NCBI GenBank assembly: GCA_021823625.1
Contig: JAKANS010000004.1
Span: 1 to 64,000 of the forward strand
Length of the DNA: 64,000 nucleotides
Origin: a bacterium
GTDB taxonomy: Bacteria; Verrucomicrobiota; Verrucomicrobiia; Limisphaerales; J093
Direction of reading: 5' to 3'
Below the pieces are notes generated by a model that had not been told where the DNA came from, made no database searches, and was given only the letters and a program-made list of their open reading frames with translations. The position numbers and the translations under genes were made by a program. Of the stretch, positions 1 through 64,000 are shown piece after piece. How positions within the stretch are numbered: position 1 is the stretch's first letter; every line of letters begins with the position of its first letter.

Positions 1-126
1 CAGTTCGTCCAGCGCGGCGGTGCGGTGGCGGGCCGTCGTCACCACCTGCCAGCCCTCTGCGAGCAGCCGAGCGCAAATCGCCAGGCCCAGCCCCCGGGAC
101 CCGCCCGTGACGAGGGCCCGTTTCAT
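1..126 (-). CDS. Short-chain dehydrogenase/reductase, N-terminal fragment cut by the window edge
   Basis: The 42 visible residues begin MKRALVTGGSRGLGLAI and contain the TGGSRGLG nucleotide-binding motif of classical NAD(P)-dependent short-chain dehydrogenases, followed by the beta-2 strand ending in TTARH, which suggests NADPH preference. The sequence is closest in style to FabG-like 3-oxoacyl-ACP reductases. The catalytic Ser-Tyr-Lys lies outside the window, so the substrate cannot be judged. The acyl-activating enzyme and ACP encoded just upstream on the same strand suggest a role in acyl-chain reduction. This is an inference from context. Confidence 0.8.
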   Translation of the reverse strand, partial: MKRALVTGGSRGLGLAICARLLAEGWQVVTTARHRTAALDEL

Positions 127-192
127 CTTACTTGTCTCATGTTCGCTCCGCTGCCATCCTCTGACGTCTGCCCCTCCTCCCTGCCGCGCCGA

Positions 193-606
193 CTAAGGCT
201 CGAGTTTCAAGGCCAGCGCCACCAGTTGACGGAAGTCCGGCAACCGCTCTCGCACGAGGTTTTCCACCAGTTCCAGGTCCAACTGCCGGTAATTGTGAAT
301 GGCGATGTTGCGAAAGCCCACCATCGCCGCCAGGGAATCCGCCAGCGTCGCGGGCAGGACTTGGTTCTGCCGCAGAATTTCAAACGCCTCCCGGCTTTCC
401 TGCGGCACTCCCAGACGGCGCATCCGAATCACCCGCAGCGCCAGGTCAATGCTCGCCTGACAAGCCCGTTCCAGGTTCAGCAGGATGGAATCCTGCTTCG
501 TCCAGTTCTCATGGAGGTTTTCCGACCGGCCGCCATATTCCTCGTCGATCCGACGCAGACAGCGCTCGATGATCTCGGCCTTGGCTAAAATGACGTCATC
601 GGCCAT
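193..606 (-). CDS. HepT-like HEPN protein of an MNT/HEPN toxin-antitoxin module
   Basis: This is an all-helical protein of 137 residues, the length usual for the HepT (DUF86) family. The diagnostic HEPN active-site motif R-N-x-x-x-H is seen as RNIAIHNY near residue 98. HEPN proteins of this family act as RNases that are silenced by the partner nucleotidyltransferase through AMPylation of the tyrosine next to the motif; here a Tyr follows two residues after the His. The start at 606 is chosen because the family begins near MADDVILAKAEIIERC. The start overlaps the end of the partner gene by 11 bases, so the two are probably translated together. The module sits between acyl-metabolism genes and is not needed by them. 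Confidence 0.85.
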   Translation of the reverse strand: MADDVILAKAEIIERCLRRIDEEYGGRSENLHENWTKQDSILLNLERACQASIDLALRVIRMRRLGVPQESREAFEILRQNQVLPATLADSLAAMVGFRNIAIHNYRQLDLELVENLVRERLPDFRQLVALALKLEP

Positions 607-1087
607 ACACACTCCCCCGCTGCCGAATGTCCGCCAGCAACTCCCGGCGCTCCTCATTGAGCTGGCAATACTTGGCCAGTCCGGTCACCTCAAACCTGGC
701 CACCGCCACCGGATCCCGGGCAAATAACAGCCGCCCCGACCCAATCACCTGCGCCAGCAGCACCGTGTTGGCGGACGCCAAATCCACCAAATCCACCTCG
801 CGATGCAATCGCCGGGCGCACGCCGTCGCGAGGGCATACTGAGTTTGCGGCGGCAGCGATTCCCCCGCCAGCACCGCGAGGTCCACATCACTTCCCTCGT
901 ATTCCGTGCCTTGGGCGAACGAACCAAAGAGATAGACCGCTTGCAGGTCACGAATGCCCTGTTGCAGCAACTCCAGCACCGCCTGCCAGTCGGCGTCCCG
1001 AATCGAATCGTCGAAATACAATCTGGGTTCCTGGGCTCGCCCGCATCCCGACCTTCTCTCCCAGGAGAAGGAGGCGCCCTCCTCCAT
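596..1087 (-). CDS. MntA-like minimal nucleotidyltransferase (antitoxin of the MNT/HEPN pair)
   Basis: The protein carries the nucleotidyltransferase signature GSFAQGTEYEGSDVDLAVL, that is G-S followed by D-x-D with a third hydrophobic-flanked Asp expected downstream (REVDLVDL). This is the MNT fold, whose known members AMPylate the HEPN partner. The first about 20 residues are doubtful. They are encoded by a hairpin-forming intergenic repeat (around 1053-1076, CTTCTC...GAGAAGG), so the true start may be a TTG near 1021 that begins LYFDDSIRD. It is cotranscribed with the overlapping HepT-like gene. Confidence 0.82.
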   Translation of the reverse strand: MEEGASFSWERRSGCGRAQEPRLYFDDSIRDADWQAVLELLQQGIRDLQAVYLFGSFAQGTEYEGSDVDLAVLAGESLPPQTQYALATACARRLHREVDLVDLASANTVLLAQVIGSGRLLFARDPVAVARFEVTGLAKYCQLNEERRELLADIRQRGSVYGR

Positions 1088-1119
1088 TCTCTGTCTCTGC
1101 GCTTTCTCCTCCCCCCGGC

Positions 1120-2181
1120 TTACCGCACCCTCCGCTTGGCGTTCCGCGCGGGCGCCAGTTCGTCCACGACCCAGTCGCGGGGCCAGCCGGCCTTGGGGAG
1201 CCGCGGAAACAGGCAGGCCTCCAATCTCCGCCGCAACTCACCCGGATCCTCGCCCGGCACCGGCGCGTACCGCAAACAAACCACCTGCCCGGTCACCGGG
1301 CTGGACTCCGCCACCGCGACCGCCCGCGCCACACCCGGCACCTCCTCGGCCAGGCGACCGACCTCCGCCAGATTGACTTTGGTGCCCGCCACGTTCGCCA
1401 CCTGGTCGGCGCGGCCGATGACCCGCAGCAGTCCCGCCCGAACCTCCACCTGGTCGCCCGTGGAGCGCCAGCCTCGTTCGTCGCGGACCTCCAGCACCCC
1501 GTCCGGCACGCGCCATTCCAACCCGCGCCGGTTCAACGCGTCCACTTCATACCAGCCATCCCGTCGCTGGGTCTTCAGCAGCACGCCAAACTCCGCCGCC
1601 GCGTAGATCGCCGCAAAGCGCGCCCCGGGCCAGCGCGCGGACAACCGCTGACCGAGCGCCGGCCGCAGCGGCTCGCCTCCCAGGCTGACTTGCCGGGGCG
1701 TCCACGCGGCGCCTTCGCCGGGCTCGTTCTGCAGCAACAAGTCGAAAAATGTCGGCGTGGCCGACACGGCGTCAACCCGCTCCTCCTGGAGCGTCCGCCA
1801 AAGTCCCGGCCCAGCGCCACGCAGCGAGACCGCCCGGCCCGCGTTGGCCCAGGCCTGGACCGCCACCTGTACGCCGGCGAAACTCCACGGATCGAAAGGC
1901 GCGGCCCAGACCCAACCTCTGACTGAGGGCTGGCGACTTGCGGCCGCCTTGAAATCCGGCCAGCGCCGCCAGACCAGCTTGGGCGTCCCGGTGGAACCCG
2001 ACGATGTGACCCCCATCCACGGACCGCCCGCGACCGGCACTGCCGCCCGGCACACCGCCGCCGCCGCCGGAGGCAAGACCGCGACCGAGTGTCCGGCCTC
2101 GAGGGCTACAAACCCAGGCGAAAGCTCGTCGAGCCCCCGCGGACGCACCTCGCGGATTTCCACGCTTGGAGCTGATTTCAC
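1120..2181 (-). CDS. AMP-binding acyl-activating enzyme (acyl-CoA/acyl-ACP synthetase family)
   Basis: The sequence contains the adenylate-forming motif SSGSTGTPK (A3) and the A5/A7 regions YAAAEFG and STGDQVEV, with RADQ (A8 region) and a C-terminal lysine-rich end NAKRRVR that matches the A10 position. About 353 residues is short for the superfamily (usually 450-550) because the N-terminal subdomain is reduced, as in ligases that load standalone carrier proteins. I chose the GTG at 2181, 25 bases after the ACP stop; an upstream start would overlap the ACP gene by 55 bases. With the ACP and an SDR it probably activates a fatty or aryl acid for carrier-protein chemistry. The substrate is unknown. 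Confidence 0.8.
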   Translation of the reverse strand: MKSAPSVEIREVRPRGLDELSPGFVALEAGHSVAVLPPAAAAVCRAAVPVAGGPWMGVTSSGSTGTPKLVWRRWPDFKAAASRQPSVRGWVWAAPFDPWSFAGVQVAVQAWANAGRAVSLRGAGPGLWRTLQEERVDAVSATPTFFDLLLQNEPGEGAAWTPRQVSLGGEPLRPALGQRLSARWPGARFAAIYAAAEFGVLLKTQRRDGWYEVDALNRRGLEWRVPDGVLEVRDERGWRSTGDQVEVRAGLLRVIGRADQVANVAGTKVNLAEVGRLAEEVPGVARAVAVAESSPVTGQVVCLRYAPVPGEDPGELRRRLEACLFPRLPKAGWPRDWVVDELAPARNAKRRVR

Positions 2182-2206
2182 GGCACTGTGCCGGGTGCGG
2201 ATGGAC

Positions 2207-2473
2207 TCACGCTCTTCCCTGCGCCCCGCGGTTTGCCGCCGCCGCCACCTGCCCCCGGACATCGTTCCAAGTGCGTGGGACCTGCGGCGCGTCGAAGGGC
2301 GACACCCCGAACTCCCGCTCGATCGCCACCATCAACTCCGCAAGGTCGAGCGAGTCCAGCCGCAACTCCGGCGCCAGCAACCGCGCCTCGAAGTCAAGCC
2401 GCTGAGGCTGCCCCCCGTTCCGGCGGTGCACCGCCAGCACCAAGGCCTCCAGGGACGTTTGAGCCGAACGCAT
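2207..2473 (-). CDS. Acyl carrier protein
   Basis: This is a small acidic helical protein with the phosphopantetheine attachment motif LDSLDLAELM; the Ser carries the 4'-phosphopantetheine arm. Length from the start at 2473 is 88 residues, typical for ACP. An alternative ATG at 2530 would add 19 residues. It is followed directly by the adenylating enzyme on the same strand, and together they look like a loading pair. Its N-terminal side abuts a REP-like hairpin pair at 2571-2626, which probably marks the left end of a transcription unit. Confidence 0.8.
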   Translation of the reverse strand: MRSAQTSLEALVLAVHRRNGGQPQRLDFEARLLAPELRLDSLDLAELMVAIEREFGVSPFDAPQVPRTWNDVRGQVAAAANRGAQGRA

Positions 2474-2570
2474 CAGCAGGGTTCGAAATCCTAAACGACT
2501 CGCGAGCACCGCTCGCGCCGTCGTTTCCATGAAGCCTGTCAGGTCGCCCAAGCAGGGTTCCCCGAGGCAG

Positions 2571-2626
2571 GGCCCGCTGTCCCAGCGGGCCGTTCCTTGT
2601 TGCGGGCGGCTCTCCGAGCCGCCCGC
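2571..2626. repeat. Two REP-like hairpins
   Basis: Two perfect inverted repeats lie side by side. The first has arms GGCCCGCTG / CAGCGGGCC around a TCC loop (2571-2591). The second has 11-base arms GCGGGCGGCTC / GAGCCGCCCGC around TCC (2602-2626). They share the loop and the arm pattern of the other dispersed copies, while the arm sequence differs on both sides in a compensating way. Confidence 0.85.
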
Positions 2627-2641
2627 AAACCGACCTTTTCC

Positions 2642-3322
2642 TCAGCCAACCCGCTCCGCCTCCAAGGCCGTCGCGTTGGCCAATTCCATCGTGTCCTCCC
2701 CCATCCGCATCGCGTAAATCCGGCGCGCCGTCAACTGTTCCACCACCCGGTCGGGGACCGCCCAACTGCCCAGCACCGCAATCAGCCGCTTCCCCCGGTA
2801 CTCCGGGAAGAACTCGAAGAACGCGCCCACCTTGCCCGCAAAGGCTTCCACGTGTTCGATCCGCGGCGTGGACTTCGCCTCGCCCAGAATCACCGCCTCC
2901 GGCCCCACCACCAGCGTGTCGAACTCGTCCTCCACATCGGGCCGGAGCGCACTGCGCCGGCACCGCCGAATCATGAAATCCTCAATCCGCCCAAACTGGA
3001 AATGCTCGCGCGCCAGCCGGCGCAGGTTCGGCGCCAGAATGTCTTCCACGATCGTCCCCATCTTGTTGGCCAACTCGCCCCATTTCTTGTCCAACTCCCG
3101 CTTGGACTGACGCATTTCGTCTTGAAACCGCGCCAAGCGTGCCTCGGCCAAACGGTTTCGCTCTTCAGCCGCCTGGTGTCGTGCCTCGGCCAAACGGTTT
3201 CGCGCCTCGGCGGCCTGGTCGCGGTCCTTGGCCTGCTTGTTGAGCAACGCCATCCCGGCCATGAACTGGCCGAACATCGCTTCCAGCCACTCCACCCGGT
3301 CTTCAACAGTCGCATAAGCCAT
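2642..3322 (-). CDS. Coiled-coil protein with PD-(D/E)XK nuclease-like C-terminal domain
   Basis: The 226-residue protein has an N-terminal coiled coil (about residues 20-90, rich in repeats of the type xAEARxR/QAAEERN). The C-terminal domain has EFDTLVV...VILGEAKSTP, the D-x(n)-E-x-K arrangement of PD-(D/E)XK nucleases (DUF3782-like proteins). The catalytic pattern Asp, Glu, Lys is intact. The start MAYATVEDRVEWLE is chosen because it matches the paralog at 4128-4829. It may be a nuclease of unknown role or part of a defence-type module. No partner is visible. The stretch upstream of the ATG is nearly identical in the two paralogs, so the pair arose by local duplication. Confidence 0.7.
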   Translation of the reverse strand: MAYATVEDRVEWLEAMFGQFMAGMALLNKQAKDRDQAAEARNRLAEARHQAAEERNRLAEARLARFQDEMRQSKRELDKKWGELANKMGTIVEDILAPNLRRLAREHFQFGRIEDFMIRRCRRSALRPDVEDEFDTLVVGPEAVILGEAKSTPRIEHVEAFAGKVGAFFEFFPEYRGKRLIAVLGSWAVPDRVVEQLTARRIYAMRMGEDTMELANATALEAERVG

Positions 3323-3389
3323 AACGCCCTCACAATAACGCCAACCGGCATTCCCGGCAAGAACCCTCGCGCGCCCGGCCCGGCGCCTC

Positions 3390-3410
3390 GGACGCCTCGG
3401 AGAAACGTCC
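3390..3410. repeat. REP-like hairpin, degenerate copy
   Basis: Arms GGACGCCTC / GAAACGTCC flank the GGA loop and are followed by CCACC. This matches the dispersed REP-like family with two stem mismatches. It lies upstream of the nuclease-like gene that ends at 2642. Confidence 0.7.
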
Positions 3411-3609
3411 CCACCTTCCGCCGTTGGAATTGCCACCGAGAGGCAAAAAGCTCAAAAGCAAAGGAAGCCGGCGCCAAGAAGCCTCGTTCACTCGCCAGGT
3501 AAAGCAGGATCATCCCTCGAAACCAGCGTCCCCGGCCCTGTTTCCGCGCTTTTTGTGTCTTTTCGTGGCTCTTCAACCTAAACCGGAACGGCCGTTAAAA
3601 TTCGGGTGG

Positions 3610-3745
3610 AACGGGCCAGTGGCCCGTTCTGGCGGGCTACCAGCCCGCCCGGCGGAGGCCAACCCGGGACACGATTCGGTAACTCCCCTCGGTGGGCAAA
3701 ACTCGGCGGCAAGTTGCCGCCGGGCACGGCCAGGTTGGCCGTGCC
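3610..3745. repeat. Cluster of four perfect short hairpins (second palindrome class)
   Basis: Four perfect inverted repeats occur in a row: AACGGGCCA/TGGCCCGTT (3610-3628), GGCGGGCT/AGCCCGCC with ACC loop (3631-3649), GGCGGCAA/TTGCCGCC (3705-3721) and GGCACGGCCA/TGGCCGTGCC with GGT loop (3723-3745). They do not have the CTC-GGA-GAG core of the main REP-like family. The surrounding 3323-4127 region holds no credible gene. Confidence 0.8.
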
Positions 3746-3994
3746 ACCTAATCCAATGACATGGTTCCGGCTAAAAGCCGCCGTTGAGTTGCCATAAAAA
3801 AACACAAAAGGCGCATCACTGCTGGCGGCTTTCACGTTTTTGCGGTTGGCGATGACTCACCCACCAGGTGAAACAAAATCAAGCTGTCAAACTCTCGTCC
3901 CAAACCTTTTTCTCTGTGTTTTTAGCGCCTCTTCGCGACTATTTCTACTGCGGGATTTAGGTTCAATTGCGGTTTCCGGAATCCTGTGGAGAGC

Positions 3995-4011
3995 ACACGC
4001 GCCCCGCGTGT
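3995..4011. repeat. Hairpin with GCCCC loop (GCCYC-loop class)
   Basis: Arms ACACGC / GCGTGT around GCCCC. Related hairpins with a GCCTC or GAGGG loop are found at 29211-29351, so this appears to be another dispersed palindromic class. Confidence 0.55.
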
Positions 4012-4127
4012 CGCGTTCGGCGCCCTCGCCGCCCCCCCCCAGCGCGGGCTCTCAGATCCGCCCGCGATCCGGTCGGCGCCGCGCCAACCGCATCGGGGTG
4101 GTGCCCGCTCTCCGCGCCGACCGTTCC

Positions 4128-4829
4128 TCAGCCAACCCGATCCGCCTCCAAAGCCGCCGCGTTGGCCAGTTCCATCGTGTCCTCCCCCATTCGCATCGCG
4201 TAAATCCGGCGCGCCGTCAACTGTTCCACCACCGGGTCCGGCATCGCCCAACTGCCCAGCACCGCAATCAGCCGCTTCCCCCGGTATTCCGGGAAAAACT
4301 CGAAGAACGTGCCCACCTTCTCCGCAAATTCTCCCCCGTATTCGATCCGCGGCGTGGACTTCGCCTCGCCCAAAATCACCGCCTCCGGCCCCACCACCAG
4401 CGTGTCGAACTCGCTCTCCTCGGCGAGCCGGTCCGGCCGCCGGCGCGTGCAACGAATCATGAACGCCAGAATCGTCTCGAAGCCAAAATGCTCGCGCGCC
4501 AGCCGGCGCAGGTTCGGCGCCAGAATGTCCTCCACGATCGTGCCCATCTTGTTGGCCAACTCGCCCCATTTTTTGTCCAGCTCCCGCTTGGACTGGCGCA
4601 TCTCCGCCTTGAATTCGCTCATTTCGTCTTTGAACGCGCGCATCTCCTGTTCAAACCGGCTCATGCGTTCCTCGGCCGCCTGGTTGCGTTTCTCGGCCGC
4701 CTGGTTGCGTTTCTCGGCGGCCTGGTCGCGGTCCTTGGCCTGCTTGTTGAGCAACGCCATCTCGGCCATGAACTGGCCGAACATCGCTTCCAGCCACTCC
4801 ACCCGGTCTTCCACGGTCACAAAAGCCAT
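4128..4829 (-). CDS. Coiled-coil PD-(D/E)XK nuclease-like protein, tandem paralog
   Basis: This is a close paralog of the protein at 2642-3322: the first 35 residues and the C-terminal nuclease-like domain (EFDTLVVGPEAVILGEAKST) are nearly the same. The coiled coil differs and contains three copies of a seven-residue unit (QAAEKRN, QAAEKRN, QAAEERM) followed by an added stretch of about 15 residues. The start MAFVTVEDRVEWLE matches the paralog, and the 40 bases upstream of both starts are almost identical. The function is unknown; intact Asp-Glu-Lys residues argue for an active nuclease fold. Confidence 0.7.
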   Translation of the reverse strand: MAFVTVEDRVEWLEAMFGQFMAEMALLNKQAKDRDQAAEKRNQAAEKRNQAAEERMSRFEQEMRAFKDEMSEFKAEMRQSKRELDKKWGELANKMGTIVEDILAPNLRRLAREHFGFETILAFMIRCTRRRPDRLAEESEFDTLVVGPEAVILGEAKSTPRIEYGGEFAEKVGTFFEFFPEYRGKRLIAVLGSWAMPDPVVEQLTARRIYAMRMGEDTMELANAAALEADRVG

Positions 4830-4909
4830 AACGCCCTCACAATAACGCCAACCGGCATTCCCGGCAAGGACCCTTGCGCGCCCGGTCAATCACGAACTGC
4901 TGGTCCGGA

Positions 4910-4958
4910 GCCAGAGACCAGACGACAGACATCACACGTCAGCGATCAGAAATCAAAA
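4910..4958. repeat. Heptanucleotide-phased degenerate repeat
   Basis: Seven consecutive 7-base units read GCCAGAG, ACCAGAC, GACAGAC, ATCACAC, GTCAGCG, ATCAGAA, ATCAAAA, each with CA at positions 3-4. The units have diverged but the 7-base phase is kept throughout. Confidence 0.7.
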
Positions 4959-5185
4959 AGGCGGCGGGATTGTTGATCATCGAGCCCGGCATCCGGCCGA
5001 TTTCTTGGCATCGTGACGCAAGTTCTGCATGCTGCCGCTTCCGAGATGTAGCCGCAGTCTTTGGCGAAATCGAGGGAGGAATCACTCTCGCTGTTCTCGC
5101 TCACCGAGCCGTAGCCTCTATTAGCCGGAGGCCGTGCACAATCCGTGAGCTTGCTTACAAAATGTGCTTCGTGTCTCCGCTTTGC
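4939..5185 (-). pseudogene. Four-helix bundle (23S rRNA intervening-sequence family) protein, C-terminal relic
   Basis: On the minus strand this stretch encodes AKRRHEAHFVSKLTDC, then after a short inserted palindrome-like stretch ESDSSLDFAKDCGYISEA, and after a frameshift GRMPGSMINNPAAF. These are the middle and end of the TIGR02436 four-helix bundle family. The matching N-terminal half is at 5634-5819, about 450 bases upstream, so the gene has been split by inserted DNA. It is not expected to be functional. Confidence 0.7.
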
Positions 5186-5359
5186 CCCCTCCGAGGGCGT
5201 AGCCTCATTTGCCAAGCCACCGGAGTCTGCGTCCCCGTGATCGCTTACCGAGGGAACCGTGAGCTAGACTACACTGTGGCGTGAATCCCCTCTCCCCGTC
5301 TGACGGGAAGAGGGAGCAGCGCGCGCAGTCGTGGCAACTTCTTCCCTTCGCCTTGTAGT

Positions 5360-5575
5360 CTATCCCGCCGTCTGGGGAGTAAGCTGGCGTTCAAACAATC
5401 GCGCTTCGCTTCTCGTGGTGAATTCCTCGAAACGCAGAAGCGCCCAAGGCCTGTCATACTTGGTGGATGGGACTCGACCTGCATTGTGTTCCTGCAATCG
5501 CCGCTCCACGCATTCGCTTTGCCCAATGTAAATCCTGTCACATGCCTTACTTTGGATCGCATAAACGAAGAACAT
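5360..5575 (-). CDS. Small GIY-YIG nuclease-domain protein, C-terminally shortened
   Basis: The start MFFVYAIQSKACDRIYIGQS gives the GIY-YIG motif in the form VYA...YIG, followed by R at ERRLQEHNAG and the Glu region SEARLFERQL. Full-length small GIY-YIG (UPF0213-like) proteins continue about 15 residues as LKSxxGRxWL; here the frame ends as TPQTAG. The 71-residue protein is therefore truncated or decayed. It lies inside the DNA that splits a four-helix bundle gene. The start at 5575 was chosen over the upstream extension, which is encoded by a GC-rich repeat. Confidence 0.6.
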   Translation of the reverse strand: MFFVYAIQSKACDRIYIGQSECVERRLQEHNAGRVPSTKYDRPWALLRFEEFTTRSEARLFERQLTPQTAG

Positions 5576-5633
5576 CAATTGACCTCTACGGGGCGGAGCC
5601 ACCTCCGGCGCGGAGCCCCCCAACTCTGTCAGC

Positions 5634-5819
5634 CTACGGGGCGGAGCCAGCTTCGCGCAAGTTCAAGCATACCGAACGCGACGAGCGTCGAATTTGTCCC
5701 GTAAGGGCGTGCTTCTCTTCCGCAAGAAACTTCTTGCTGGCCTCGAAAATCATCATAGCCAACTCGTACGCCCTCTTGTAAACCATCAAATCCTTCGCCG
5801 AGTTAATCCTTCCTGACAT
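5634..5819 (-). pseudogene. Four-helix bundle protein, N-terminal relic
   Basis: The 61 codons give MSGRINSAKDLMVYKRAYEL...QIRRSSRSVCLNLREA, the first half of the TIGR02436 family (usual length about 120). The frame then ends in GSAP-stop inside a GGCTCCGCCCCGTAG repeat, of which a second copy is near 5588-5602. The missing second half is at 4939-5185. The break point thus coincides with a short repeat carrying a GTAG. Confidence 0.7.
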
Positions 5820-5892
5820 AACCTTCCCCCTTGCTTGCTTATCGCTGATGCCTGACATCCGGCGGCTATGCTCTGCCTTTTGCCTTCATGTG

Positions 5893-8478
5893 CTACTCGC
5901 GCCTTGCGCGAGTGTGCGCCTCGCGCACCCGGTCAATCACAAACTGCTGTTCCTCCTCCATAAGGCAACTCGAGCTCGGCAGACAGATGCCGCGTCGGTT
6001 CAGGTCCTCCGCCACCTCGCCGCCGACACATTCATAGCCACGATACAGCGGCTGCGTGTGCATGGGTTTCCAAACCGGACGCGCTTCCACGTTCGCCGCA
6101 TCCAGGTAGCGAATCAGGTCGGCCGCCGACATTCCGAACCGGGCCTCGTCGATCAAGAAGCAACTGAGCCAGCGAGTGTGCAGCGAGTTCCGATTTCCGA
6201 TTTCCGATTTTCGACTTCCAACTTCTGCCTTCTCCCTTCCATCTTCTAACTTCTGACTTCTGACTTCTGACTTCTGACTTCCCGCTTCTTGCTCCTGACT
6301 TCCCGCTTCCAACTCCTGGCTTCCGGCTCCCGACTTCTCGGCTCCAAACTTCGCTTCCGGTTGCGGTTCGACTCCGGGCAGATCCGTAAAGGCCAGCCGA
6401 TACCGTTCGAACACCGCGCGGCACTCCGCAATTCTCTCTTCCAGTACTTCCAGTTGCCCCAAGGCAATCCCGGCCAGTACGTTGCTGAGGCGGTAGTTAT
6501 AGCCCAGTTGAGAATGCACGTACTCGTGCGTCCCGGCCGGGTCGGGATCACACGCCTGCGTGCTCCAGTGACGGGCTCGTTGGATCCAGTCCGGGTGGCG
6601 CGCCGTGAGCAACCCTCCCCCGGTTGACGTAATCACCTTGTTGCCATTGAAGGAGAACGTCGCGACGTCGCCGAAGAGACCGACCGGGCGGCCTTTGTAG
6701 GTTGCGCCCAAGGCTTCGGCCGCGTCCTCAAGCAAGCCCACCTCATATCGCCGGCACAGCTCGAGAATCGAATCCATGTCTGCCGGCTGCCCAAAAAGGT
6801 GGACGGCGACTACCGCCCGAGGCAGGGTTCCCGCCTCCGCCTGTTTCTTTAAGAAATCCCCGAGCAACTGCGGATCGAGGTTCCAAGTGGCGCGTTCGCT
6901 GTCCAAAAGAACCGGTCGGGCGCCCAGATAGAGCACCGGGTTGACGCTGGCCACGAAGGTGAGACTGGGCACCACCACTTCATCACCGGCCCGCACTCCC
7001 AATAAGCGAAGCCCTAGGTGGATGGCAGAAGTTCCGCAGCTCACGGCCAACGATGGCCGTGTGAGCCGTTCGCTGAACTGCGCTTCCAATGCATCAATAT
7101 TCGGGCCCACGGTGGAAAGCCAATTCGATTCGAAGGCGGCCTGGATGTACGCCATCTCGCGACCGCTGGCATGGGGCACGGACAACCTCACCCGCGTTTC
7201 CCGTCGCTGCCCAGGGTGACCGAATGGGCGAACGGTCTCGACCGGTTCGCTGACCGACACATCACACCGATTGGTGACCAGCGGACCGGCCTTCCCAGCC
7301 TCGCCGGAAAGCACCTCTCGTATCGCCTCTGCGACGTAGGCGGTCTCATCCGGGGTAAGCGAGGGATATATCGGCAGCGAGACACAACCCCGCCACAGGC
7401 GTTCAGCATTGGGATATTCTTCTGGTCGGAGGCGGTAATGCTCCGCGTAGTAGCGCAACCGGTGCACCGGTTTGTAATGGACGCTGGTTCCCACCCCCCG
7501 TCGGGCCAGTTCCTCGATGAACTGGTTGCGGGTCAACGGCGCCGAGTCGCGGAGCACGACGGGGAACAAGTGCCAAGCATGATCTGCGAAAGGCACTTCC
7601 AGCACAGGTAAGTCCAGATGCGGACAATCCGCCAAGGCGCCGTAATAAGTGTGTGCGCAGCGTTCCCGGCTCTGACGGAGTGTCTCCGCGCGTTGGAGTT
7701 GGGCCAACCCGATCGCGGCGTTAACATCCGGCATGTTGTATTTGTAACCGGGGGCGATGACGTCGTACTCCCACGAAGGCTTGTCGGAAGTAAACCGGTT
7801 CCACACGTCACGGTCGATGCCGTGCAACCGCATCACCTTGCACCGCCGGTACAGGGCTTCGTCGGCCGTCGTGAGCATCCCCCCTTCCCCGGTCGTGATT
7901 GTCTTGTTGGCGTAGAAGCTGAAGCAGGTGACGTCTCCAAAGTTGCCCACCATCCGTCCGGCTCGCCGCGCAGGAAAGGCGTGGGCGGCATCCTCCACCA
8001 CCCGAATGCCATGCTGTCGGCAGAGGTCCGTGATCCCTCCTCCGCCCGACCGCACCATCGCAGCGGATTGGCCACCAAAATGGACCACCACTAATACCTT
8101 CACGTTTGGGTGCCGCCTAATGGCGTCTGCGACGATTTCCGGTGTTAGCAGTGCCGTCCCGTAATCCACATCCAGAAAAACCGGATCGCCTCCGAGGTAA
8201 CGCACCACCTCCGCGGTGGCGGTGAAGGTCCAGGTGGGCACAAACACCTTCGATCCCGGACCCACTCCGAGACACTCCAGGGCCAGATGCAAGGCCGAAG
8301 TGCAAGAGTTGACAGCGCATGCATAGGGTGCACCGACGGCTTCTGCGAAGCGCTGCTCGAACTCCATAGCCTTCCCGGCCGTCGTCAGCCAACCGCTTTC
8401 GAGTACCTGGCGAACGTATTCGAGTTCGTGGCCATCGCAAACCACACGGGCATAAGGAATTTTCCGGTTTACAGGCAT
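5893..8478 (-). CDS. Double DegT/DnrJ/EryC1/StrS aminotransferase (two complete domains in one chain)
   Basis: An 861-residue chain holds two full PLP-dependent sugar aminotransferases. Domain 1 (about 1-395) has the Schiff-base Lys in YANKTITTGEGG. Domain 2 (about 420-861) has it in NGNKVITSTGGG. Domain 2 begins VPHASGREMAYIQAAFESNW, which resembles PglE/EpsN-type UDP-4-keto-sugar aminotransferases. The gene precedes no PglD homolog in the window, but a PglC/EpsL-like transferase is directly upstream. Residues about 710-765 are a low-complexity stretch ([10 protein letters not shown] type) encoded by the 7-base repeat at 6185-6345 and lying in a surface loop of domain 2. The start at 8478 (MPVNRKIPYARVV) fits the family better than the GTG at 8520. 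A fusion of two separate enzymes by loss of an intervening stop is likely. Confidence 0.85.
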   Translation of the reverse strand: MPVNRKIPYARVVCDGHELEYVRQVLESGWLTTAGKAMEFEQRFAEAVGAPYACAVNSCTSALHLALECLGVGPGSKVFVPTWTFTATAEVVRYLGGDPVFLDVDYGTALLTPEIVADAIRRHPNVKVLVVVHFGGQSAAMVRSGGGGITDLCRQHGIRVVEDAAHAFPARRAGRMVGNFGDVTCFSFYANKTITTGEGGMLTTADEALYRRCKVMRLHGIDRDVWNRFTSDKPSWEYDVIAPGYKYNMPDVNAAIGLAQLQRAETLRQSRERCAHTYYGALADCPHLDLPVLEVPFADHAWHLFPVVLRDSAPLTRNQFIEELARRGVGTSVHYKPVHRLRYYAEHYRLRPEEYPNAERLWRGCVSLPIYPSLTPDETAYVAEAIREVLSGEAGKAGPLVTNRCDVSVSEPVETVRPFGHPGQRRETRVRLSVPHASGREMAYIQAAFESNWLSTVGPNIDALEAQFSERLTRPSLAVSCGTSAIHLGLRLLGVRAGDEVVVPSLTFVASVNPVLYLGARPVLLDSERATWNLDPQLLGDFLKKQAEAGTLPRAVVAVHLFGQPADMDSILELCRRYEVGLLEDAAEALGATYKGRPVGLFGDVATFSFNGNKVITSTGGGLLTARHPDWIQRARHWSTQACDPDPAGTHEYVHSQLGYNYRLSNVLAGIALGQLEVLEERIAECRAVFERYRLAFTDLPGVEPQPEAKFGAEKSGAGSQELEAGSQEQEAGSQKSEVRSQKLEDGREKAEVGSRKSEIGNRNSLHTRWLSCFLIDEARFGMSAADLIRYLDAANVEARPVWKPMHTQPLYRGYECVGGEVAEDLNRRGICLPSSSCLMEEEQQFVIDRVREAHTRARRE
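6185..6345. repeat. Heptanucleotide-phased repeat inside an aminotransferase gene
   Basis: About 23 units of 7 bases with consensus GACTTCY run without a phase break. The best-kept core is three GACTTCT units in a row at 255-275 of the 6000s, with a GACTTCC next. A 7-base repeat read in any minus-strand frame gives the same cyclic peptide SQKSEVR and no stop, so it can sit in frame in a gene. Confidence 0.9.
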
Positions 8479-8523
8479 GATCGTAAATCCATCGTTGGGT
8501 CGCCAAGGTCCCAAAGTCACCAG

Positions 8524-9141
8524 CTACCGCCGAGGCGGAAACAGGACCACCCAGGCCGTTTTGCCTAGAATCGCCAGATCACCGAGGAACGATTGCTGAC
8601 GCACATACGCCTCGTAGAGGTCCAGTTTTTGGGGCAGCACCACGTCGCGATAGGTTCGTTCCGGATTCGCCGACCGGGCGAGGAATTCCTCCTCGTGACG
8701 AAACTGGATGCTGGCTGGATCCGTGATTCCCGGGCGCACCTCCAGGACTTTCGCCCAACGTTCCGGATAAACCTCCACCCACTTGCGCACTTCAGGGCGA
8801 GGGCCCACGAGCGACATGTCGCCGCGAAGAACGTTCCAAAGTTGGGGCAGCTCATCGAACTTGGTCCGACGGAGAAAGCGACCTAAGGGTGTCACGCGCT
8901 GGATATTCCCCGGGGCGAATGCACCCCTTTCTGCGTCAGCGAGCACGGTCATAGTGCGAAATTTGCAGAGTGTAAAGTCGCGGCCGTTCCAGCCCACGCG
9001 TTGCTGCCGAAACAATACGGGCGGGCCACCTGTCAGTTCCACCGCAAGAGCCAACACCAGGAGCACCGGGCTAAGGACTACCAGCCCCACTGCGGCACAG
9101 CAGAAATCAAACGTCCGTTTGGCCCAGTGAACATCACGCAT
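8524..9141 (-). CDS. Initiating undecaprenyl-phosphate sugar transferase (bacterial sugar transferase family)
   Basis: The 205-residue protein has one N-terminal hydrophobic segment (FDFCCAAVGLVVLSPVLLVLAL region, residues about 8-30) and then the catalytic blocks CKFRTM, RRTKFDELPQLWNVLRGDMSLVGPRPE and RPGITDPASIQFRHEEEF. These are the PglC/WcaJ/EpsL family motifs; the Asp-Glu pair is in KFDELPQ. It transfers a sugar-1-phosphate to undecaprenyl phosphate at the cytoplasmic membrane, the first step of repeat-unit assembly. Its small size matches the PglC-like monotopic type. The start MRDVHWAKRTFDF is preferred because the family starts just before K-R-x-F-D. The downstream double aminotransferase could make its amino-sugar donor. 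Confidence 0.9.
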   Translation of the reverse strand: MRDVHWAKRTFDFCCAAVGLVVLSPVLLVLALAVELTGGPPVLFRQQRVGWNGRDFTLCKFRTMTVLADAERGAFAPGNIQRVTPLGRFLRRTKFDELPQLWNVLRGDMSLVGPRPEVRKWVEVYPERWAKVLEVRPGITDPASIQFRHEEEFLARSANPERTYRDVVLPQKLDLYEAYVRQQSFLGDLAILGKTAWVVLFPPRR

Positions 9142-9187
9142 GCTGTGAAACCTGCCATTTGCATTCTCCAGCGTACTGAATATCCGT

Positions 9188-10465
9188 TCAGCCGGATGCC
9201 CGCGATGCGCGCGCGATGATGAGCTGGAGGTGCGCCTCAAGCTCGGCATACACCTTCTCCGCCACGAAGCAGGCGTTGTACGCCTTCGCCGCCTGGTCGG
9301 CCATCTTCCTCAACCGTTCGGGATGCCCCCGCAGCGCCTGGACCAGCCGTGCCAGACCTTGGACATCTCCATAGGCATAACTCTCGCCACATCCTTCCTT
9401 CTGTAAAAAACGATGCAAGGCTCCTTCCCGGGGGCAGGAGATCACCGGCAGTCCCGCGCTCAAGTACTCAATCGCCTTATTGTTGATGCTCGCCAGAAAG
9501 TCGTAGCGGGACGGCATCGGGTCCAAACCGGCTTGGGATCGTCGCAGCAGCACATGAAGCTGCGAAGCTCCGACCCACCCTGGCAGCAGCACCGATTTGA
9601 GTTCCTGAGCGCGGAGCTGATAATGCGCCAGCCGCTCTCCGGTACCGCAAATGACCATCTGATGATCAACACCGATGGCTTCCAGTGCCCGGGACGCCTC
9701 AATAACCGTGTCGAGGTCGAGCTGCCGGCCCAAGGTTCCCGCGAAACAAAGCTGGAAGATGCCATCCCCGGCCCGCACCCCCTGAGCGTCCCAGAACCGG
9801 CCGGCCGCCTCGATCTCCAGGTCGCCGGGCACCCGCGCAGGATACGCCAGCGGAAAAGTCCGATCCCAATCCGTTCTGGAGCGGCCCGTCCGGGCGATTC
9901 CCCAGTCAACAAACTCATCGGTGATTCCGATAATGGCTGTCGCCCGGCGACACGCGCGGCGGGCCTGTCGGTACAGCGGCCAGGTCGCTGCCCTGATCCC
10001 GGGACGCAACAGGGGGTGAAAATGGTCCGCAAAGATGTCGGGCCACATATCCCTCATGTCGAGCACCACCGGAATGCCTCGCTCGGCTCCAAATGCGGTC
10101 GCGGCGTCGCACAACTCGATCGTCGGCAAAGAACACACGATAATATCCGGAGGCGGCAGATTGGCGACCTGCATCAGAAAGCGGCGCGCCAACTCACGGT
10201 GATTCCGGATCCGGGCGAGCGAAATGTTCCGGTTGTAAGCCCGCCCGTGCAGCAGGTGGACGGCGAGTCCGGGTTGCAGCTCGATCACCGTATCCCGTTC
10301 GAACATCTGTTCCTTTCGGGAATGGCTGAAAGTGGACGACCACCAGCGAACCGCATGTCCCTTTTCCACCAGGGTCTGGGCAATCAAGCCCGTTCGCATC
10401 AAACGATCGTCCGTGTGAATGCCAACTGGCACGGGTTCACCGGTCTGGATGAGCCAGCAATTCAT
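9188..10465 (-). CDS. Glycosyltransferase family 4 (WbuB-like)
   Basis: The protein is 425 residues and has two GT-B halves. It starts MNCWLIQTGEPVPVGIHTDDR, with LDMRDMWPDIF about residue 140 in the N-half, and the sugar-nucleotide-binding C-half has LCFAGTLGRQLDLDTVIEAS, MVICGTGE, LLPGWVGASQL and NKAIEYLSAGLPVISC. The last is the E-x7-E-like region of GT4. It probably adds one sugar to the lipid-linked repeat unit on the cytoplasmic face. The start at 10465 was chosen because the upstream extension is not conserved-looking. The gene is the next one upstream of the initiating transferase. Confidence 0.85.
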   Translation of the reverse strand: MNCWLIQTGEPVPVGIHTDDRLMRTGLIAQTLVEKGHAVRWWSSTFSHSRKEQMFERDTVIELQPGLAVHLLHGRAYNRNISLARIRNHRELARRFLMQVANLPPPDIIVCSLPTIELCDAATAFGAERGIPVVLDMRDMWPDIFADHFHPLLRPGIRAATWPLYRQARRACRRATAIIGITDEFVDWGIARTGRSRTDWDRTFPLAYPARVPGDLEIEAAGRFWDAQGVRAGDGIFQLCFAGTLGRQLDLDTVIEASRALEAIGVDHQMVICGTGERLAHYQLRAQELKSVLLPGWVGASQLHVLLRRSQAGLDPMPSRYDFLASINNKAIEYLSAGLPVISCPREGALHRFLQKEGCGESYAYGDVQGLARLVQALRGHPERLRKMADQAAKAYNACFVAEKVYAELEAHLQLIIARASRASG

Positions 10466-10491
10466 GTAGAAAACGCGGGAATCATGGAGAG

Positions 10492-11038
10492 TTATGTTTC
10501 TTCCCTTTTCCCGGTATCGTACGCACATGCCTTCATTTGTTCCACCCAACCATTTAAGTCTGCTCCCAATTCTTTGGCCAGCAGAACGCTCTCCCGGAAA
10601 ATGGCCACGGCCTGTGGCGACGCGGCGAGGGGTTCCGGATGGAAGTTCAGAGAGACACATCCACGCACCTCCCGAACCTTGACCAGCACATCGCGGACGA
10701 TTGCCAGTGCCTCTGCGACACTCTTACCCTCCACGGCGGTATCCATGAAGGCCATGGGCGCGATCCCCACCGAACTTGGCCGGCCCGCCACTCGATCAAA
10801 GCCATGATAGGGCGGAGCTGGATACCGGATATACTCGATTCCGTTCATCCGTTCCGTGGTCCGGCTTACAATGGGAGCCCCATCGGGCGTGTGTTGTTGC
10901 CCTCGCGCGCGAGTACCCAACTGTCATAATCTGGATATTGTGACCCTTCCTCATCCACTCCCGTGCAAGACAGGACGGTCGGCACTCCCTCCAAATCGCG
11001 GCGAGCTGGCGTAGTGATTGATAAAACAGGATGTTCAT
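10492..11038 (-). pseudogene. Chimeric relic: glycosyltransferase N-terminus joined to a polysaccharide deacetylase C-terminus
   Basis: From 11038 the strand reads MNILFYQSLRQLAAIWRECR, then LAREWMRKGHNIQIMTVGYS, the N-terminal Rossmann part of a GT4 enzyme. The frame shifts near 10920 and continues as IVSRTTERMNGIEYIRYPAP, which is still GT4-like (the 'dG..y.w...p.Y.g' region). At about residue HGFDRVAG it changes abruptly to IGIAP-like MAFMDTAVEG...EALAIVRDVLVKVREV, then GCVSLNFHPE, the C-terminal end of a polysaccharide deacetylase. So two genes were joined by a deletion, and one of them is also frameshifted. Confidence 0.6.
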
Positions 11039-11072
11039 GAAACGTACAAGCAGCGATTCGCCGAAGTCTCGC

Positions 11073-12314
11073 CTACATGCGTTGATCAAGCGATTTTCCC
11101 GTCTCCACGTGCCGAAACTGCGGCACCACGGCGGCCAAGAGAGCCGCAATATCGGACTTGCTGATCGGTGTTGCGGCATCGACGATCAGCCGCTCCAACT
11201 CGGCAAGCAGCGCCGCGACGGCGCCCTTCGGAGCCGGCACGTAGGAAACCGCCAGCAATTCCCGCATCTGAATTTCCAAGGCCGTTTCGCCATCGCCGAC
11301 GAACTCCTCGTAGGCTTTTTCGCCGCTGGTGTCCAAGGGCGACACCATGAGCGGATAACGGCCGAGTTTCCTATCGGTTTGGACGCTGGTCCTCGCTTTC
11401 GTCTCGTCGCAATAGCGTTCCGGCTCGAAGCCAACGTAGCGCAAAACCGCTTCCGCCACGGATTCGAGATCGTGCAAATCGGCGGCCGGATCGAGCCGCG
11501 GCACCAGAATGTGGCGGGGCGGGGCGCAAAACGCCGCCAGCAGACAGATTTGTCCAGCCTCGGCGAGAGAGACGAAGAAACGCCGTGTCTGGCTAGGAAC
11601 GGAGAACGGCTGTCCCTTCTGCAATCGTTTCAGAAATCCGTCCAATAAACTGCCGTCGGAAAAAGCGACGTTGGCGAACCGCGCGGAGACGACCTCGGCC
11701 TCCAGCGAGGGAGCGGCCTCGCGGGAAAACACCGCGTGTTCCATGACGCGTTTGCTCGCGCCCATCATGTTCACCGGATTGGCCGCCTTGTCGGTTGACA
11801 CGCAGAAATATCGCTTCAGTCCGCCGATTTCGGCGAGCCAGCGAAGCAATCGCGCCTGTTTCACAAGATTCGTGTCCATCATCTGGAGCAGTGAACAGAC
11901 GTCTTTTTCCGAGCGGACGTGTTTCAAGGCGGCGAAATTCAGAACGTAGTCGTAAGGCGGCGTTTCTCGCAGCATACGCCGCATGATGGTCGAACCAAAA
12001 TCGATCGGCAGGCAACGAAACTCCGGGACCGAAAGTGCACGGGGACTCCCGCGCAAGGTGCGAACAAGTTCCGCCAGCGTGTTTTCGTTGAAATCAACCA
12101 CGTGGAGCGCTTGCGGACGAAACGCGGCGATCGCAGCCACGGTGGAAGAGCCGATGCTGCCGGCTCCCCCCACGACCAAGATACGGCTTCCGGCGATGCG
12201 CGATGACAACTCGTCGCGGCGCAATTCCACGTCCGCGTCAAAGAGGCTTTCCGCGCGGCCGGTCGCCAGCGGTGTTAGGGATTCAACAGTCATTCGGGTC
12301 ACGTCAGGTGCCAT
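11073..12314 (-). CDS. CapD-like NAD-dependent nucleotide-sugar 4,6-dehydratase
   Basis: The 413-residue protein has the nucleotide-binding motif VVGGAGSIGSS at about residue 50, the FAALKHVRSEKD block and the catalytic STDKAANPVNMMGASK stretch, in which Met replaces the usual Tyr of Y-x3-K, as in the CapD/PglF/FlmA branch. Such enzymes convert UDP-GlcNAc to a 4-keto-6-deoxy sugar. There are no membrane segments, so this is a short soluble form. The start at 12314 overlaps the upstream gene by 11 bases; an ATG at 12293 is also possible. A 4-keto product could feed the PglE-like half of the double aminotransferase. Confidence 0.8.
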   Translation of the reverse strand: MAPDVTRMTVESLTPLATGRAESLFDADVELRRDELSSRIAGSRILVVGGAGSIGSSTVAAIAAFRPQALHVVDFNENTLAELVRTLRGSPRALSVPEFRCLPIDFGSTIMRRMLRETPPYDYVLNFAALKHVRSEKDVCSLLQMMDTNLVKQARLLRWLAEIGGLKRYFCVSTDKAANPVNMMGASKRVMEHAVFSREAAPSLEAEVVSARFANVAFSDGSLLDGFLKRLQKGQPFSVPSQTRRFFVSLAEAGQICLLAAFCAPPRHILVPRLDPAADLHDLESVAEAVLRYVGFEPERYCDETKARTSVQTDRKLGRYPLMVSPLDTSGEKAYEEFVGDGETALEIQMRELLAVSYVPAPKGAVAALLAELERLIVDAATPISKSDIAALLAAVVPQFRHVETGKSLDQRM

Positions 12315-13422
12315 GTGTTTGCACCACTTCTTCGAGTATTGCGGAGAGCGTTTGCATGTTCCGCGAGGCGTCGGCCCGCTCCAGCACCAATCGGCGATTG
12401 ATCTCCGCGGCCCGCGCGCGCCCGGCCGGATCCGCCATGGCCCTCGCCAGCGCCGTGGCCAACTCCTCCGGCCGGTCGAGAGGGACCAGGATTCCGTTTC
12501 CCAAAGCCGGGTCGACCCATTCACGGTTCGGCGGAATGTCGGAAAGCACCGGGAACAGTCCGCATGCGAGAGCTTCCAAAGTTGAAATCGACGTCCCGTC
12601 CGACCGCGACAGCGAAACGTACACGTGCGAAGATCTCAGAATCGATAGAAGCCGGCCCTCGGTTACGCCGCCCAAGAATTCCACTCGCCCGCGCCTGTCG
12701 GCTGTTAGAAGCTTATCAGCCAGCGATCGCACGGACGCCAGCAGCGGACCGCTGGACAGGAAACTGACGCGAAAATCGGGCACCGGCTCGGGGAGCAAGG
12801 CCAGCGCGCGAATCAAATACTCGTTGTTGTAAATCGGCAGGAATCCCCGTGTGCATGCGATATGAACCGGCGACGCCGGCGGCTCGCCGGGCGAATATCG
12901 TTCGCGGTCCACACCCAAATACAGCGGCGTGATGTTCGCTCGCGGCGCAAGACTGCGCGTGCGCTCGGCCAAATACAGGCCGTTAACAAACACCTTGTCG
13001 GCGCTGACGAGCATCTTTCGGCCCAACCATTTTCTAAAGCCGCCTATTCTCAAAACGTCGCTTCCCACGACATACGTCGCATACGGTCGGCAACCGCTCA
13101 CGTACGCCATAAGCAGGAGTCCCCCGCTGTAAAGCGACAGGACCACGTCCGCCCGGCAGTCGCGGACAATCTTCCGCAAGGGGATCGCCCCCATGCTATA
13201 GCGCAAGCTGGAGCGGGTCGGCACGTCGATCAGGTGTACACCGGCTACCGATCGTTGGAAGGAGTCGATGTCCTGCGCGTGGGATTGTGGACTTGCTCCG
13301 AGATAGCCGATGTCCGATCGCCGGAAATCGACGATATGCACGGCATGGTTCAGACGAGTCAACCATAAGGCCGTGTTCCTCGACCACGGCGACTCGAGCG
13401 GTAGCAGCGCAACGATTCGCAT
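12304..13422 (-). CDS. Glycosyltransferase family 4
   Basis: A 372-residue GT-B enzyme beginning MRIVALLPLESPWSRNTALW. The C-terminal half contains VDRERYSPGE, VEFLGGVTEGRLLSIL, SRSDGTSISTLEALACGLFPV (the GT4 E-x7-E region) and NGILVPLDRPEELA. A purine-rich stretch GAGGGGAAGTG sits directly before the ATG, a good ribosome site. The start codon overlaps the stop of the upstream reductase gene as TGATG, which points to coupled translation. Confidence 0.85.
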   Translation of the reverse strand: MRIVALLPLESPWSRNTALWLTRLNHAVHIVDFRRSDIGYLGASPQSHAQDIDSFQRSVAGVHLIDVPTRSSLRYSMGAIPLRKIVRDCRADVVLSLYSGGLLLMAYVSGCRPYATYVVGSDVLRIGGFRKWLGRKMLVSADKVFVNGLYLAERTRSLAPRANITPLYLGVDRERYSPGEPPASPVHIACTRGFLPIYNNEYLIRALALLPEPVPDFRVSFLSSGPLLASVRSLADKLLTADRRGRVEFLGGVTEGRLLSILRSSHVYVSLSRSDGTSISTLEALACGLFPVLSDIPPNREWVDPALGNGILVPLDRPEELATALARAMADPAGRARAAEINRRLVLERADASRNMQTLSAILEEVVQTHGT

Positions 13423-14354
13423 CACTTCCCCTCGCTCATAACATATCGCCAGGCGTTCCCGAGCGACTCCTCGATGGAAATGGTCGGCGTGAATCCGCAG
13501 GCGCGACGGGCTCTTTCCCAACTGCCAAAAATTACGGCCGTGTCGGTCGGATTCACCAACCGCGGGTTCACGCGATATTCGATCGGGCGATCGGAATGTG
13601 ACAAGAGCGTTTGCACGACGTCTCGAATCGCGACCGGCACTCCGGAACAAAGGTTGAACACCTCTCCCCAGTGTTCTCCGCGTATCAGCCGCACATAGCC
13701 GTCGACGACGTCCTCGACGGCGACGAAATCACGTTGCGAGTCGAGATTTCCGATGGAAACGACCGGCGGGCCGTCAGAGGCCAGCACCTGCTTCGCGCGA
13801 TCCAAAATCGCTCCCACCACCAGCGACGCCGGCACGCCGGCGCCAACGATGTTGAAGGGCCTTGCGACAACCACTTTCACGCCCCGATGTAGGGCAAAAT
13901 CCTGCGCGGCCAAACACAGGGCGTGTTTGCTCACAGCGTAAGCTCCGCTCGGTCGGCACGGATGATCTTCCGTCAGCGGCATGTCGGTTGCGGGAGCGTG
14001 GCCGTATTCGGCGGCGGACCCCACAACCAGCACGCGAGCTTGCGGCACCGTCTCACGCACGCACTCCAACAGATGGACTCCCCCCAGAAGATTCACTCGA
14101 TAGAGATCGTCGGTGTCGCCTCGGACAAGTCCTGCCAAGTGGAAGACCAAATCCGGTCGAACTTGTCGGATGATCGCCGCCGTGTCCACCGCCCGCGCGA
14201 GGTCTGCCGTCACATAGTCGTCGAACGGAATGGCGTCCGGCGGGTTGGCTCGCAGATCGGCGCCGACGACCCGAACGCCACCTTCGGCGGCCAAAGCCCG
14301 GGCCAAGTGGCTCGCGCAAAATCCGCAGGCGCCGGTGATCAGAGCTGTTTGCAT
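13422..14354 (-). CDS. rmd: NAD-dependent sugar reductase/epimerase, GDP-6-deoxy-4-keto-mannose reductase-like
   Basis: The 310-residue extended SDR has ITGACGFCASHLARAL (the G-x2-G-x2-x glycine motif with Ala replacing the third Gly), SAAEYGHAP and the catalytic YAVSK. The order of blocks, and RDFVAVEDVVDGYVRL, resemble Rmd, which makes GDP-D-rhamnose from the GMD product. The intact GDP-mannose dehydratase that should feed it is not in the window; only a relic of one is at 17581-17734. It could instead be another 4-keto reductase. It sits between a sugar-1-phosphate nucleotidyltransferase (16-base overlap) and a glycosyltransferase. Confidence 0.7.
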   Translation of the reverse strand: MQTALITGACGFCASHLARALAAEGGVRVVGADLRANPPDAIPFDDYVTADLARAVDTAAIIRQVRPDLVFHLAGLVRGDTDDLYRVNLLGGVHLLECVRETVPQARVLVVGSAAEYGHAPATDMPLTEDHPCRPSGAYAVSKHALCLAAQDFALHRGVKVVVARPFNIVGAGVPASLVVGAILDRAKQVLASDGPPVVSIGNLDSQRDFVAVEDVVDGYVRLIRGEHWGEVFNLCSGVPVAIRDVVQTLLSHSDRPIEYRVNPRLVNPTDTAVIFGSWERARRACGFTPTISIEESLGNAWRYVMSEGK

Positions 14355-15073
14355 GGCACGGAATCGGGGGAAGGAAGGAACCGCGACGGAGCATCCACGA
14401 AATCGGCGCTGGCCTGTTGGTAATCGTCAAAACGGCCGATATCCTGCCAATAACAGTCGGTTTTGTAACAATACACGGGTTTTCCCGCACAGCGCATCGC
14501 CGACATCAACTCGGGCATCTGAAACGGACCGGAAGGAGGAATGAATTCTAGGCATCGCCGCGACAACACGTTGATTCCCATGCTGACGTCGTAGGGGATC
14601 GTCGGTTTCTCGACGTAGTCGCCCAACTGTCCATCCGGCGTCGTTTGGACGACGCCATAGTCAATTTTGACTTCGCGATGATGGATCGCGATGGTTCCCC
14701 AGGCGCCATGGCGCCGGTGCGATTCCAGGAGTTCACGGTAGTTCAGCGTCGTCAACAAGTCACCGTTCATCACGAGGAAGTCGTCCTCCACATTCTGAAG
14801 AAGACGGATAGGCCCGGCAGTGCCCAGGGGCTCTTCCTCCGTAAAGTAGTCGATGATCAGCCCGAAGCGCGAGCCGTCGCCGATGGTGGCGGCGAAAAAA
14901 TGCCCCATATGCCCCAACGTAACAACCACGCGGCGCATTCCAGCGGCAGCCAACTGGCAGAGAACAATTTCAAGAATCGGCACGTCGCCCAAAGGAAGCA
15001 GCGGTTTGGGGATCGTCATGGTGAATGGTTTCAACCGCGTGCCTTTTCCACCCGCGAGAATGACCGCCATCAT
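14339..15073 (-). CDS. Sugar-1-phosphate nucleotidyltransferase
   Basis: The 244-residue protein begins MMAVILAGGKGTRLKPFT and has PKPLLPLGDVPILE, VMNGDLL (metal-binding Asp), VEKPTIPYDVSMGINVLS and the final WQDIGRFDDYQQA. These are the blocks of the NTP_transferase family, closest to the mannose-1-phosphate or heptose-1-phosphate guanylyltransferase type. Without the second domain found in ManC it is a short form. Substrate and nucleotide cannot be settled by reading. It overlaps the Rmd-like gene, which suggests a GDP-sugar branch. Confidence 0.8.
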   Translation of the reverse strand: MMAVILAGGKGTRLKPFTMTIPKPLLPLGDVPILEIVLCQLAAAGMRRVVVTLGHMGHFFAATIGDGSRFGLIIDYFTEEEPLGTAGPIRLLQNVEDDFLVMNGDLLTTLNYRELLESHRRHGAWGTIAIHHREVKIDYGVVQTTPDGQLGDYVEKPTIPYDVSMGINVLSRRCLEFIPPSGPFQMPELMSAMRCAGKPVYCYKTDCYWQDIGRFDDYQQASADFVDAPSRFLPSPDSVPCKQL

Positions 15074-15158
15074 GATATTCGCTCCTTCCGCCGCGAGGAC
15101 TCAATCGTCTTATCGAGGGGTTGTGATTCCCGGATGTCTCGCATAAACGAAATGTCCC

Positions 15159-16271
15159 TTATGAACACAGGCTTGCATAGGCATCGCCGGCCACTTGATG
15201 CGTGAACGGCAGCAAATCAGCGTCGCTAACACGACCGGAACGTTTGTCCGACAAACCGGCGAGAATGGCCTCCGCAAGGGCGTTCTCGTCCCGCGGGGGC
15301 ACCAGCCGGCCGAGGCGGCCGTCTTGCAGAATCTCCCGCGGGCCGCTCATGCAGTCCGTGGATACCACCGGGCAACCACAGGCCATGGCTTCGATGAGCA
15401 CCGTGGGCAGGGCTTCCCAAGCCGATGACAAGGCGAACAGGGACGCTCGCTTCATGTAAACGTATGGATTGCGAACCACGCCGGGCAAGGCCACTTGATC
15501 GGCAATGCCCAGCGACCGGGCAAGCTGTTCCAGGGTGGAGCGCTCCTCGCCTTCCCCCAGAATTATTAGGCGGACTTCCCGTGCCTTCCGAACCCGAGCG
15601 AAGGCGCGGAGCAAGTTGGGAAAATCCTTTTGGGCAGTCAATCGCCCCACGCCCAACACGACCGCCGGCTGCCCCGGCTGAAACCACGGATGGTCGAGAA
15701 GCTCCTCCGCGGCCCGAAGCATCGTCGGGCCGATGACCGGGTTGTAAATGACCGTGATCCGCTCACGCGAAATCTTCGCTAACCGGGCAAAATCGTCGGC
15801 GGTTCCGCGCGAAACGGAAACGATTTCGTCGGCGAGCGGCACACCCATCAGCACCGCGCGGATCACCAGTCGCTTCCGAAACGAATGCGTACCAAGCAGG
15901 GATTGCGAGATCGTTTGATGTAATGTCGCTATCGTGCGAACGCCCACCCTCGCCACCTTCGCCGCTAAAACCGCGGCCAGGTTGCAATGGTCGAGCGCCG
16001 AAATCAAAACCTGGGGACGTTCGCGACGCAGATAACGAATCAGGCCCGGAACGGCGAATCGCATGTGCAAACATCCCAATTCGCAAATGCGAACCGAGCG
16101 GGGGATCGTCTCCAAGTAAGCCGCATCCTTGAGCACGCCCACAAGCAATACGACCTCGAATCCTCGTTCCGCCAGCGCGCCCGCCAAGTTCGCGAAAACC
16201 CGTTCCGCGCCCCCTGACCCCAAATCAGGGATAAACAGAACGACTGTTTTCTTTTTGGCGGACAACATCAT
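15159..16271 (-). CDS. Glycosyltransferase family 4
   Basis: The 370-residue chain begins MMLSAKKKTVVLFIPDLGSGGAERVFANL, the GSGGAER loop of GT4 enzymes. It continues with HQTIS, VYNPVIGPT, LGVGRLTAQKDFPNLLRAF, LIILGEGEERSTL and SAWEALPTVLIEAMACGCPVV (E-x7-E). The start overlaps the polymerase gene upstream by 47 bases; the overlap is long but the family start is clear. It probably acts in repeat-unit assembly beside the polymerase. Confidence 0.88.
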   Translation of the reverse strand: MMLSAKKKTVVLFIPDLGSGGAERVFANLAGALAERGFEVVLLVGVLKDAAYLETIPRSVRICELGCLHMRFAVPGLIRYLRRERPQVLISALDHCNLAAVLAAKVARVGVRTIATLHQTISQSLLGTHSFRKRLVIRAVLMGVPLADEIVSVSRGTADDFARLAKISRERITVIYNPVIGPTMLRAAEELLDHPWFQPGQPAVVLGVGRLTAQKDFPNLLRAFARVRKAREVRLIILGEGEERSTLEQLARSLGIADQVALPGVVRNPYVYMKRASLFALSSAWEALPTVLIEAMACGCPVVSTDCMSGPREILQDGRLGRLVPPRDENALAEAILAGLSDKRSGRVSDADLLPFTHQVAGDAYASLCS

Positions 16272-17466
16272 AGCGTGATCGTTCGGGGAATTGCCTGGGG
16301 ATTGCACTTGCCTGACGCGATCGCCGGGCCAAGATTGCCGCATAATGGGCCATAAGAAGGCCGTAAATCAGCCATGTATCTTTGTGGTACTCCCAAGTCA
16401 ATGCCATCGAGCAGGTGGCCCACACTGCAAAGACGCCAAGCCATAACGCGCGTTCCAGTCGCGGCAGCCGCCGGATCATTTTGAACAAAAGAAACCAAAA
16501 TACAGCGGCCAGGACAAAGCCGACAACCCCGGTCTCGACCAGAATCGTAACGAAAGTATTGTGCGAGACGTTAGGTTTTTCCAACTCCGATTCGGTAAGC
16601 AAACGAAAGCATCCGGCGCCGGCCCCTTGAATAGGATGTGAAGTCCAATATTTCAGTCCCACTCTCCAATACTCCACGCGCTCTTGAAACGTGTGGGCCT
16701 GCGTTCCCTCGGCAAAGCGATCGAATACCTGCACGCTAACGATACGGGGAACATAGTAAGCCGTAGCGCACGCCACGATAAGTAAAGCGATAATGGTTTT
16801 GATGCCTTTTACCTTCGCCATCAGGGCTATGACAACAATGTCAACCGCAAGCCCAATGATTCCCATTCGCGAGGCGGTCAGAAGCACTCCGATGGCTGCA
16901 CATGGCACGAAAGCCCAAAGCAGCTTGCGCAAAAGAACAATTTTTGCCGCGGGTCGAATTGCCAAATAAGCGGCCATGACAATTGCGATACAGAGGGTCG
17001 CGGCGAGGTCATTCTGATTCATATCGCCGCCGGTGAGGCGTTCAAGCCCGTTGCTTGGGGCATTTACAGCCTGAAGCTCCGCGAACAACGTCACCAAAGA
17101 GACGCTCGCGCCGCCGATGTAGCTAAGCATGACCCAAACAATTCGGTCTTGCGTATCGGCAAACTGATAAATCAACCCAACGAAAAAAAAGACCTGAAGA
17201 AAGGTAATGCCGCGCGCTACTGAGTGTTCAAAACTGATGCTCCAGAACATAGAAGCGAGCGTCCACACCACATAAAAGGCCAGAACCACCAAAGCCGGCG
17301 GCCACTTGCGCACTCGAACCCGTATTAGTACTGCAAGGCCAGCCACGAAAAGTGTCGCGCCCCCCAACAACACGGACGCGGTGGTCATTCCGGGGATGAC
17401 GGCCATTTCCTGCCAGGGAATGCAAAATACTAAGAGGCAGAGCAGGATGAAAGTTAAACGCGACAT
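16225..17466 (-). CDS. O-antigen polymerase/ligase-type membrane protein (Wzy/WaaL family)
   Basis: The 413 residues contain about ten hydrophobic segments and the periplasmic loop typical of the Wzy_C/O-antigen ligase family: FQERVEYWRVGLKYWTSHPI, GAGAGCF and the conserved SHNTFVTILVETGVVGF. The two basic residues of the loop are present. The family polymerises lipid-linked repeat units at the periplasmic face or ligates them to an acceptor. Codon use and G+C appear a little lower than in the neighbours. The ATG at 17466 is used. Confidence 0.85.
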   Translation of the reverse strand: MSRLTFILLCLLVFCIPWQEMAVIPGMTTASVLLGGATLFVAGLAVLIRVRVRKWPPALVVLAFYVVWTLASMFWSISFEHSVARGITFLQVFFFVGLIYQFADTQDRIVWVMLSYIGGASVSLVTLFAELQAVNAPSNGLERLTGGDMNQNDLAATLCIAIVMAAYLAIRPAAKIVLLRKLLWAFVPCAAIGVLLTASRMGIIGLAVDIVVIALMAKVKGIKTIIALLIVACATAYYVPRIVSVQVFDRFAEGTQAHTFQERVEYWRVGLKYWTSHPIQGAGAGCFRLLTESELEKPNVSHNTFVTILVETGVVGFVLAAVFWFLLFKMIRRLPRLERALWLGVFAVWATCSMALTWEYHKDTWLIYGLLMAHYAAILARRSRQASAIPRQFPERSRYDVVRQKENSRSVYP

Positions 17467-17580
17467 CAAGCGCTCGGATTTCTTGCGTGTGTATTCTTCT
17501 TACCGTCTCTGCGCCGGTTGCCCTGTGATAAGATGTCAAGCCACTGGCAGCCGATGCAGCCGCATCGTATCAATCCGTAG

Positions 17581-17734
17581 AGCTACGCGGAATGTGTACC
17601 GGCGGCGAACTGCGGTAATCGATGGGAATCCACCAAGGCCATGCGGCGCACGAATTCGTGGATCGCGTAGTCTCTTCCAAAAGCAGCTCCGCCAGACAGG
17701 AGCCCGTAATGCCAGTAATGCAAGCGTGCTTCAT
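17581..17734 (-). pseudogene. GDP-mannose 4,6-dehydratase, frameshifted N-terminal relic
   Basis: On the minus strand 17734 begins MKHACITGITGSCLAELLLE, which is the GMD start 'MKkALITGITGQDGSYLAELLL' with five residues missing. After a one-base shift the next codons read RDYAIHEFVRRMALVDSH, matching 'KGYEVHGIVRR'. It then runs into stops and no further dehydratase sequence is found. A whole GMD is needed to feed the Rmd-like enzyme at 13422-14354, so its loss here suggests that this branch is dead or is supplied from elsewhere. Confidence 0.55.
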
Positions 17735-17842
17735 GGACCCTTTTCCTTACCGATCCATTTGCACAACTCGGCGACCACTATCGCAGGTTGAAGCTGCTTC
17801 GCGGTTTCCATGGCGTTTTCCCACCAGGCAACGTCGCATCGC

Positions 17843-18114
17843 CTAGTCCTTTCGCAGGCGCAGCAAGGCCTCACGCAACGCGCCGCCGTCGGTTTTTAGA
17901 CGATTAAACCACATTGGGTTTTCTGCAAGAATCGCGTCAGAAAACAATCGGGCGGCGAATGCCCCAGAATGTGACGGCCATAGATGAGATACTCGATCGT
18001 CTTCGTCGGGAAAATCGTTCGATACTCTTCCGGCGACCTGCAACCGGCAAAGTCGTGAGGGAGGATTCGAGAATCGGCCCTGCCGCCCGCTAGCTTTGGC
18101 ATAAACATAGTCAC
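17843..18114 (-). pseudogene. Glycosyltransferase C-terminal relic, paralog of the next gene
   Basis: The stretch encodes EEYRTIFPTKTIEYLIYGRHILGHSPPDCFLT, almost the same as NFPTKTMEYLCSGRPILVHSPPDSYLT in the glycosyltransferase at 18145-19281. A frame change follows near 17900, and DGGALREALLRLRKD is read in another frame. The N-terminal three quarters are missing. It is probably what is left of a duplicated glycosyltransferase gene. Confidence 0.6.
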
Positions 18115-18144
18115 TTTGGTCTTCTTCTCGTTCTCGGTGTCAAA

Positions 18145-19281
18145 TTATCCGTGCAAGGATTCCCAAAACTTCAACGCCCAAGGCTTGCTGTCGCGCGTTC
18201 GCACAAAAGCCAGTGCTTTGGCAACCAACTCCTCTTGCAGACTTCGGTCCTCGACGAGGCGATCAATGGCCGCCGCCAATTCCCCGACATCGGGTTGGTC
18301 GACGACCAACGCAAAACCCTCTCGCTTGGCAAGCCACGTCAGGTAGCTATCAGGCGGGGAATGCACCAAGATCGGCCTTCCCGAGCAGAGATACTCCATC
18401 GTCTTGGTAGGGAAATTATGACGGATCATCACCGGCCGATCCGATTGGAACGCCTGGGGGAGGTAGAGGATCGTGCTGCGGCGCTGCGCTGCTCTCAACT
18501 CGTCGCGCCTCAGATACCGACAGGTCAAACCCTGGTCTCGCAGTTCCGCCGGGATCCCCGCTGTACAGAGGTCCAAGGCGGGCCGAACCTTGGCTCGCTT
18601 GGCCGCCGCCGCCAGGCGAACCACCGAATCCTGATTCATCTTGGGATAGATCCCGCCGCAAAAGTGGATCGCGGCGGCGGAGCCGTTCGACAGGGGTTGG
18701 AATTCGCAAGGCATTTCGGCGACATCGATCACATGCGGCAGCAAATCGACCTTGAGCCCATGCTTTTTCTCGAGGTATCCGACTGCGAACTCTGTAATGG
18801 CAAAGCGACGATCAGCCCGCTGGAGGATTCTCTTCTCGTATTTGCGGGCCAGCGACGCTTCAAGGGGATAAGACTCCTCCCACAGAATATCGAAGTAGAC
18901 CGTCAAAGGAAGGTCGAGCCTTTCCGCCGCCTGCCACGCCGCAATCAAGAAAGGGGCGTTGGGAAAATGGGCATAGATTCGCCGCACGTGATGCCGGCGC
19001 GCCAGCGCAATGATACGGCGGCGGGCCAAATGGGCGAACAGCCGTGGCAAACGCCGCATGCAGCGCAATGTCCACGTATAACTGCCGCCACATAAGACCC
19101 GGCTCTGCTCGATCCCAAGGGAAGGAGCCTCAAACAAGGGTGGATCACAGATGGCGCACACGGCGATCATCTCTTTCGGCGGCAGATGGCGCAGCAACGA
19201 GTACAGGATCAGCGAACTTCCGGTGCTCATCGGCGGGAATGTCTGCGTCGAGATCAAGACGTGCTTTGCGCTGTCGGTCAT
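18145..19281 (-). CDS. Glycosyltransferase, GT4-like
   Basis: The 378-residue protein begins MTDSAKHVLISTQTFPPMSTGSSLIL and has GT-B halves with VYFDILWEESYP in the first and FCGGIYPKMNQDSVVRLA, LYLPQAF, HNFPTKTMEYLCSGRPILVHSPP in the second. A relic of a close paralog lies just downstream at 17843-18114. It is likely to add a sugar to the repeat unit. No donor can be named. Confidence 0.8.
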   Translation of the reverse strand: MTDSAKHVLISTQTFPPMSTGSSLILYSLLRHLPPKEMIAVCAICDPPLFEAPSLGIEQSRVLCGGSYTWTLRCMRRLPRLFAHLARRRIIALARRHHVRRIYAHFPNAPFLIAAWQAAERLDLPLTVYFDILWEESYPLEASLARKYEKRILQRADRRFAITEFAVGYLEKKHGLKVDLLPHVIDVAEMPCEFQPLSNGSAAAIHFCGGIYPKMNQDSVVRLAAAAKRAKVRPALDLCTAGIPAELRDQGLTCRYLRRDELRAAQRRSTILYLPQAFQSDRPVMIRHNFPTKTMEYLCSGRPILVHSPPDSYLTWLAKREGFALVVDQPDVGELAAAIDRLVEDRSLQEELVAKALAFVRTRDSKPWALKFWESLHG

Positions 19282-19311
19282 GATGCCTGCGCTCCTACTT
19301 TCCCAATGGCT

Positions 19312-20322
19312 CTACTTCGTTAGCGCGGCCTTCCATGAGGCGGGGAGGTTCTTCAAGACTTCGATGCCCGTAAACGGCGCCGTGCTCCGCGGCCCTTTTC
19401 CCCTCGCCCAGGCCGCCATGCGGGCGACACCGTCGGCCAGCGGAACATATCCTTGCCGCCCGAAAACCGATGCCAGCTTGTCGCTGCTGGAAAAAGCATG
19501 GAGCACTTCCTTGCGAGCCTCCAGATACTGGATCTGCGGCTCCACGCCGAACGCTGCCGCGACGACGCGGGCAAGCTCCCGCACGCTCGTCGGGGTTTCG
19601 GCACCGATGTTGAAGAGTTCATTACGCGACTCCGGCACATCGACGCAGCGAGCGATTACGGGGGCCACGTCGTCGATGTAAGTGAAGGCCCGCGTTTGCA
19701 GTCCGTCGCCGAAGAGGGTCAACGGCTGGCCCTGCATGATCTGGTTCATGAAGATGCCGATCACGTTGCGATAGCGGTCGCCGATATTTTGGTGCTCGCC
19801 GTACACGTTGTGAGGTCGGAAAATGGTGAAATCCAGCCCGAACAGCTCATGGGCCGCCCGAAGATCCATCTCGCAGACGTACTTGGCGATGCCGTACGGG
19901 TCTTCGGGCATCGGCACGGTTTCTTCGGTCATCGGGTTCTGTGCGGTACCGTACACCGCGATGGAACTGGTGAACACAAACCGCTTGACAGAGCAACTGT
20001 TGACCGATGCGTTCAGAAGGTTCACCGTTCCAATTACGTTGTTCTCGTAGTTGTAACGGCGGATAAAGTGCGAAAGCCCTTCGGCAGCGTAGGCGGCCAG
20101 ATGGTAGACGTAATCGAAGCGGTGCTCCGCAAACAGCTTGCCGATCAACGGGACGTCGGTGACCGAGCCTTTGCAGAAAATGGCCCCCGCAGGCACGTTG
20201 TCTTGATAGCCCCCGCTCAGGTCATCGATCACGAGCACTTCATGTCCAAGCGCCAGGCACTCGCGTGCCACGTGGGAACCAATAAAACCCGCACCACCAG
20301 TAATTAGACTCTTTCGCTTCAT
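19312..20322 (-). CDS. NAD-dependent nucleotide-sugar epimerase (UDP-glucose 4-epimerase-like)
   Basis: This is a 336-residue extended SDR with TGGAGFIGSHVARECL, YHLAAYAAEGLS, FTSSIAVYG, the catalytic DPYGIAKY and RPHNVYGEHQN. The blocks and length fit GalE/WbpP-like 4-epimerases and related UDP-GlcNAc(A) epimerases. The start at 20322 (MKRKSLITGG) is 3 codons in from a possible longer start. It is separated by 30 bases from the downstream glycosyltransferase and by 209 bases from the upstream methyltransferase. The exact sugar is unknown. Confidence 0.8.
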   Translation of the reverse strand: MKRKSLITGGAGFIGSHVARECLALGHEVLVIDDLSGGYQDNVPAGAIFCKGSVTDVPLIGKLFAEHRFDYVYHLAAYAAEGLSHFIRRYNYENNVIGTVNLLNASVNSCSVKRFVFTSSIAVYGTAQNPMTEETVPMPEDPYGIAKYVCEMDLRAAHELFGLDFTIFRPHNVYGEHQNIGDRYRNVIGIFMNQIMQGQPLTLFGDGLQTRAFTYIDDVAPVIARCVDVPESRNELFNIGAETPTSVRELARVVAAAFGVEPQIQYLEARKEVLHAFSSSDKLASVFGRQGYVPLADGVARMAAWARGKGPRSTAPFTGIEVLKNLPASWKAALTK

Positions 20323-20531
20323 ATCTCGAACCATCTCTAGAATTCCCTTGCAGTGGTTATCATCCCGATTTCCTTGTTGAGCGCACTGTTATGCACACAA
20401 ATGCCGTAATTTGTTTTCAATTACAATGCCAGTTTTATACTCATCCGCAAGCTTCTGTTGAAGCCTCGCGATGCGGGTTCACCGCGCGATTAGAGTATTT
20501 CCGAGTCGAGCCGCCCAGAACCTCGGTTCCC

Positions 20532-21551
20532 TCACATCGCCGGTTTCGTTGCTTCCAGGAAGATGCAATCGCCTCGCCCCCGCAATAAAATTGATGGAAT
20601 ATACGTGAACCAGGCACTCATCCATCCTAGTGCCGCCTCCACCCGATTCTGCGAACCAAAACCTCCGTCTGTCGGTCGCCCCAGCCGTCGTCTCCACAAC
20701 AAAGCGCTAGACTTCATTTGGTTGGTCAGACAATAGGTTCTAGTAGTCACGCGTATCTGAGTAAACCCCACCGCTGCGCCTACGCGGCGAATCGAGCTAG
20801 GTGAGAAAAGATGCGTATGCACCGGCAGACACAGGTAGAAATAGTACGCGCCGTGTCGTTTCGCTGCTAAGGAATCGCCATTGGGGACTTCGATTGTAAT
20901 TCGGCCTCCCGGTTTCAGCGCCGCATAAAACGCGCGGAACAAACGCCAAAAGTCAGGCACATGCTCAATGCAGTGCCAACTGACGATCCAATCATATGCG
21001 TCTATTCGCCGTTCAAGCAGATCGATGGAACCTCGTTCGACCGGAATGTTTGCTTCTTTCGCTCGCTGCACCGCGCGGTCGTCAATCTCTATCCCTTCAG
21101 CTTGCCAGCCGAGGAAACGGTAGAAAGCTACCGATTGTCCCGAGCCACACCCGTAGTCCAAAAGAGCGCCCCCACTCTTGAAAGGAGGAGATACATGCCA
21201 GCGTGGCCCGCCCCGATACCAGCCAAGCATTGCCAGCACTGGGTTCCTCCGAACGTTCAAGTGCTTGTAACCACGAAAGCACTTTAGGTAACTCATTATT
21301 GTCCATACGCTGGGGTGTTTCCAACCGACGGGTTCAAAACAGTTACCGGGTTGTTGAAACGCGTAGTATGAGTCCGAGTAGTATCTTCCAAGCTCTGCTT
21401 CGTTAGGCATCGGATTCTGGAAACCGTGCCGACAGACGTCACATTTAAGTGCCGTCCATCGCCCTTTGATGCCGTATTGGAGGTCGTTGGCTGACAACCA
21501 AGTATGGGTAGTGCCTGAACACACCGGACAAGTCGTTGATACTTGCTTCAT
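20532..21551 (-). CDS. Class I SAM-dependent methyltransferase with N-terminal zinc ribbon
   Basis: The protein is 339 residues. The N-terminus has CPVC and 26 residues later CDVC, a zinc ribbon seen in sugar methyltransferases. The SAM site is LLDYGCGSGQSVAFYRFLGW, followed by GIEIDD and SWHCIEHVPD. It could methylate a sugar or cap the polysaccharide. The start at 21551 (MKQVSTTCPVC) is clear. The next 256 bases upstream (21552-21807) hold no credible gene. Confidence 0.8.
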   Translation of the reverse strand: MKQVSTTCPVCSGTTHTWLSANDLQYGIKGRWTALKCDVCRHGFQNPMPNEAELGRYYSDSYYAFQQPGNCFEPVGWKHPSVWTIMSYLKCFRGYKHLNVRRNPVLAMLGWYRGGPRWHVSPPFKSGGALLDYGCGSGQSVAFYRFLGWQAEGIEIDDRAVQRAKEANIPVERGSIDLLERRIDAYDWIVSWHCIEHVPDFWRLFRAFYAALKPGGRITIEVPNGDSLAAKRHGAYYFYLCLPVHTHLFSPSSIRRVGAAVGFTQIRVTTRTYCLTNQMKSSALLWRRRLGRPTDGGFGSQNRVEAALGWMSAWFTYIPSILLRGRGDCIFLEATKPAM

Positions 21552-21807
21552 TATGCTTAATATTTGCGCAACCTTATCGGAATGGGTGCGTGGTCCGCCG
21601 CTTCCCCAGGTCACAGAACCTCTGCGACGGCTTGGAGTCCTTCCGATCGAAGCGGGGGGGAGAGACATGGAGGCGTCTTTGGCTTGCTGATCGATACGAT
21701 TTCTGACTTACTACCGGTTGGAAACGTAGGAGAGAAGACTTCGGCCGATGACCTGCGAATGGGCTCGGTCCAATTGTAGACCCACATCGTTTCGTAGTAC
21801 ATTCATC

Positions 21808-23304
21808 TCAAACAACGGCCTTTTCCAGTGTTGCGGTCGCCGCGTAAGACGGTTTCGGCAGGATCCGCGGTTTCGCCCGCCGCGTCACCTCCTGCGCGAC
21901 GTTACGGGCAGCATCCCGCCCAAACGCCGCGCAGAACCATTTCACATACTCCTCTGCCCGGCGATGCAACTCCTCTCGGTACTCAGCGTCCCCGACAATT
22001 CGCTCCAGGCACTGCCGCAGTTCGTCCGCTGAGCGGGCCACCGGGCTTCCCGCCCGGTCCGCCAGGGTTTGGCCATTGCTGAGGGGGTTTTCAGGGAGAA
22101 CGTCGAGCAAAATCACCAGCCGGCCATAGATCAAGGCATCGTTGCCCAACCCGCTGTTGTGGCTCACCACGACGTCCGAAACCGCCATGGTTTCCTCGAC
22201 GGTCCAAAGCTGATTTTCCAGAAAGCGGATCCCGGGGTACCGGGCAATCTCGTCGCGATAGGTCTCCGACTTTTCCGACGCGTGGAGCCGGACCACGGCG
22301 GTCAGGTCCTGACGGTCCTGAAACGCCTCGCCGAACGTGAAGACGAGTTTCCGCCACTCCTCCCGCGGCATCGGATTTGTTGCCAGCACGACAACCGGTC
22401 CGGCCGCGGGCAATCCCAGACGCCGGCGCACGGCCTGCGGATCAGAGACGATCGTCCGCGTAAGCCGCTGGCAGCCCGTCACCACCAAACGCTCAGGTTC
22501 GGTCCCCAACTCGATCATCTGTTCACGGTGCTGCCCGCCCCAACAGAGGACCACGTCCGACAACAGCGGTGTGTAACCGTAAGGTGGGTAGATCACCCCA
22601 TGCATCATTTGCAGCGTGGGGATGCCCCGTTGCCGCGCCGCAAGGACGAGACACGACCAGGGCGTGTTATGCTCCGAATCGGTCAGAACGGCCCGCGGTC
22701 GGGTGCGCTCCAGAAACTGGAAGAAGGCCGCAACATAGAAGGAACGGACGGCCAGGCCGTAGCCCAGGTGCGGAAAGAGCTGCCCCGGTAATCCATGCCG
22801 TCTCAGCCAGCCCCGTATGCGTCGATGCCACTCCGGCCGGCCACGCGCGTACTCCCGCCGCCAGGACCGCAGGTCCACCTCCGTCACCTGAACCTTCGTG
22901 CAGAAGCCGATCTCCGCCGGCAGCCTTTGCCGGATGGAGGCGACGCCACCGATAACATTGCATTCTCCCGGCTCTAATTCGGCAAGGACCGGCAGCACGA
23001 GGTCGTTTAATCGTGAGGTGTCGTCCAGCCAGGTTACCAAAATCCGCCCGGGCTCCAAGTCAGAAAGCGGTTGCTTTCGTCGGGGTCCGCGCCAACAGAA
23101 CCGCCACCAGCCCAGCCGTGCCCGCAGTGCCGCGGCGAGACTCAGCGACAATGCGCCGGCCTGGAAGTTGATGGCGAAGAAATCCGTCAGCGTCGCCCCG
23201 ATGGGCACGCCCAAAAACCGCGGCTCGTAGAGCGCGTTCTCCAACTCGAAGAGTGCCGCTGCGGGGAGTCGCGTGACTCGTTTTCGCTCAGTTTGGCCAT
23301 TCAT
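21808..23304 (-). CDS. GT-B glycosyl/glycerophosphate transferase-like protein (polysialyltransferase or CDP-glycerol type)
   Basis: The 498-residue protein has two Rossmann-like halves. In the second are LCWGGQHREQMIELG, VTGCQRLTR, VVVLATNPMP, VVRLHASE, FLENQLWTVEETMAVSDVVVSHNSGLGNDALIYG, which resemble capsule polymerases and CDP-glycerol glycerophosphotransferases with the motif HP/HASE and the final S-x-x-xx-E/D region. The next genes encode a flippase and the pseudaminic acid pathway, so it may transfer pseudaminic acid. The donor is an inference. The start MNGQTERKRV is preferred. Confidence 0.6.
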   Translation of the reverse strand: MNGQTERKRVTRLPAAALFELENALYEPRFLGVPIGATLTDFFAINFQAGALSLSLAAALRARLGWWRFCWRGPRRKQPLSDLEPGRILVTWLDDTSRLNDLVLPVLAELEPGECNVIGGVASIRQRLPAEIGFCTKVQVTEVDLRSWRREYARGRPEWHRRIRGWLRRHGLPGQLFPHLGYGLAVRSFYVAAFFQFLERTRPRAVLTDSEHNTPWSCLVLAARQRGIPTLQMMHGVIYPPYGYTPLLSDVVLCWGGQHREQMIELGTEPERLVVTGCQRLTRTIVSDPQAVRRRLGLPAAGPVVVLATNPMPREEWRKLVFTFGEAFQDRQDLTAVVRLHASEKSETYRDEIARYPGIRFLENQLWTVEETMAVSDVVVSHNSGLGNDALIYGRLVILLDVLPENPLSNGQTLADRAGSPVARSADELRQCLERIVGDAEYREELHRRAEEYVKWFCAAFGRDAARNVAQEVTRRAKPRILPKPSYAATATLEKAVV

Positions 23305-23338
23305 GGGGATTTTACCCACCCTACGAAACATCCACCTC

Positions 23339-24718
23339 TTACGGCTGCGGCTTTGCCTGCCGGAGGACGATTGCCAGCCCAGTGTAGGAAGCCATCAGGA
23401 ATATCACCCGTCCCACAAGCATGGCTTGGGAAAACGCCACCAACTCGGATCCGCCGCGCAACAGCCAGCGCAAACATCCGTAATAGGAGGCCATGCCAAG
23501 CACAGTGGCTACGGCATACAGGTCCTGCCGCCGGACGACGTTATACACATTGTTGACCGGCGCCAGACATGCCACCGCCGGTGTCAACAGCGCCCATTGG
23601 GCAGCGGGGATGGCTTCAGCGTATTTCGGGAGGAGCAAGTTCACCACGCGTGGCAGGAGCCACCAGCCGACCGCCACCAGCGGCGCCATGGCGAGCAGCG
23701 AGAAAGCCATGGGCCGGACGGCCGATTTGACCATCGCCCGCACATCGCCCGTCCGCCCGAACTGCTCGGCCATCTGGGGATAAAGCACCTGCCCCAGCGC
23801 GTCCGGCAACAACTGGAGGGTGGCGCCGGACATCAGGACCAAGGCGTACAAACCCAGACCGCGAGTCCCCAAGTAGTGCAATACCAGCGTGGCGTCCAGT
23901 GTTGTCCAATACGCGTAAGTCATCCCGACCGCGAAGATGGGTGCGCCGATCTTGAGCAGATGCCGGAGGTGGCCCAGATTCCACGCCGGCAAAACCTTCA
24001 CCGGACGCCAATACCAAAGCAAGGACACCTGAATGATTCCGCCCAGCAGTGCCCGCAGACATAGCCCGTAGAAGGCCAGCCACCACACCAGCGCCACGCC
24101 GGCCAGCAACACCGTGTTCTGCACCACGTTCACGAACGCCAGCCGGGCGAAATCCCCACGCGTGCGGTACGTGACCTGCAGGTAGTTTGTTCCGTAGAAG
24201 AGGAAGAACACGGTGATCGCGTTCGTGGCCCAACCTGCCGCCAACGCCCATTGCCGCAGCATCAGTTGCCAGACCGCCACCCCGAGCAAAGCGACTGCGG
24301 CCAGGCCACCCAACAACACCGCCCACGCCTGGGCCGCGGCGGCCAGTTCCCGCACTCGCGCGTGATCGCCCTTGCCCACATAATAGGGCAATTCCCGGTT
24401 GAGACCGTTGGTGATGCCCAAAAGCAGAAACGGGGCATACCCTTGCACCAAGCCAAGGCCGTTGAACAGCCCGAGCACGGCCGGCTGCGTGGCCCGAGCG
24501 GTCAGGAATCCGCCGACCATTCGCAGCCCGGAGGCAACGACATTGCCGCCGGCCAGCGCCGTTACCTGCATCCACAGGGAACGCCCTCGCGACCGGGACG
24601 GGGTGGCTTTCGGGACGTCCACGGGTGGAATAACCTGGCACGACTCCGTTCGGCCGACGGATCCTGCCTGGACGGTTTCGCTCAATGGTCGCAAGGATTT
24701 GATGCCACTCTCTCCCAC
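23339..24718 (-). CDS. Wzx-type polysaccharide flippase (MATE/MVF-like membrane protein)
   Basis: About 459 residues with roughly 12-14 hydrophobic segments, for example GGNVVASGLRMVGGFL, YAPFLLLGITNGLN, LLGGLAAVALLGVAVWQL and FFLFYGTNYL. This is the polysaccharide-transport family that flips lipid-linked repeat units across the cytoplasmic membrane. The GTG at 24718, 22 bases after the PseI stop, is a tentative start; a GTG at 24793 would overlap PseI by 53 bases. It is placed between the pseudaminic acid synthase and the GT-B transferase. Confidence 0.8.
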   Translation of the reverse strand: MGESGIKSLRPLSETVQAGSVGRTESCQVIPPVDVPKATPSRSRGRSLWMQVTALAGGNVVASGLRMVGGFLTARATQPAVLGLFNGLGLVQGYAPFLLLGITNGLNRELPYYVGKGDHARVRELAAAAQAWAVLLGGLAAVALLGVAVWQLMLRQWALAAGWATNAITVFFLFYGTNYLQVTYRTRGDFARLAFVNVVQNTVLLAGVALVWWLAFYGLCLRALLGGIIQVSLLWYWRPVKVLPAWNLGHLRHLLKIGAPIFAVGMTYAYWTTLDATLVLHYLGTRGLGLYALVLMSGATLQLLPDALGQVLYPQMAEQFGRTGDVRAMVKSAVRPMAFSLLAMAPLVAVGWWLLPRVVNLLLPKYAEAIPAAQWALLTPAVACLAPVNNVYNVVRRQDLYAVATVLGMASYYGCLRWLLRGGSELVAFSQAMLVGRVIFLMASYTGLAIVLRQAKPQP

Positions 24719-24740
24719 AGAAATCCGGCCGCGCCGGAGG

Positions 24741-25799
24741 TCAGCCTGGCAGGAGATGATCCCAAGCGAGCGGGGTTCCGCTTGCCAGGTCACGAGCCGC
24801 TTGGCGGCCGATCACAAGCTCCAAATGCTTCGGGGCCAATCCGTAGCCTGGTCGGATGGACCGGACGTTTTCACCGGTGAAAATCTCGCCGACTTTTACG
24901 TCTTTCACCACGAAGAGCGAACGGCGGAAGACGCGGCTGGCCGCTTCTTTCTCCGTCACTTCATAGTTCACACGACCGAGTGCCTTTTCGGCCACGCGGA
25001 CGGCATCCACCATCGCTTTGAACTCGGCCGGTTCGAGCGAAAACGCCGCGTCCGGCCCGCCATCGCTGCGGCACAGGGTCAGGTGCTTTTCGATAATGCA
25101 GGCGCCCAACGCCACCGCGGCCACCGGCACCGCGATGCCCAGCGTGTGGTCCGACAGCCCGGCCGGCACGCCGAAGGCCTCTGCCAAATGCGGAATTGTG
25201 CGCAGGTTCATCTCCTCGGGCGGCGAGGGATAGGCGCTCGTACACTTCAGCAGGGCCAGTTGCGTGCAACCCGCCCCGCGCAGCGTGCGCACCGCCTCGT
25301 CAATCTCGCCCAGTGTCGCCATGCCAGTGGACATGATAATGGGCTTGCCTGTGCTGGCGACCTTGTGAAGCAGGCCCGTGTCCACCAGTTCGAACGACGC
25401 GATCTTGTGCGCCGGCACGTCCATGCGCTCCAGGAAATCCACCGCCGTGTCGTCAAAGGGCGTAGAGAAGCAATGCAGCCCCAGTTCCTCCGCCACGGCC
25501 TTGAGTTTGGGCTGCCACTCCCAGGGCGTAAACGCTTCGCCGTAGAGTTCGTAGAGGTTTCGCCCTTCCCAGAGAGTGCCCTTGCCGATCCGGAACTCGG
25601 GTTGCTTCGAGTCGATCGTCATCGTATCCGCCGTGTAGGTCTGGAGCTTGACTGCCTCCGCCCCAGCCTCTTTAGCCGCCCGGACCAATTCCACCGCCCG
25701 ATCATAGCTCTGTCCGTGATTCGCCGACATCTCGGCAATGACGTAACAGGGTGCGCCAGGACCGATCCGGCGGCCGGCGATGGGGATCGAATCAATCAT
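24741..25799 (-). CDS. pseI: Pseudaminic acid synthase (NeuB family)
   Basis: The 352-residue protein begins MIDSIPIAGRRIGPGAPCYV and has IAEMSANHGQS, AVKLQTYTADTMTID, STPFDDTAVDFLE, ASFELVDTGLL, LSDHTLGIAVPVAAV, IIEKHLTL and a C-terminal SAF (antifreeze-like) domain VVKDVKVGEIFTGENVRSIRPG. These are the blocks of PseI, which condenses PEP with 6-deoxy-AltdiNAc to give pseudaminic acid. The Pse genes around it fix this over sialic or legionaminic acid synthases. The ATG overlaps the stop of PseG-H by 4 bases. Confidence 0.95.
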   Translation of the reverse strand: MIDSIPIAGRRIGPGAPCYVIAEMSANHGQSYDRAVELVRAAKEAGAEAVKLQTYTADTMTIDSKQPEFRIGKGTLWEGRNLYELYGEAFTPWEWQPKLKAVAEELGLHCFSTPFDDTAVDFLERMDVPAHKIASFELVDTGLLHKVASTGKPIIMSTGMATLGEIDEAVRTLRGAGCTQLALLKCTSAYPSPPEEMNLRTIPHLAEAFGVPAGLSDHTLGIAVPVAAVALGACIIEKHLTLCRSDGGPDAAFSLEPAEFKAMVDAVRVAEKALGRVNYEVTEKEAASRVFRRSLFVVKDVKVGEIFTGENVRSIRPGYGLAPKHLELVIGRQAARDLASGTPLAWDHLLPG

Positions 25800-27280
25800 G
25801 GCAGTCTCTGAATCAGTTCAATGGCCGGGTGTGCGCCGACTTGGGTGCTCCCGACCTTGCGGTAGCCCGCCCGCTCAAACGCGCGAATCGAGGCTGCGTT
25901 TTCCGGCTTCGTGAACGCGTGGATCACGCACACCTGCCGTTCTTCGTGAAGACGCTGCGAAGCACGGCGGATCAGTTCACTGCCGAAGCCGCGGCCGCGG
26001 GCACGCCGATCCACGCTGACCGAGATCACCGCCTCAGCATTGTTGAGGTCGAACCTTACCTGGCCAATCGGCGCACCGGAACTGTTGTCGGCGATCAGGA
26101 ACACACAGTCTGGATCGCTCCGTCGCGCCTCGAACCAGCGCGTGTGTGACTCCCAAGGGATCGGCTCGGTGTTGAACGAAACGGCTCGAACTTCGGGATC
26201 GTTCGCCCACTCCCACACCTGGCGGCAATCCTTCGGTTCTGCGGGCCGTAAAGTCATCGCCGCTCCGGTCAATTCGCCCACGACGCGTTCGCCACCTTTT
26301 CCGTCAACCATCGTCCGCCCCAACCGACTCATCCTCGCTCGCCCCAGACGGTCATTTAGAAGTTCGTGTAAGTCTGCGCTCAAATCGCCTGGCGCTGCAG
26401 CGCCGGTTCCAGCCCGCCGTGCCACATTGCTGGCCGCGAGCGCTTCGGCTACCTTCAGTTGATTTTCCGCCAACACCAGCACGAGGCTGGGCAGGCCCAT
26501 GAACGCCAGTTCCCAAGCGGTAGAACCGCCAGCCGCGATGGCCATGTCGGCCCAAGCCATCAGCTCCGACATGTTCGCCGCGTTCACCACCAATTCCATT
26601 GCCGATCGCCGATTGCCGATCGCCGATTTCAATTCTTCCAAGTTCGGATTGCTTCCGCCCACCACGACTTTGCATTCGACATCCAGCCCTTGCAGCGCCT
26701 GAACGACCTTGCCGGTGACATTATCCGGGTCGCCGCCGCCGAGGGTGACCAGCACCTTGCGGGCGACGGGCGGAATCTCCCGTGTCCAGTCCCGCCAAGC
26801 TTGGAACTCGCGGCGCAGGAGCGCGTAGCGCGGTCCCAACAGGAGGCGGGTGTGGGGCTTGCGCCGGACGTAGAGCGCGGCGTCCGCGCCGAGGTTCTGG
26901 TTCAGGACCAGGTCGGCCTCGTACTCACCCGCGTGGCCGTAATCGTCGAGGAACAGGATCCGGAAGCCGGCAGCCATGAGCAGCCGTTGATAGTCCGCGC
27001 CAAACTGGTAACCGTCAACGACCACCCACGCGGCACCGTGTTCGCGCGCACAGGCGATGGTGACCTCCGCGTCGTCCACGCTTCCGGGTGTGGCGGCCAG
27101 AGAACGGGAAACGAATCCTTCTGCCGTCAGTCGTGCTTCCAGGGCGGAGGTGATTTCGGCCGAGAGGAAGTGGACCTGCTCGCGAGGCTGCCAGGCCTGC
27201 GCCAGTGCGAGGCAGCGCATGACGTGGCCCGTACCCATGCGCGGGCTGGCGTCCGCGCGAACGAGAAGCGTTTCATGCAT
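25796..27280 (-). CDS. pseG: PseG-PseH fusion: UDP-sugar hydrolase plus N-acetyltransferase
   Basis: This 494-residue chain joins two enzymes. The first part (1-335) starts MHETLLVRADASPRMGTGHVMRCLALAQAW, the PseG UDP-2,4-diacetamido-trideoxy-altropyranose hydrolase signature with GTGHVMRC, and has DDYGHAGEYEADLVLNQN and TLGGGDPDN, with GGSTAWELAFMGLP. The second (345-494) is a GNAT domain (RARGRGFGSELIRRA), the PseH acetyltransferase. A ten-residue stretch SAIGNRRSAM, encoded by a 7-base repeat at 26600-26627, lies in frame in the PseG part. The gene overlaps PseI by 4 bases and PseF by 8. Confidence 0.9.
   Translation of the reverse strand: MHETLLVRADASPRMGTGHVMRCLALAQAWQPREQVHFLSAEITSALEARLTAEGFVSRSLAATPGSVDDAEVTIACAREHGAAWVVVDGYQFGADYQRLLMAAGFRILFLDDYGHAGEYEADLVLNQNLGADAALYVRRKPHTRLLLGPRYALLRREFQAWRDWTREIPPVARKVLVTLGGGDPDNVTGKVVQALQGLDVECKVVVGGSNPNLEELKSAIGNRRSAMELVVNAANMSELMAWADMAIAAGGSTAWELAFMGLPSLVLVLAENQLKVAEALAASNVARRAGTGAAAPGDLSADLHELLNDRLGRARMSRLGRTMVDGKGGERVVGELTGAAMTLRPAEPKDCRQVWEWANDPEVRAVSFNTEPIPWESHTRWFEARRSDPDCVFLIADNSSGAPIGQVRFDLNNAEAVISVSVDRRARGRGFGSELIRRASQRLHEERQVCVIHAFTKPENAASIRAFERAGYRKVGSTQVGAHPAIELIQRLP
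26600..26627. repeat. Heptanucleotide repeat inside the PseG-H gene
   Basis: Four units YGCCGAT (TGCCGAT, CGCCGAT, TGCCGAT, CGCCGAT) in unbroken phase. In the minus frame they give IGNRRSA without a stop. Confidence 0.85.
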
Positions 27281-27983
27281 GGATAGATGCGCCCCTCTCA
27301 ATGGCTAGAAACATCCTCTCGGCGCGCTCCCAATCCTCCAGCGTGTCAATGTCTTGCACAAGGAACCGTGGTAAAATGATTGTATACGAGCGGGCGGAGA
27401 AAACCCCGGTTCGGGTCAGGGTGGACTCTTTGCGTCCCCAGTAAAACTGACCGGCGTCGTGCCATGCCTCGGAAAGGTCTTGCGAACGTTTCAACTCGTT
27501 CTCCGGCCAGAACATCTCCACCCGGCCGTCCTGCGCGCGCCGGAGCGCTCGAAAGATGGGGAAGGCGTAAGAGGTGACACTGAACGCGAACTCGGCGTCC
27601 GGATGGGCACGGAGCAAATTAAGTCCTTCGCGGACATAGTGCGGCTGCAGGAATGGCGCGGTGGCGTAGATGCAACAGGCGAACTCCACCGGAGCACGGT
27701 GCTCGTCCCACCAGCGGATGGCGTGGGCGATGACCGGCAGCGTGGGTGCGTGGTCATTCGCCAACTCGGCAGGACGGCGGAACGGAGCCGTCGCGCCGCA
27801 CGATTCCGACACCGCCGCAATTTCCTCATCGTCAGTGGACACCACGATGGCATCGAACACTCCCGCCGCCTTCGCGGCCTCGATTGACCACGCGATCATC
27901 GGCTTTCCGCAGAACAGTTTGACGTTCTTTCGGGGGATCCGCTTGCTCCCGCCGCGGGCTGGAATAACCGCGATGATACTCAT
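27273..27983 (-). CDS. pseF: Pseudaminic acid cytidylyltransferase
   Basis: The 236-residue protein starts MSIIAVIPARGGSKRIPRKN, the CTP-binding loop of NeuA/PseF enzymes. It has CGKPMIAWSIEAAKAAGVFD, VSTDDEEIAAV and LVQDIDTLEDWERAE. It makes CMP-pseudaminic acid. Its start overlaps the PseC stop by 4 bases, so the Pse genes form one transcription unit. No unusual segment is visible. Confidence 0.95.
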   Translation of the reverse strand: MSIIAVIPARGGSKRIPRKNVKLFCGKPMIAWSIEAAKAAGVFDAIVVSTDDEEIAAVSESCGATAPFRRPAELANDHAPTLPVIAHAIRWWDEHRAPVEFACCIYATAPFLQPHYVREGLNLLRAHPDAEFAFSVTSYAFPIFRALRRAQDGRVEMFWPENELKRSQDLSEAWHDAGQFYWGRKESTLTRTGVFSARSYTIILPRFLVQDIDTLEDWERAERMFLAIERGASIHA

Positions 27984-29182
27984 TGGTCCGCCAAACCTCG
28001 CACGGCCTGGATGACCTGCTCGACGTCGGCATCCGTCATTGCCGAATACAGCGGCAGGCTCAGGGCGCGCTGGTAATAGGCCTCCGCCACCGGGCATTTG
28101 CCCGGTCCATAGCCGTACTGGCGCCGGTACCACGGCTGGAGATGCACCGGGATGTAAAGCACCTGGGTGCCGATGCCGTGATGGCGCAGGTCTGTCATGA
28201 TCCGGGTGCGGGACCGGCCGAGTTGGACGAAATCCATCTGGACGGTGTAAAGGTGCCAGGAAACCAGCGGTTGCGAGTTGGCAGCTGAGAGTTGAGGGCG
28301 GATTAGGAACGGCAGGCCGGCAAAGGCTTCGTTGTAGCGCGCAACAATCTCGCGCCGGCGCGCCATCAACGCCGGCAGGCGGTGCAGTTGCGACAAGCCC
28401 AGCGCGCACTGGATATCCGTGAGGCGGTAGTTGAATCCCAGTTCCTGCATTTCGTAGGCCCAAGGGCCGGCTTCCGCAAGCGAGTCGCCCACGCGACCGA
28501 ACGACTCGAAACGCGACGCTTCGCGCTCCATCCCGTGGCTCCGGAACAAACGAGCGCGCTGCGCGTATTCGTCATTATCCGTGACCAGCATCCCGCCTTC
28601 GCCCGTGGTCATAGTTTTCACCGGATGAAAACTGAAGACCGTCATGTCCGCCCACCGATGTCCCCCCAACTTCCACGTTCGGCCTTCATGGACAAACCCT
28701 CCGCCCACCCCGTGACAGGCGTCTTCGACGACAATCGCCCCCCGCTCGCGGGCTATCCGGGCGATGGCAGGCATATCACAGGGTTGCCCGGCGTAATCCA
28801 CCGCCACCACTGCGCGGGTGTCGGGTTGCCACCGCTCCTCGAGGGCCGCCGGATCCAAGTTGTACGACACCGTGTCAATGTCGGCGAAGTCCGGAGTCGC
28901 GCCCACGAAGGCGGCGCAGTTGGCCGAGGCGAGGAAGGTGTTCGGGCTGGTGATGACGCGGTCACCGGGGCCCACGCCAGCGACCAGCATCGCCACGTGG
29001 AGGGCGGCCGTCGCGCTGTTCATGGCCACAGCGTGCCGCGCACCCACGGCTTCGGCAAACGCCTGTTCGAACTCGGCCACCTTCGGGCCACAGGTCAGGA
29101 AGTCCGAACGCAGGACCTCGCCGACGGCTTCAATGTCCGCCTCGCTGATATTCTGCCGGCCATAAGGAAGCAACTCAGCCAT
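27980..29182 (-). CDS. pseC: UDP-4-keto-6-deoxy-L-AltNAc aminotransferase
   Basis: The 400-residue DegT-family enzyme begins MAELLPYGRQNISEADIEAV and carries SATAALHVAML, VDYAGQPCDMPAI, VEDACHGVGG and the PLP Lys in FSFHPVKTMTTGEGGML. PseC adds the 4-amino group to the PseB product, on the way to pseudaminic acid. A short insert-like stretch (LSAANSQPL) coincides with a 7-base repeat at 28268-28295. The start was chosen because the longer frame runs into a hairpin cluster. Confidence 0.93.
   Translation of the reverse strand: MAELLPYGRQNISEADIEAVGEVLRSDFLTCGPKVAEFEQAFAEAVGARHAVAMNSATAALHVAMLVAGVGPGDRVITSPNTFLASANCAAFVGATPDFADIDTVSYNLDPAALEERWQPDTRAVVAVDYAGQPCDMPAIARIARERGAIVVEDACHGVGGGFVHEGRTWKLGGHRWADMTVFSFHPVKTMTTGEGGMLVTDNDEYAQRARLFRSHGMEREASRFESFGRVGDSLAEAGPWAYEMQELGFNYRLTDIQCALGLSQLHRLPALMARRREIVARYNEAFAGLPFLIRPQLSAANSQPLVSWHLYTVQMDFVQLGRSRTRIMTDLRHHGIGTQVLYIPVHLQPWYRRQYGYGPGKCPVAEAYYQRALSLPLYSAMTDADVEQVIQAVRGLADQ
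28268..28302. repeat. Heptanucleotide-phased repeat inside the PseC gene
   Basis: Units GGTTGCG, AGTTGGC, AGCTGAG, AGTTGAG, GGCGGAT keep a 7-base phase. They encode part of the peptide QLSAANSQP. Confidence 0.6.
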
Positions 29183-29210
29183 AAGGCTTGAACCTGAAAC
29201 CCGAAGTTGG

Positions 29211-29351
29211 GGAGCACACCCGCCTCGGGTATTGCTGGACGCGCCTCGCGTCCAGCCGTTTCGCATCTGACGTCTTCCTGAACGTTTGGAACGTGTCGGT
29301 GCGCCCGATGTTTTCCGCGAGGGCGCGGAAAATCGCACGCGAGGGGCGTGC
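29211..29351. repeat. Cluster of hairpins with GCCTC/GAGGG loops
   Basis: GCTGGACGC/GCGTCCAGC with loop GCCTC (29234-29256), TTTTCCGC/GCGGAAAA with loop GAGGGC (29311-29332) and GCACGC/GCGTGC with loop GAGGG (29335-29351). The loops are reverse complements of each other, so the same element is present in both orientations. The cluster fills the gap between PseB and PseC. Confidence 0.7.
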
Positions 29352-29389
29352 ACTCCCCGTCTTAATTTCGGTTTTCGGGTTAAAAAGCG

Positions 29390-30400
29390 TCACGGCGTGA
29401 AGTTTGGGTCCACATGCTGGCGGATAAGTTCGCGGATTTGGTCCACGGTGAGCCACTCGGTGTTGCTGCCGCTGCTGTAGTGAAAGCCGTATTCGCAACG
29501 GCGGCCCTTGAAGGCCCTGGCATATTCGTCCGGATTCCAGAGCGGCATGGCGGGAAGGATGACGAAGTGGCGGTCAAACTCGATGGTATTCATCCCGTCG
29601 GTCTCGGTGATCATCTCCTCGTGGAGCTTCTCGCCGGGGCGGATGCCGGTGATGACGCGTCGGCACTCGGGGCCGATGGCCTCCGCGACATCGGTGATGT
29701 GATAGCTCGGAATCTTGGGCACGAACAGTTCACCGCCCCACATGTGTTGCAGGACGTAAAGCACCAAATCCACGCCCTCCTCCAAGGAGATGTTGAAGCG
29801 CGTCATGCGTTCGTCGGTGATGGGCAGCACCCCGGTCCTGCGCTGTTGCAGAAAGAACGGGATGACACTGCCGCGGCTGCCCATGACATTGCCGTAGCGC
29901 ACCACGGCAAGTTTGAGGTCGCGGTGGCCTTTGTAGTTGTTCGCCGCCACGAATAACTTGTCGGAGCACAATTTGGTGGCGCCATAGAGGTTGATCGGGG
30001 CCGTCGCCTTGTCCGTGCTCAAGGCCACCACTTGCTTCACCCCGTTCTCCATGCAGGCGTCAATGACGTTCTGCGCGCCCAGCACATTGGTTTTGATCGC
30101 CTCAAATGGATTGTATTCAGCGGCGGGAACCTGCTTCAACGCTGCCGCGTGGACCACCGTGTCAATATCTTCCATGGCGCGCTTGAGCCGATCCTTGTCA
30201 CGCACGTCGCCAATGAAAAACCGCAGGGAAGGGTATTGTTTGGCCGGATACAGTTGGGCCATTTCAAACTGCTTGAGTTCGTCGCGGGAGAAAACCACCA
30301 CGCGGGCGATCTGCGGATGCTCCCGGTAGATGGTTTCGACAAATTTCTTACCGAACGAACCGGTCCCGCCGGTAACGAGAACTCGTGCGCCGTCGTGCAT
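29390..30400 (-). CDS. pseB: UDP-N-acetylglucosamine 4,6-dehydratase (inverting)
   Basis: The 336-residue enzyme has VLVTGGTGSFGKKFVETIY, VHAAALKQVPAAEYNPFEAIKTN, LSTDKATAPINLYGATKL (catalytic Tyr-Lys), VVRYGNVMGSRGSV and a C-terminal PGEKLHEEMITE. These are the PseB/FlaA1 markers. It starts the pseudaminic acid pathway. The ATG at 30400 is used; a TTG at 30439 would add 13 residues. It is the first gene of the Pse operon and has 70 bases before it. Confidence 0.95.
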   Translation of the reverse strand: MHDGARVLVTGGTGSFGKKFVETIYREHPQIARVVVFSRDELKQFEMAQLYPAKQYPSLRFFIGDVRDKDRLKRAMEDIDTVVHAAALKQVPAAEYNPFEAIKTNVLGAQNVIDACMENGVKQVVALSTDKATAPINLYGATKLCSDKLFVAANNYKGHRDLKLAVVRYGNVMGSRGSVIPFFLQQRRTGVLPITDERMTRFNISLEEGVDLVLYVLQHMWGGELFVPKIPSYHITDVAEAIGPECRRVITGIRPGEKLHEEMITETDGMNTIEFDRHFVILPAMPLWNPDEYARAFKGRRCEYGFHYSSGSNTEWLTVDQIRELIRQHVDPNFTP

Positions 30401-30470
30401 AGGCAATTGCGTCGTTTCCAATCGAATTGAGTCTTTCAATAGAATCCCACTCTCCGCACCGCTGGCCGGA

Positions 30471-32348
30471 TCACTGCCGACCAGGCAGGCTCTGTCCAGC
30501 CGTCCAGTTGAACGGTACCGTTCGTTGCAAATGGCCGTGGTTGGTTTTAAGGTCGGAACGGGTCCACAGGGACACGTCTGGGAAGAAATTACTGGCGAAA
30601 ATCGGCTCCGCCGTTGCGATCGCTGCGGTCGTGGCCACCCATGTCTGATACGCGTTCACGGCCTTGATGACCTGTGTCCGGTTGCTGGCCGTCGGAGCAA
30701 GCATGAAGATTCGGTAGGCCAAAAAGGCCTGAGTAATCAACGCATATTGCTGGTACGAAATCTCCGCGCGACGAATCCAGCCCAAGACACGCACATCCCC
30801 TGCCGCCTCCTGTTTCGCGGCGTCCAGCGCCTGGCGTAGCTCCTGGAGCGTCGCTGCCGGATAGGTGCTCGTGAATGTCACGTCGGGATGACCTACCCCG
30901 GCTACGACCCAGTCATCCTTGGAATGGCGGCAGACCTTGAGCCGCCCGTAAAGGGTGTCGTAGTATTGCTTCATCGCCGGCGCGGCGTTGCCAAAGGTCA
31001 GATTCAAGTACTCCTGATAGACTGCCTGCCAGTCCAGGCTTGGGTCCGTCGCCAGCCGGCCGATCACGTAGTAGGTCGGCCCTTCCGCCCCCCAGTTCTC
31101 CCCTCCCCCGCACCAGTAGATCCCTTGCACGTCGTGGGCGATCCAGTCCCGGATCTTCGCGGCTGCGAGTTCCGGGTAAAAACGCGGTGCAAGGCCGTTA
31201 TCGTAATAAAGGCCCATGTAATAGGTATAGACGGTGATTCCACCGGGAATAGCGCCACGCCAATAGTCCATGGCCTGGTCGTGACTCCCAAAGGCGGTTT
31301 GCAGCAACTCCGTCAAACAGACTTGACCGATCGTGTTCGACGGGTAGGTCGCAAACTGTGTCGGTGGCCGATAGTTCGGATTGTAAATCAGAACGTGCAG
31401 CTTCCGGTCTGGGTACTTACGACCTACGATTTCGGCGACATTCCGCAATGCATTGTGAACCTGGTCGCTGGCGGATAAACCGGAACAAAGCGGGCACTGA
31501 CAGGGCACAAAACCATCCGACTGGCCCAGGGCCACAACTTCATACCCCTCTTTGAACAGTCTCATGGCCCACTTGGCGACCAGTCGCTGCGCATCCGGAT
31601 TGGACAGGCAATACTGCGGGTTTTTGGGATTTGTCGGTTTGATGCGTTTGCCATCGCGCATGACAAAATACTCCGGATGCTCTTGGAAGAGTGAAGCGGG
31701 AACACCATGCACCCAAGTTTCTCCGCCGACGAACATCCGGGTCGCGGTGCGGAAGCTGTTGGCAAGCGACCAGTCCCCCCAGTTCGTAAACCGGCCATGG
31801 ACAAACATGAAAGGCGGGTTGTAGGTAACATCCAAGTCGTCTGGGATCGTAATTGTTTTAAGCTGCGGAATGTGGATACCCATTGGCGTCGGCTGCAGCC
31901 AGTGGAACCCAAGCCGGTCCAGCAAACCAAAGACGGCCCGCACGGTGCCTTGCGCCCTGGTGCCACTAATCATGGGCGTGTCCCGGCCCCAGAGATAAAG
32001 CACGTTCCCCCTGACCGACAGGTGGTAGCCATCCCATTTCAGGTCCGAGGTCGTCGGTCCCGACTTCTGCGCCAAGCGCGTTTCCCCGATCGAGATCAGG
32101 GTGCCCTTGGGTTTTCCGGATTCTTTGAGTACGCGCAACTCCGCGCCGGTGGCCATTTTCAAATACCGCGTGAGTGTGGCGGCGGCCGTTCGTTCTTGCC
32201 TGCTGGCTGCCTGTGGGATGACGATGGTGCACGCTGGCCTGCCTTTTCTAACCAAATCCAAAGCATACACTTTCGCACCGAGGAGCACTCCGAGCACCGC
32301 CCCGGACAACACCAGAATCCGCTTCCTGGTTAATTCGTGGATCATCAT
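30471..32348 (-). CDS. DUF4838-domain exported protein
   Basis: The 625-residue protein starts with a basic stretch and one hydrophobic segment (RILVLSGAVLGVLLGAKVYAL), a signal peptide or anchor. An N-terminal alpha-glucuronidase-like domain (VIPQAASRQERTAAATLTRYL) precedes the DUF4838 body with GQSDGFVPCQCPLC and IYWCGGGENWGAEGP. These proteins are frequent in Verrucomicrobiota and Planctomycetota polysaccharide loci and look like exported glycan-active enzymes. The next two genes are sugar-activating enzymes, which makes a glucuronate link plausible. No activity is proved. Confidence 0.75.
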   Translation of the reverse strand: MMIHELTRKRILVLSGAVLGVLLGAKVYALDLVRKGRPACTIVIPQAASRQERTAAATLTRYLKMATGAELRVLKESGKPKGTLISIGETRLAQKSGPTTSDLKWDGYHLSVRGNVLYLWGRDTPMISGTRAQGTVRAVFGLLDRLGFHWLQPTPMGIHIPQLKTITIPDDLDVTYNPPFMFVHGRFTNWGDWSLANSFRTATRMFVGGETWVHGVPASLFQEHPEYFVMRDGKRIKPTNPKNPQYCLSNPDAQRLVAKWAMRLFKEGYEVVALGQSDGFVPCQCPLCSGLSASDQVHNALRNVAEIVGRKYPDRKLHVLIYNPNYRPPTQFATYPSNTIGQVCLTELLQTAFGSHDQAMDYWRGAIPGGITVYTYYMGLYYDNGLAPRFYPELAAAKIRDWIAHDVQGIYWCGGGENWGAEGPTYYVIGRLATDPSLDWQAVYQEYLNLTFGNAAPAMKQYYDTLYGRLKVCRHSKDDWVVAGVGHPDVTFTSTYPAATLQELRQALDAAKQEAAGDVRVLGWIRRAEISYQQYALITQAFLAYRIFMLAPTASNRTQVIKAVNAYQTWVATTAAIATAEPIFASNFFPDVSLWTRSDLKTNHGHLQRTVPFNWTAGQSLPGRQ

Positions 32349-32507
32349 GGAACTACCGTCCGCTGCCCCTGCCCATTGGGCGCTCCGGAGCGGGCAACGA
32401 CCAAGGCTGGGGCAAAGGACCAGGCGGTCCTCTAGCGGGACTGTGAAGCCAGAAGCAAAGCGCACTGGACTACGGCACTGCGGTTGGTTACCGCGGCGGT
32501 TGATGAG

Positions 32508-33389
32508 TCAATGGGCGGGGGTACCGGCGTCACGTATCACGTCGGCCAGAAAGGCTCGGAACTCGACACTGAGATCCTCGCGTCTCAAGCCGTAAAGGAC
32601 ATTGGTTTTCAGGAAATCAAGCTTGTTGCCGATGTCGTGGCGCCGGCCATCGAGGGTCACGCCATAGATGGCCACGTCCCGCACCATCAGCCGCATGGCA
32701 TCGGTGAGCTGGATTTCATTCCCCTTGCCCCGCGGTGTTCGTTCGAGATAGTCGAAGATCCGCGGGCTGAGGACGTAACGTGAGGCGATCGCCAAGTTTG
32801 AAGGGGCCTCGCCGGGGGGTGGCTTTTCCACCAGGTCCTCAACGAGGTGCAGCCCATCCCCGATCGACCGTCCCTGGATCACGCCGTAAAGCCCGACTTT
32901 GGCAGGGTCCACCGCCTCCAGCGCCACCACGCTTTCGCCGTAACGCTCATAGACCTCCATGAGCCGACGGCAGAGGGACGTAGGCGATTGGATCAGTGTG
33001 TCGCCCAAGAGCAGCAGGAACGGTTCGTTGTTGACGTGGTGGCGGGCGTGCCGGACGGCATCGCCGAGGCCGTTCAGTTCTTTCTGCCAGATGAAATGGA
33101 TGTCGGCCAGGTTCGAGACGCGACGGATGGCCTCCAACTCTTCCGTGCGGCCTTTGGCCTCCAGGCCGGCCTCGAGTTCGAAGTTACGGTCGAAGTGCTC
33201 CTCGATGGCCCGCTTTCCCCTGCCAATGATGATGAGAATGTCGGTGATGCCCGCCTCCACCGCCTCTTCCACGACATACTGGATCACCGGCTGATCCACG
33301 ATCGGCAGCATCTCTTTGGGCTGCGCTTTCGCAAAGGGCAGAAACCGGGTGCCCATGCCGGCGGCGGGAATGACGGCTTTGCGGATCAT
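32508..33389 (-). CDS. galU: UTP-glucose-1-phosphate uridylyltransferase (GalU type)
   Basis: The 293-residue protein begins MIRKAVIPAAGMGTRFLPFA and has KEMLPIVDQPVIQYVVEEA, LLLLGDTL, VEKPPPGEAPSNLAIASRYV and GNKLDFLKTN. These are the standard GalU blocks and length. It makes UDP-glucose; a broader UDP-sugar activity is possible because its start overlaps a glucuronokinase gene by 4 bases. It is probably the UDP-donor enzyme for the dehydrogenase and epimerase further upstream. Confidence 0.9.
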   Translation of the reverse strand: MIRKAVIPAAGMGTRFLPFAKAQPKEMLPIVDQPVIQYVVEEAVEAGITDILIIIGRGKRAIEEHFDRNFELEAGLEAKGRTEELEAIRRVSNLADIHFIWQKELNGLGDAVRHARHHVNNEPFLLLLGDTLIQSPTSLCRRLMEVYERYGESVVALEAVDPAKVGLYGVIQGRSIGDGLHLVEDLVEKPPPGEAPSNLAIASRYVLSPRIFDYLERTPRGKGNEIQLTDAMRLMVRDVAIYGVTLDGRRHDIGNKLDFLKTNVLYGLRREDLSVEFRAFLADVIRDAGTPAH

Positions 33390-34384
33390 GGTGTGATCAC
33401 CGGCTTGAAGACCCGGACACCCATGAGCTGGAGCCTGGCCACCAGCGCTTCGTACATGGCTTCGTCGGTGTAAGTACCGATGATGGCGCCTCCAGAGCCG
33501 GTGAACTTGGCACTGGCGCCCACCGAGCGCGCCGCCTCGACCAGGCGCAGGTTACCGTCACTGATCCGGCAGATTTCGCGTCGTTTGTCGAAGTTGCGGT
33601 TGAGCAAATCCGGGACGGGTCTCAGATCGCGCCGCAGCAGGCAGTCCCGCACCTGGTCCGCCAGGCCGGCCCAGTACTGCATCGCCGCCAACACGGCTGG
33701 CTCGCCGTGATTGAACCGGCTGCGGAGATCGTTGTGCAGCACTTCGGTGCCTTCGGCCAGGTCCGACCGATAGGCAACGTACAGTGGCGGCAGCAGGGCG
33801 GGATCCAACTCTTCGTACCGCCCGTGCCCCTGCTCCTGCATAAACTGCCGGTCGAAATCCATGTACACTACGCCTTCATAGACTTGAATCACTCGATCCT
33901 GCAGTCCAGCCGGGATGCCTAGCTCCTCGGTTTCAACCGACAAGATCAAGCCGGGTTGGATTGGTTTGGGAATATCAACCTGGTAAAAGTGCATCAGCGC
34001 GCGCAGACAGGCCGTGATGATGGCACTGGAACCGGCTAGCCCCACCTGGCTGGGAATGTCCGAGCCATACCGCAAGGTGAAGTTCCGATCGTGCAGACGG
34101 AAGCTGTGCTGGTGGCAATAATCAAAGAAGCGTTTGACCGTCGCCTTGAGCAGGCGGATGCCGCCATAGTAACCGTACCGGCGCACGTCCATGGCGAGCT
34201 CGCCGATATTCTTGAAGGCCGAGTGGTCCCGTGTGTTGGGCAGGATCTCCAGCTCGGGACTTTCCCACAATAGCACCTCCGCCCGGAGGTTTCGGATGAT
34301 GAACGAGATGGTCTTGCCGTGGTAACCGTCGGATGGGTTGCCGACCAGCCCGGCACGTGGATGGGCCTGGGTGCGGATGATCAT
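33386..34384 (-). CDS. GHMP kinase, glucuronokinase-like
   Basis: The 332-residue protein begins MIIRTQAHPRAGLVGNPSDGYHGK and has LHDRNFTLRYGSDIPSQVGLA, GSSAI (the GHMP ATP loop), EELGIPAGLQDRVIQVYEG, MDFDRQFMQEQGHG and ASAKFTGSGGAI. The order and spacing match plant glucuronokinase (GlcA-1-kinase), which makes glucuronate 1-phosphate for UDP-glucuronate salvage. A bacterial arabinose or galacturonate kinase is possible too. It is translationally coupled to GalU, and so the pair could turn free glucuronate into UDP-glucuronate. Confidence 0.75.
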   Translation of the reverse strand: MIIRTQAHPRAGLVGNPSDGYHGKTISFIIRNLRAEVLLWESPELEILPNTRDHSAFKNIGELAMDVRRYGYYGGIRLLKATVKRFFDYCHQHSFRLHDRNFTLRYGSDIPSQVGLAGSSAIITACLRALMHFYQVDIPKPIQPGLILSVETEELGIPAGLQDRVIQVYEGVVYMDFDRQFMQEQGHGRYEELDPALLPPLYVAYRSDLAEGTEVLHNDLRSRFNHGEPAVLAAMQYWAGLADQVRDCLLRRDLRPVPDLLNRNFDKRREICRISDGNLRLVEAARSVGASAKFTGSGGAIIGTYTDEAMYEALVARLQLMGVRVFKPVITP

Positions 34385-34811
34385 GGGAGCCCCCTAAATC
34401 CCGGCACACAAACCAATACGTTGGTCACCTGGATGACCAACGCTACCCTTTCGCGCGGACTTGGAGCGCGGTGTGGATGAGACACGGCACCGGCAGATCC
34501 ACGATACCGATCAGGTCGTAGTCCCATGACATTCCGCCAGAACCCAAGCAAACTGAATCGAGCCAGAGCACACTGCTTTCCGGCAGTGGTCTGCACATGC
34601 CTTGGCCTCAGTGCCTGGCCGTGAAGGGAAGTCAGAGTCCGGTCCTGACTGCAGAATCGGTCCGATGCGACCGACGAGCTGTCGCGGCCAGGGCAGAGAC
34701 GCCGACGCCGCCATGATCGTCGATCGTTCGATCAGCACGGCGAAAGCTTAGCAGGATTCCTGCTGAAAACTGTGAGGATGGCTTGCCGCCTGGATCGTCC
34801 CGCGCAGGTAG

Positions 34812-34896
34812 GGTCGGTTCTCCGGAGCGGGCCGCGTTTTGTGCGGACATCTTGGAAAGATGTCCCACCAGGTGGGGCCGATTCTCCGAACGGGCC
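34812..34896. repeat. REP-like hairpins, three in a row
   Basis: The middle one is perfect: arms GGACATCTT / AAGATGTCC around GGA (34845-34865). The others have GGTCGGTTC and GGCCGATTC arms with TCC loops and one or two mismatches. GGTAG precedes the first. The 34385-34960 region shows nothing else I can name; a short open stretch near 34440-34540 is unrecognised. Confidence 0.8.
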
Positions 34897-34960
34897 GGTC
34901 CCCGCCGCCTAGCAGAGGCCCCCCCACTTGTCTCCGCCTCCGGGCGTACCCTTATGGCTC

Positions 34961-35410
34961 CTAAACCAGTCTGCGGGCATGGCCAATCGCCCGATCGCAG
35001 ATCGCGTCGAGCACGGGTTTCTGTTCCCGACAATAAACGAAGATCTCGGCGGCGCGGGCGCCGGCGTAATCGTGTGCAATGATATTCCGCACGTCCTTCA
35101 TTTCGCGCAAGTCCGCCGCGCGCTCCACAAAGCCACGTTTCTCGGCCCGGTTGATGACGTCCAGCAACGTGCCTTCAGGGCGCAACTCCAGCCGGTCCAG
35201 GCTCCTCAGCACCTTGTTGACCAGCAAATCCACGGTTCGCGCAAAGCGGCTGCAAAACGCCTCCACACTCTCCAATTGCGCTGGCGTCGTCCCCGCCAGG
35301 AAATCCGACAGCCCGCCCACCTGCCGGTAGGAGTAGTCGAGGTGTTGGCGAGCTTGCTGCAGTTCGGCCAGATGTTGTCGAAGGAATTCCTGAGCGACTT
35401 CCGGCTTCAT
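34961..35410 (-). CDS. HepT-like HEPN protein
   Basis: The 149-residue helical protein has the HEPN motif RNIIAHDYA near residue 109. It belongs to the nucleotidyltransferase-linked HepT family and is the RNase-type half of the module. The ATG overlaps the partner stop by 4 bases. A REP-like hairpin trio ends about 65 bases downstream. Confidence 0.82.
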   Translation of the reverse strand: MKPEVAQEFLRQHLAELQQARQHLDYSYRQVGGLSDFLAGTTPAQLESVEAFCSRFARTVDLLVNKVLRSLDRLELRPEGTLLDVINRAEKRGFVERAADLREMKDVRNIIAHDYAGARAAEIFVYCREQKPVLDAICDRAIGHARRLV

Positions 35411-35694
35411 AGACGCGCACCGGTTTCGCGGGCGACTCGCGCCAAGGGATCTTCCAATTGATCGCGCCGCCGCAGGGTCAGGTCCAGTTGCTGCCAGCCG
35501 ATGCGGTCCAGGATCCCACGGCGCAACCGCAACAGCCCGCGGAAACCCAGCCGGTCGCTAATCACCAGCAGATCAATGTCGCCCCCCCGGCCGGTGTCCG
35601 CGGCGCGCGACCCGTAGAGGAACACTTCCGCCTCCGAATCCAAGGCCCGCACCTCCTCCCGGATGGCCTGGACTTCCTGGGCGCTCAACCTCAT
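35407..35694 (-). CDS. MntA-like nucleotidyltransferase
   Basis: A 95-residue minimal nucleotidyltransferase with LYGSRAADTGRGGDIDLLVIS, where GS is followed by the metal-binding D-x-D, and later QLDLTLR. It is the likely antitoxin of the HEPN partner. The start at 35694 (MRLSAQEVQAI) was chosen. The upstream extension runs into a GxxExxY gene relic. Confidence 0.82.
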   Translation of the reverse strand: MRLSAQEVQAIREEVRALDSEAEVFLYGSRAADTGRGGDIDLLVISDRLGFRGLLRLRRGILDRIGWQQLDLTLRRRDQLEDPLARVARETGARL

Positions 35695-35725
35695 GCCGGA
35701 AGCATTCCACGAACCCCTGATGCCG

Positions 35726-35893
35726 TCAAATTGCAGTCCACGCGCCGGTGGGAACACTGCGCCGGTGGCGGGAGGCGGGCGAACCCTCTCCGCAGTCTTC
35801 GTTCACGACTTCGAGCAGCCCCGGCCCACCCAGCGTCCGATGCACCTCCACCGCACCGTCAACCGTAATCCGGCCGATCTCGTTTTCGTTCAT
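35726..35893 (-). pseudogene. GxxExxY protein, N-terminal relic
   Basis: From the ATG at 35893 the strand reads MNENEIGRITVDGAVEVHRT, then LGGPGLLEVVNE, the opening of the GxxExxY family (usually about 125 residues, MNENEIGkiIvDcAvEVHr). The G-x-x-E part is kept but the rest is lost; the frame stops at 35726. It is a decayed gene next to the MNT/HEPN pair. Confidence 0.6.
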
Positions 35894-35963
35894 GAGAACC
35901 CGTTTTTTTTAACGCAAGGTCGCCAAGATCATAAGCCGCCAGGATTTCCCCTCTTTTACTGGT

Positions 35964-35995
35964 GCGCCTTTGCGCCTCCGCGTCTCCGCGCCTCT
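35964..35995. repeat. Octanucleotide repeat, four units
   Basis: GCGCCTTT, GCGCCTCC, GCGTCTCC, GCGCCTCT. Unlike the other tandem repeats here the period is 8. Confidence 0.7.
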
Positions 35996-36020
35996 GCGTT
36001 AATCTCTCTCGTGCCGCCTG

Positions 36021-36140
36021 TCATCCCGCTTCCTTCTCCTGGGGGAGAAGGTCAGGATGAGGGCGGGCGAAAGAACCGATATGGGCTTTTGCCGTTCGGC
36101 CCGTGCCGCCGGTGATGAGCAGGGTTTTTTGTTTAAACAT
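36021..36140 (-). pseudogene. Stub of a UDP-GlcNAc dehydratase-like gene (WbjB/FnlA/PseB type)
   Basis: The first 14 codons from 36140 read MFKQKTLLITGGTG, the exact start of WbjB/CapD-type sugar dehydratases. The sequence then changes to repeat-derived codons and stops at 36021 inside a hairpin (36032-36051). There is no further dehydratase sequence. It marks where a nucleotide-sugar gene was cut by the toxin-antitoxin island. Confidence 0.5.
36032..36051. repeat. Palindromic repeat CCTTCTCC-GGAGAAGG
   Basis: Arms CCTTCTCC / GGAGAAGG around TGGG, followed by TCAGGATGAGGG. Related copies lie at about 1053-1076 and at 47337-47361, the latter inside a gene. Confidence 0.75.
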
Positions 36141-36192
36141 AGGGTTTTAGCAAGATGACGAGACGACAAAATACCCCGATGTTGGCAGCGAC

Positions 36193-36561
36193 TTAATCTT
36201 CCAGGGGCAAAATCCGCAGGCGCGATTTATGGCCTATGACGGTAATCAACGCGCCACGCCGGAGCGCCGCGCCATGCTGTTTGAGGATGAGAATAACGTC
36301 TTCACCGATGCTGGCCGGACGCACGTCATCGAGCCGCAATTGGATGACACTGGGCAAACCGGCGCGGGTTTGGAAAAGCAGTTTGGTAAAATCGAGATCC
36401 TGGGTCAGCACCACGGCTGCGTTCTCATTCGCCCAAAGCACGATGTCCGAATCCGGGGCGTTGACCGGACCGAGTTCGCGCCAGTGGCGGGCAGTGTGGC
36501 CGTGCGACTGAAGATACGCGACCCATGAGACGGGAAGGCAGTTGTCAATGACAATGGTCAA
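36193..36561 (-). CDS. DUF5615 PIN-like toxin
   Basis: This 122-residue protein begins MTIVIDNCLPVSWVAYLQSH and has VLWANENAAVVLTQDLDFTKL, in which D6 and the later D-L-D-F motif are the acidic residues of Mut7-C/PIN-like RNases. DUF5615 toxins are normally paired with DUF433. A TTG start overlaps the antitoxin stop by 4 bases. It is the left-most of four TA modules that follow one after another. Confidence 0.8.
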   Translation of the reverse strand: MTIVIDNCLPVSWVAYLQSHGHTARHWRELGPVNAPDSDIVLWANENAAVVLTQDLDFTKLLFQTRAGLPSVIQLRLDDVRPASIGEDVILILKQHGAALRRGALITVIGHKSRLRILPLED

Positions 36562-36791
36562 GCGGGCTGAAGCTCAATTTCACGTTCGCGGGTGAGCCAG
36601 GTGGCGTAAGCCAAACAGGCTTTGATGTCGTCCGCTTCAAGGTCGGGATAATCGGCGAGAATTTGCTGTTCGGTCGCGCCGGAAGCCAGGAGACCAAGAA
36701 TGGTGGTGGCCGGAATTCTCATGCCGCGAATGCAAGGCAATCCCGTCATGACGGCCGGATTCACCGTGAGGCGTTTCAAAATTTCTTTCAT
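36558..36791 (-). CDS. DUF433 antitoxin
   Basis: The 77-residue protein begins MKEILKRLTVNPAVMTGLPC and has IRGMRIPATTILGLLASGA, ILADYPDLEADDIKACLAYA. This is the DUF433 family, a small winged-helix antitoxin. It forms an operon with the DUF5615 gene. A copy of the shared leader repeat lies 78 bases upstream at 36869-36917. Confidence 0.85.
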   Translation of the reverse strand: MKEILKRLTVNPAVMTGLPCIRGMRIPATTILGLLASGATEQQILADYPDLEADDIKACLAYATWLTREREIELQPA

Positions 36792-36868
36792 GGTGTTACT
36801 TTAGCAGTCGTTTTTGGTTTTCGCACGAACAGATTGATGCTCACGCCTGCCCCCGGCCCGGTGGCAGC

Positions 36869-36917
36869 GGTCAGTCCTCACTTTTGACATGGCGGGGCCC
36901 GGGTGGGGCCGAAGGCG
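36869..36917. repeat. TA-leader repeat, copy 1
   Basis: The sequence GGTCAGTCCTCACTTTTGAC, then ATGGCGGGGCCCGGGTGGGGCCGAAGGCGG, is shared with three other sites, all in the same orientation and all just upstream of a TA gene pair (plus strand given). Confidence 0.85.
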
Positions 36918-36954
36918 GGCGCATCAAAACGGAAAGCGGAAACAGCCAAGCGCC

Positions 36955-36989
36955 AACACTGAACATTCAACATTCAACTCGGAACAGAA
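36955..36989. repeat. Heptanucleotide-phased repeat
   Basis: Five units all start with AAC: AACACTG, AACATTC, AACATTC, AACTCGG, AACAGAA. Confidence 0.75.
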
Positions 36990-37094
36990 AGGGGGCGGCC
37001 TATACCAGAGGTCGGATGACGGATTTTTTAACCACGAAACACACCCAATACACGAACCATTCGGCAAAAGGCTAAAGGGTTGACATTCTTCCCG

Positions 37095-37116
37095 GTGAAG
37101 TAGCTCTGTACTTCAC
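37095..37116 (-). terminator. Hairpin downstream of the small antitoxin-like gene
   Basis: Arms GTGAAGTA / TACTTCAC flank GCTCTG, 16 bases after the stop of the 54-residue gene when read on the minus strand. No clear T-run follows, so it may be a stabilising hairpin and not a terminator. Confidence 0.4.
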
Positions 37117-37131
37117 GGGGCAGGGAAAAAA

Positions 37132-37296
37132 CTAGGAGGAGGAGGTCGGCGCTCGCTGGCTGCGGATTTGGGCACGGCAACGTTCACCGACGCCATGCAA
37201 ATAAGCCAGCCGCTGTTCCGGGGTCATGGCATCAAGTCGGCGGCTGGTCGCCTCCCGCCATTTGCGGGACTCGGCCACGGCATCAAACTTTTTCAT
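37132..37296 (-). CDS. Small antitoxin-like protein
   Basis: A 54-codon frame reads MKKFDAVAESRKWREATSRR, LDAMTPEQRLAYLHGVGERC and ends in SSS. It is preceded by a good ribosome site (GGAG, 7 bases before ATG) and overlaps the PIN gene's 3' end by 14 bases. The basic-acidic, short helical composition and the position are those of small TA partners. I do not recognise the family with certainty. Confidence 0.6.
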   Translation of the reverse strand: MKKFDAVAESRKWREATSRRLDAMTPEQRLAYLHGVGERCRAQIRSQRAPTSSS

Positions 37297-37757
37297 CTTG
37301 TTCTCCATAAATCAATTCCAACGGATTAACGATACGCAAGGTGGGATAGCCCTGCAAGAGGTTTACCACATTAAAGCCCCTTTCCCGTTCCACGTTAACC
37401 AGGTGGCGAAAGTTCCAACTGACCAGATAATCAATTCTGGCGACCGTGCAAACCGCCACATGGCGGGCGTCATCGCTGTATTTCGGGGTGAGGATGGCCT
37501 GGCTCATGTAAGCGGCGGCGAGCTGTTCCATCTCTCCGGTAACTTCAAGGATGTTCCCGGGGGCAAAGGCGGTGGCGAGGAGTTCGCGAACCCGTTCAGG
37601 CGCTTCGGTCAGTTCGTCCACCGTGACGAGCCGAGGTAAGAAATCGAAACCGGCCTTGCTCCATCTGCCGCCAAAGCTCCTGCGTGGCCTCCTTAAACTC
37701 GTCGTCGAAATAGCCGCCCAGGACGGAAGTATCCAGGTATAGCGTCGGTGTTCTCAC
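37283..37757 (-). pseudogene. PIN-domain toxin, frameshifted
   Basis: From a GTG at 37757 the frame reads VRTPTLYLDTSVLGGYFDDE, the start of a VapC-like PIN domain with its first Asp. Near 37640 the frame must shift by one base to continue LPRLVTVDELTEAPERVREL, and then YSDDARHVAVCTVARIDYLV, SWNFRHLVN. The two parts make one family member, so one base was gained or lost. It could be a sequencing error, but a decayed gene is more likely because the upstream antitoxin is also cut. Confidence 0.65.
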
Positions 37758-37776
37758 AGTTGCAGGATGACCCGGT

Positions 37777-37835
37777 TCATGTCAGCCGGTTCCGCAGTTC
37801 ACGTTTGGCGGTTTCCCAATCCAGAAAGGGGTCGG
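37777..37835 (-). pseudogene. Antitoxin C-terminal relic
   Basis: Codons for PFLDWETAKRELRNRLT then TGA, the end of an RHH-type VapB-like antitoxin. The N-terminal part has been replaced by the leader repeat copy 2. Confidence 0.45.
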
Positions 37836-37880
37836 TCCTCACTTTTGACACGGCGGGGCCCGGGTGGAGCCGAAGGCGGA
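37827..37880. repeat. TA-leader repeat, copy 2
   Basis: Same core (GGGGTCGGTCCTCACTTTTG, ACACGGCGGGGCCCGGGTGG, AGCCGAAGGCGG) as copy 1. It lies upstream of the PIN module. The following 37881-38199 region holds heptanucleotide repeats and no gene. Confidence 0.85.
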
Positions 37881-38078
37881 GATTCATTAACCACAAAGAA
37901 CACCAAGGGCACAAAGTCATCATTCGAAAATAGAAATTGGGAAAACAGGCCCCGTGGAGTAAAGGCATGCCCGTTGAATACGAACAAGGTTCCACGGACC
38001 CAGCGCACTCCACAGGCCAGGCGCACTTCACGGGGCAAGGAACATCAATACTGGCAACTGACTACGGACATTTCTAAA

Positions 38079-38127
38079 AAGCTGAAGGCTGAAAGCTGAA
38101 ATCACAGACCAGACGACGGAGGACGGA
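38079..38127. repeat. Heptanucleotide-phased repeat
   Basis: Seven units: AAGCTGA, AGGCTGA, AAGCTGA, AATCACA, GACCAGA, CGACGGA, GGACGGA. Each ends in A and keeps the 7-base phase. Confidence 0.8.
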
Positions 38128-38199
38128 GGGCTGGCCACTGGACAACGCGGCCTTGACCGGGTCGTAGCGAGGGGCACCGCATGAGGAGAGCTTTTCAAG

Positions 38200-38391
38200 C
38201 TATGCGCTTTGGGGAATCGGACAGCCCAGTTTTCGGCAAATGGATTTGGCCGTGAAGCGATTGATTTCCTTATGTCGGGGGACCGCTTGAAGTTCGCCTG
38301 TTGGGTTGATCCAGATCGAATGAGAAGAACCTTCCCGTTCCAGCTTGCACCCGTGTTTGACCAGGTGAGAAAGGAGGGCCTCGCGTTTCAA
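38200..38391 (-). CDS. hicA: HicA mRNA-interferase toxin
   Basis: The 63 residues begin MKREALLSHLVKHGCKLEREG and have SSHSIWINP and AVPRHKEINRFTAKSICRKLG. These fit HicA: a double-stranded RNA-binding-like fold with a catalytic His in the HSIW segment. A TTG start overlaps the HicB stop by 4 bases. HicA genes with the HicB upstream are known. Confidence 0.88.
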   Translation of the reverse strand: MKREALLSHLVKHGCKLEREGSSHSIWINPTGELQAVPRHKEINRFTAKSICRKLGCPIPQSA

Positions 38392-38606
38392 GCGAATACC
38401 ACCTCTAAACGCTCCCCAGCAAGCAGGGCTTTTGCGGCCTGTTCTTTGCGATACGCCAGCACATCCCGAATGGACCCGCGCAGGTTCTCCAAGCAGGCCT
38501 CAACGGTTTCACCTTGCCCGTTGGCTTCGGGAAACTCAACACAGGTTGCCGCGAAGCCGGTTTCAGACTCGGCCGAGCAATCGTGAATTAAAGCGGTGAT
38601 TTCCAT
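38388..38606 (-). CDS. hicB: HicB antitoxin
   Basis: This 72-residue protein starts MEITALIHDCSAESETGFAAT and has CVEFPEANGQGETVEACLENL and RGSIRDVL. This is the partial RNase-H-like HicB fold. It lacks the C-terminal DNA-binding domain found in long HicB proteins. A copy of the leader repeat lies 65 bases upstream. Confidence 0.88.
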   Translation of the reverse strand: MEITALIHDCSAESETGFAATCVEFPEANGQGETVEACLENLRGSIRDVLAYRKEQAAKALLAGERLEVVFA

Positions 38607-38670
38607 GGTGCGATACTAGCCCATGCGGGCAAAAAAACGAGCCGGTTTTTAAAGAAAAGGGGGCAGAAAG

Positions 38671-38737
38671 GGGTCAGTCCCCACTTTTGACATGGCGGGC
38701 GGAATGCCCGCGGGGCCAGGGTAGAGCCGAAGGCGGT
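38671..38737. repeat. TA-leader repeat, copy 3
   Basis: GGGGTCAGTCCCCACTTTTG, ACATGGCGGG, then a 13-base addition, then GGGGCCAGGGTAGAGCCGAAGGCGG. It is followed by the shared ATCAAAGCGGAAAGC stretch also seen after copy 1. Confidence 0.85.
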
Positions 38738-38796
38738 CGAATCAAAGCGGAAAGCACGAAACGAAAAGCAGAAGTTTATTGTCCCGAGGGGGCGGG

Positions 38797-39066
38797 TCAG
38801 GGAAAGAAGCGGTAAATCTCCTTCCGATGCAATACCCGGGCCAAGGTCAGTTTCTCCCCATCCCAGTAAAAACCCAGGCGATAATCTCCGATCCGGAGGC
38901 GATAGGCCCCGGTTTGTCCCGCGAGCTTCTTCACCTGCGGCAGTTCCTGAAGCTCCTGCCAGGCCGGAGCTTCCTCGAAAGCCAAACGCCGGATTCGCCC
39001 ATAATCCCGGGTTCCTTTGAGCCGCTTCAGATCCCGGACAAAGGCCGGCAGGTAGGCAACGATCAT
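38797..39066 (-). CDS. RelE/ParE-type toxin
   Basis: The 89-residue protein begins MIVAYLPAFVRDLKRLKGTRDYGR and ends in GAYRLRIGDYRLGFYWDGEKLTLARVLHRKEIYR. The typical R-x-G-D-Y-R-x-x-(Y/F) core of RelE-type ribosome-associated RNases is seen. The ATG overlaps the antitoxin stop by 4 bases. Confidence 0.85.
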   Translation of the reverse strand: MIVAYLPAFVRDLKRLKGTRDYGRIRRLAFEEAPAWQELQELPQVKKLAGQTGAYRLRIGDYRLGFYWDGEKLTLARVLHRKEIYRFFP

Positions 39067-39284
39067 GGCTCATCCAGCGCCTGCAAAGCCTGCCTACGGG
39101 TCAGCGGCTTCTCTTGCGCCACCGTTCTCATGGCGCGATCCAGGCCGGCGTCCTCCACCAATTCCAGCAACTGCCGGTAGTGGCGATAGCCGAGGATGAC
39201 CTTGCTGACCTGCCCCCGGGTGTTGGTGATCAACTCTTTGGCAAAAGGATAGTCGCTCCTGGCAGTGCTGGCACTCGCGTTCAT
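39063..39284 (-). CDS. Antitoxin of the RelE-type module
   Basis: This 73-residue protein has the region YPFAKELITNTRGQVSKVIL, which resembles Phd/YefM-type antitoxins that pair with RelE. The next gene is its toxin. A fragment of an RmlA-like gene and leader repeat copy 4 lie upstream. Confidence 0.7.
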   Translation of the reverse strand: MNASASTARSDYPFAKELITNTRGQVSKVILGYRHYRQLLELVEDAGLDRAMRTVAQEKPLTRRQALQALDEP

Positions 39285-39345
39285 GGCAAGACACTAACGG
39301 GACGAAGTGACACCGTCAACCGCGCGCGCGGCGCGTGAAGGTCTG

Positions 39346-39413
39346 CTCAACGGGTAGTAGATCATCGGCTTGTCATAGCCCGGCAGCAGTTGCTTGCTCA
39401 CGGCCTGGGTGTG
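39346..39413 (-). pseudogene. RmlA (glucose-1-phosphate thymidylyltransferase) fragment
   Basis: Minus-strand codons read LHTQAVSKQLLPGYDKPMIY, YPLS, which is the residue 16-38 part of RmlA (R-L-x-P-x-T-x-A-V-S-K-Q-L-L-P-V-Y-D-K-P-M-I-Y-Y-P-L-S). Nothing else of the gene is left. The fragment abuts leader repeat copy 4 at its start. Confidence 0.65.
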
Positions 39414-39415
39414 CA

Positions 39416-39439
39416 GGGGTCGGTCCTCACTTTTGACAC
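39416..39439. repeat. TA-leader repeat, copy 4 (short)
   Basis: AGGGGTCGGTCCTCACTTTTG and ACAC only; the GGCGGGGCCC part is missing. It lies 132 bases upstream of the RelE-type antitoxin. Confidence 0.75.
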
Positions 39440-39622
39440 CAGAAGGCATGCGGCAGAGGGCAGCCCGTGGAATGGGCGGCCCCGCGAACTCAAACCCCAG
39501 AGCCGCCGCCCTTTCACAGGCCAGTTCAATGACAATGAATTCCTTCACTCCCCTCAGCGGCATCAAAGCAGAACGTTGGGAGCTGAAAGCAGACAGCGGA
39601 GGCCGGAGGTTCAAAAATGGCC

Positions 39623-39834
39623 TTAGCCGGAAGCGGCGCTACGGGCGCGGGCGAGGAGGGCGCCAAGGTCCAGTTCCTTGGCCCAGCGTGTCAAATAGGT
39701 CCCATCGAGCAGCCCGGCCTGAACACGGAGTATGCCAAGGACATCAGCCGTCGCGCCGGGGTGGCCTGACGCAGCAGATGAATCTGCATGGCGGCGGCAG
39801 CGGGACTTGTGTCGTTTATAAGTGCGGTGCTCAT
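39623..39834 (-). pseudogene. Deletion relic joining a small TA partner to a nucleotidyltransferase tail
   Basis: From 39834 the strand reads MSTALINDTSPAAAAMQIHL, LRQATPARRLMSLA, like the small partner of AbiEii-like modules. In another frame VQAGLLDGTYLTRWAKELDL, GALLARARSAASG follows, the C-terminal tail of the nucleotidyltransferase partner. So a deletion has joined the first gene to the end of the second. This is similar to the intact module at 42730-43630. Confidence 0.4.
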
Positions 39835-39871
39835 GCGTGAGAAGATGAAGTCGTCATAACATCCGCGGCGG

Positions 39872-40945
39872 CTATGGGTGTTCAAGCAGGGCGCGGCCCA
39901 TGCGCTCGGCCGCCCGGCCGTCGCCGTAAGGCTCTGCCTGTCGTCCAGAAGTTCCCCGCGCTCCCAGCACGGCGTGAGTGATCCTGGCGGCATCATTGGG
40001 TGGGCAGAGCCGGTTCCACCCCAGTTCCACGGATTCCACCCACTCCGTTTCCTCCCGCAGGGTGACGCAAGGCACGCGGTGAAAGAACGCCTCTTTCTGC
40101 ACCCCGCCAGAATCGGTGGCGATGACGGCAGCGCCCATCTCCAGCCGCAGCATGTCCAAAAAACCGAGCGGTTCAGTCAGGCGGATTCCGGCGGTGTCGA
40201 GTCCGCCTTGTTCGATCATCTTGCGCGCGCGCGGATGCACCGGCAGCACCACCGGCAATTCCTTCGCAACCGCCTGCAAACCGGAAAGAATGGCCCGCAG
40301 ACGGCCGGGATCGTCCGTGTTCTCGGCGCGATGCACGGTGGCCAGCACGTAATTTCGCTCCGCCAATCCCAGCCTTTCCAGCACCGTTGACCGGCCCAGG
40401 GCCTGGTCTCGGAACATCAAGGCCACATCGAACATGACATCGCCGGTCCAGACGATGCGATCTTCGGGCACGCCCTCGCGCTGGAGGTTCTTCCGCGCGG
40501 CTTCCGTCGGCACTAAAAGCAGGCTGGACAACGTGTCCGCCACCAGCCGGTTGATTTCCTCCGGCATCCGGCGGTTGAACGAACGCAGGCCCGCTTCGAC
40601 GTGCGCCACCGGCACGTTCACCTTCGCCGCCGCCACGGCCCCGGCCAGCGTGGAGTTGGTGTCGCCATAGACCAGTAGCCAGTCCGGCTTCTGCTCCACC
40701 AAGGCCCGCTCGATGCCCACGAGCATGGTCGCGGTCTGCTCGGCATGCGACGCCGACCCGACGTTGAGGTTCAGGTTCGGCGCGCGTAGGCCAAGTTCCT
40801 CGAAGAAGACATCCGACATCTCGCGATCATAGTGCTGGCCGGTGTGAAGCAGGAACTCGTCGATCCCAGCCTTTGCCAGTGCGCGGCTAACCGGCGCTGC
40901 CTTGATGAATTGCGGCCGGGCACCAACGATGGTGACGATTTTCAC
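39872..40945 (-). CDS. UDP-N-acetylglucosamine 2-epimerase family (WecB/WbpI-like)
   Basis: The 357-residue GT-B-like epimerase starts VKIVTIVGARPQFIKAAPVS and has HTGQHYDREMSDVFFEELGL, GDTNSTLAGAV, HVEAGLRSFNRRMPEEINR, TVHRAENTDDP and TDSGGVQKEAFF. These are the non-hydrolysing epimerase motifs. With WbpA-, B-, D- and E-like enzymes in the same locus, WbpI-type epimerisation of UDP-2,3-diacetamido-glucuronate to the mannuronate is most likely. The GTG at 40945 was chosen. The start is preceded by the REP-like cluster. Confidence 0.85.
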   Translation of the reverse strand: MKIVTIVGARPQFIKAAPVSRALAKAGIDEFLLHTGQHYDREMSDVFFEELGLRAPNLNLNVGSASHAEQTATMLVGIERALVEQKPDWLLVYGDTNSTLAGAVAAAKVNVPVAHVEAGLRSFNRRMPEEINRLVADTLSSLLLVPTEAARKNLQREGVPEDRIVWTGDVMFDVALMFRDQALGRSTVLERLGLAERNYVLATVHRAENTDDPGRLRAILSGLQAVAKELPVVLPVHPRARKMIEQGGLDTAGIRLTEPLGFLDMLRLEMGAAVIATDSGGVQKEAFFHRVPCVTLREETEWVESVELGWNRLCPPNDAARITHAVLGARGTSGRQAEPYGDGRAAERMGRALLEHP

Positions 40946-40954
40946 GAGGGCTGG

Positions 40955-41147
40955 GGTAGGGCCCGCTGTCCCACGGGCCGCACGGGGCTTTCTGGCAGGG
41001 TTGGCTCTCCGAGCCGACCTCCGTATTCTGCGCGGACATCTCGGAGAGATGTCCCACCGTAATTTCGGACACCTGAGGTAGGGCCCGCTCTCCGAGCAGG
41101 CCGCATCGGGCGTTTCGGAACGGACGCCTCGGAGAGGCGTCCCTACC
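40955..41147. repeat. Five REP-like hairpins in a row next to the RAYT gene
   Basis: Hairpins at 40960-40979, 40999-41019, 41034-41054 (perfect), 41082-41102 and 41122-41142 (perfect, arms GGACGCCTC / GAGGCGTCC). Loops alternate TCC and GGA, so units stand in both orientations, and GGTAG or CTACC lies at the foot. The final TAG of the RAYT gene at 41143-41145 is part of that foot. Confidence 0.9.
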
Positions 41148-41610
41148 TTCCCAAAATGCTGGCATACTGGCTGCCGAAACGCACAAAGGGCCAGTCTTCC
41201 GTTCGAGCCACCAACCCCGCCCGCACCGGATTCTCCAAGATATACGCCGCCTTGTCCCGCAAGCTCTCGTCCTGGCGCAAACGATGCCCAAAAAAATCGC
41301 GCTGCCAGCGAATCCCGAGATGACGCGCTGTCCAACGTTTCCAATCGCTCACGACACTGCGTATCGGGCGCGGCCAACCCCCGAACCGGAAAAGCCCGTG
41401 CAAATGATCCGGCATGAGCATCAGCAGGTGGCAATACCAGGCACCGGCGTGCTCCACCGAGGCGACGCTCTCGAACAAGCGCCGGGCAACATCGTCCACC
41501 GCCAGGGTGTTCTGACCGCGTGGCTGGCAGTTGAGGGTCAGGAAATAGATTTCCTGCGTCGGATCCACCCATAGCGGGATGTCATGGGGCAGGCGCTGGT
41601 GAACCGGCAA
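41143..41610 (-). CDS. REP-associated tyrosine transposase (RAYT, Y1/HUH family)
   Basis: The 155-residue protein starts MPVHQRLPHDIPLWVDPTQE and has the HUH motif MPDHLHGLF, with H-L-H as the metal pair. The catalytic tyrosine is in the AAYILENPVRAGL segment. RAYTs are single-copy domesticated-looking relatives of IS200/IS605 transposases that act on REP hairpins with a GTAG foot. Here such hairpins abut the gene on the 3' side. A TTG start is used because no ATG is in frame. Confidence 0.88.
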   Translation of the reverse strand: MPVHQRLPHDIPLWVDPTQEIYFLTLNCQPRGQNTLAVDDVARRLFESVASVEHAGAWYCHLLMLMPDHLHGLFRFGGWPRPIRSVVSDWKRWTARHLGIRWQRDFFGHRLRQDESLRDKAAYILENPVRAGLVARTEDWPFVRFGSQYASILGR

Positions 41611-41843
41611 CCTGTTTCAGGTAGCGTCCTGGGACGGCCGCCTGAGGCAGGGGCGGCTCTCCGGGCTGACCGGCCGGGGGTGGAATCGGCCATTTTCCGC
41701 CGCATTTACAGCCCAGACAGGCCTGATTTTTTTTGGCTGCTCAACTATAATCTGCCACTACCCAGCCATACCCGTTTGTCGGTGTTATCGAGTGTCATGG
41801 CACTGTTGAACACAGAACAACCCAGCCGTTTCTGAAACCGGGG

Positions 41844-42245
41844 CTATCTTGGCTCGATAACCGCCAGCCCCTTCACTTGGGCAAAATGCCGTTGGTTGAA
41901 CGTGGCTACTTCACTGCCGCGCTCCAAGGCTGTCGCCGCCACGATGAGGTCATAATAACCGATCGTCTTGCCGGACGATTCCAATTCTGCCCAAATGCGC
42001 GCGTGCTCGTAAGCTGTCTGCTCCGTGTAGGGAATGATGGGCAATGAAACCAGAATGGTCTGGAGATATTGGAGGCGTCTGGTTTTGTGCACTCCGGCAG
42101 CCCGTTCCACGCCATGCCAAAGCTCAGCTACAGTGACGGCGGCAACTTCAAATTGATCGTCCAGGCGGGAGGCCACCCAGCTTTTGAGATCAAATGTGCC
42201 TTTCTCGCCGCGAATGATGACATCGGCATCCAGAATTATCGCCAT
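41844..42245 (-). CDS. PIN-domain toxin (VapC type)
   Basis: The 133-residue protein begins MAIILDADVIIRGEKGTFDL and has VTVAELWHGVERA, GYYDLIVAATALERGSEVATFNQRHF. The acidic residues at D6, E-L and the D-x-x-V/I segment are those of PIN RNases. It ends 104 bases from a region without genes (41615-41843), and the ATG overlaps the antitoxin stop by 10 bases. Confidence 0.85.
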   Translation of the reverse strand: MAIILDADVIIRGEKGTFDLKSWVASRLDDQFEVAAVTVAELWHGVERAAGVHKTRRLQYLQTILVSLPIIPYTEQTAYEHARIWAELESSGKTIGYYDLIVAATALERGSEVATFNQRHFAQVKGLAVIEPR

Positions 42246-42508
42246 TTGTCAGCCGGGGCTTTGAGGGTTTTGCGGGCGGTTTGCAGGTCACGATGCCAGG
42301 CTGTGGCTTCATCTTCCGACAATTCGGTTTTGGCCAGGGCTTCGGCCAGGTCGCGGCCCGCGCAAACTTTCTCGTTGTCTGGCACCAACTGGGCGACGGG
42401 CGAGCCGTTCTTGAGCAGCACGAAGGTGACGTTTTGGTAATGGGCGCGGTTGACGCAATCGGCAAAATTGCGCGCGGCGTCGGTGACGCTGATGGTCGTC
42501 TTTCGCAT
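42236..42508 (-). CDS. Phd/YefM-like antitoxin
   Basis: This 90-residue protein begins MRKTTISVTDAARNFADCVN and has LLKNGSPVAQLVP, the Phd/YefM DNA-binding segment. It is the antitoxin of the PIN partner and presumably the operon's autoregulator. No leader repeat of the kind seen at 36-39 kb lies upstream; instead REP-like hairpins are found at 42633-42686. Confidence 0.82.
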   Translation of the reverse strand: MRKTTISVTDAARNFADCVNRAHYQNVTFVLLKNGSPVAQLVPDNEKVCAGRDLAEALAKTELSEDEATAWHRDLQTARKTLKAPADKWR

Positions 42509-42632
42509 GAAATCAGATTATCAGATTTTAACCCTGTGTCAACCCACAGCTACGTCCATCTGGACATGGCGCGGGCGGCCTTCACGAAATTGGGCCATGC
42601 GCCGACAACATGGAGGGTGGTCATTGGGAGGC

Positions 42633-42686
42633 GGACGTCTCGGAGAGGCGTCTCCACCTGGGGAGGGCCCGCTCTCCGAGCGGGCC
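42633..42686. repeat. Two REP-like hairpins
   Basis: GGACGTCTC / GAGGCGTCT with GGA (42633-42653) and GGCCCGCTC / GAGCGGGCC with TCC (42666-42686, perfect). They stand as inverted partners, as in the other clusters. Confidence 0.88.
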
Positions 42687-42729
42687 GTGGGCTTTTTTCG
42701 CGGAGTCGTGGGAAATCAGCCAGACCGTC

Positions 42730-43500
42730 TCACCGACCCGCTTCGTGGCGCAACGATTCCAATTCCCGACGCAAGGGCTGCCAGTATTCGGCATCGCGCC
42801 GGCGCTCTTCAGCTTCCTCCTGAGCCAGGAACGCCGCCACCTGGTCGAGATCGCCCGACCGGGCGGCCGCTACAGCCTGGCGGCTGGCGGCCATCCGCGC
42901 CGCCTCATCCGCATACCGCTGGCAGAGCCGGCCAAGGATTTCCGGAGTTCGACTCTCCCTGAGCCAGAAAAGGATCGTTTCGCGGCTCGGGCGGGCGTGC
43001 GAAACGTAGTCCGCCTCGAGCAGCCGTCGAATCATGGGCCAATCCTTGTCGCGCTGGGTTTTCTTCGCCTGAACGAGGTCGGGCAGACTCAACACCGGAA
43101 CCTGCTCGGCGCCGGTCTCCAGGCGGATGGTTTGGCGTCGGTTCCACAAGGCCGCGAACGGATCGGCTCCGCGCAAAACCGACATCAGGTCAATGCGCAG
43201 ACCGGCCACGTCCGGATGTCGGCATCGGAAGTGCACGGCATGGCCCTTCTCGAGATACGCCAATTCGAATGGCGGAACCGCGATGACATCCGCCTCCAAC
43301 TCCCGCAATGCGACCTGCAGCAGATCCAGGTTGCGCTTGTCGGCCAGCACGACGAAATCGCTGTCCCGGCTGAATTCCGCCGCCCCGTAGAGGATACAAG
43401 CCTGCCCTCCCATGAGAAGGGCTTTCACGCTATGCCGGGAGAACGTAGAAAGGACTTTGAGTATCGGGTTCCGGATCAAGGCTGCCTCCCATCGCGACAT
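42730..43500 (-). CDS. AbiEii-like nucleotidyltransferase
   Basis: The 256-residue protein has KALLMGGQACILYGAAEFSRDSDFVVL with the D-S-D metal-binding pair of nucleotidyltransferases, GLRIDLMSVLRG and PVLSLPDLVQAKKTQRDKDWPMI (the D/K pair that follows in this family). It is the large part of a two-gene module with the small protein upstream. The ATG at 43500 gives a 71-base overlap with the small gene. No other start fits the D-x-D domain. Confidence 0.75.
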   Translation of the reverse strand: MSRWEAALIRNPILKVLSTFSRHSVKALLMGGQACILYGAAEFSRDSDFVVLADKRNLDLLQVALRELEADVIAVPPFELAYLEKGHAVHFRCRHPDVAGLRIDLMSVLRGADPFAALWNRRQTIRLETGAEQVPVLSLPDLVQAKKTQRDKDWPMIRRLLEADYVSHARPSRETILFWLRESRTPEILGRLCQRYADEAARMAASRQAVAAARSGDLDQVAAFLAQEEAEERRRDAEYWQPLRRELESLRHEAGR

Positions 43501-43630
43501 ACGCCTCCCACAACGGCCCCGCCGCCTGCCACCTTTCCGCCGGCGTCATGCGGTACCATTCCATCCACTCGTCGCCCACCGCGTCGGCGAGTTGTCCGAT
43601 GACCGCCGTTTCCTGGGGGTCGGATTGCAT
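43430..43630 (-). CDS. Small partner protein of the nucleotidyltransferase
   Basis: The 66-residue acidic protein starts MQSDPQETAVIGQLADAVGD, has WMEWYRMTPAERWQAAGPLWEAYVAMGG and ends SPFYVLPA. Such short proteins of this type are seen next to AbiEii-like nucleotidyltransferases. The overlap of 71 bases with the next gene may mean that the C-terminus is frameshifted. Confidence 0.6.
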   Translation of the reverse strand: MQSDPQETAVIGQLADAVGDEWMEWYRMTPAERWQAAGPLWEAYVAMGGSLDPEPDTQSPFYVLPA

Positions 43631-43652
43631 GCTTCGCTTCCGGGATGACTGC

Positions 43653-43742
43653 GGACGCCTCGGAGAGGCATCCCCACCAAGGTAGGGCCCGTTCTCCGAG
43701 CGGGCCGGCCGCCTGCGGACGCCTCAGAGAGGCGTCCCTACC
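43653..43742. repeat. Three REP-like hairpins
   Basis: GGACGCCTC / GAGGCATCC (43653-43673), GGCCCGTTC / GAGCGGGCC (43686-43706), GGACGCCTC / GAGGCGTCC with AGA loop (43717-43737, perfect). Followed by CTACC, the foot. Confidence 0.88.
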
Positions 43743-43803
43743 TCCGCTTGAACTCGTCGTAAGGCCTGGAACCACGCGTCAGTTCAGCGGGCAGCGGCAA
43801 TGA
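43738..43803 (-). pseudogene. Second copy of the WbpD-like C-terminal tail
   Basis: The codons read LPLPAELTRGSRPYDEFKRR and TAG, as compared with [20 protein letters not shown] and TAG at the end of the gene at 44824. The stop lies in the CTACC foot of a REP-like hairpin in both cases. Only the last about 20 residues remain. The pair makes a direct repeat of about 90 bases around the MNT/HEPN module. Confidence 0.65.
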
Positions 43804-43828
43804 AACAGTAGCGTCCAAGAGTCGTGGC

Positions 43829-44311
43829 TTAGAGCCTGTCCCCCAATGGGTAGTGCAGGCGATTCGCCCGCCCCGGAAGATCATTTTTCTGACCCGTACT
43901 AAGCGCGATGTTCAGGTTGAGAGCCGCGCAGAAGTTCTGCAGATCCTTCCCTCCCTCTTGCATGATGTAATGAATGACCTGGGCATCGAGATCCCGATAC
44001 GGGTGGATGGCGATATTGCGAAAGCCGGTCATGCCCGCCAGACGTGCCGCCAGCGCTGGGTCCAGCTTGCCGGCCTGATGCAGCAGGGTGAATGACTCCG
44101 CACTGCTTTGGGGAACACCCAGGTGCTCCGTGGCTACGATGTGCATGGCGAGATCAATGGCCGCCTGGCAGGCCCGCTCGAGGTTGAGCGTCAGGGCCTC
44201 CAGGTGCGTCGGGCTGGCCAGCGTGGAATCGCTTTCGTATTCCTCGCGCAGCCGGCGAAGGCACCGTTCGATAATGGCCGCCTTGTTCAGACTGATGGCG
44301 TCCGGCGGCAT
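43829..44311 (-). CDS. HepT-like HEPN protein
   Basis: The 160-residue helical protein has RNIAIHPYRDLD at about residue 110, the HEPN motif with the following Tyr. It belongs to the same branch as the one at 193-606 (both have AIIERCLRRL and FRNIAIH). The C-terminus is about 20 residues longer than usual. It overlaps the extended end of the partner gene by 158 bases. Confidence 0.82.
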   Translation of the reverse strand: MPPDAISLNKAAIIERCLRRLREEYESDSTLASPTHLEALTLNLERACQAAIDLAMHIVATEHLGVPQSSAESFTLLHQAGKLDPALAARLAGMTGFRNIAIHPYRDLDAQVIHYIMQEGGKDLQNFCAALNLNIALSTGQKNDLPGRANRLHYPLGDRL

Positions 44312-44711
44312 GGTAGGCGGTCTCCACTTCGTGACGGTCCTCTCTGAGCTGAAAATAACCGCCGAGAAGCCGACTCTCCGTCTCGGCAACGGCGTCGCGG
44401 TCAACCGTGAAGAGGCGTTGTCCCTTCAGAATGGCTTCGTAAGCATAGACCAGGTTTTTCGATGTCATCACGCCAAGGTCAACCGGTCGCCCGACCTGCT
44501 GCTGCAGAGCGGCGGCCAGCGTCAGGCGTTCGTGGATCGCGATCGATTGGCCAGCGAAGGGCAGCAATGCAATATCGATATCGCTGTCGTCACGGAGACG
44601 TCCGGAGACGGCGGATCCCAGCAAATAGGCGGCGGCGATTGGTGGGCACTGCCGCAGGACCGGAACCACGAGATGACCAATTTCCGCCGGGGTGGTCACG
44701 GGGCTTTTCAT
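44154..44711 (-). CDS. MntA-like nucleotidyltransferase with overlong C-terminus
   Basis: The 185-residue protein has LLGSAVSGRLRDDSDIDIALL with the GS...D-x-D signature. A family member would end near LREDRHEVETAYHAAG, at about 44310. The extra 50 residues (RHQSEQGGHYRTVPS...) are the HepT gene read in another frame. A stop has been lost, so the actual product may be longer or the start of HepT depends on ribosome restart. The start MKSPVTT at 44711 is used. Confidence 0.75.
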   Translation of the reverse strand: MKSPVTTPAEIGHLVVPVLRQCPPIAAAYLLGSAVSGRLRDDSDIDIALLPFAGQSIAIHERLTLAAALQQQVGRPVDLGVMTSKNLVYAYEAILKGQRLFTVDRDAVAETESRLLGGYFQLREDRHEVETAYHAAGRHQSEQGGHYRTVPSPAARGIRKRFHAGQPDAPGGPDAQPRAGLPGGH

Positions 44712-44772
44712 CTGGAACTGAGGAAATCGGGAAGGGTTCCGGTCGGTCGGGCAGTCATTTCGGACGCCCCAG

Positions 44773-44828
44773 GTAGGGCCCGCTCTCCAACCGGGCCGCA
44801 TCGGACGATTCGGAGAAACGTCCCTACC
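44773..44828. repeat. Two REP-like hairpins next to the WbpD-like gene end
   Basis: GGCCCGCTC / AACCGGGCC (44777-44797) and GGACGATTC / GAAACGTCC with GGA (44803-44823), then CTACC. Both are degenerate. The stop of the next gene is inside the CTACC foot. Confidence 0.75.
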
Positions 44829-46590
44829 GCTGCTTGAATTCGTCGTATGACCTGGAGCCGCACGACAGTTCCACCGGCAGCGGCGTGTCTTCGGGAAGAT
44901 CCAGGCACTTCAGGATCCCTGGCCGCACCTCCCGAAACCGGTAACCGGACTCCGGACAAACGAGCTGGCCATCCGCGCCACCGAGCTTCAGCATGTGCCC
45001 GTGCCGGCTCATCCAGCCCTTTTGCCGGGCCGGATTCCCCACCATCAGCGCGTAGTCGGGCACGTCTTTCGTCACTACCGCGCCGGCGGCGATGAAGCAA
45101 TACCGGCCCAGCGTGGTGCCGCACACGATGGTCGCGTTGGCCCCGACGGTCGCGCCGCGCTTGATCACGGTCTTTTCGTAAAGGCTGTGTCGGTTGACCT
45201 GCGACCGCGGATTGGTGACGTTCGTCAGCACACAGGAAGGGCCGAGGAACGCGTCATCCTCGATCTCGGCGCCGGTATAGACCGACACGTTGTTCTGAAT
45301 CTTGACGTTGTTGCCGAGTTTCGCGCCGCTGGCCACGTTCACGTTCTGCCCGAGCACGCATTTCTCCCCGATCTGGGCGCCTTTCTGCACGTGGCTGAAA
45401 TGCCAGATCTTCGTCCCTTTGCCGATGATCGCACCGTCGTCCACCACGGCGGTGGGGTGAACGAAGTAATCGAGTTGGAGAGGCTGAGGGTTGAGAGTTG
45501 AGGGGTGAGCGCCAGTGACCGGCGGCTCGGAAGCCGGCGCTGGCTGCCTGCGGGCTTCTGACTTCTCACTTCTGACTTCCAGCTCCTGTCCTACCCCATC
45601 GCCGTCATGCTCCAGGCTGCGTTGGGCCATCTGGAGCACCTGCAGGACGCGCAACCCTTCGCGACCGTCAGTGCGCGGGGCAACGCGCTCGCGACAGCAG
45701 TCCAGGAAGTGCTGGCACTCGTTGCGGAGCGGCTCGGATTCGGGCACCTCGACCGGTTCCCCCTTTGCCTTGTTCGGGGTGGGAGTCCGCCCGTCGGTCC
45801 AGGTGAGGTAGTGCCGATAAAACACAAGTTTCTCCGCCCACGGCTTCGTGTCGTCGAACACCGCCATACCGTGCGAGCCGACGACCGTGAGCTTCTGTTC
45901 CTTGAAGGGGTTGAGCCAGGTCACATAGACATGCGCCCGCACCCCGCCGGCGAAGCGCAGCGCGGTGAGCGTGGTGTCCGCCACCCCGCGCGTCAGGTAA
46001 GACTCACCCACGCAGCGCACCTGCTCGGGAACCTGGTTGCCAGCCAGCGAAAGGATGACCGAGAGGTCGTGTGGCGCGAAGCTCCACAGCGCGTTCTCTT
46101 CACGGCGAATCTTGCCGAGGTTCAGCCGGTTGGAGGCGATGTAGTGGAGTTGGCCAAGGTCGCCTTGGGCGACCAACGCCTGCAGCCGCTGAACACAGGG
46201 GTGATATTGGAGCAGGTGGCCGACCATCAGGACGCGCCCGGCGCGCTCCGCCAAGGCCACCAACTCCTGGGCCTGAGTTTCCTCCAGGCACAGTGGCTTC
46301 TCGACGAAAACGTCTTTGCCGGCCAGCATCGCTGCCTTCGCCAGGTCGTAGTGCAGGACCGCCGGAGCGGCGATCGCCACCTTCGTGATCGCGGGATCGC
46401 GCCACACTGCCTCCACGTCCGCGGTCTTTCGGACTTCTCCGTATTCCGCGCCGTATCCGGCAAGGGTCTGCGGGCTGGCATCGCACAGCGTACGGAGCGT
46501 GCCGAGCGTGTTAAAGTTGCGCGCAAGGTTCTTGCCCCAATAGCCGGCGCCGATCAGGGCGAGATCGCGAGGAACGGGAGTGGTAATCAC
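44824..46590 (-). CDS. Fusion of Gfo/Idh oxidoreductase (WbpB-like) and LbH acetyltransferase (WbpD-like)
   Basis: The 588-residue chain has a Gfo/Idh/MocA dehydrogenase at 1-335 ([33 protein letters not shown]) and a left-handed beta-helix N-acetyltransferase at 385-588 (hexapeptides [35 protein letters not shown]). WbpB and WbpD catalyse the 3-oxidation and 3-N-acetylation in UDP-2,3-diacetamido-2,3-dideoxy-D-glucuronate synthesis. The linker (about 336-380) is made of repeat-derived peptide ([13 protein letters not shown] and [12 protein letters not shown]) encoded by 7-base repeats at 45481-45508 and 45553-45587. A GTG is the start. The fusion by readthrough of such a repeat is an inference. 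Confidence 0.9.
45481..45508. repeat. Heptanucleotide repeat in the WbpB-WbpD linker (first)
   Basis: AGGCTGA, GGGTTGA, GAGTTGA, GGGGTGA in one phase, giving the peptide TLNPQPL when read on the minus strand. Confidence 0.8.
45553..45587. repeat. Heptanucleotide repeat in the WbpB-WbpD linker (second)
   Basis: GGCTTCT, GACTTCT, CACTTCT, GACTTCC, AGCTCCT. The same GACTTCY type as in the double aminotransferase gene; the minus frame gives [13 protein letters not shown]. Confidence 0.85.
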
Positions 46591-46611
46591 GGCGAATAAT
46601 CTCTTGCGGGG

Positions 46612-47880
46612 TTAGCCCACAGCCGATGCCAACGCAGAGGTAATCTGCTGTTGCTCGGTTTCGCTTAAGAACGGATGCATCGGCAGGCTCAGCACCTCGC
46701 GTGAAGCTTTCTCCGACTCCGGCAAGTCGCCCCAGCGACACCCAGTGTTCGCGAACACCGGCTGCTCGTGCAGGCACTTGGGGTAGTACACCGCCGTCGG
46801 AATGCCGGCGGCTTTCAGTTTCTCGCCCACTGGATCGCGGTGGGGCACCCGGACGGTGTACTGGGCATAGACGTGCGTGTTGCCCGCCGCCACTTCGGGA
46901 ACTCCACATTTATCCCGCAACAACTCGGTGTACCGCGCCCCGATCCGGCCGCGCTGTTCCACCTCCCATTCGAAATGCGGGAGTTTGGCCAGTAACACCG
47001 CCGCTTGGATGGTGTCAAACCGGCCATTCATCCCCAGGAGAGGATGATGGTGCCGCTTCAAACCGCCATGCGTGCGGATGGCCTTCATCTTCTCCGCGAG
47101 CGCATCGTCATTGGTGAACAACGCGCCGCCGTCGCCGTAACACCCCAGCGGCTTCGCCGGGAAGAAGCTGGTGCTGCCGATCAGAGTCACTCCGCAACTG
47201 CGCCGTGCACCCCCCGCACCCGCACCCGCTCTTCGAGCAACGTCTCCCATCGGATGGGAGAGACTCCCTGAGCCGCCAAGGCTCACGAATTGTTCCCCTG
47301 AACCCTGAGGAATCCCTCTCAACCGCCCTGCGGGCACCTTCTCCCCCGCTGGGGGAGAAGGCTGGGATGAGGGGGTGAGGGGAAAGCATTGCGTGGCGCC
47401 GAAGCTCTGCGCGCCGTCTTCGATCACCGGCAGGCCATGCTTCGCGGCGGTCGCGTTGATGCGATCGTAGTCCGGCATCTGGCCGAAGAGGCTGACCGGC
47501 AGGATGGCCTTGGTCCGGGGGGTGATCGCGGCTTCGATCAGGTCAACGTTGAGGTTGTAGGTGGCCGCCTCGATGTCCACGAAGACCGGTTTGGCGCCCA
47601 CCAAACCGATCACCTCGGCGGTGCTGATCCAGGTGAAGGCGACCGTGATGACCTCGTCGCCCGGCCCCACGCCCAAGGCCCGCAGAGCGATCTCGAGGCT
47701 GTGCGTACCGCTGGCGACGGTAATCGCGTGTTTGACGCCGACGTACTTCGCCAGGGCGGTTTCCAGTTCGGCGATCTCCGGCCCCATGATGAAATGGGCG
47801 TGTTCGAGCACCTTGTGGACGCGGGCGTCGATATCCGCTTGATACCGGCGGTACTGTTGCTTGAGGTCGATAAACTCCAT
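46612..47880 (-). CDS. DegT aminotransferase, WbpE-like, with a repeat-derived insertion
   Basis: The 422-residue enzyme begins MEFIDLKQQYRRYQADIDAR and has GTHSLEIALRALGVGPGDEV, EDGAQSFGATQ and the PLP Lys in FFPAKPLGCYGDGG. The aminotransferase that follows WbpB in making the 3-amino group is of this family. Between FGATQ and LIGSTSFFPAKPL lie about 65 extra residues (about 166-231) that include LTPSSQPSPPAGEK; a family member goes directly from one to the other. They are encoded by a hairpin repeat at 47337-47361 and its neighbours. The catalytic residues are intact. The end lies 22 bases before the next gene. Confidence 0.88.
   Translation of the reverse strand: MEFIDLKQQYRRYQADIDARVHKVLEHAHFIMGPEIAELETALAKYVGVKHAITVASGTHSLEIALRALGVGPGDEVITVAFTWISTAEVIGLVGAKPVFVDIEAATYNLNVDLIEAAITPRTKAILPVSLFGQMPDYDRINATAAKHGLPVIEDGAQSFGATQCFPLTPSSQPSPPAGEKVPAGRLRGIPQGSGEQFVSLGGSGSLSHPMGDVARRAGAGAGGARRSCGVTLIGSTSFFPAKPLGCYGDGGALFTNDDALAEKMKAIRTHGGLKRHHHPLLGMNGRFDTIQAAVLLAKLPHFEWEVEQRGRIGARYTELLRDKCGVPEVAAGNTHVYAQYTVRVPHRDPVGEKLKAAGIPTAVYYPKCLHEQPVFANTGCRWGDLPESEKASREVLSLPMHPFLSETEQQQITSALASAVG
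47337..47361. repeat. Perfect hairpin CCTTCTCCCCC/GGGGGAGAAGG inside the WbpE-like gene
   Basis: 11-base arms around GCT. The flanks CTGGGATGAGGGGGTGAGGGG are typical of intergenic copies. This one is translated. Confidence 0.9.
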
Positions 47881-47971
47881 AAACGAATTTCGACTATGGT
47901 ATTGCCGCGACGCTTCAACCGCCCGGTTTCTGAAAGCAAGGCGACCGCGCGCGCGCCGACTGAATCTCCGC

Positions 47972-48355
47972 CTACGGCAGCCGGTTCAACATTGTGTAAA
48001 GGCGACGGAGTTGTGCGGCAAAGGCCGGCAGCAAATCATATACCTGCAACGACCGATCGGCAGCGTAAGTGTGGGCCATGCGGTTGCGCGCCTCCAGCAT
48101 GGCCAGCCACGGCTCTTCGTCCTCAATCCATCCCTGCCGGAATGCCTGCCGAAGGCTGGCCCGGGGCGATCCCACGTCGGTCAGACCTGCTGTTTCGACG
48201 ACGGCTTTCACGGTCTTCCATGCCAGCTCGAAAGCGAACTCGAAGTACTGGATGCACCCGGCGCGGATCAGATCGCTGGCTGGCGGCTGGCGCAAGGCAT
48301 CTTCCAACCGGTCCAGCGCGGCACCAAAGTCCGCGAGCAGGGTGCGTTCATTCAT
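47972..48355 (-). CDS. HI0074-type nucleotidyltransferase partner (HEPN/NTP-binding helical protein)
   Basis: The 127-residue protein begins MNERTLLADFGAALDRLEDA and has FEFAFELAWKTVKAVVE, SPRASLRQAFRQGWI and MLEARNRMAHTY. It is the HI0074 family, which has R-N-x-x-x-H (RNRMAHT) as HEPN motif. It overlaps the partner by 8 bases. There is a 91-base gap to the WbpE-like gene. Confidence 0.85.
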   Translation of the reverse strand: MNERTLLADFGAALDRLEDALRQPPASDLIRAGCIQYFEFAFELAWKTVKAVVETAGLTDVGSPRASLRQAFRQGWIEDEEPWLAMLEARNRMAHTYAADRSLQVYDLLPAFAAQLRRLYTMLNRLP

Positions 48356-48650
48356 GCAATACCCGGCCCTCGGCTAGTGCGTGGGCGCGGAACTCCGGCG
48401 ATACGCGGCTTAAATCCACCCAGTCAATCGTGTAAAGCGTGGGCAGGTTCTCCAGTTGGTCTGCGATCCGGTAAAACACGGATAAAGGCAACGGCGCTGC
48501 GCCGATGACACCGAGATCGAAATCGGAACGCGCCTTCGCGCGACCGGTGGCGCGTGAGCCAAACAAGAGGACGCGATACCCGGCCAGTTCGTCCGCCGCC
48601 TGGCGCAGGCAGTCGTGGATCATTTGCAGGATGGCCGCTTCCCGGGGCAT
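48348..48650 (-). CDS. MNT-type nucleotidyltransferase (HI0073-like)
   Basis: The 100-residue minimal nucleotidyltransferase has LLFGSRATGRAKARSDFDLGVI with GS and D-F-D. Together with the HI0074-like gene it forms a complete module. It starts 12 bases after the previous module's HEPN gene, so the three modules here share one operon. Confidence 0.85.
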   Translation of the reverse strand: MPREAAILQMIHDCLRQAADELAGYRVLLFGSRATGRAKARSDFDLGVIGAAPLPLSVFYRIADQLENLPTLYTIDWVDLSRVSPEFRAHALAEGRVLHE

Positions 48651-48662
48651 GGCGATCGGCCC

Positions 48663-49094
48663 TCAACTGTGAGGCGGTTCCTGGCTCGGTGCGGCACAGA
48701 GTTCCCGGGCAAAAGCTTCAAAGTCCTCCAAGCGCCGATGCACGAGGTTAAAGACGATCTGCCAGTCAATCCGTTGATAGTCATGCACCGCGATGTTGCG
48801 GAAACCAACGGCCTTGCGCATGCGATCCGCCGTGCCGGCCGAGAGCACGCCACGCTCACGCAGCGCCTCGAACACGGCGCCCATCGTTTCAGGGGCTGGC
48901 ACGGACAGGTCGGCGATCCGCATGGCGGCCAGGTCCACGCTGAGTTGGACGGCGCGCTCAAGGTTCAGAGCCAGGATGTCCTGCAGGTCCGGGTTCGCCA
49001 GCAACGCCTCCGGCGTGAGCGGACGTTTCTCACGCAGTCTGGCCAGGCAACGCCGCAGGGCGTCCAGCTTGCGGTCGGTTACGTCCCGATCCAT
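48663..49094 (-). CDS. HepT-like HEPN protein
   Basis: The 143-residue helical protein has FRNIAVHDYQRID, the HEPN motif with Tyr. It belongs to the same branch as the proteins at 193 and 43829. Its ATG overlaps the MntA-like gene by 16 bases. Confidence 0.83.
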   Translation of the reverse strand: MDRDVTDRKLDALRRCLARLREKRPLTPEALLANPDLQDILALNLERAVQLSVDLAAMRIADLSVPAPETMGAVFEALRERGVLSAGTADRMRKAVGFRNIAVHDYQRIDWQIVFNLVHRRLEDFEAFARELCAAPSQEPPHS

Positions 49095-49537
49095 TGCTGC
49101 AATCGCCGCGCATGCAGGGCGCGAATCAGGGGCTGGAAATCGGCATCGTCAAAAAGCATCCGGCGCAAAAGATCGGCATACAAGCCAACGTCTCGACAGA
49201 GAAGCTTGCGTCCGTGCGTGAGAACTTCCCGCCGCAACGGCCCATGCGCCGTGCGCAGATCCACCAGATCAACGGGGCGATTGGCCACGAGGGCGAAGCG
49301 TTCGATGAGTTCCATTTTCCGGTCAGCACTTAACGGTTGTGACTCCATTACCGCCAAGTCCACGTCGCTGAGACGATTTGCCCGGCCGGAAACCACGCTC
49401 CCAAACAGCACGACCAGGCGCAATCGTTCGTCCGTTTGACCACACTCGGTCAACTGTTCAACCAGATTTTCCCACTCCGCAGTGGTGGCCACTGCCTCAG
49501 GGGATCGCGATGGGAACTCGTCCGTGGCAATGGTCAT
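49079..49537 (-). CDS. MntA-like nucleotidyltransferase
   Basis: The 152-residue protein has LFGSVVSGRANRLSDVDLAVM and the later VDLVDL. It begins 3 bases after the stop of the UDP-glucuronate epimerase gene. It is the antitoxin half of the pair. Confidence 0.83.
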   Translation of the reverse strand: MTIATDEFPSRSPEAVATTAEWENLVEQLTECGQTDERLRLVVLFGSVVSGRANRLSDVDLAVMESQPLSADRKMELIERFALVANRPVDLVDLRTAHGPLRREVLTHGRKLLCRDVGLYADLLRRMLFDDADFQPLIRALHARRLQQWIGT

Positions 49538-49540
49538 GGA

Positions 49541-50548
49541 TCAAACCTGATAATACTCCCGATACCACGCGACGAACTTACTGACGCCTTCCTCAATGGG
49601 CGTCGCTGGTCTGAAACCCACGTCGCGCGCCAGGTCGTCAATGTCGGCAAAGGTGGCCGGCACGTCCCCCGGCTGCATGGGCAGGAAGCGCCTTTCTGCC
49701 TTGCGCCCCAATTCCGCTTCCAACACCGCGATCAGCCGCAGCAACTCGACCGGATTATTGTTCCCGATGTTGTAAAGGCGGTAAGGCGCGGCGCTGGTGC
49801 CGGGGTCGGGCTGGTCGCCCGACCAGCTCGGATTGGGTTCTGCCACCCGGTCGGCCACGCGCACCACGCCTTCGGCGATATCATCGATGTAGGTAAAGTC
49901 CCGCCGCATGCGACCTTCGTTGAACACGTCGATGGGGCGGCCTTCGAGAATCGCTTTCGTAAACAGGAACAAGGCCATGTCCGGCCGGCCCCAAGGGCCG
50001 TAAACGGTAAAGAAGCGCAGCCCGGTTGTCGGCAGCCTATAGAGATGGCTGTAAGTGTGGGCCATCAACTCATTGGCCTTCTTGCTCGCGGCGTAGAGGC
50101 TCAGCGGATGGTCCACATTGTGATGGACCGAGAACGGCATGCGCGTGTTCGCGCCGTAAACAGAACTCGACGAAGCATAGACCAAGTGCTCGACCTCGTG
50201 GTGACGACAGGCTTCAAGGAGATTGGCAAAACCGAGCAGGTTACTCTCAATGTAAGCATGGGGATTGATGAGCGAGTAACGGACGCCGGCCTGGGCAGCC
50301 AAGTTAATGACGCGTTGAGGCTTGGCGTCGGTGAAGAGTTGTTCCAAGCCGACGCGGTCGGCCAGGTCGAGCTTGACGAAACGAAAGCCGGGTTTGCCTT
50401 CCAGTTGGCGCAGGCGGGCCAGCTTGAGGTTCACGTCATAATAGTCATTGACGTTATCGAGACCAACGACCTCCTCGCCCCGGGCCAGCAGCGCCTGGGC
50501 AACGTGAAATCCGATGAAGCCGGCGACGCCGGTAACGAGGAACCTCAT
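49541..50548 (-). CDS. UDP-glucuronate 4-epimerase-like NAD-dependent epimerase
   Basis: The 335-residue extended SDR begins [21 protein letters not shown], and has [15 protein letters not shown], the catalytic [15 protein letters not shown] and [21 protein letters not shown]. The last block is diagnostic for the UDP-glucuronate 4-epimerase branch (WbpP/LpsL/CapI). It converts UDP-GlcA to UDP-GalA. Its start overlaps a HEPN gene stop by 4 bases, an unusual coupling of a sugar enzyme to a TA-like module. Confidence 0.9.
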
Positions 50549-50925
50549 GTGCAATGTCCTTCCAGCGAAGTTAAGAGTTGCCGGAAGGCGGGCACCAGCG
50601 CCGGCAGACGATCAAACAAGGCTTGCGCGAGCGTCTCGTGATAGACATGCACGGCTGTGTTGCGGAGCCGGAGGATTTCGTCCCAGAGCGTCTCGTCCGT
50701 AATCCAACCCAAGCGAAAGGCCGCTGACAACGCTTGTTTGGGGCTGTTGGCCAGCAAGCCCTGCTCGCGCGTCAAGGTCTGGCAGCATTTCCACGCAGTC
50801 TCGAAAGCTAATTCAAACCGCAAGATTGCCGAATCGCGAACGATAGGATCGGGCGGCCGGCCCAACGCCTCGGCAAGACGCTCCACTGCGCGGCGAAACG
50901 CGGCAAGCTGCTCCGGCGCTTTCAT
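50545..50925 (-). CDS. HI0074-type HEPN partner protein
   Basis: The 126-residue protein begins [20 protein letters not shown] and has [32 protein letters not shown] and [14 protein letters not shown]. This is the HI0074 family with RN-x3-H. It overlaps both its nucleotidyltransferase partner and the sugar epimerase by 4 bases. Confidence 0.82.
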
Positions 50926-51242
50926 CCGGCGACGGAAACACTGGCGAGAGGAACAGCTTCTTGTTCCGCGGCGTGGACGAAGGTCGGCGCGGCGAAACGC
51001 AGGTCCACCAAGTCCACCGGCCGGATGGTGGGCAGTTCCTCCACGGCTTCCTCCAACGCGCGCCAACGGCGGGCGTCGGGCGGCGTCCGCCATTGAATCG
51101 CAATGTCGAGGTCGGAGTTGGGCCGGGCATCACCGCGCGCAAACGAGCCGAAGAGGAACAGAGTGGTTCCTTCGCTCTCAAAGCGCCGGCCCATCTTTGC
51201 CAGAGCGACTCTCACCGAGAAGGGTAAATCGGACAAATGCAC
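50922..51242 (-). CDS. MNT-type nucleotidyltransferase
   Basis: This 106-residue protein has LFLFGSFARGDARPNSDLDIAIQW with GS and D-x-D. A GTG at 51242 (VHLSDLPFSVRVALAK) is chosen as the start; the upstream part is not conserved-looking. It is the first gene of the operon that carries the epimerase. Confidence 0.8.
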   Translation of the reverse strand: MHLSDLPFSVRVALAKMGRRFESEGTTLFLFGSFARGDARPNSDLDIAIQWRTPPDARRWRALEEAVEELPTIRPVDLVDLRFAAPTFVHAAEQEAVPLASVSVAG

Positions 51243-51298
51243 GCAGTGAAATATGTGTTCGTGGAAGTGGAAGGTTACGCGTTTACCTCGGCACCGAC

Positions 51299-52600
51299 TT
51301 AGGCCTTCCACACCTGCCCAAGCTTTATGGGCACTGCCGCCATGGCGTTGCGGGTGTCCACGATGCAGTGTACCCATTGGGCAAGCTGCTGGTAATCCAC
51401 CGCCCGATGGTTGGTGGCGATGAGAACAGCGTCAAACCCGCCGATGGTCTCCGCGGTCCACGGAACCGACCGGGTTCCCGCCCAGTGCGAATGCTCGCGG
51501 CTGGGCCGGATCACTGGCACGTGCGGGTCGTAGTAGCCCACATCGGCCCCGCGTTGTTTCAGCAGGTCCAATAGCGTGTAGCTCGGCGATTCGCGGTCAT
51601 CGTCCACGTCGGGTTTGTAGGCGAGCCCCAGCACCAGCACCTTGCTGCCGTTGACCGGTTTCTTCTGCGCGTTCAGCGCCTCGGCCACGCGGTTGACCAC
51701 GTACTCCGGCATGGCCGTGTTGACTTCACCCGCCAGTTCAATGAAGCGGGTATGTTGACCGTACTCGCGCGCCTTCCAGGTGAGATAGAAAGGATCGATC
51801 GGTATGCAGTGCCCTCCCAAGCCTGGCCCGGGGTAGAACGCCATGAAACCAAAGGGCTTGGTCTTGGCGGCATTGATGACCTCCCACACGTCGATGTCCA
51901 TCGCGCTGTAAACCACCTTCAGCTCGTTCACAAGGGCGATGTTCACCCCGCGGAAAATGTTCTCCAGCAGCTTGGTCGCCTCTGCCGCGCGACAGGACGA
52001 GACCGGCACCACCGTTTGGATGGCGCGGCTGTACAGAGCGACCGCACGCTCCCGGCAGGCCGGGGTGAGGCCGCCGACCACCTTCGGAATCCTGGCCACC
52101 ACACTCTGCGGATTGCCGGGATCTTCGCGTTCGGGGCTGAACGCCAGGTGGAAGTCCACCCCCGCCCTGAGCCCGGAACCGGCCTCGAGCACCGCGCGCA
52201 GGTCTTCATCCGTCGTGCCGGGATAGGTGGTCGATTCGAGGACCACGAGGGTGCCTTTCGCGAGGTGGGGCGCGATCGCCTGCCCCGTGTTCAGAATATA
52301 GGAAATGTCCGGCTCACGGTTCTTGTTCAGCGGCGTGGGTACGCAAATGATCACCGCCGAGGCCTCGCGCACCCGGGCGAACTCCGTCGAAACTTTCAGC
52401 CGGCCGGAATCGACCTGTTCCGCGACCGCTTCGTCAGTGATGTGCTTGATGTAGCTCTTGCGGCCCTTCAGGGCTTCCACCTTTGTGGAATCGATATCCA
52501 ACCCCAGCACCGGCACGCCGGACCGGGCGAACTGGAGCGACAACGGCAGGCCGACATAACCCAGACCCACGATCGCAATACGTTCAGCGGTAGTGTCCAT
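51299..52600 (-). CDS. UDP-sugar 6-dehydrogenase (WbpA/WecC-like)
   Basis: The 433-residue protein begins MDTTAERIAIVGLGYVGLPL and has CVPTPLNKNREPDIS, SCRAAEATKLLENIFRGVNIALVNE, PGPGLGGHCIPIDPFYLTWKA with the active Cys, and LGLAYKPDVDDDRESPS. These are the three UDP-sugar dehydrogenase domains. The GLGGHC type and RESPS end fit the UDP-GlcNAc dehydrogenase branch that begins the WbpA-B-E-D-I route. It is the first sugar gene downstream of the regulator. Confidence 0.9.
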   Translation of the reverse strand: MDTTAERIAIVGLGYVGLPLSLQFARSGVPVLGLDIDSTKVEALKGRKSYIKHITDEAVAEQVDSGRLKVSTEFARVREASAVIICVPTPLNKNREPDISYILNTGQAIAPHLAKGTLVVLESTTYPGTTDEDLRAVLEAGSGLRAGVDFHLAFSPEREDPGNPQSVVARIPKVVGGLTPACRERAVALYSRAIQTVVPVSSCRAAEATKLLENIFRGVNIALVNELKVVYSAMDIDVWEVINAAKTKPFGFMAFYPGPGLGGHCIPIDPFYLTWKAREYGQHTRFIELAGEVNTAMPEYVVNRVAEALNAQKKPVNGSKVLVLGLAYKPDVDDDRESPSYTLLDLLKQRGADVGYYDPHVPVIRPSREHSHWAGTRSVPWTAETIGGFDAVLIATNHRAVDYQQLAQWVHCIVDTRNAMAAVPIKLGQVWKA

Positions 52601-52623
52601 TTGGAATCAGAGAACCGTGCGAA

Positions 52624-53163
52624 TTAGAGAAAGCGGTCCACCCACGGGGCGAACGACAGCAGGGACTTTTGGAACCGGGCGAGAATCTGGAGACGCGACC
52701 GGCAGAACTCGAACTCCTCAGCCTCGATCACCCCTTTCTCGCGTTCTTCGGTCAACAAGGTCCGCAGGTGCTCCACCCGCCCTTGCACCGCTTCGAGCCG
52801 GGGCTTGACTATATCGCGGTAGGCTTTCCGCAGGAGGGCCGCCACTTCGGGAATGGCTTCGAAGTAGTCCCGGCGGCTGCCGGGCACCCACACTTGGCGC
52901 ACCGCTCCCCAAGACGCCAGTTGGCGCGTCCCCACGCTGGCGCTGGCCTTGCTGATGTCCAAGCCGGCCGCGATGTCCTCCAAAGTCAGCGGCTTGTTCG
53001 AAAGAAACAGCAAGCCATAGATCTGCCCGAGACTGCGCGGCAAACCCACTCGCCGACAGAGGTTTCCTCCGGTTTCGATCAATTCCTGCCGGGTTTTGGA
53101 GGCAACAGACAAGGAAAGGCTGACGGCAAGGGCGGGATAGACTTCGTCCCCGTCAGTTCGCAC
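52624..53163 (-). CDS. GbsR/MarR-type transcriptional regulator
   Basis: The 179-residue protein has a winged helix-turn-helix with LGQIYGLLFLSNKPLTLEDI and ASASVGTRQLASWGAVR, the GbsR/MarR family DNA-binding region. A C-terminal helical dimerisation part follows. It is the first gene of the leftward 52-kb set and lies 44 bases downstream of an 8-base-arm palindrome at 53207-53226. So it probably controls itself and the polysaccharide genes. The GTG at 53163 is the start. Confidence 0.82.
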   Translation of the reverse strand: MRTDGDEVYPALAVSLSLSVASKTRQELIETGGNLCRRVGLPRSLGQIYGLLFLSNKPLTLEDIAAGLDISKASASVGTRQLASWGAVRQVWVPGSRRDYFEAIPEVAALLRKAYRDIVKPRLEAVQGRVEHLRTLLTEEREKGVIEAEEFEFCRSRLQILARFQKSLLSFAPWVDRFL

Positions 53164-53206
53164 TCACGAACCGTTGCGACGAAAATGACGGCACCCAAAA
53201 CCACAC

Positions 53207-53226
53207 CGTTCAATACGAATTGAACG
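53207..53226. promoter_or_regulatory. Palindrome upstream of the regulator gene, candidate operator
   Basis: Arms CGTTCAAT / ATTGAACG around ACGA, 44 bases before the GTG of the GbsR-like gene and close to the divergent permease gene. The 8-base arms and AT-rich centre are those of a MarR/GbsR dimer site. Confidence 0.6.
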
Positions 53227-53416
53227 AAGTAGTCGAACTGCCGCCGGGAAGCAACTGTAAAATTCACCGGACAAGTGACGAATTCGTGACGAGTTGCAAA
53301 CCCGCCTGGCAAGCGCCGCGGCAAGCCGGATCGCCCCGCGCCGAGCCTTGGCATGGAGCCAGGGCGGCGCTAAAGTCCGGCCGAAGGAAGGGAGAACCAG
53401 GCCGGCAGTCCTGAAA

Positions 53417-53560
53417 TCCGAAACCCGAAACCCGAGCTCCGAGAATGCTTGATCCGCGGGGCGGCGGCGCCGCTGGGGGAGCTGTGGATTCGGGACTGCG
53501 GACTGCGGACTGCGGACTGCGGATTGCTTTCGGCATTCGGTCTTCGGGTTTCGGATTGGG
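53417..53560. repeat. Two heptanucleotide-phased repeat tracts
   Basis: TCCGAAA, CCCGAAA, CCCGAGC, TCCGAGA (53417-53444); GGACTGC x4 and GGATTGC (53493-53527), then TTTCGGC, ATTCGGT, CTTCGGG, TTTCGGA (53528-53555). All keep the 7-base phase. The rest of 53227-53660 shows no gene. Confidence 0.85.
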
Positions 53561-53660
53561 AATAGACCGAACCGACTTTAGAGCGGCCCTGGCACGGGGC
53601 CGCCCCGCACCACCTCCGCTTTACGGCGGTCAATCAATCTGGCATGGAAGACAGCGCAAC

Positions 53661-54467
53661 GTGAGCAAGTACTGGCACGTCTTTAACGTCGGCATCCAGA
53701 ACACCTTGGTGTACCGGATGAACTTCCTGTTTCGCGCCACGTTCGCGCTCATCCCGCTGATGGGCACGCTTTACCTTTGGCGGACGATCTTCGCCAGCAA
53801 CCCGGAACGGGGCCAGATCGCCGGGTACAGCCTGGCTTCCATGACGTCCTATTACCTCCTCGTGACGGTGGTGGACGCCCTGACGGCGGTCACGGAGGAC
53901 GACTGGCAGATCGCCGCCGACATCCGGGACGGGCGGATCAGCCAGTTTCTGCTCAAGCCGCTCGATTATCTCGCCTACCGGCTGTGCCTGTTCGCGGCCG
54001 GGCGGTTCGTTTACACGCTGACGGCGCTGCTGCCTGCGGGGGTGTTTCTGGCGATCCAGCACGAATACCTCGTGCCGGCGGCGGACTGGCTGGCGGTGGG
54101 GGCGTTCTTGCTCGCGACCGTGCTGACGGCGCTGCTCCAGTTTCTGATGTCCTACACGATGGCGCTGCTGGCCTTCTGGGTGCTCGAAATCTCCACGTTT
54201 ATCTTCATCGTCTATGCATTGGAATACCTCGCGGGCGGTCATTTGTTCCCGCTCGACATCCTGCCGGCACCGCTGGCCCAGGCGCTGAATTTCACCCCGT
54301 TCCCCTACCAGATGTACTTCCCGGTGAGCATTTACCTGGGGCGGGTGAGCGGGCGCGAAATGTGGCAAGGGCTGGCGATCCAGGCAGTCTGGGTGGCCCT
54401 TGCGTTCTTCCTGGCGCGGTTCGTCTGGCGCCGGGGGATCCGCCGGTATTCCGCTTACGGGGGGTGA
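53661..54467 (+). CDS. ABC-2 type permease subunit (DUF990/ABC-2_membrane_6 family)
   Basis: The 268-residue protein begins VSKYWHVFNVGIQNTLVYRM and has six hydrophobic segments, e.g. ATFALIPLMGTLYLW and TMALLAFWVLEISTFIFIVYAL. The early segment VYRMNFLFR and the DGRISQFLLKPLDYLAYRL motif are typical of this ABC-2 permease family. The GTG at 53661 is used. It works with the next gene; no ABC ATPase is seen nearby. Confidence 0.8.
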   Translation: MSKYWHVFNVGIQNTLVYRMNFLFRATFALIPLMGTLYLWRTIFASNPERGQIAGYSLASMTSYYLLVTVVDALTAVTEDDWQIAADIRDGRISQFLLKPLDYLAYRLCLFAAGRFVYTLTALLPAGVFLAIQHEYLVPAADWLAVGAFLLATVLTALLQFLMSYTMALLAFWVLEISTFIFIVYALEYLAGGHLFPLDILPAPLAQALNFTPFPYQMYFPVSIYLGRVSGREMWQGLAIQAVWVALAFFLARFVWRRGIRRYSAYGG

Positions 54468-54471
54468 CCTG

Positions 54472-55341
54472 ATGCGCCAAACCGACCACCCCGCCAAGTC
54501 GCCGCCTTCCGAGCCTGCCCGCGAGGCCGCCGGCCAGCCGGCCGGGCTGCGCCGATACGCCGGGGTTTACGCCGCGCTTTGCCGCAACTCGGTGGTGCGC
54601 GAGATGAGTTTCAAGACGAACTTCCTGCTCTGGATCGTGGTGGAACTGCTGTGGTTCGCGCTGCAACTGACGTTCGTCGCCGTGATCTACCAGCACACCG
54701 AGCGCATCGGCACCTGGACCAAATGGCAGGTGGTTTTGCTCGTGGGCGCCAGCAACCTCATCCAGCAACTCTTCACCGCGTTGTTCCTGAGCAACTGCGT
54801 TCAGCTCTCCGAGCACGTCCGCACCGGCCGGCTCGACTTCCTGCTGCTGCTCCCGGTCAACGCGCGATTCCTGATCTCGCTGCGCCAGGTGGATCTCGGC
54901 GCCTTCGTCAACGCCGCCTCGGCGCTGACGGTGATGAGTTACGCCGCCTGGCAACTACACCTGACGCCCCGCCCGCTCCAAATCCTGGGCTTTGCCGCCC
55001 TCGCAGCCGTGGGGGTGTCGATTCACTACTCGCTCATGTTCCTGCTCGCGAGCGTCAGCTTCTGGACCGTCCGTGCCGAGGGCATCGTCTGGGGCTATTA
55101 CAACCTTTTCAACCTGGCCCGCCTCCCGGACGCAGCGTTTCGTCCGGGCGCGTTCAAAGTCGTCTTCACCTTCGTCCTGCCCATGCTCCTGGTCGCGAAC
55201 GTGCCGGTGAAGCTGTTGATCGACCGGTTGTCGTCGCCGCTGGAAATGCTCCTGTTGCTGGGCCTGGCGGGCGCGTGCTTTGCGGCGTCGGAGTGGGTCT
55301 GGCGTTTCTCGGTCAAACACTACACCAGCGCCAGCTCCTGA
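54472..55341 (+). CDS. ABC-2 type permease subunit, second component
   Basis: The 289-residue protein has a charged N-terminus and REMSFKTNFLLWIVVELLWF, VRTGRLDFLLLLPVNARFL and five further hydrophobic segments. It is of the same family as the gene before it, 4 bases away. The pair would form a heterodimeric channel. The DGRISQ/TGRLDF pair is the cytoplasmic coupling segment. Confidence 0.8.
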   Translation: MRQTDHPAKSPPSEPAREAAGQPAGLRRYAGVYAALCRNSVVREMSFKTNFLLWIVVELLWFALQLTFVAVIYQHTERIGTWTKWQVVLLVGASNLIQQLFTALFLSNCVQLSEHVRTGRLDFLLLLPVNARFLISLRQVDLGAFVNAASALTVMSYAAWQLHLTPRPLQILGFAALAAVGVSIHYSLMFLLASVSFWTVRAEGIVWGYYNLFNLARLPDAAFRPGAFKVVFTFVLPMLLVANVPVKLLIDRLSSPLEMLLLLGLAGACFAASEWVWRFSVKHYTSASS

Positions 55342-55399
55342 CGCGGGCCGCGCCCAGTTTGTGTTTGCCTCGCTTCCGCGCCCGCGATTTGATCGCCGC

Positions 55400-56650
55400 A
55401 TGAACCACACATCGTGCTCCGTGCCTCGGACTTCTTCGCAGCCCGCCGTGACCCGCCGTCAATTCCTGGCGGGCGCCAGCGCGGCAGCGGTTGGCTTCAC
55501 CATCCTCGACCCCGCACTGGTGCGGGGCGCGGACGCGAACGCCAAACTCAATCTGGGCCTCATCGGCTGCGGCGGACGCGGCAAATGGATCACCGGCCTG
55601 TTCGCAAAACACGGCGGCTACAACATCGCCGGCGTGTTCGACTACTTCGCTGACCGCGCGAACGAGGCTGGCGACCAGTTCAAAGTGCCGGCGGCGAACC
55701 GCTACACCGGCCTCCACGGCTACGAGCGGCTGCTCGCTCAACCGGGCCTCGACGCCGTGGCCATTATCAGCCCACCCTACTTTCACCCCATCCAGGCCGC
55801 GGCGGCGGTCGCGGCGGGCAAGCACGTTTATCTCGCCAAACCCATCGCCGTCGATGTCCCCGGCTGCCAGACCGTCGCCGACAGCGGCCGGCAGGCGACC
55901 GCGAAGAACCTTTGTTTTCTCGTGGATTTCCAGACTCGCGCGCATCCGGCTTACCAGGAAGTCGTGAAGCGCGTGCACGCCGGGCAAATCGGCCGGCTGA
56001 TCAGCCTCGACGCGGGTTATCAATGCGACCTGTACTTCGAAGGCATGGACGCTGAGTTCCGGAAGAGCAAGCGTGACGCTGAAGCCCGCCTGCGCGCCTG
56101 GGCCATCGACCGCGTCCTGTCCGGCGACGTCATCACCGAGCAGAACATCCATTCGCTGGACGTGGCCGCGTGGTTCGCCGACGCGGCCCCGCTCAAGGCT
56201 TACGGCACCGGCGGGCGGGCGCGCCCCTTCCTTGGTGACTGCTGGGACCATTACGCCGTCATCTTCTATTTCCCGAGCGACGTGACCGTGAGCTTCAGCT
56301 CCAAGCAGGTCGGTTTCGGCTACGACGACATCATGTGCCGGGCCTACGGCATGAATGGAACCGTCGAGACGCATTACTCGGGCAAGGTCTCGCTGCGGAC
56401 CAAGGACGACGCCTTCAACGGCGACACGCGGAACCTGTACGAGGACGGTGCAGTGCGAAACATCGCCGCCTTCCACGAGGCCATCGCCAAAGGTGATTTC
56501 GCGAACGCCACAGTTCCGCCCAGCGTGCGCAGCAACCTGACGACCATCCTTGGCCGCACTGCCGCTTACGCGAACCGGGAGGTCACCTGGACCGAGATGA
56601 TGCAGAAGAACGAGAAGTTGGAATTCGCTACCTCCAGCTTGAAAGGCTAA
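55400..56650 (+). CDS. Tat-exported Gfo/Idh/MocA oxidoreductase
   Basis: The 416-residue protein starts with a Tat signal (TRRQFLAGASAAAVGFTIL). Then NLGLIGCGGRGKWITGLF (Rossmann), KHVYLAKPIAVD and the later EQNIHSLDVAAWF. Many PVC genomes have such exported Gfo/Idh proteins with a role in sugar oxidation. The start at 55400 gives the signal sequence. It follows the permeases by 58 bases. Confidence 0.85.
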   Translation: MNHTSCSVPRTSSQPAVTRRQFLAGASAAAVGFTILDPALVRGADANAKLNLGLIGCGGRGKWITGLFAKHGGYNIAGVFDYFADRANEAGDQFKVPAANRYTGLHGYERLLAQPGLDAVAIISPPYFHPIQAAAAVAAGKHVYLAKPIAVDVPGCQTVADSGRQATAKNLCFLVDFQTRAHPAYQEVVKRVHAGQIGRLISLDAGYQCDLYFEGMDAEFRKSKRDAEARLRAWAIDRVLSGDVITEQNIHSLDVAAWFADAAPLKAYGTGGRARPFLGDCWDHYAVIFYFPSDVTVSFSSKQVGFGYDDIMCRAYGMNGTVETHYSGKVSLRTKDDAFNGDTRNLYEDGAVRNIAAFHEAIAKGDFANATVPPSVRSNLTTILGRTAAYANREVTWTEMMQKNEKLEFATSSLKG

Positions 56651-56744
56651 CCCAGGTTCGTCAATTGGCGGGGCGAAAAGGCGGCGTCCCGATTGTGGCG
56701 GCGGTGCGGCAGCGGCGCAGCCACCCATTCGAAATCGGGACATA

Positions 56745-56793
56745 CCGGCGAAAGCGGAGTTTCGCCGGGGTTGGGCAAGGCCACCGGGCCTTG
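56745..56793. terminator. Two hairpins between convergent genes
   Basis: CCGGCGAAA / TTTCGCCGG around GCGGAG (56745-56768) and CAAGGCC / GGCCTTG around ACCG (56776-56793). They lie between the ends of the plus-strand oxidoreductase and the minus-strand hydrolase. No strong T-run follows, so bidirectional termination is only likely. Confidence 0.45.
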
Positions 56794-56817
56794 TCCTCCA
56801 ATCCCCCGGCCGTCGGA

Positions 56818-58218
56818 TCACCAGCCGGGGTTGGGTTTCACGATTGCCTTCAAGCCTTCCGGGGCGGTGATGTAGATCGGGCTTTCGCTCAACGGCACGG
56901 TGAGACTGCCGGTGCGGATCGGGTCCAGTTCCACGAACCGCCGCGTGCCCAGCACATCGTGGAAGGTCAGGCCGCGCTCGGTGTTGTTGATGCGAAGGTG
57001 CGCGAACGGCCGCGTGGTCCAGGCAACCATGACGTCTTCCTTCTTCGCCGCGTCGTTGAACACCACCGCGAACACGTCGGGGCCGAAGGCGTCGTTGCGC
57101 ACCCAGCGCTTGCCTTCCAAAAGGCGGGTCATCCAGCCAAAGGCGGCGAAAGCGTACTTGGGCGACAAATCCGCGCGGGCCAGGCCCACCATGTCGGCCT
57201 GGTCAAACTGGCGGTCGCCCTGGTCGGCGAGCGTCCACCAAAACACCTTCTGAATCGCCGGCGACGCCATCGCCAGTGTGTAAAATCGCACCGCCAGGTC
57301 GGCCTGACGCAGTTCGCTGGTGCCGTACGGGTGGAGGTGGGAATTCCAGCAAATCTCGGTGATCCAGATCGGCTTGGGCCGGCCGAACTGCCGCATCAGC
57401 TTCACCAGTTCGTCGGTCTGCTCCAGGAACGTCATGTTCACCATCGCGTAGTCGGTGGGGAGTTCGCCGCTGTGCCAGACCTTCACGTATTGGTCGAGCG
57501 TCCACCGATCGAACTTGTCCTCCGGCGCGTTCGGCGGCCGGTACGGGTGAAACGCCACGATGTCGAACGCCCCGTAAGGCACCTGCTTCAACACGCGACC
57601 CGCCCAGAGCACGTCGCAAAACGCCATGTTCAGGCCCACCACCTTGGCCTCCGCGTTCGCGCCGTGAATGGCGGGTCCCGCCGCGGCGAGCAGACGCGCG
57701 TAATCGTCCGGCGTGCCGTCCCAAAAACCGCCGTTCGGTTCGTTCCAAATCTGCCAGGTGTCCACGAGGCCGGCGTAATGCTTGGCCGCGGCCTGGACGA
57801 ACTTCACGAACGCGTCCACGCCTTCGGTCGTGCGCGGGTCGTGGAAGGTGGGCGCGTACGCGAGGCAACCCAGGATTTGAATGCCGTGCGCACGGAGCTT
57901 GCGCACCAATTCGTCGTGCGCTTCCCAGCGATACTCGCCCGGCATCCGCTCGATCCGGCGCCAGGCGAAATCCTGCCGCGCCCATTTGACCCCCAGCTCC
58001 TGCATCGCCAGCAGGCGCGCCTCGAGGTCCGGCGTGTCCGGGCGCAAGGCGGTGTTGAGGCCGAACGGCGAGTCCGCGATCAGGTTGGTGGCGAACGGCG
58101 CCGGCGGCAACGTGAAGCGAAAACTCGACTCCGCCTTCGGCGGTTCGGCGGCGGCCAATGAGGCGGCCAGCGCACCCACCGCCCAAGCCAGAGCCAGCGT
58201 CTTCTGCGACGATTTCAT
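56818..58218 (-). CDS. Secreted glycoside hydrolase, clan GH-A type
   Basis: The 466-residue protein has a signal peptide (LALAWAVGALAASLAAAE). The TIM-barrel part has GVKWARQDFAWRRIER, the acid/base segment TWQIWNEPNGGFWDG and the nucleophile segment PIWITEICWNSH. The order fits GH39/GH5-like beta-glycosidases. It is probably involved in breakdown of plant or algal glycans. Its exact family cannot be set without a search. Confidence 0.75.
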   Translation of the reverse strand: MKSSQKTLALAWAVGALAASLAAAEPPKAESSFRFTLPPAPFATNLIADSPFGLNTALRPDTPDLEARLLAMQELGVKWARQDFAWRRIERMPGEYRWEAHDELVRKLRAHGIQILGCLAYAPTFHDPRTTEGVDAFVKFVQAAAKHYAGLVDTWQIWNEPNGGFWDGTPDDYARLLAAAGPAIHGANAEAKVVGLNMAFCDVLWAGRVLKQVPYGAFDIVAFHPYRPPNAPEDKFDRWTLDQYVKVWHSGELPTDYAMVNMTFLEQTDELVKLMRQFGRPKPIWITEICWNSHLHPYGTSELRQADLAVRFYTLAMASPAIQKVFWWTLADQGDRQFDQADMVGLARADLSPKYAFAAFGWMTRLLEGKRWVRNDAFGPDVFAVVFNDAAKKEDVMVAWTTRPFAHLRINNTERGLTFHDVLGTRRFVELDPIRTGSLTVPLSESPIYITAPEGLKAIVKPNPGW

Positions 58219-58273
58219 GGCGGTAGGGTCGAAGAACCAGCCGCGCGAGAAAAGCCTGTTCTGGCGGCCTCCT

Positions 58274-59701
58274 TTATCGGCGTCGCACGCGCAAGGCGAT
58301 GTCTTCCTCGAACGCCGGGCTCGCCAGAGGCGTGGGACCGCCGGCCGTTGTCAGTTCCGCCCGCTTGTCCACCGCGCCGGTTTTCGGATTCACCCACTCC
58401 ACGCCGTAACTGCCCGCCGGCAGCGCGAGGTTCAAGGTCGCCGTCTGCGGACCCGTGGGCGCATTCTTGTCCTTCGTGTCGCGCGCCAGATAAATCGCCC
58501 ACGCCTGCCCCGGCTCGACCAGCGCGTAGGCGCGATGCCCGCGCGGCACCCCGCCGGCGATGGCTCCGGCGTCCGGCTTCAGGCGCACGAAGTCGAAGCT
58601 GCGGATGAAGTCGCCGAGAATCTTCATCTGCCGGCGAAAGACCGGGTTTCCGCCGCCGGGTTCGTTGGCCGGATAGCCAAACGTCCCGTCCTCGTGCCCG
58701 GCCACGAACGAGTAATCGAGGTTGTTGAACAGCCCGCCCCCCGCCAGCAGGAAGCTCCACGCCTCGACGCGGTACGGCAGGTCGTTCGTGCCGCGAAAAC
58801 CTGTCTCGTTGTCGCCGATCACCTTGTTCAGGCCATAGTTCATGGCCACCGTCTCCGGCGGGTAGGCGTAGTGAAAGTTGAAGATCGAGACGCCAGGATG
58901 TGGGTTCCCCACCTTCGCCTTGTCGTTGGCGATGTTTTGCGAAATCAGGTGCCGCACGCCCAATGGCTTCTCCGCAGCGGTGATCGTGTCGGCGATCCGG
59001 TGCTGCCACGCCATCGTCACGCCGCCGAAATACGGCTCGTTGCAGATTTCGTAGTACAGGTTGTCGAAGTCCTTCAACTCGGTGACGAGCTTCCGCACCA
59101 ACGCCTCCTGGGCGGCCAGCAAGCCGCCGTCCTTGTCCAGGGTATAGACGTTCGTGCGGGCGATGGCGCCAAGACCATTGACGTTGTTCGCCGCATTCAT
59201 GGGACTGAGCCGCCACATCGTGTCCTCGTACATCGGGCAAAACAGGTTCAACTCCACCACCACGCCACGCTTCGCCGCGTAACCAACGAACTCGCGCAGG
59301 CGCTGGAAATACGCGTCGTCCCAGCGCGTGAGGTCGAATTTGTTGCCGCCGTTCGCGTAGCCGGCCTGGTCGCTGCGCGCCCACGGGCAGAGCAGGCGGC
59401 CCGGCTCCGGCGCGAGCGTGTTGCGCGCGATGCTGAACGCGCCCGGCGGCTCGCAATACGCGCCGCTGAACGTCCGGGTGAGGTTCAGCCCGTCCTGCGC
59501 CAGCGTGTCCAGGTACTTGCGGAAATCGAAATCGCGGTTCAGGACCGCGCCGTAATGCTCGCCGGAAGTGATCAGCACGGTCGGCTGGCCGCGCCAGACG
59601 AAGTAATGCGGGTTGTCCGGGTGCAAAGCCAGCGGGGCCGCGGCGAAGGCGCTGCTGGCGGTCACGCCAAGCGAGAGCAGGAAGGCGAAAGTGGAACGCA
59701 T
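58274..59701 (-). CDS. Secreted TIM-barrel glycosidase-like protein
   Basis: The 475-residue protein has a signal peptide (STFAFLLSLGVTASSAFA). The barrel has GQPTVLITSGEHYGAVLN, DGLNLTRTFSGAYCEP, DNLYYEICNEPYFGG (acid/base-like E-I-C-N-E-P) and ViGDNETGFRG (nucleophile-like E). It resembles DUF4038-type and cellulase-like hydrolases. It lies 55 bases upstream of the other hydrolase gene in the same direction. Confidence 0.65.
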   Translation of the reverse strand: MRSTFAFLLSLGVTASSAFAAAPLALHPDNPHYFVWRGQPTVLITSGEHYGAVLNRDFDFRKYLDTLAQDGLNLTRTFSGAYCEPPGAFSIARNTLAPEPGRLLCPWARSDQAGYANGGNKFDLTRWDDAYFQRLREFVGYAAKRGVVVELNLFCPMYEDTMWRLSPMNAANNVNGLGAIARTNVYTLDKDGGLLAAQEALVRKLVTELKDFDNLYYEICNEPYFGGVTMAWQHRIADTITAAEKPLGVRHLISQNIANDKAKVGNPHPGVSIFNFHYAYPPETVAMNYGLNKVIGDNETGFRGTNDLPYRVEAWSFLLAGGGLFNNLDYSFVAGHEDGTFGYPANEPGGGNPVFRRQMKILGDFIRSFDFVRLKPDAGAIAGGVPRGHRAYALVEPGQAWAIYLARDTKDKNAPTGPQTATLNLALPAGSYGVEWVNPKTGAVDKRAELTTAGGPTPLASPAFEEDIALRVRRR

Positions 59702-59843
59702 GGCGGCAGCTTAGGCCGACTCGAACTTGCCTGGCAAGCCGCGCCAAGGCCGGGTCGTGTCCGGCAGTGCCTCCCAAAGTTGTCGCTGGAGCGCCGGCTT
59801 GCAGCCGGGTTTGCCGCAATTGCCTGTCCGCTTCCTTGCCCAA

Positions 59844-59937
59844 GCGCCAGGGGGCTGGCGCACTCCCGGACGCTACCGCGCCGTCGAGTGCGCTCAATTC
59901 GGCGCCCGCGTCCTGGACTGCGGCAGTCCTCTGCCGC
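59844..59937. repeat. Two short hairpins in a gene-free stretch
   Basis: GCGCCAG / CTGGCGC around GGGG (59844-59861) and GCGGCAG / CTGCCGC around TCCT (59920-59937). 59702-59979 holds no gene. Confidence 0.6.
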
Positions 59938-59979
59938 TTTCGAACGCACACATGGGACACCCAACTCTGAGACACCACC

Positions 59980-60411
59980 CTAGAACACGTACGGGATCAT
60001 CCGCCAGGTCCGCGCCGCGTACGCGCGGTACTCCGGATACCGCGCCGACACCAACTGCTCTTCGCAGCCGATTCGCGCCAGCGCACTGGCCAGAACCAGG
60101 CCGCCCAGCAACGCGGTCGTTCCTGAAAGGTGCGCCGCGGCTCCCGCCCCGGCGAACAGGCACACCGCCGTGTAGATCGGATGCCGGATGAACCGATACG
60201 GTCCGGTGGTCACCAGACCGCCTTCGGTGGGGTTCGCAGCCAGATGAAAGCTGCGCCGACCAAAGGCCAGCCGCGCCCAGATCAGGAGCCAAACCGCCGC
60301 CGCTTGCGGGACGATGACGAGTGGGGACCGGAAAAGGAGGCTCCCGGTGGCCAACAGACCGAGGAGGCCGCCGATCATTCCCAGGTAGCCGATGACCGAG
60401 AGCGTCTTCAT
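59980..60411 (-). CDS. Isoprenylcysteine carboxyl methyltransferase-like membrane protein
   Basis: The 143-residue protein has four hydrophobic segments and the C-terminal motif GPYRFIRHPIYTAVCLFAGAG and ARIGCEEQLVSARYPEYRAYAARTWRMIPYVF. This is the ICMT/phospholipid methyltransferase family (RHPxY and E-E). The substrate is unknown. The start MKTLSVIGYL at 60411 is used. Confidence 0.8.
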   Translation of the reverse strand: MKTLSVIGYLGMIGGLLGLLATGSLLFRSPLVIVPQAAAVWLLIWARLAFGRRSFHLAANPTEGGLVTTGPYRFIRHPIYTAVCLFAGAGAAAHLSGTTALLGGLVLASALARIGCEEQLVSARYPEYRAYAARTWRMIPYVF

Positions 60412-60474
60412 CCGGTGTGAATCCGAATCGGTTGACCACGCCCGCGGCTCCACTGGCCGCGATCCCCGTTTCAA

Positions 60475-62475
60475 TCAAGGCTGGAGCGGGCCGAGCCAGC
60501 GCTTGATCAGGCCCGCCTGGGGATGGTCGGGCTGGAGGGCGAGGACTTTCTCGTAATGTTCCTGCGCCTTCGCGCGATCACCCAGCTTGGTGGCGTACAG
60601 GTTGGCCAGCGCGAGGTGGGCCGGGACGTTGGCCGGCTCGCGGGCGAGGACTTGATCGAGTTGCTGGGCCGCGTCCAGCGGATAGCCGGCGCGCTCCAGC
60701 GCGAGCGCGAAGCCGTACCGGGCGCGGGTGTCGGCGGGCGCGATGGCGAGCGCCCGCTCGTACGCGGCGAGCGAGCGCGGCCAGTCGGCGAGGTCGAACG
60801 CGGCCACGGCCAGGTTGTACTGGGCGTTGAAGCTGGCGGGGTCGGCCTGCACCGCCTGCGAGTAGTCCGCGAGCGCCTCGCCCACTCGCCCGGCCTTGTG
60901 GGCCGCCACGCCTTGGGCCACGAGACGGGAGGCTTCGGCGGTGTTCCCGGCCGCGGGCACGGCGGGCGACTGGTAAACGTACCGCGGAAAAGTCGGTCGT
61001 GCGGGCGCGGGCGGCGGCGGCGCGGGAGCTGCGGAATCCTTCGTTGGAATCGGTGTGGGGCGTTTGCCATCGGCCTTCTTTTTAGCCGTGTTTTCGGTTT
61101 CCGCGTCAACCTTCTTGTCCTTGGAGCCAAACAATTTCAGCGGATTGAGCTTGGCGATGAACGAACGCTTCTTGGGCTCCGCGCCGGCGTACTCGGGCTC
61201 GGTCGCGGTTTCGGCAGCCGACGGCGTTCGCGCAACGTCGGCGGTCTCAGTGGCCAGGGCTTCCAACTCGCGTCCGGGGACGATGGTCGGACCTTCCCGC
61301 ACGGTGACTGTTTCGAGCGGTGGTTCGGAGACGGTTGGTTTCTCCGGCACTTTCGCAACCGCCACCCCGGTGGTGGGAGCGCTGGTGGTCGGGGGCGGCT
61401 TGGCGGCGGCGACTGACTCGGTCGCGTTCGTCTTGGGGGTAAGCGGTGGCGCCGCGGCAACATGGGTCGGGACTTCAGGTTTGCCGACGACAACCGGCGG
61501 GGGCGAAGTGCGGACTGCCGCGGGCGGCGGCGAAGTCTTAACTACCACCGGCGGTGCGGAGGTTTTGACCAGCGCTGGGGGGCGTGAGGTGTGGACCGCA
61601 ACCGGCGGCGCCGAAGTGCGCGCCAGCCCGACCACGTTGCTGCGGGCAGGTGGCGGGTTCGTCACAATGGCCACGACGGGCGGCGGGTGGGTTGGCACAA
61701 CCACCGGCTTCAACGCCAGTGCGAGTTGGTTGGTGACGGCCCGCAGCGCAGCGGCATTGGGCGAATCGCCGGCCACGGCCAGGTAGGCGCTGTATTTCTG
61801 CAACGCGAAGGACCGGTCGTTGAGCTGCTGGGAAAGAATCGCTTCGTTCAATAACGCGGGCGGGTAGTTGGTGATGCGATTCAGCGCGGCTTCAAAGTAC
61901 TGGAACGCCTCGCGTGCCTGGCGGCGTTGGGCATGACTCAAACCCAGCGCATTGAGCGCCTCGGCTTGCAGCACGACGGGGGGGTTCAGGCGCAGAACCT
62001 GTTGGAGATTGCGTTCGGCGGCGGCGTAGAGCCGGGCGCGGAGTTGGGCCTTGCCGAGCATGAGCCAGCCGGCCGGATCCTCCGGAACGTGCGCGGTGTA
62101 AGTGGTCAGTTCGTTGGCGGCGGGCGGCAGGTTCGTTTGATCCAGAAACAGCACGCCGCGATTGAACCGGGCGGCAAAGAGGTTGAAATCCTTGTCCAGC
62201 GCGGTCTGGTAGGCCTGGGCCGCCTCGCTGAACCGGCCGGATCGGTGGTACGCCAAACCCAGGAAGTTCCACGCCTGCGCGCAGGCGGGCGCGTTGGTGG
62301 CGAAGGCTTGCACCGCGGCGCGCAGCGGTTCGATGGCCTCCGCCGGCCGGCCGGCGTTGATGAGGCGTTCGCCGGTGAGCAGTTCGTTGCGACCCGGCGG
62401 GCTGCAGGCGGTCAACACCACCGCCGCCAGCAGGACCGCCGCCGCGGACCGACGGCGGGCAAGGCGCGTTAACAC
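60475..62475 (-). CDS. TPR lipoprotein with a proline-rich middle
   Basis: The 666-residue protein starts with a lipoprotein signal (RRSAAAVLLAAVVLTAC, Cys the lipid site). The N-terminal part has TPR-like units (AEAIEPLRAAVQAFATNAPA, FSEAAQAYQTALDKDFNLFA). The middle is a run of proline-rich units of the type TSxPPVVVKTSPPP, then a Lys-rich stretch. A second group of TPR units (LADYSQAVQADPASFNAQYN) ends the chain. It probably is a periplasmic or outer-membrane scaffold. The GTG at 62475 gives the lipobox; an upstream ATG at 62565 would reach the divergent gene. Confidence 0.75.
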   Translation of the reverse strand: MLTRLARRRSAAAVLLAAVVLTACSPPGRNELLTGERLINAGRPAEAIEPLRAAVQAFATNAPACAQAWNFLGLAYHRSGRFSEAAQAYQTALDKDFNLFAARFNRGVLFLDQTNLPPAANELTTYTAHVPEDPAGWLMLGKAQLRARLYAAAERNLQQVLRLNPPVVLQAEALNALGLSHAQRRQAREAFQYFEAALNRITNYPPALLNEAILSQQLNDRSFALQKYSAYLAVAGDSPNAAALRAVTNQLALALKPVVVPTHPPPVVAIVTNPPPARSNVVGLARTSAPPVAVHTSRPPALVKTSAPPVVVKTSPPPAAVRTSPPPVVVGKPEVPTHVAAAPPLTPKTNATESVAAAKPPPTTSAPTTGVAVAKVPEKPTVSEPPLETVTVREGPTIVPGRELEALATETADVARTPSAAETATEPEYAGAEPKKRSFIAKLNPLKLFGSKDKKVDAETENTAKKKADGKRPTPIPTKDSAAPAPPPPAPARPTFPRYVYQSPAVPAAGNTAEASRLVAQGVAAHKAGRVGEALADYSQAVQADPASFNAQYNLAVAAFDLADWPRSLAAYERALAIAPADTRARYGFALALERAGYPLDAAQQLDQVLAREPANVPAHLALANLYATKLGDRAKAQEHYEKVLALQPDHPQAGLIKRWLGPLQP

Positions 62476-62568
62476 CGGGGCGCGGTCAGGCTTGCCAACC
62501 GGATGGTCGAAGCCTGATAACACCCTCCGTTCTGGGGCGGCCAACATGTCGCCCGGTGGTAACACCCC

Positions 62569-63651
62569 ATGTTAGGCGCGTCAAGAAACCCACAGGCGGC
62601 GGCAAGCGCATTCGTGCTGGCGGTTGCGGTGTGCTTGGGAAGCGGGCTGCGCGCTCGCGCTGCAGAGTCGCAGACAAACGCGCCCACCGCCTTCCCGATT
62701 CGCGGCCCGGCCAAGGCCCGGGTGCTGATCGTCGAGGACGACCAGGCCACCAGCGCGTACGCCGCGCGCCTGGACGTCATCCGGCGCATGGTGGATCGCG
62801 GCCTGACCAACTTCACCGGCAGGACCTCACTGACCGACGCCTGGCGCAGTCTCGTGGCCACGCAGGACATCGTCGGCATCAAGGTGTACTCCGCTCCGGG
62901 CGCGCTGAGCGGCACCCGGCCGGCGGTGGCGGAGGCGCTGGTGTCGAGCTTGCTGGCCTCCGGGCACCCGGCCGCGGGGGTCATCATTTGGGACAAGCAA
63001 ATGGCCCCGTTGCGCCAGGCCGGATTCCTGGACCTGGGCGAACGGCTCGGCGTGCGCGTGGCGGCCAGCACCGAAGGCGGTTACGACACCAACCACTTTT
63101 ACGACAACGCCATCCTGGGCCAACTGGTGCACGGCGACCACGACTTCGACGTGCGCGGGGAAACGATGGGCCGCAAGTCGTACGTGTCAAAACTGGTGAG
63201 CCAGCAGATGACCAAGATCATCAGCCTGGCCCCGCTGTTGAACCACAACTTGACCGGCGTCTCCGGCCACTTGCTGAGTCTCTCGCTGGGCAGCGTGGAC
63301 AACACGATCCGCTTCGTCAGCGACCCCACCCGCCTGGCGGTGGCCGTGCCGGAAATCTATGCCCTGCCTGTGCTCGGCGATCGCGTGGTGCTCAACATCA
63401 CCGACGCTTTGCTGGCCCAGTATTACGGCGAGGAGCGGACATTGTTGCATTATTCGGCCGTGCTCAACCAACTTTGGTTCAGCACCGACCCGGTGGCGCT
63501 GGACGTGCTCGCCGCGCGCGAACTGGCCCGGCAACGCCAGCTCGCCGACATGCCCGCCGAGTCCTCCCATCTCGCGTTGTATCAGAACGCGAGCCTGGTG
63601 GAAATCGGCGTGAGCGACCCCAACGCCATCATCATCGAGACGGCGAAGTAG
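62569..63651 (+). CDS. DUF362-domain exported protein
   Basis: The 360-residue protein has a signal peptide (AFVLAVAVCLGSGLRARA) and the DUF362 blocks VGIKVYSAPGALSGTRPAVAEAL, AAGVIIWDK and FSTDPVALDVLAARELARQ. No Cys-rich ferredoxin part is seen. Its function is unknown. It is divergent from the lipoprotein gene, with 93 bases between. Confidence 0.8.
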   Translation: MLGASRNPQAAASAFVLAVAVCLGSGLRARAAESQTNAPTAFPIRGPAKARVLIVEDDQATSAYAARLDVIRRMVDRGLTNFTGRTSLTDAWRSLVATQDIVGIKVYSAPGALSGTRPAVAEALVSSLLASGHPAAGVIIWDKQMAPLRQAGFLDLGERLGVRVAASTEGGYDTNHFYDNAILGQLVHGDHDFDVRGETMGRKSYVSKLVSQQMTKIISLAPLLNHNLTGVSGHLLSLSLGSVDNTIRFVSDPTRLAVAVPEIYALPVLGDRVVLNITDALLAQYYGEERTLLHYSAVLNQLWFSTDPVALDVLAARELARQRQLADMPAESSHLALYQNASLVEIGVSDPNAIIIETAK

Positions 63652-63746
63652 CCCGAAAGCTGGGGGATCGCGTCTGCCCGGTTAGGCGTGGAAACCGGCA
63701 TTTCAAGGCGAAGCCCATCCGGTCTCACAGCGCAGCCCCCCCGGGC

Positions 63747-64000
63747 TTACAGCGCCTCGGGCGTGAGGTGGTCGGTGTGCGAAGTGCCCAGGTCACCCTC
63801 GCGGCGCGTGGTCAGGTAGCGGTGAATCGCTTGCGCGGCGCGGCGTCCGTCGCGGACGGCATACACGACGGGGCTGGGCCCGCGCACCAAACCGCCGCCG
63901 GCAAACACGCCCGGAAGGCTGGTCATCTGGTTTTCGTCCACGCGCAGGCCGCCGGTCTCCGTTTGGGCGAGTTGCGAGTAATCCGCCCAGGTGCGATGCG
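63747..64000 (-). CDS. GltD-like NAD(P)/FAD flavoprotein, C-terminal end (cut by window edge)
   Basis: The visible end reads VDENQMTSLPGVFAGGGLVRGPSPVVYAVRDGRRAAQAIHRYL. The GVFAGGG...VVYAVRDGRRAA part is the FAD-binding C-terminus of the glutamate-synthase small-subunit family (G-D). The rest lies outside the window, so whether it is GltD or a related pyridine-nucleotide oxidoreductase is open. Confidence 0.8.
   Translation of the reverse strand, partial: HRTWADYSQLAQTETGGLRVDENQMTSLPGVFAGGGLVRGPSPVVYAVRDGRRAAQAIHRYLTTRREGDLGTSHTDHLTPEAL

Follow-up and report, generated by a model that had tools for sequence, protein, structure and literature searches.

The window, the whole stretch of 64,000 nucleotides analysed here, belongs to contig C190 of a metagenome-assembled genome (MAG; 6.11 Mb, 326 contigs, 90.9% complete, 3.1% contaminated) and carries a RAYT gene together with a family of REP hairpins (Table 1). 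A covariance model trained on 15 copies from the window recovered all 15 as strong copies (33-43 bits) and four further degenerate ones at 20-26 bits, all of the ~19 falling within 2566-44828 (~42 kb). The typical copy has a GGTAG or GGTGG foot, a 9-bp stem, a TCC loop and the tip CTC-TCC-GAG, and the mean column identity among copies is 81%. Overall, the 64 kb hold 48 raw hairpins with stems of at least 9 bp, versus 9-12 in order-2 Markov sequence.

Five REPs (40955, 40994, 41034, 41077 and 41122) lie 3' of the RAYT gene and one degenerate copy (41646) lies 5', so that the gene is flanked by cognate REPs as in a REPtron. The initial annotation had listed five hairpins beside the transposase and about 15 further copies, and the covariance model agrees with ~14 further. 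Its GGTAG/CTACC foot holds for six of the 15 strong copies, the others having GGTGG, GGTG, GGGAG or GGCAG; the family thus shows the palindrome and GTAG or GTGG foot of GTAG REPs, with some copies having GGGAG or GGCAG.

Table 1. The RAYT gene and REP hairpins of the window
Feature	Position	Strand	Remarks
REP L-type, loop altered (CTGTCCCAG)	2566..2591	+	Covariance model
Variant hairpin, TTGCGGGCGGCTC TCC GAGCCGCCCGCAA, without GTAG foot	2598..2624	+	24.7 bits
REP R-type	3390..3415	-	Covariance model
Degenerate REP L-type	34807..34833	+	23.8 bits
REP R-type, GGACATCTT TCC AAGATGTCC	34845..34870	-	Apical pair compensated too
REP L-type	34871..34896	+	Covariance model
Degenerate REP L-type	40955..40979	+	25.5 bits; just upstream of epimerase gene start
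REP, GGTTGG/CCGACC stem, GGCAG foot	40994..41019	+	Paired with 41034
REP R-type, GGACAT/ATGTCC stem, GGTG foot	41034..41059	-	Covariance model
REP L-type, GGTAG GGCCCG CTCTCCGAG CAGGCC	41077..41102	+	Outward-foot partner of 41122
REP R-type, GGTAG GGACGC CTCTCCGAG GCGTCC	41122..41147	-	42.9 bits; gives RAYT stop
RAYT / TnpAREP-type HUH-Y1 transposase	41143..41610	-	155 aa, TTG start
Degenerate REP, 5' of RAYT gene	41646..41671	+	20.5 bits
REP R-type	42633..42658	-	Covariance model
REP L-type, perfect GGCCCG/CGGGCC stem	42661..42686	+	Covariance model
REP R-type	43653..43678	-	Covariance model
REP L-type	43681..43706	+	Covariance model
REP R-type	43717..43742	-	Adjoins Gfo/Idh 3'-end remnant (about 43743-43800)
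REP L-type	44772..44797	+	Covariance model
REP R-type	44803..44828	-	Its TAG serves as stop codon of Gfo/Idh gene 44824-46590

The RAYT protein

The translated gene contains the motifs MPDHLHGLF (HUH) and YILENPV (Tyr) and scores 87.4 bits against NCBIfam NF047646 (REP-associated tyrosine transposase; cut-off 80), while the Pfam Y1_Tnp match is weak and sub-threshold (12.4 against 23). It aligns with E. coli TnpAREP (PDB 4er8; phmmer E=1.3e-7), and in this alignment the HUH motif (DHLH), Tyr115 and Asn119 are identical, as are the GTAG-contact residues Trp94/Gln95/Arg104; the roles of the catalytic and GTAG-contact residues have been described (PMC6006769, PMC8266576). The original call of a Y1/HUH transposase with RAYT features is therefore borne out by the family score above cut-off, the HUH and Tyr residues and the 4er8 match.

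The RAYT stop codon is the TAG within the GGTAG foot of the adjoining REP, and several RAYT homologs share such a REP-derived end (e.g., L054, L302, L303, L318, L327 and L164). This is not new, because GTAG REPs often supply the TAG stop of flanking ORFs (PMC3733652) and REPs directly behind rayt stop codons have already been noted (PMC2817692). RAYT homologs at 50-58% identity have GTAG hairpins of their own alongside, with different stems and tips. In the RAYT tree, the branching around the window protein lacks resolution, and a protein-based scan of genome contigs with the window RAYT as query returned no relative; organism names given below for REP relatives accordingly come from the DNA pattern scan alone.

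Compensated stem changes

In the 15-row window alignment, 94.1% of the stem cells are paired versus 76.3% after shuffling, two-sided stem changes number 23 versus 8.6, and the covariation score is 0.479 versus 0.164. None of 500 shuffles reached the observed paired share, two-sided count or covariation score, and with slid partners the score falls to 0.05-0.19. Two-sided changes occur at five of the nine stem pairs, apical ones included (CTC-GAG to CTT-AAG at 34845).

The same was seen on a larger scale in a scan of GTDB contigs with the pattern GGTAGGGNNNNCTCTCCGAGNNNNCC, which leaves four stem bases free on each side. At least 161 matches on at least 120 stretches were listed, mostly from Verrucomicrobiota (Opitutae, Kiritimatiellae, Spartobacteria and others), with at least 17 complementary stem types. 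Among those listed, the free quartets are exactly complementary in 112 of 161, whereas re-dealing the 3' quartets in 2000 shuffles gave 17.8 on average and 31 at most, related genomes in this set not being independent. Because the effect is so large, there is little doubt that the REP fold is under selection, as had first been proposed from a handful of compensated stems.

Selection on transcripts was weighed as a cause of these folds. Hairpins serving as terminators or 3' mRNA stabilisers, unrelated to the transposase, would fit the G-U pairs that occur in the window stems and the position of some copies directly behind stop codons (41143, 44824), and such roles have been proposed for REPs generally (PMC3733652). 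However, by eye a T run closely follows the hairpin at 42661-42686 alone, and the conserved GTAG foot, the inverted pairing and the RAYT association in other genomes are unlike terminators, which makes RNA elements an improbable explanation.

Paired arrangement of the REPs

GGCCCG-type copies all lie on the plus strand and GGACGC- and GGACAT-type copies all on the minus strand. L- and R-type copies form outward-foot pairs with unlike stems, and inward-foot neighbours occur in longer arrays. Five such inverted outward-foot pairs are present (40994/41034, 41077/41122, 43681/43717, 44772/44803 and 34807/34845), which answers the question of pairing raised with the first description of the copies.

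REP heterodimers have been described (PMC3733652), and among the outward pairs listed from Verrucomicrobiota, the window's own pair included, 41 of 53 are heterodimers. All listed pairs with a gap of up to 20 bp are heterodimers, and 12 longer-gap pairs are homodimers; counted by hand as distinct types, homodimers make up 0 of 16 at gaps of up to 20 bp versus 6 of 19 at longer ones (Fisher p 0.02). This gives a hint that spacer length is linked to homo- versus heterodimer formation, the homodimers coming mostly from Geminisphaera/Opitutaceae records.

Between 41.1 and 44.8 kb, REPs separate the gene modules RAYT, Phd/PIN toxin-antitoxin, a 256-aa ORF, HepT/MntA and Gfo/Idh. The toxin-antitoxin modules between REP clusters are a PIN gene with a Phd/YefM-like partner (41844-42508) and HepT/MntA (43829-44801); the 256-aa ORF (42730-43500), likewise between clusters, has no Pfam or NCBIfam match. 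The remnant at 43743-43800 resembles the 3' end of the Gfo/Idh gene, and the REP pair beside it is like that of the intact gene.

Relation to known RAYT-REP systems

The RAYT-REP reading of the initial annotation fits both the family of the protein with its catalytic residues and the REPs themselves, with their GTAG foot, their inverted pairing and the compensation in their stems, and we are highly confident that the window holds such a system (REPtron/REPIN), mechanism class included, with a single TnpAREP-type RAYT and its cognate REPs. Such systems are already known, and earlier work has covered GTAG repeats in Verrucomicrobia as well as REP-derived TAG stops and the occurrence of REPs next to polysaccharide genes (PMC3733652).

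E. coli TnpAREP (4er8) shares the HUH-Y1 core and the catalytic and GTAG-contact residues at low sequence identity, and the E. coli REPs (y, z1, z2) share the GTAG foot and the inverted pairs beside the gene (PMC8266576), but these need a stem bulge, whereas the window REPs have perfect 9-bp stems and a 3-nt loop. In the Group 3 systems of Stenotrophomonas and Marinomonas (PMC8266576), too, the REPs are perfect palindromes with a GTAG foot and short loop; the window REPs differ in their CTC-TCC-GAG tip. Within the same phylum, the GTAG REPs of, e.g., Opitutus terrae have a GTAG/GTGG foot (Di Nocera et al. 2013, PMC3733652), and the families in that study share with the window complementary stem variation, heterodimers, TAG stops and, in Thauera, arrays at polysaccharide genes. 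Unlike the window family, they are mostly genome-wide, T. roseum GTAG-23, which is clustered at a few loci, being the stated exception. The REPINs of Pseudomonas fluorescens (Bertels and Rainey 2011, PMC3116915) are, as in the window, inverted doublets proposed to be RAYT-mobilised; they form a genome-wide population, whereas the ~19 window copies sit on one contig and their partners have unlike stems.

Confinement to one contig

The host MAG has 48 sites with the exact core CTCGGAGAG. A REP stem is present at eight of the nine sites in the window and is lacking at the 39 sites off C190, of which 37 have 0-3 of 6 pairs and two have 4 of 6, none next to the core. A MAG-wide covariance model search (the best 150 of 5,292 candidates were scored) found REPs on C190 alone, and when 380 kb taken from 19 other host contigs were searched with the model, no match exceeded 21.1 bits. 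Four model matches at 18-21 bits on other contigs appear to be chance matches or isolated degenerate hairpins. Genome-wide dispersal of the family in the host was rejected on the core and model searches, all 19 copies found being on one of 326 contigs; the confinement is judged from a MAG of 90.9% completeness and 3.1% contamination. The genome-wide count suggested in the initial annotation therefore turned up no copies off C190 in the MAG, and the excess outside the locus on which its reading had been made to depend is absent from the host and plentiful in other Verrucomicrobiota: the same REP tip is present in at least 18 copies over many contigs in each of four genomes (G203, G127, G013 and G086). 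REPs are typically dispersed, but dispersal does not strictly define them, and exceptions have been published.

The same REP pattern was also seen in MAG contigs L119, L123, L128, L136, L149, L155, L159 and L161, labelled Accumulibacter, Zoogloeaceae, Polynucleobacter, Acidobacteria and Oscillospiraceae, through transfer or mis-binning.

The host also has an unrelated, resident REP family, GGTGGGGCGAGACTCCGTCGAGCC, whose stem contains a tandem GA mismatch and whose 66 copies lie on many contigs, three of them beside a RAYT paralog on contig C136. There (L010, G000:C136:6631-9987), resident REPs at 1260-1282, 1440-1462 and ~1970-1990 flank this second RAYT. C190 holds 15 of 15 strong window-family copies versus 1 of 66 resident copies (Fisher on copies on and off C190, 2e-15, array copies not being independent).

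Is the contig native?

C190 looks native to the host, because of its synteny with a congener at 32-53 kb and the one resident-family REP at its far end (C190:84416). Its genes at 32.5-34.4, 39.9-40.9, 44.8-47.9 and 49.5-53.2 kb have a syntenic locus in congener G001, with 61-89% protein identity (RecA, 86%). That resident REP, together with host-like composition at 50-80 kb and a TPR gene at 60 kb that is matched best within the host family, also makes it very improbable that C190 was mis-binned from a genome having the window family throughout, as might be thought from the absence of the family from every other MAG contig.

Composition deviates at 10-40 kb, departing from the tetranucleotide profile of the host by 2.3 and 2.1 (mean, 1.0). 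The RAYT, along with already diverged REPs that never moved here, may have come in on a segment from a REP-rich verrucomicrobial donor. Congeners G001-G003 have neither the window REP family nor a close RAYT, many verrucomicrobial genomes have the same REP tip on many contigs, and the window copies are diverged, as old passengers would be. Yet the Gfo/Idh, GHMP kinase, epimerase and UGD proteins, whose genes bear or adjoin the REPs, are about as congener-like (74-85%) as RecA, and the counterpart locus of the congener is likewise packed with REPs, of another family. We regard import as a plausible but less than even prospect.

REPs at polysaccharide loci

The region from 2.6 to 44.8 kb was called mostly polysaccharide genes because of its DegT aminotransferases, nucleotidyltransferase, UDP-glucose dehydrogenase, UDP-GlcNAc 2-epimerase and Gfo/Idh genes. 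The other family in the congeners, GTAGGAGTCGAGGTGACGAGACTC, has 218 copies in G001 and 178 in G003 and none in the host. The counterpart locus on G001:C39 holds 29 copies in 60 kb where 1.6 are expected, and G003 has nine exact copies within 16 kb surrounding an epimerase homolog (0.37 expected), although Poisson significance of these clusters is overstated because arrays count many times. The G001 copies sit where the host REPs do, namely on the 3' side of Gfo/Idh and on the 5' side of both GHMP kinase and the epimerase. In L272-L273 and L280 (G001:C39:28459-47602), the family is dense in the polysaccharide locus and follows the Gfo/Idh stop. REP accumulation at polysaccharide genes has a precedent in Thauera, where GTAG arrays flank such genes (PMC3733652).

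We lean towards the view that confinement reflects a hot spot, in which a second REPtron sits in a REP-collecting polysaccharide locus without having spread. More doubtful is a genus-wide extension, whereby the locus would be a conserved hot spot for unrelated families in different species, at partly matching intergenic gaps, and REPs bounding swappable cassettes (toxin-antitoxin) would help to remodel surface-polymer loci.

Proposed mechanism and implications

By analogy with studied homologs, the window RAYT most likely binds and cleaves REP DNA. It would recognise single-stranded REP DNA by three features (the GTAG/GTGG guide on the 5' side, the stem in its folded state and the tip CTC-TCC-GAG), cleave beside it, and move or rearrange inverted REP pairs (REPINs) during replication; we infer mobility of the window REPs on this basis. 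Selection would act on fold and tip rather than on stem letters, so that stems can drift as long as their changes are compensated. Given that the copies are diverged (81%) and that GTAG is missing from some feet, the system may be decaying.

The natural covariation set is large, with one tip and at least 17 stem types, and shows what a RAYT has to read in a REP. Two REP systems with opposite distributions in one genome, 66 copies dispersed versus 19 confined, let one ask whether REPs spread from the site of their RAYT. Worth following up are the confinement of the window family and the way in which REPs recurrently gather at the polysaccharide locus; if the recurrent hot spot at polysaccharide genes is true, REPs would take part in the remodelling of surface-polymer loci.
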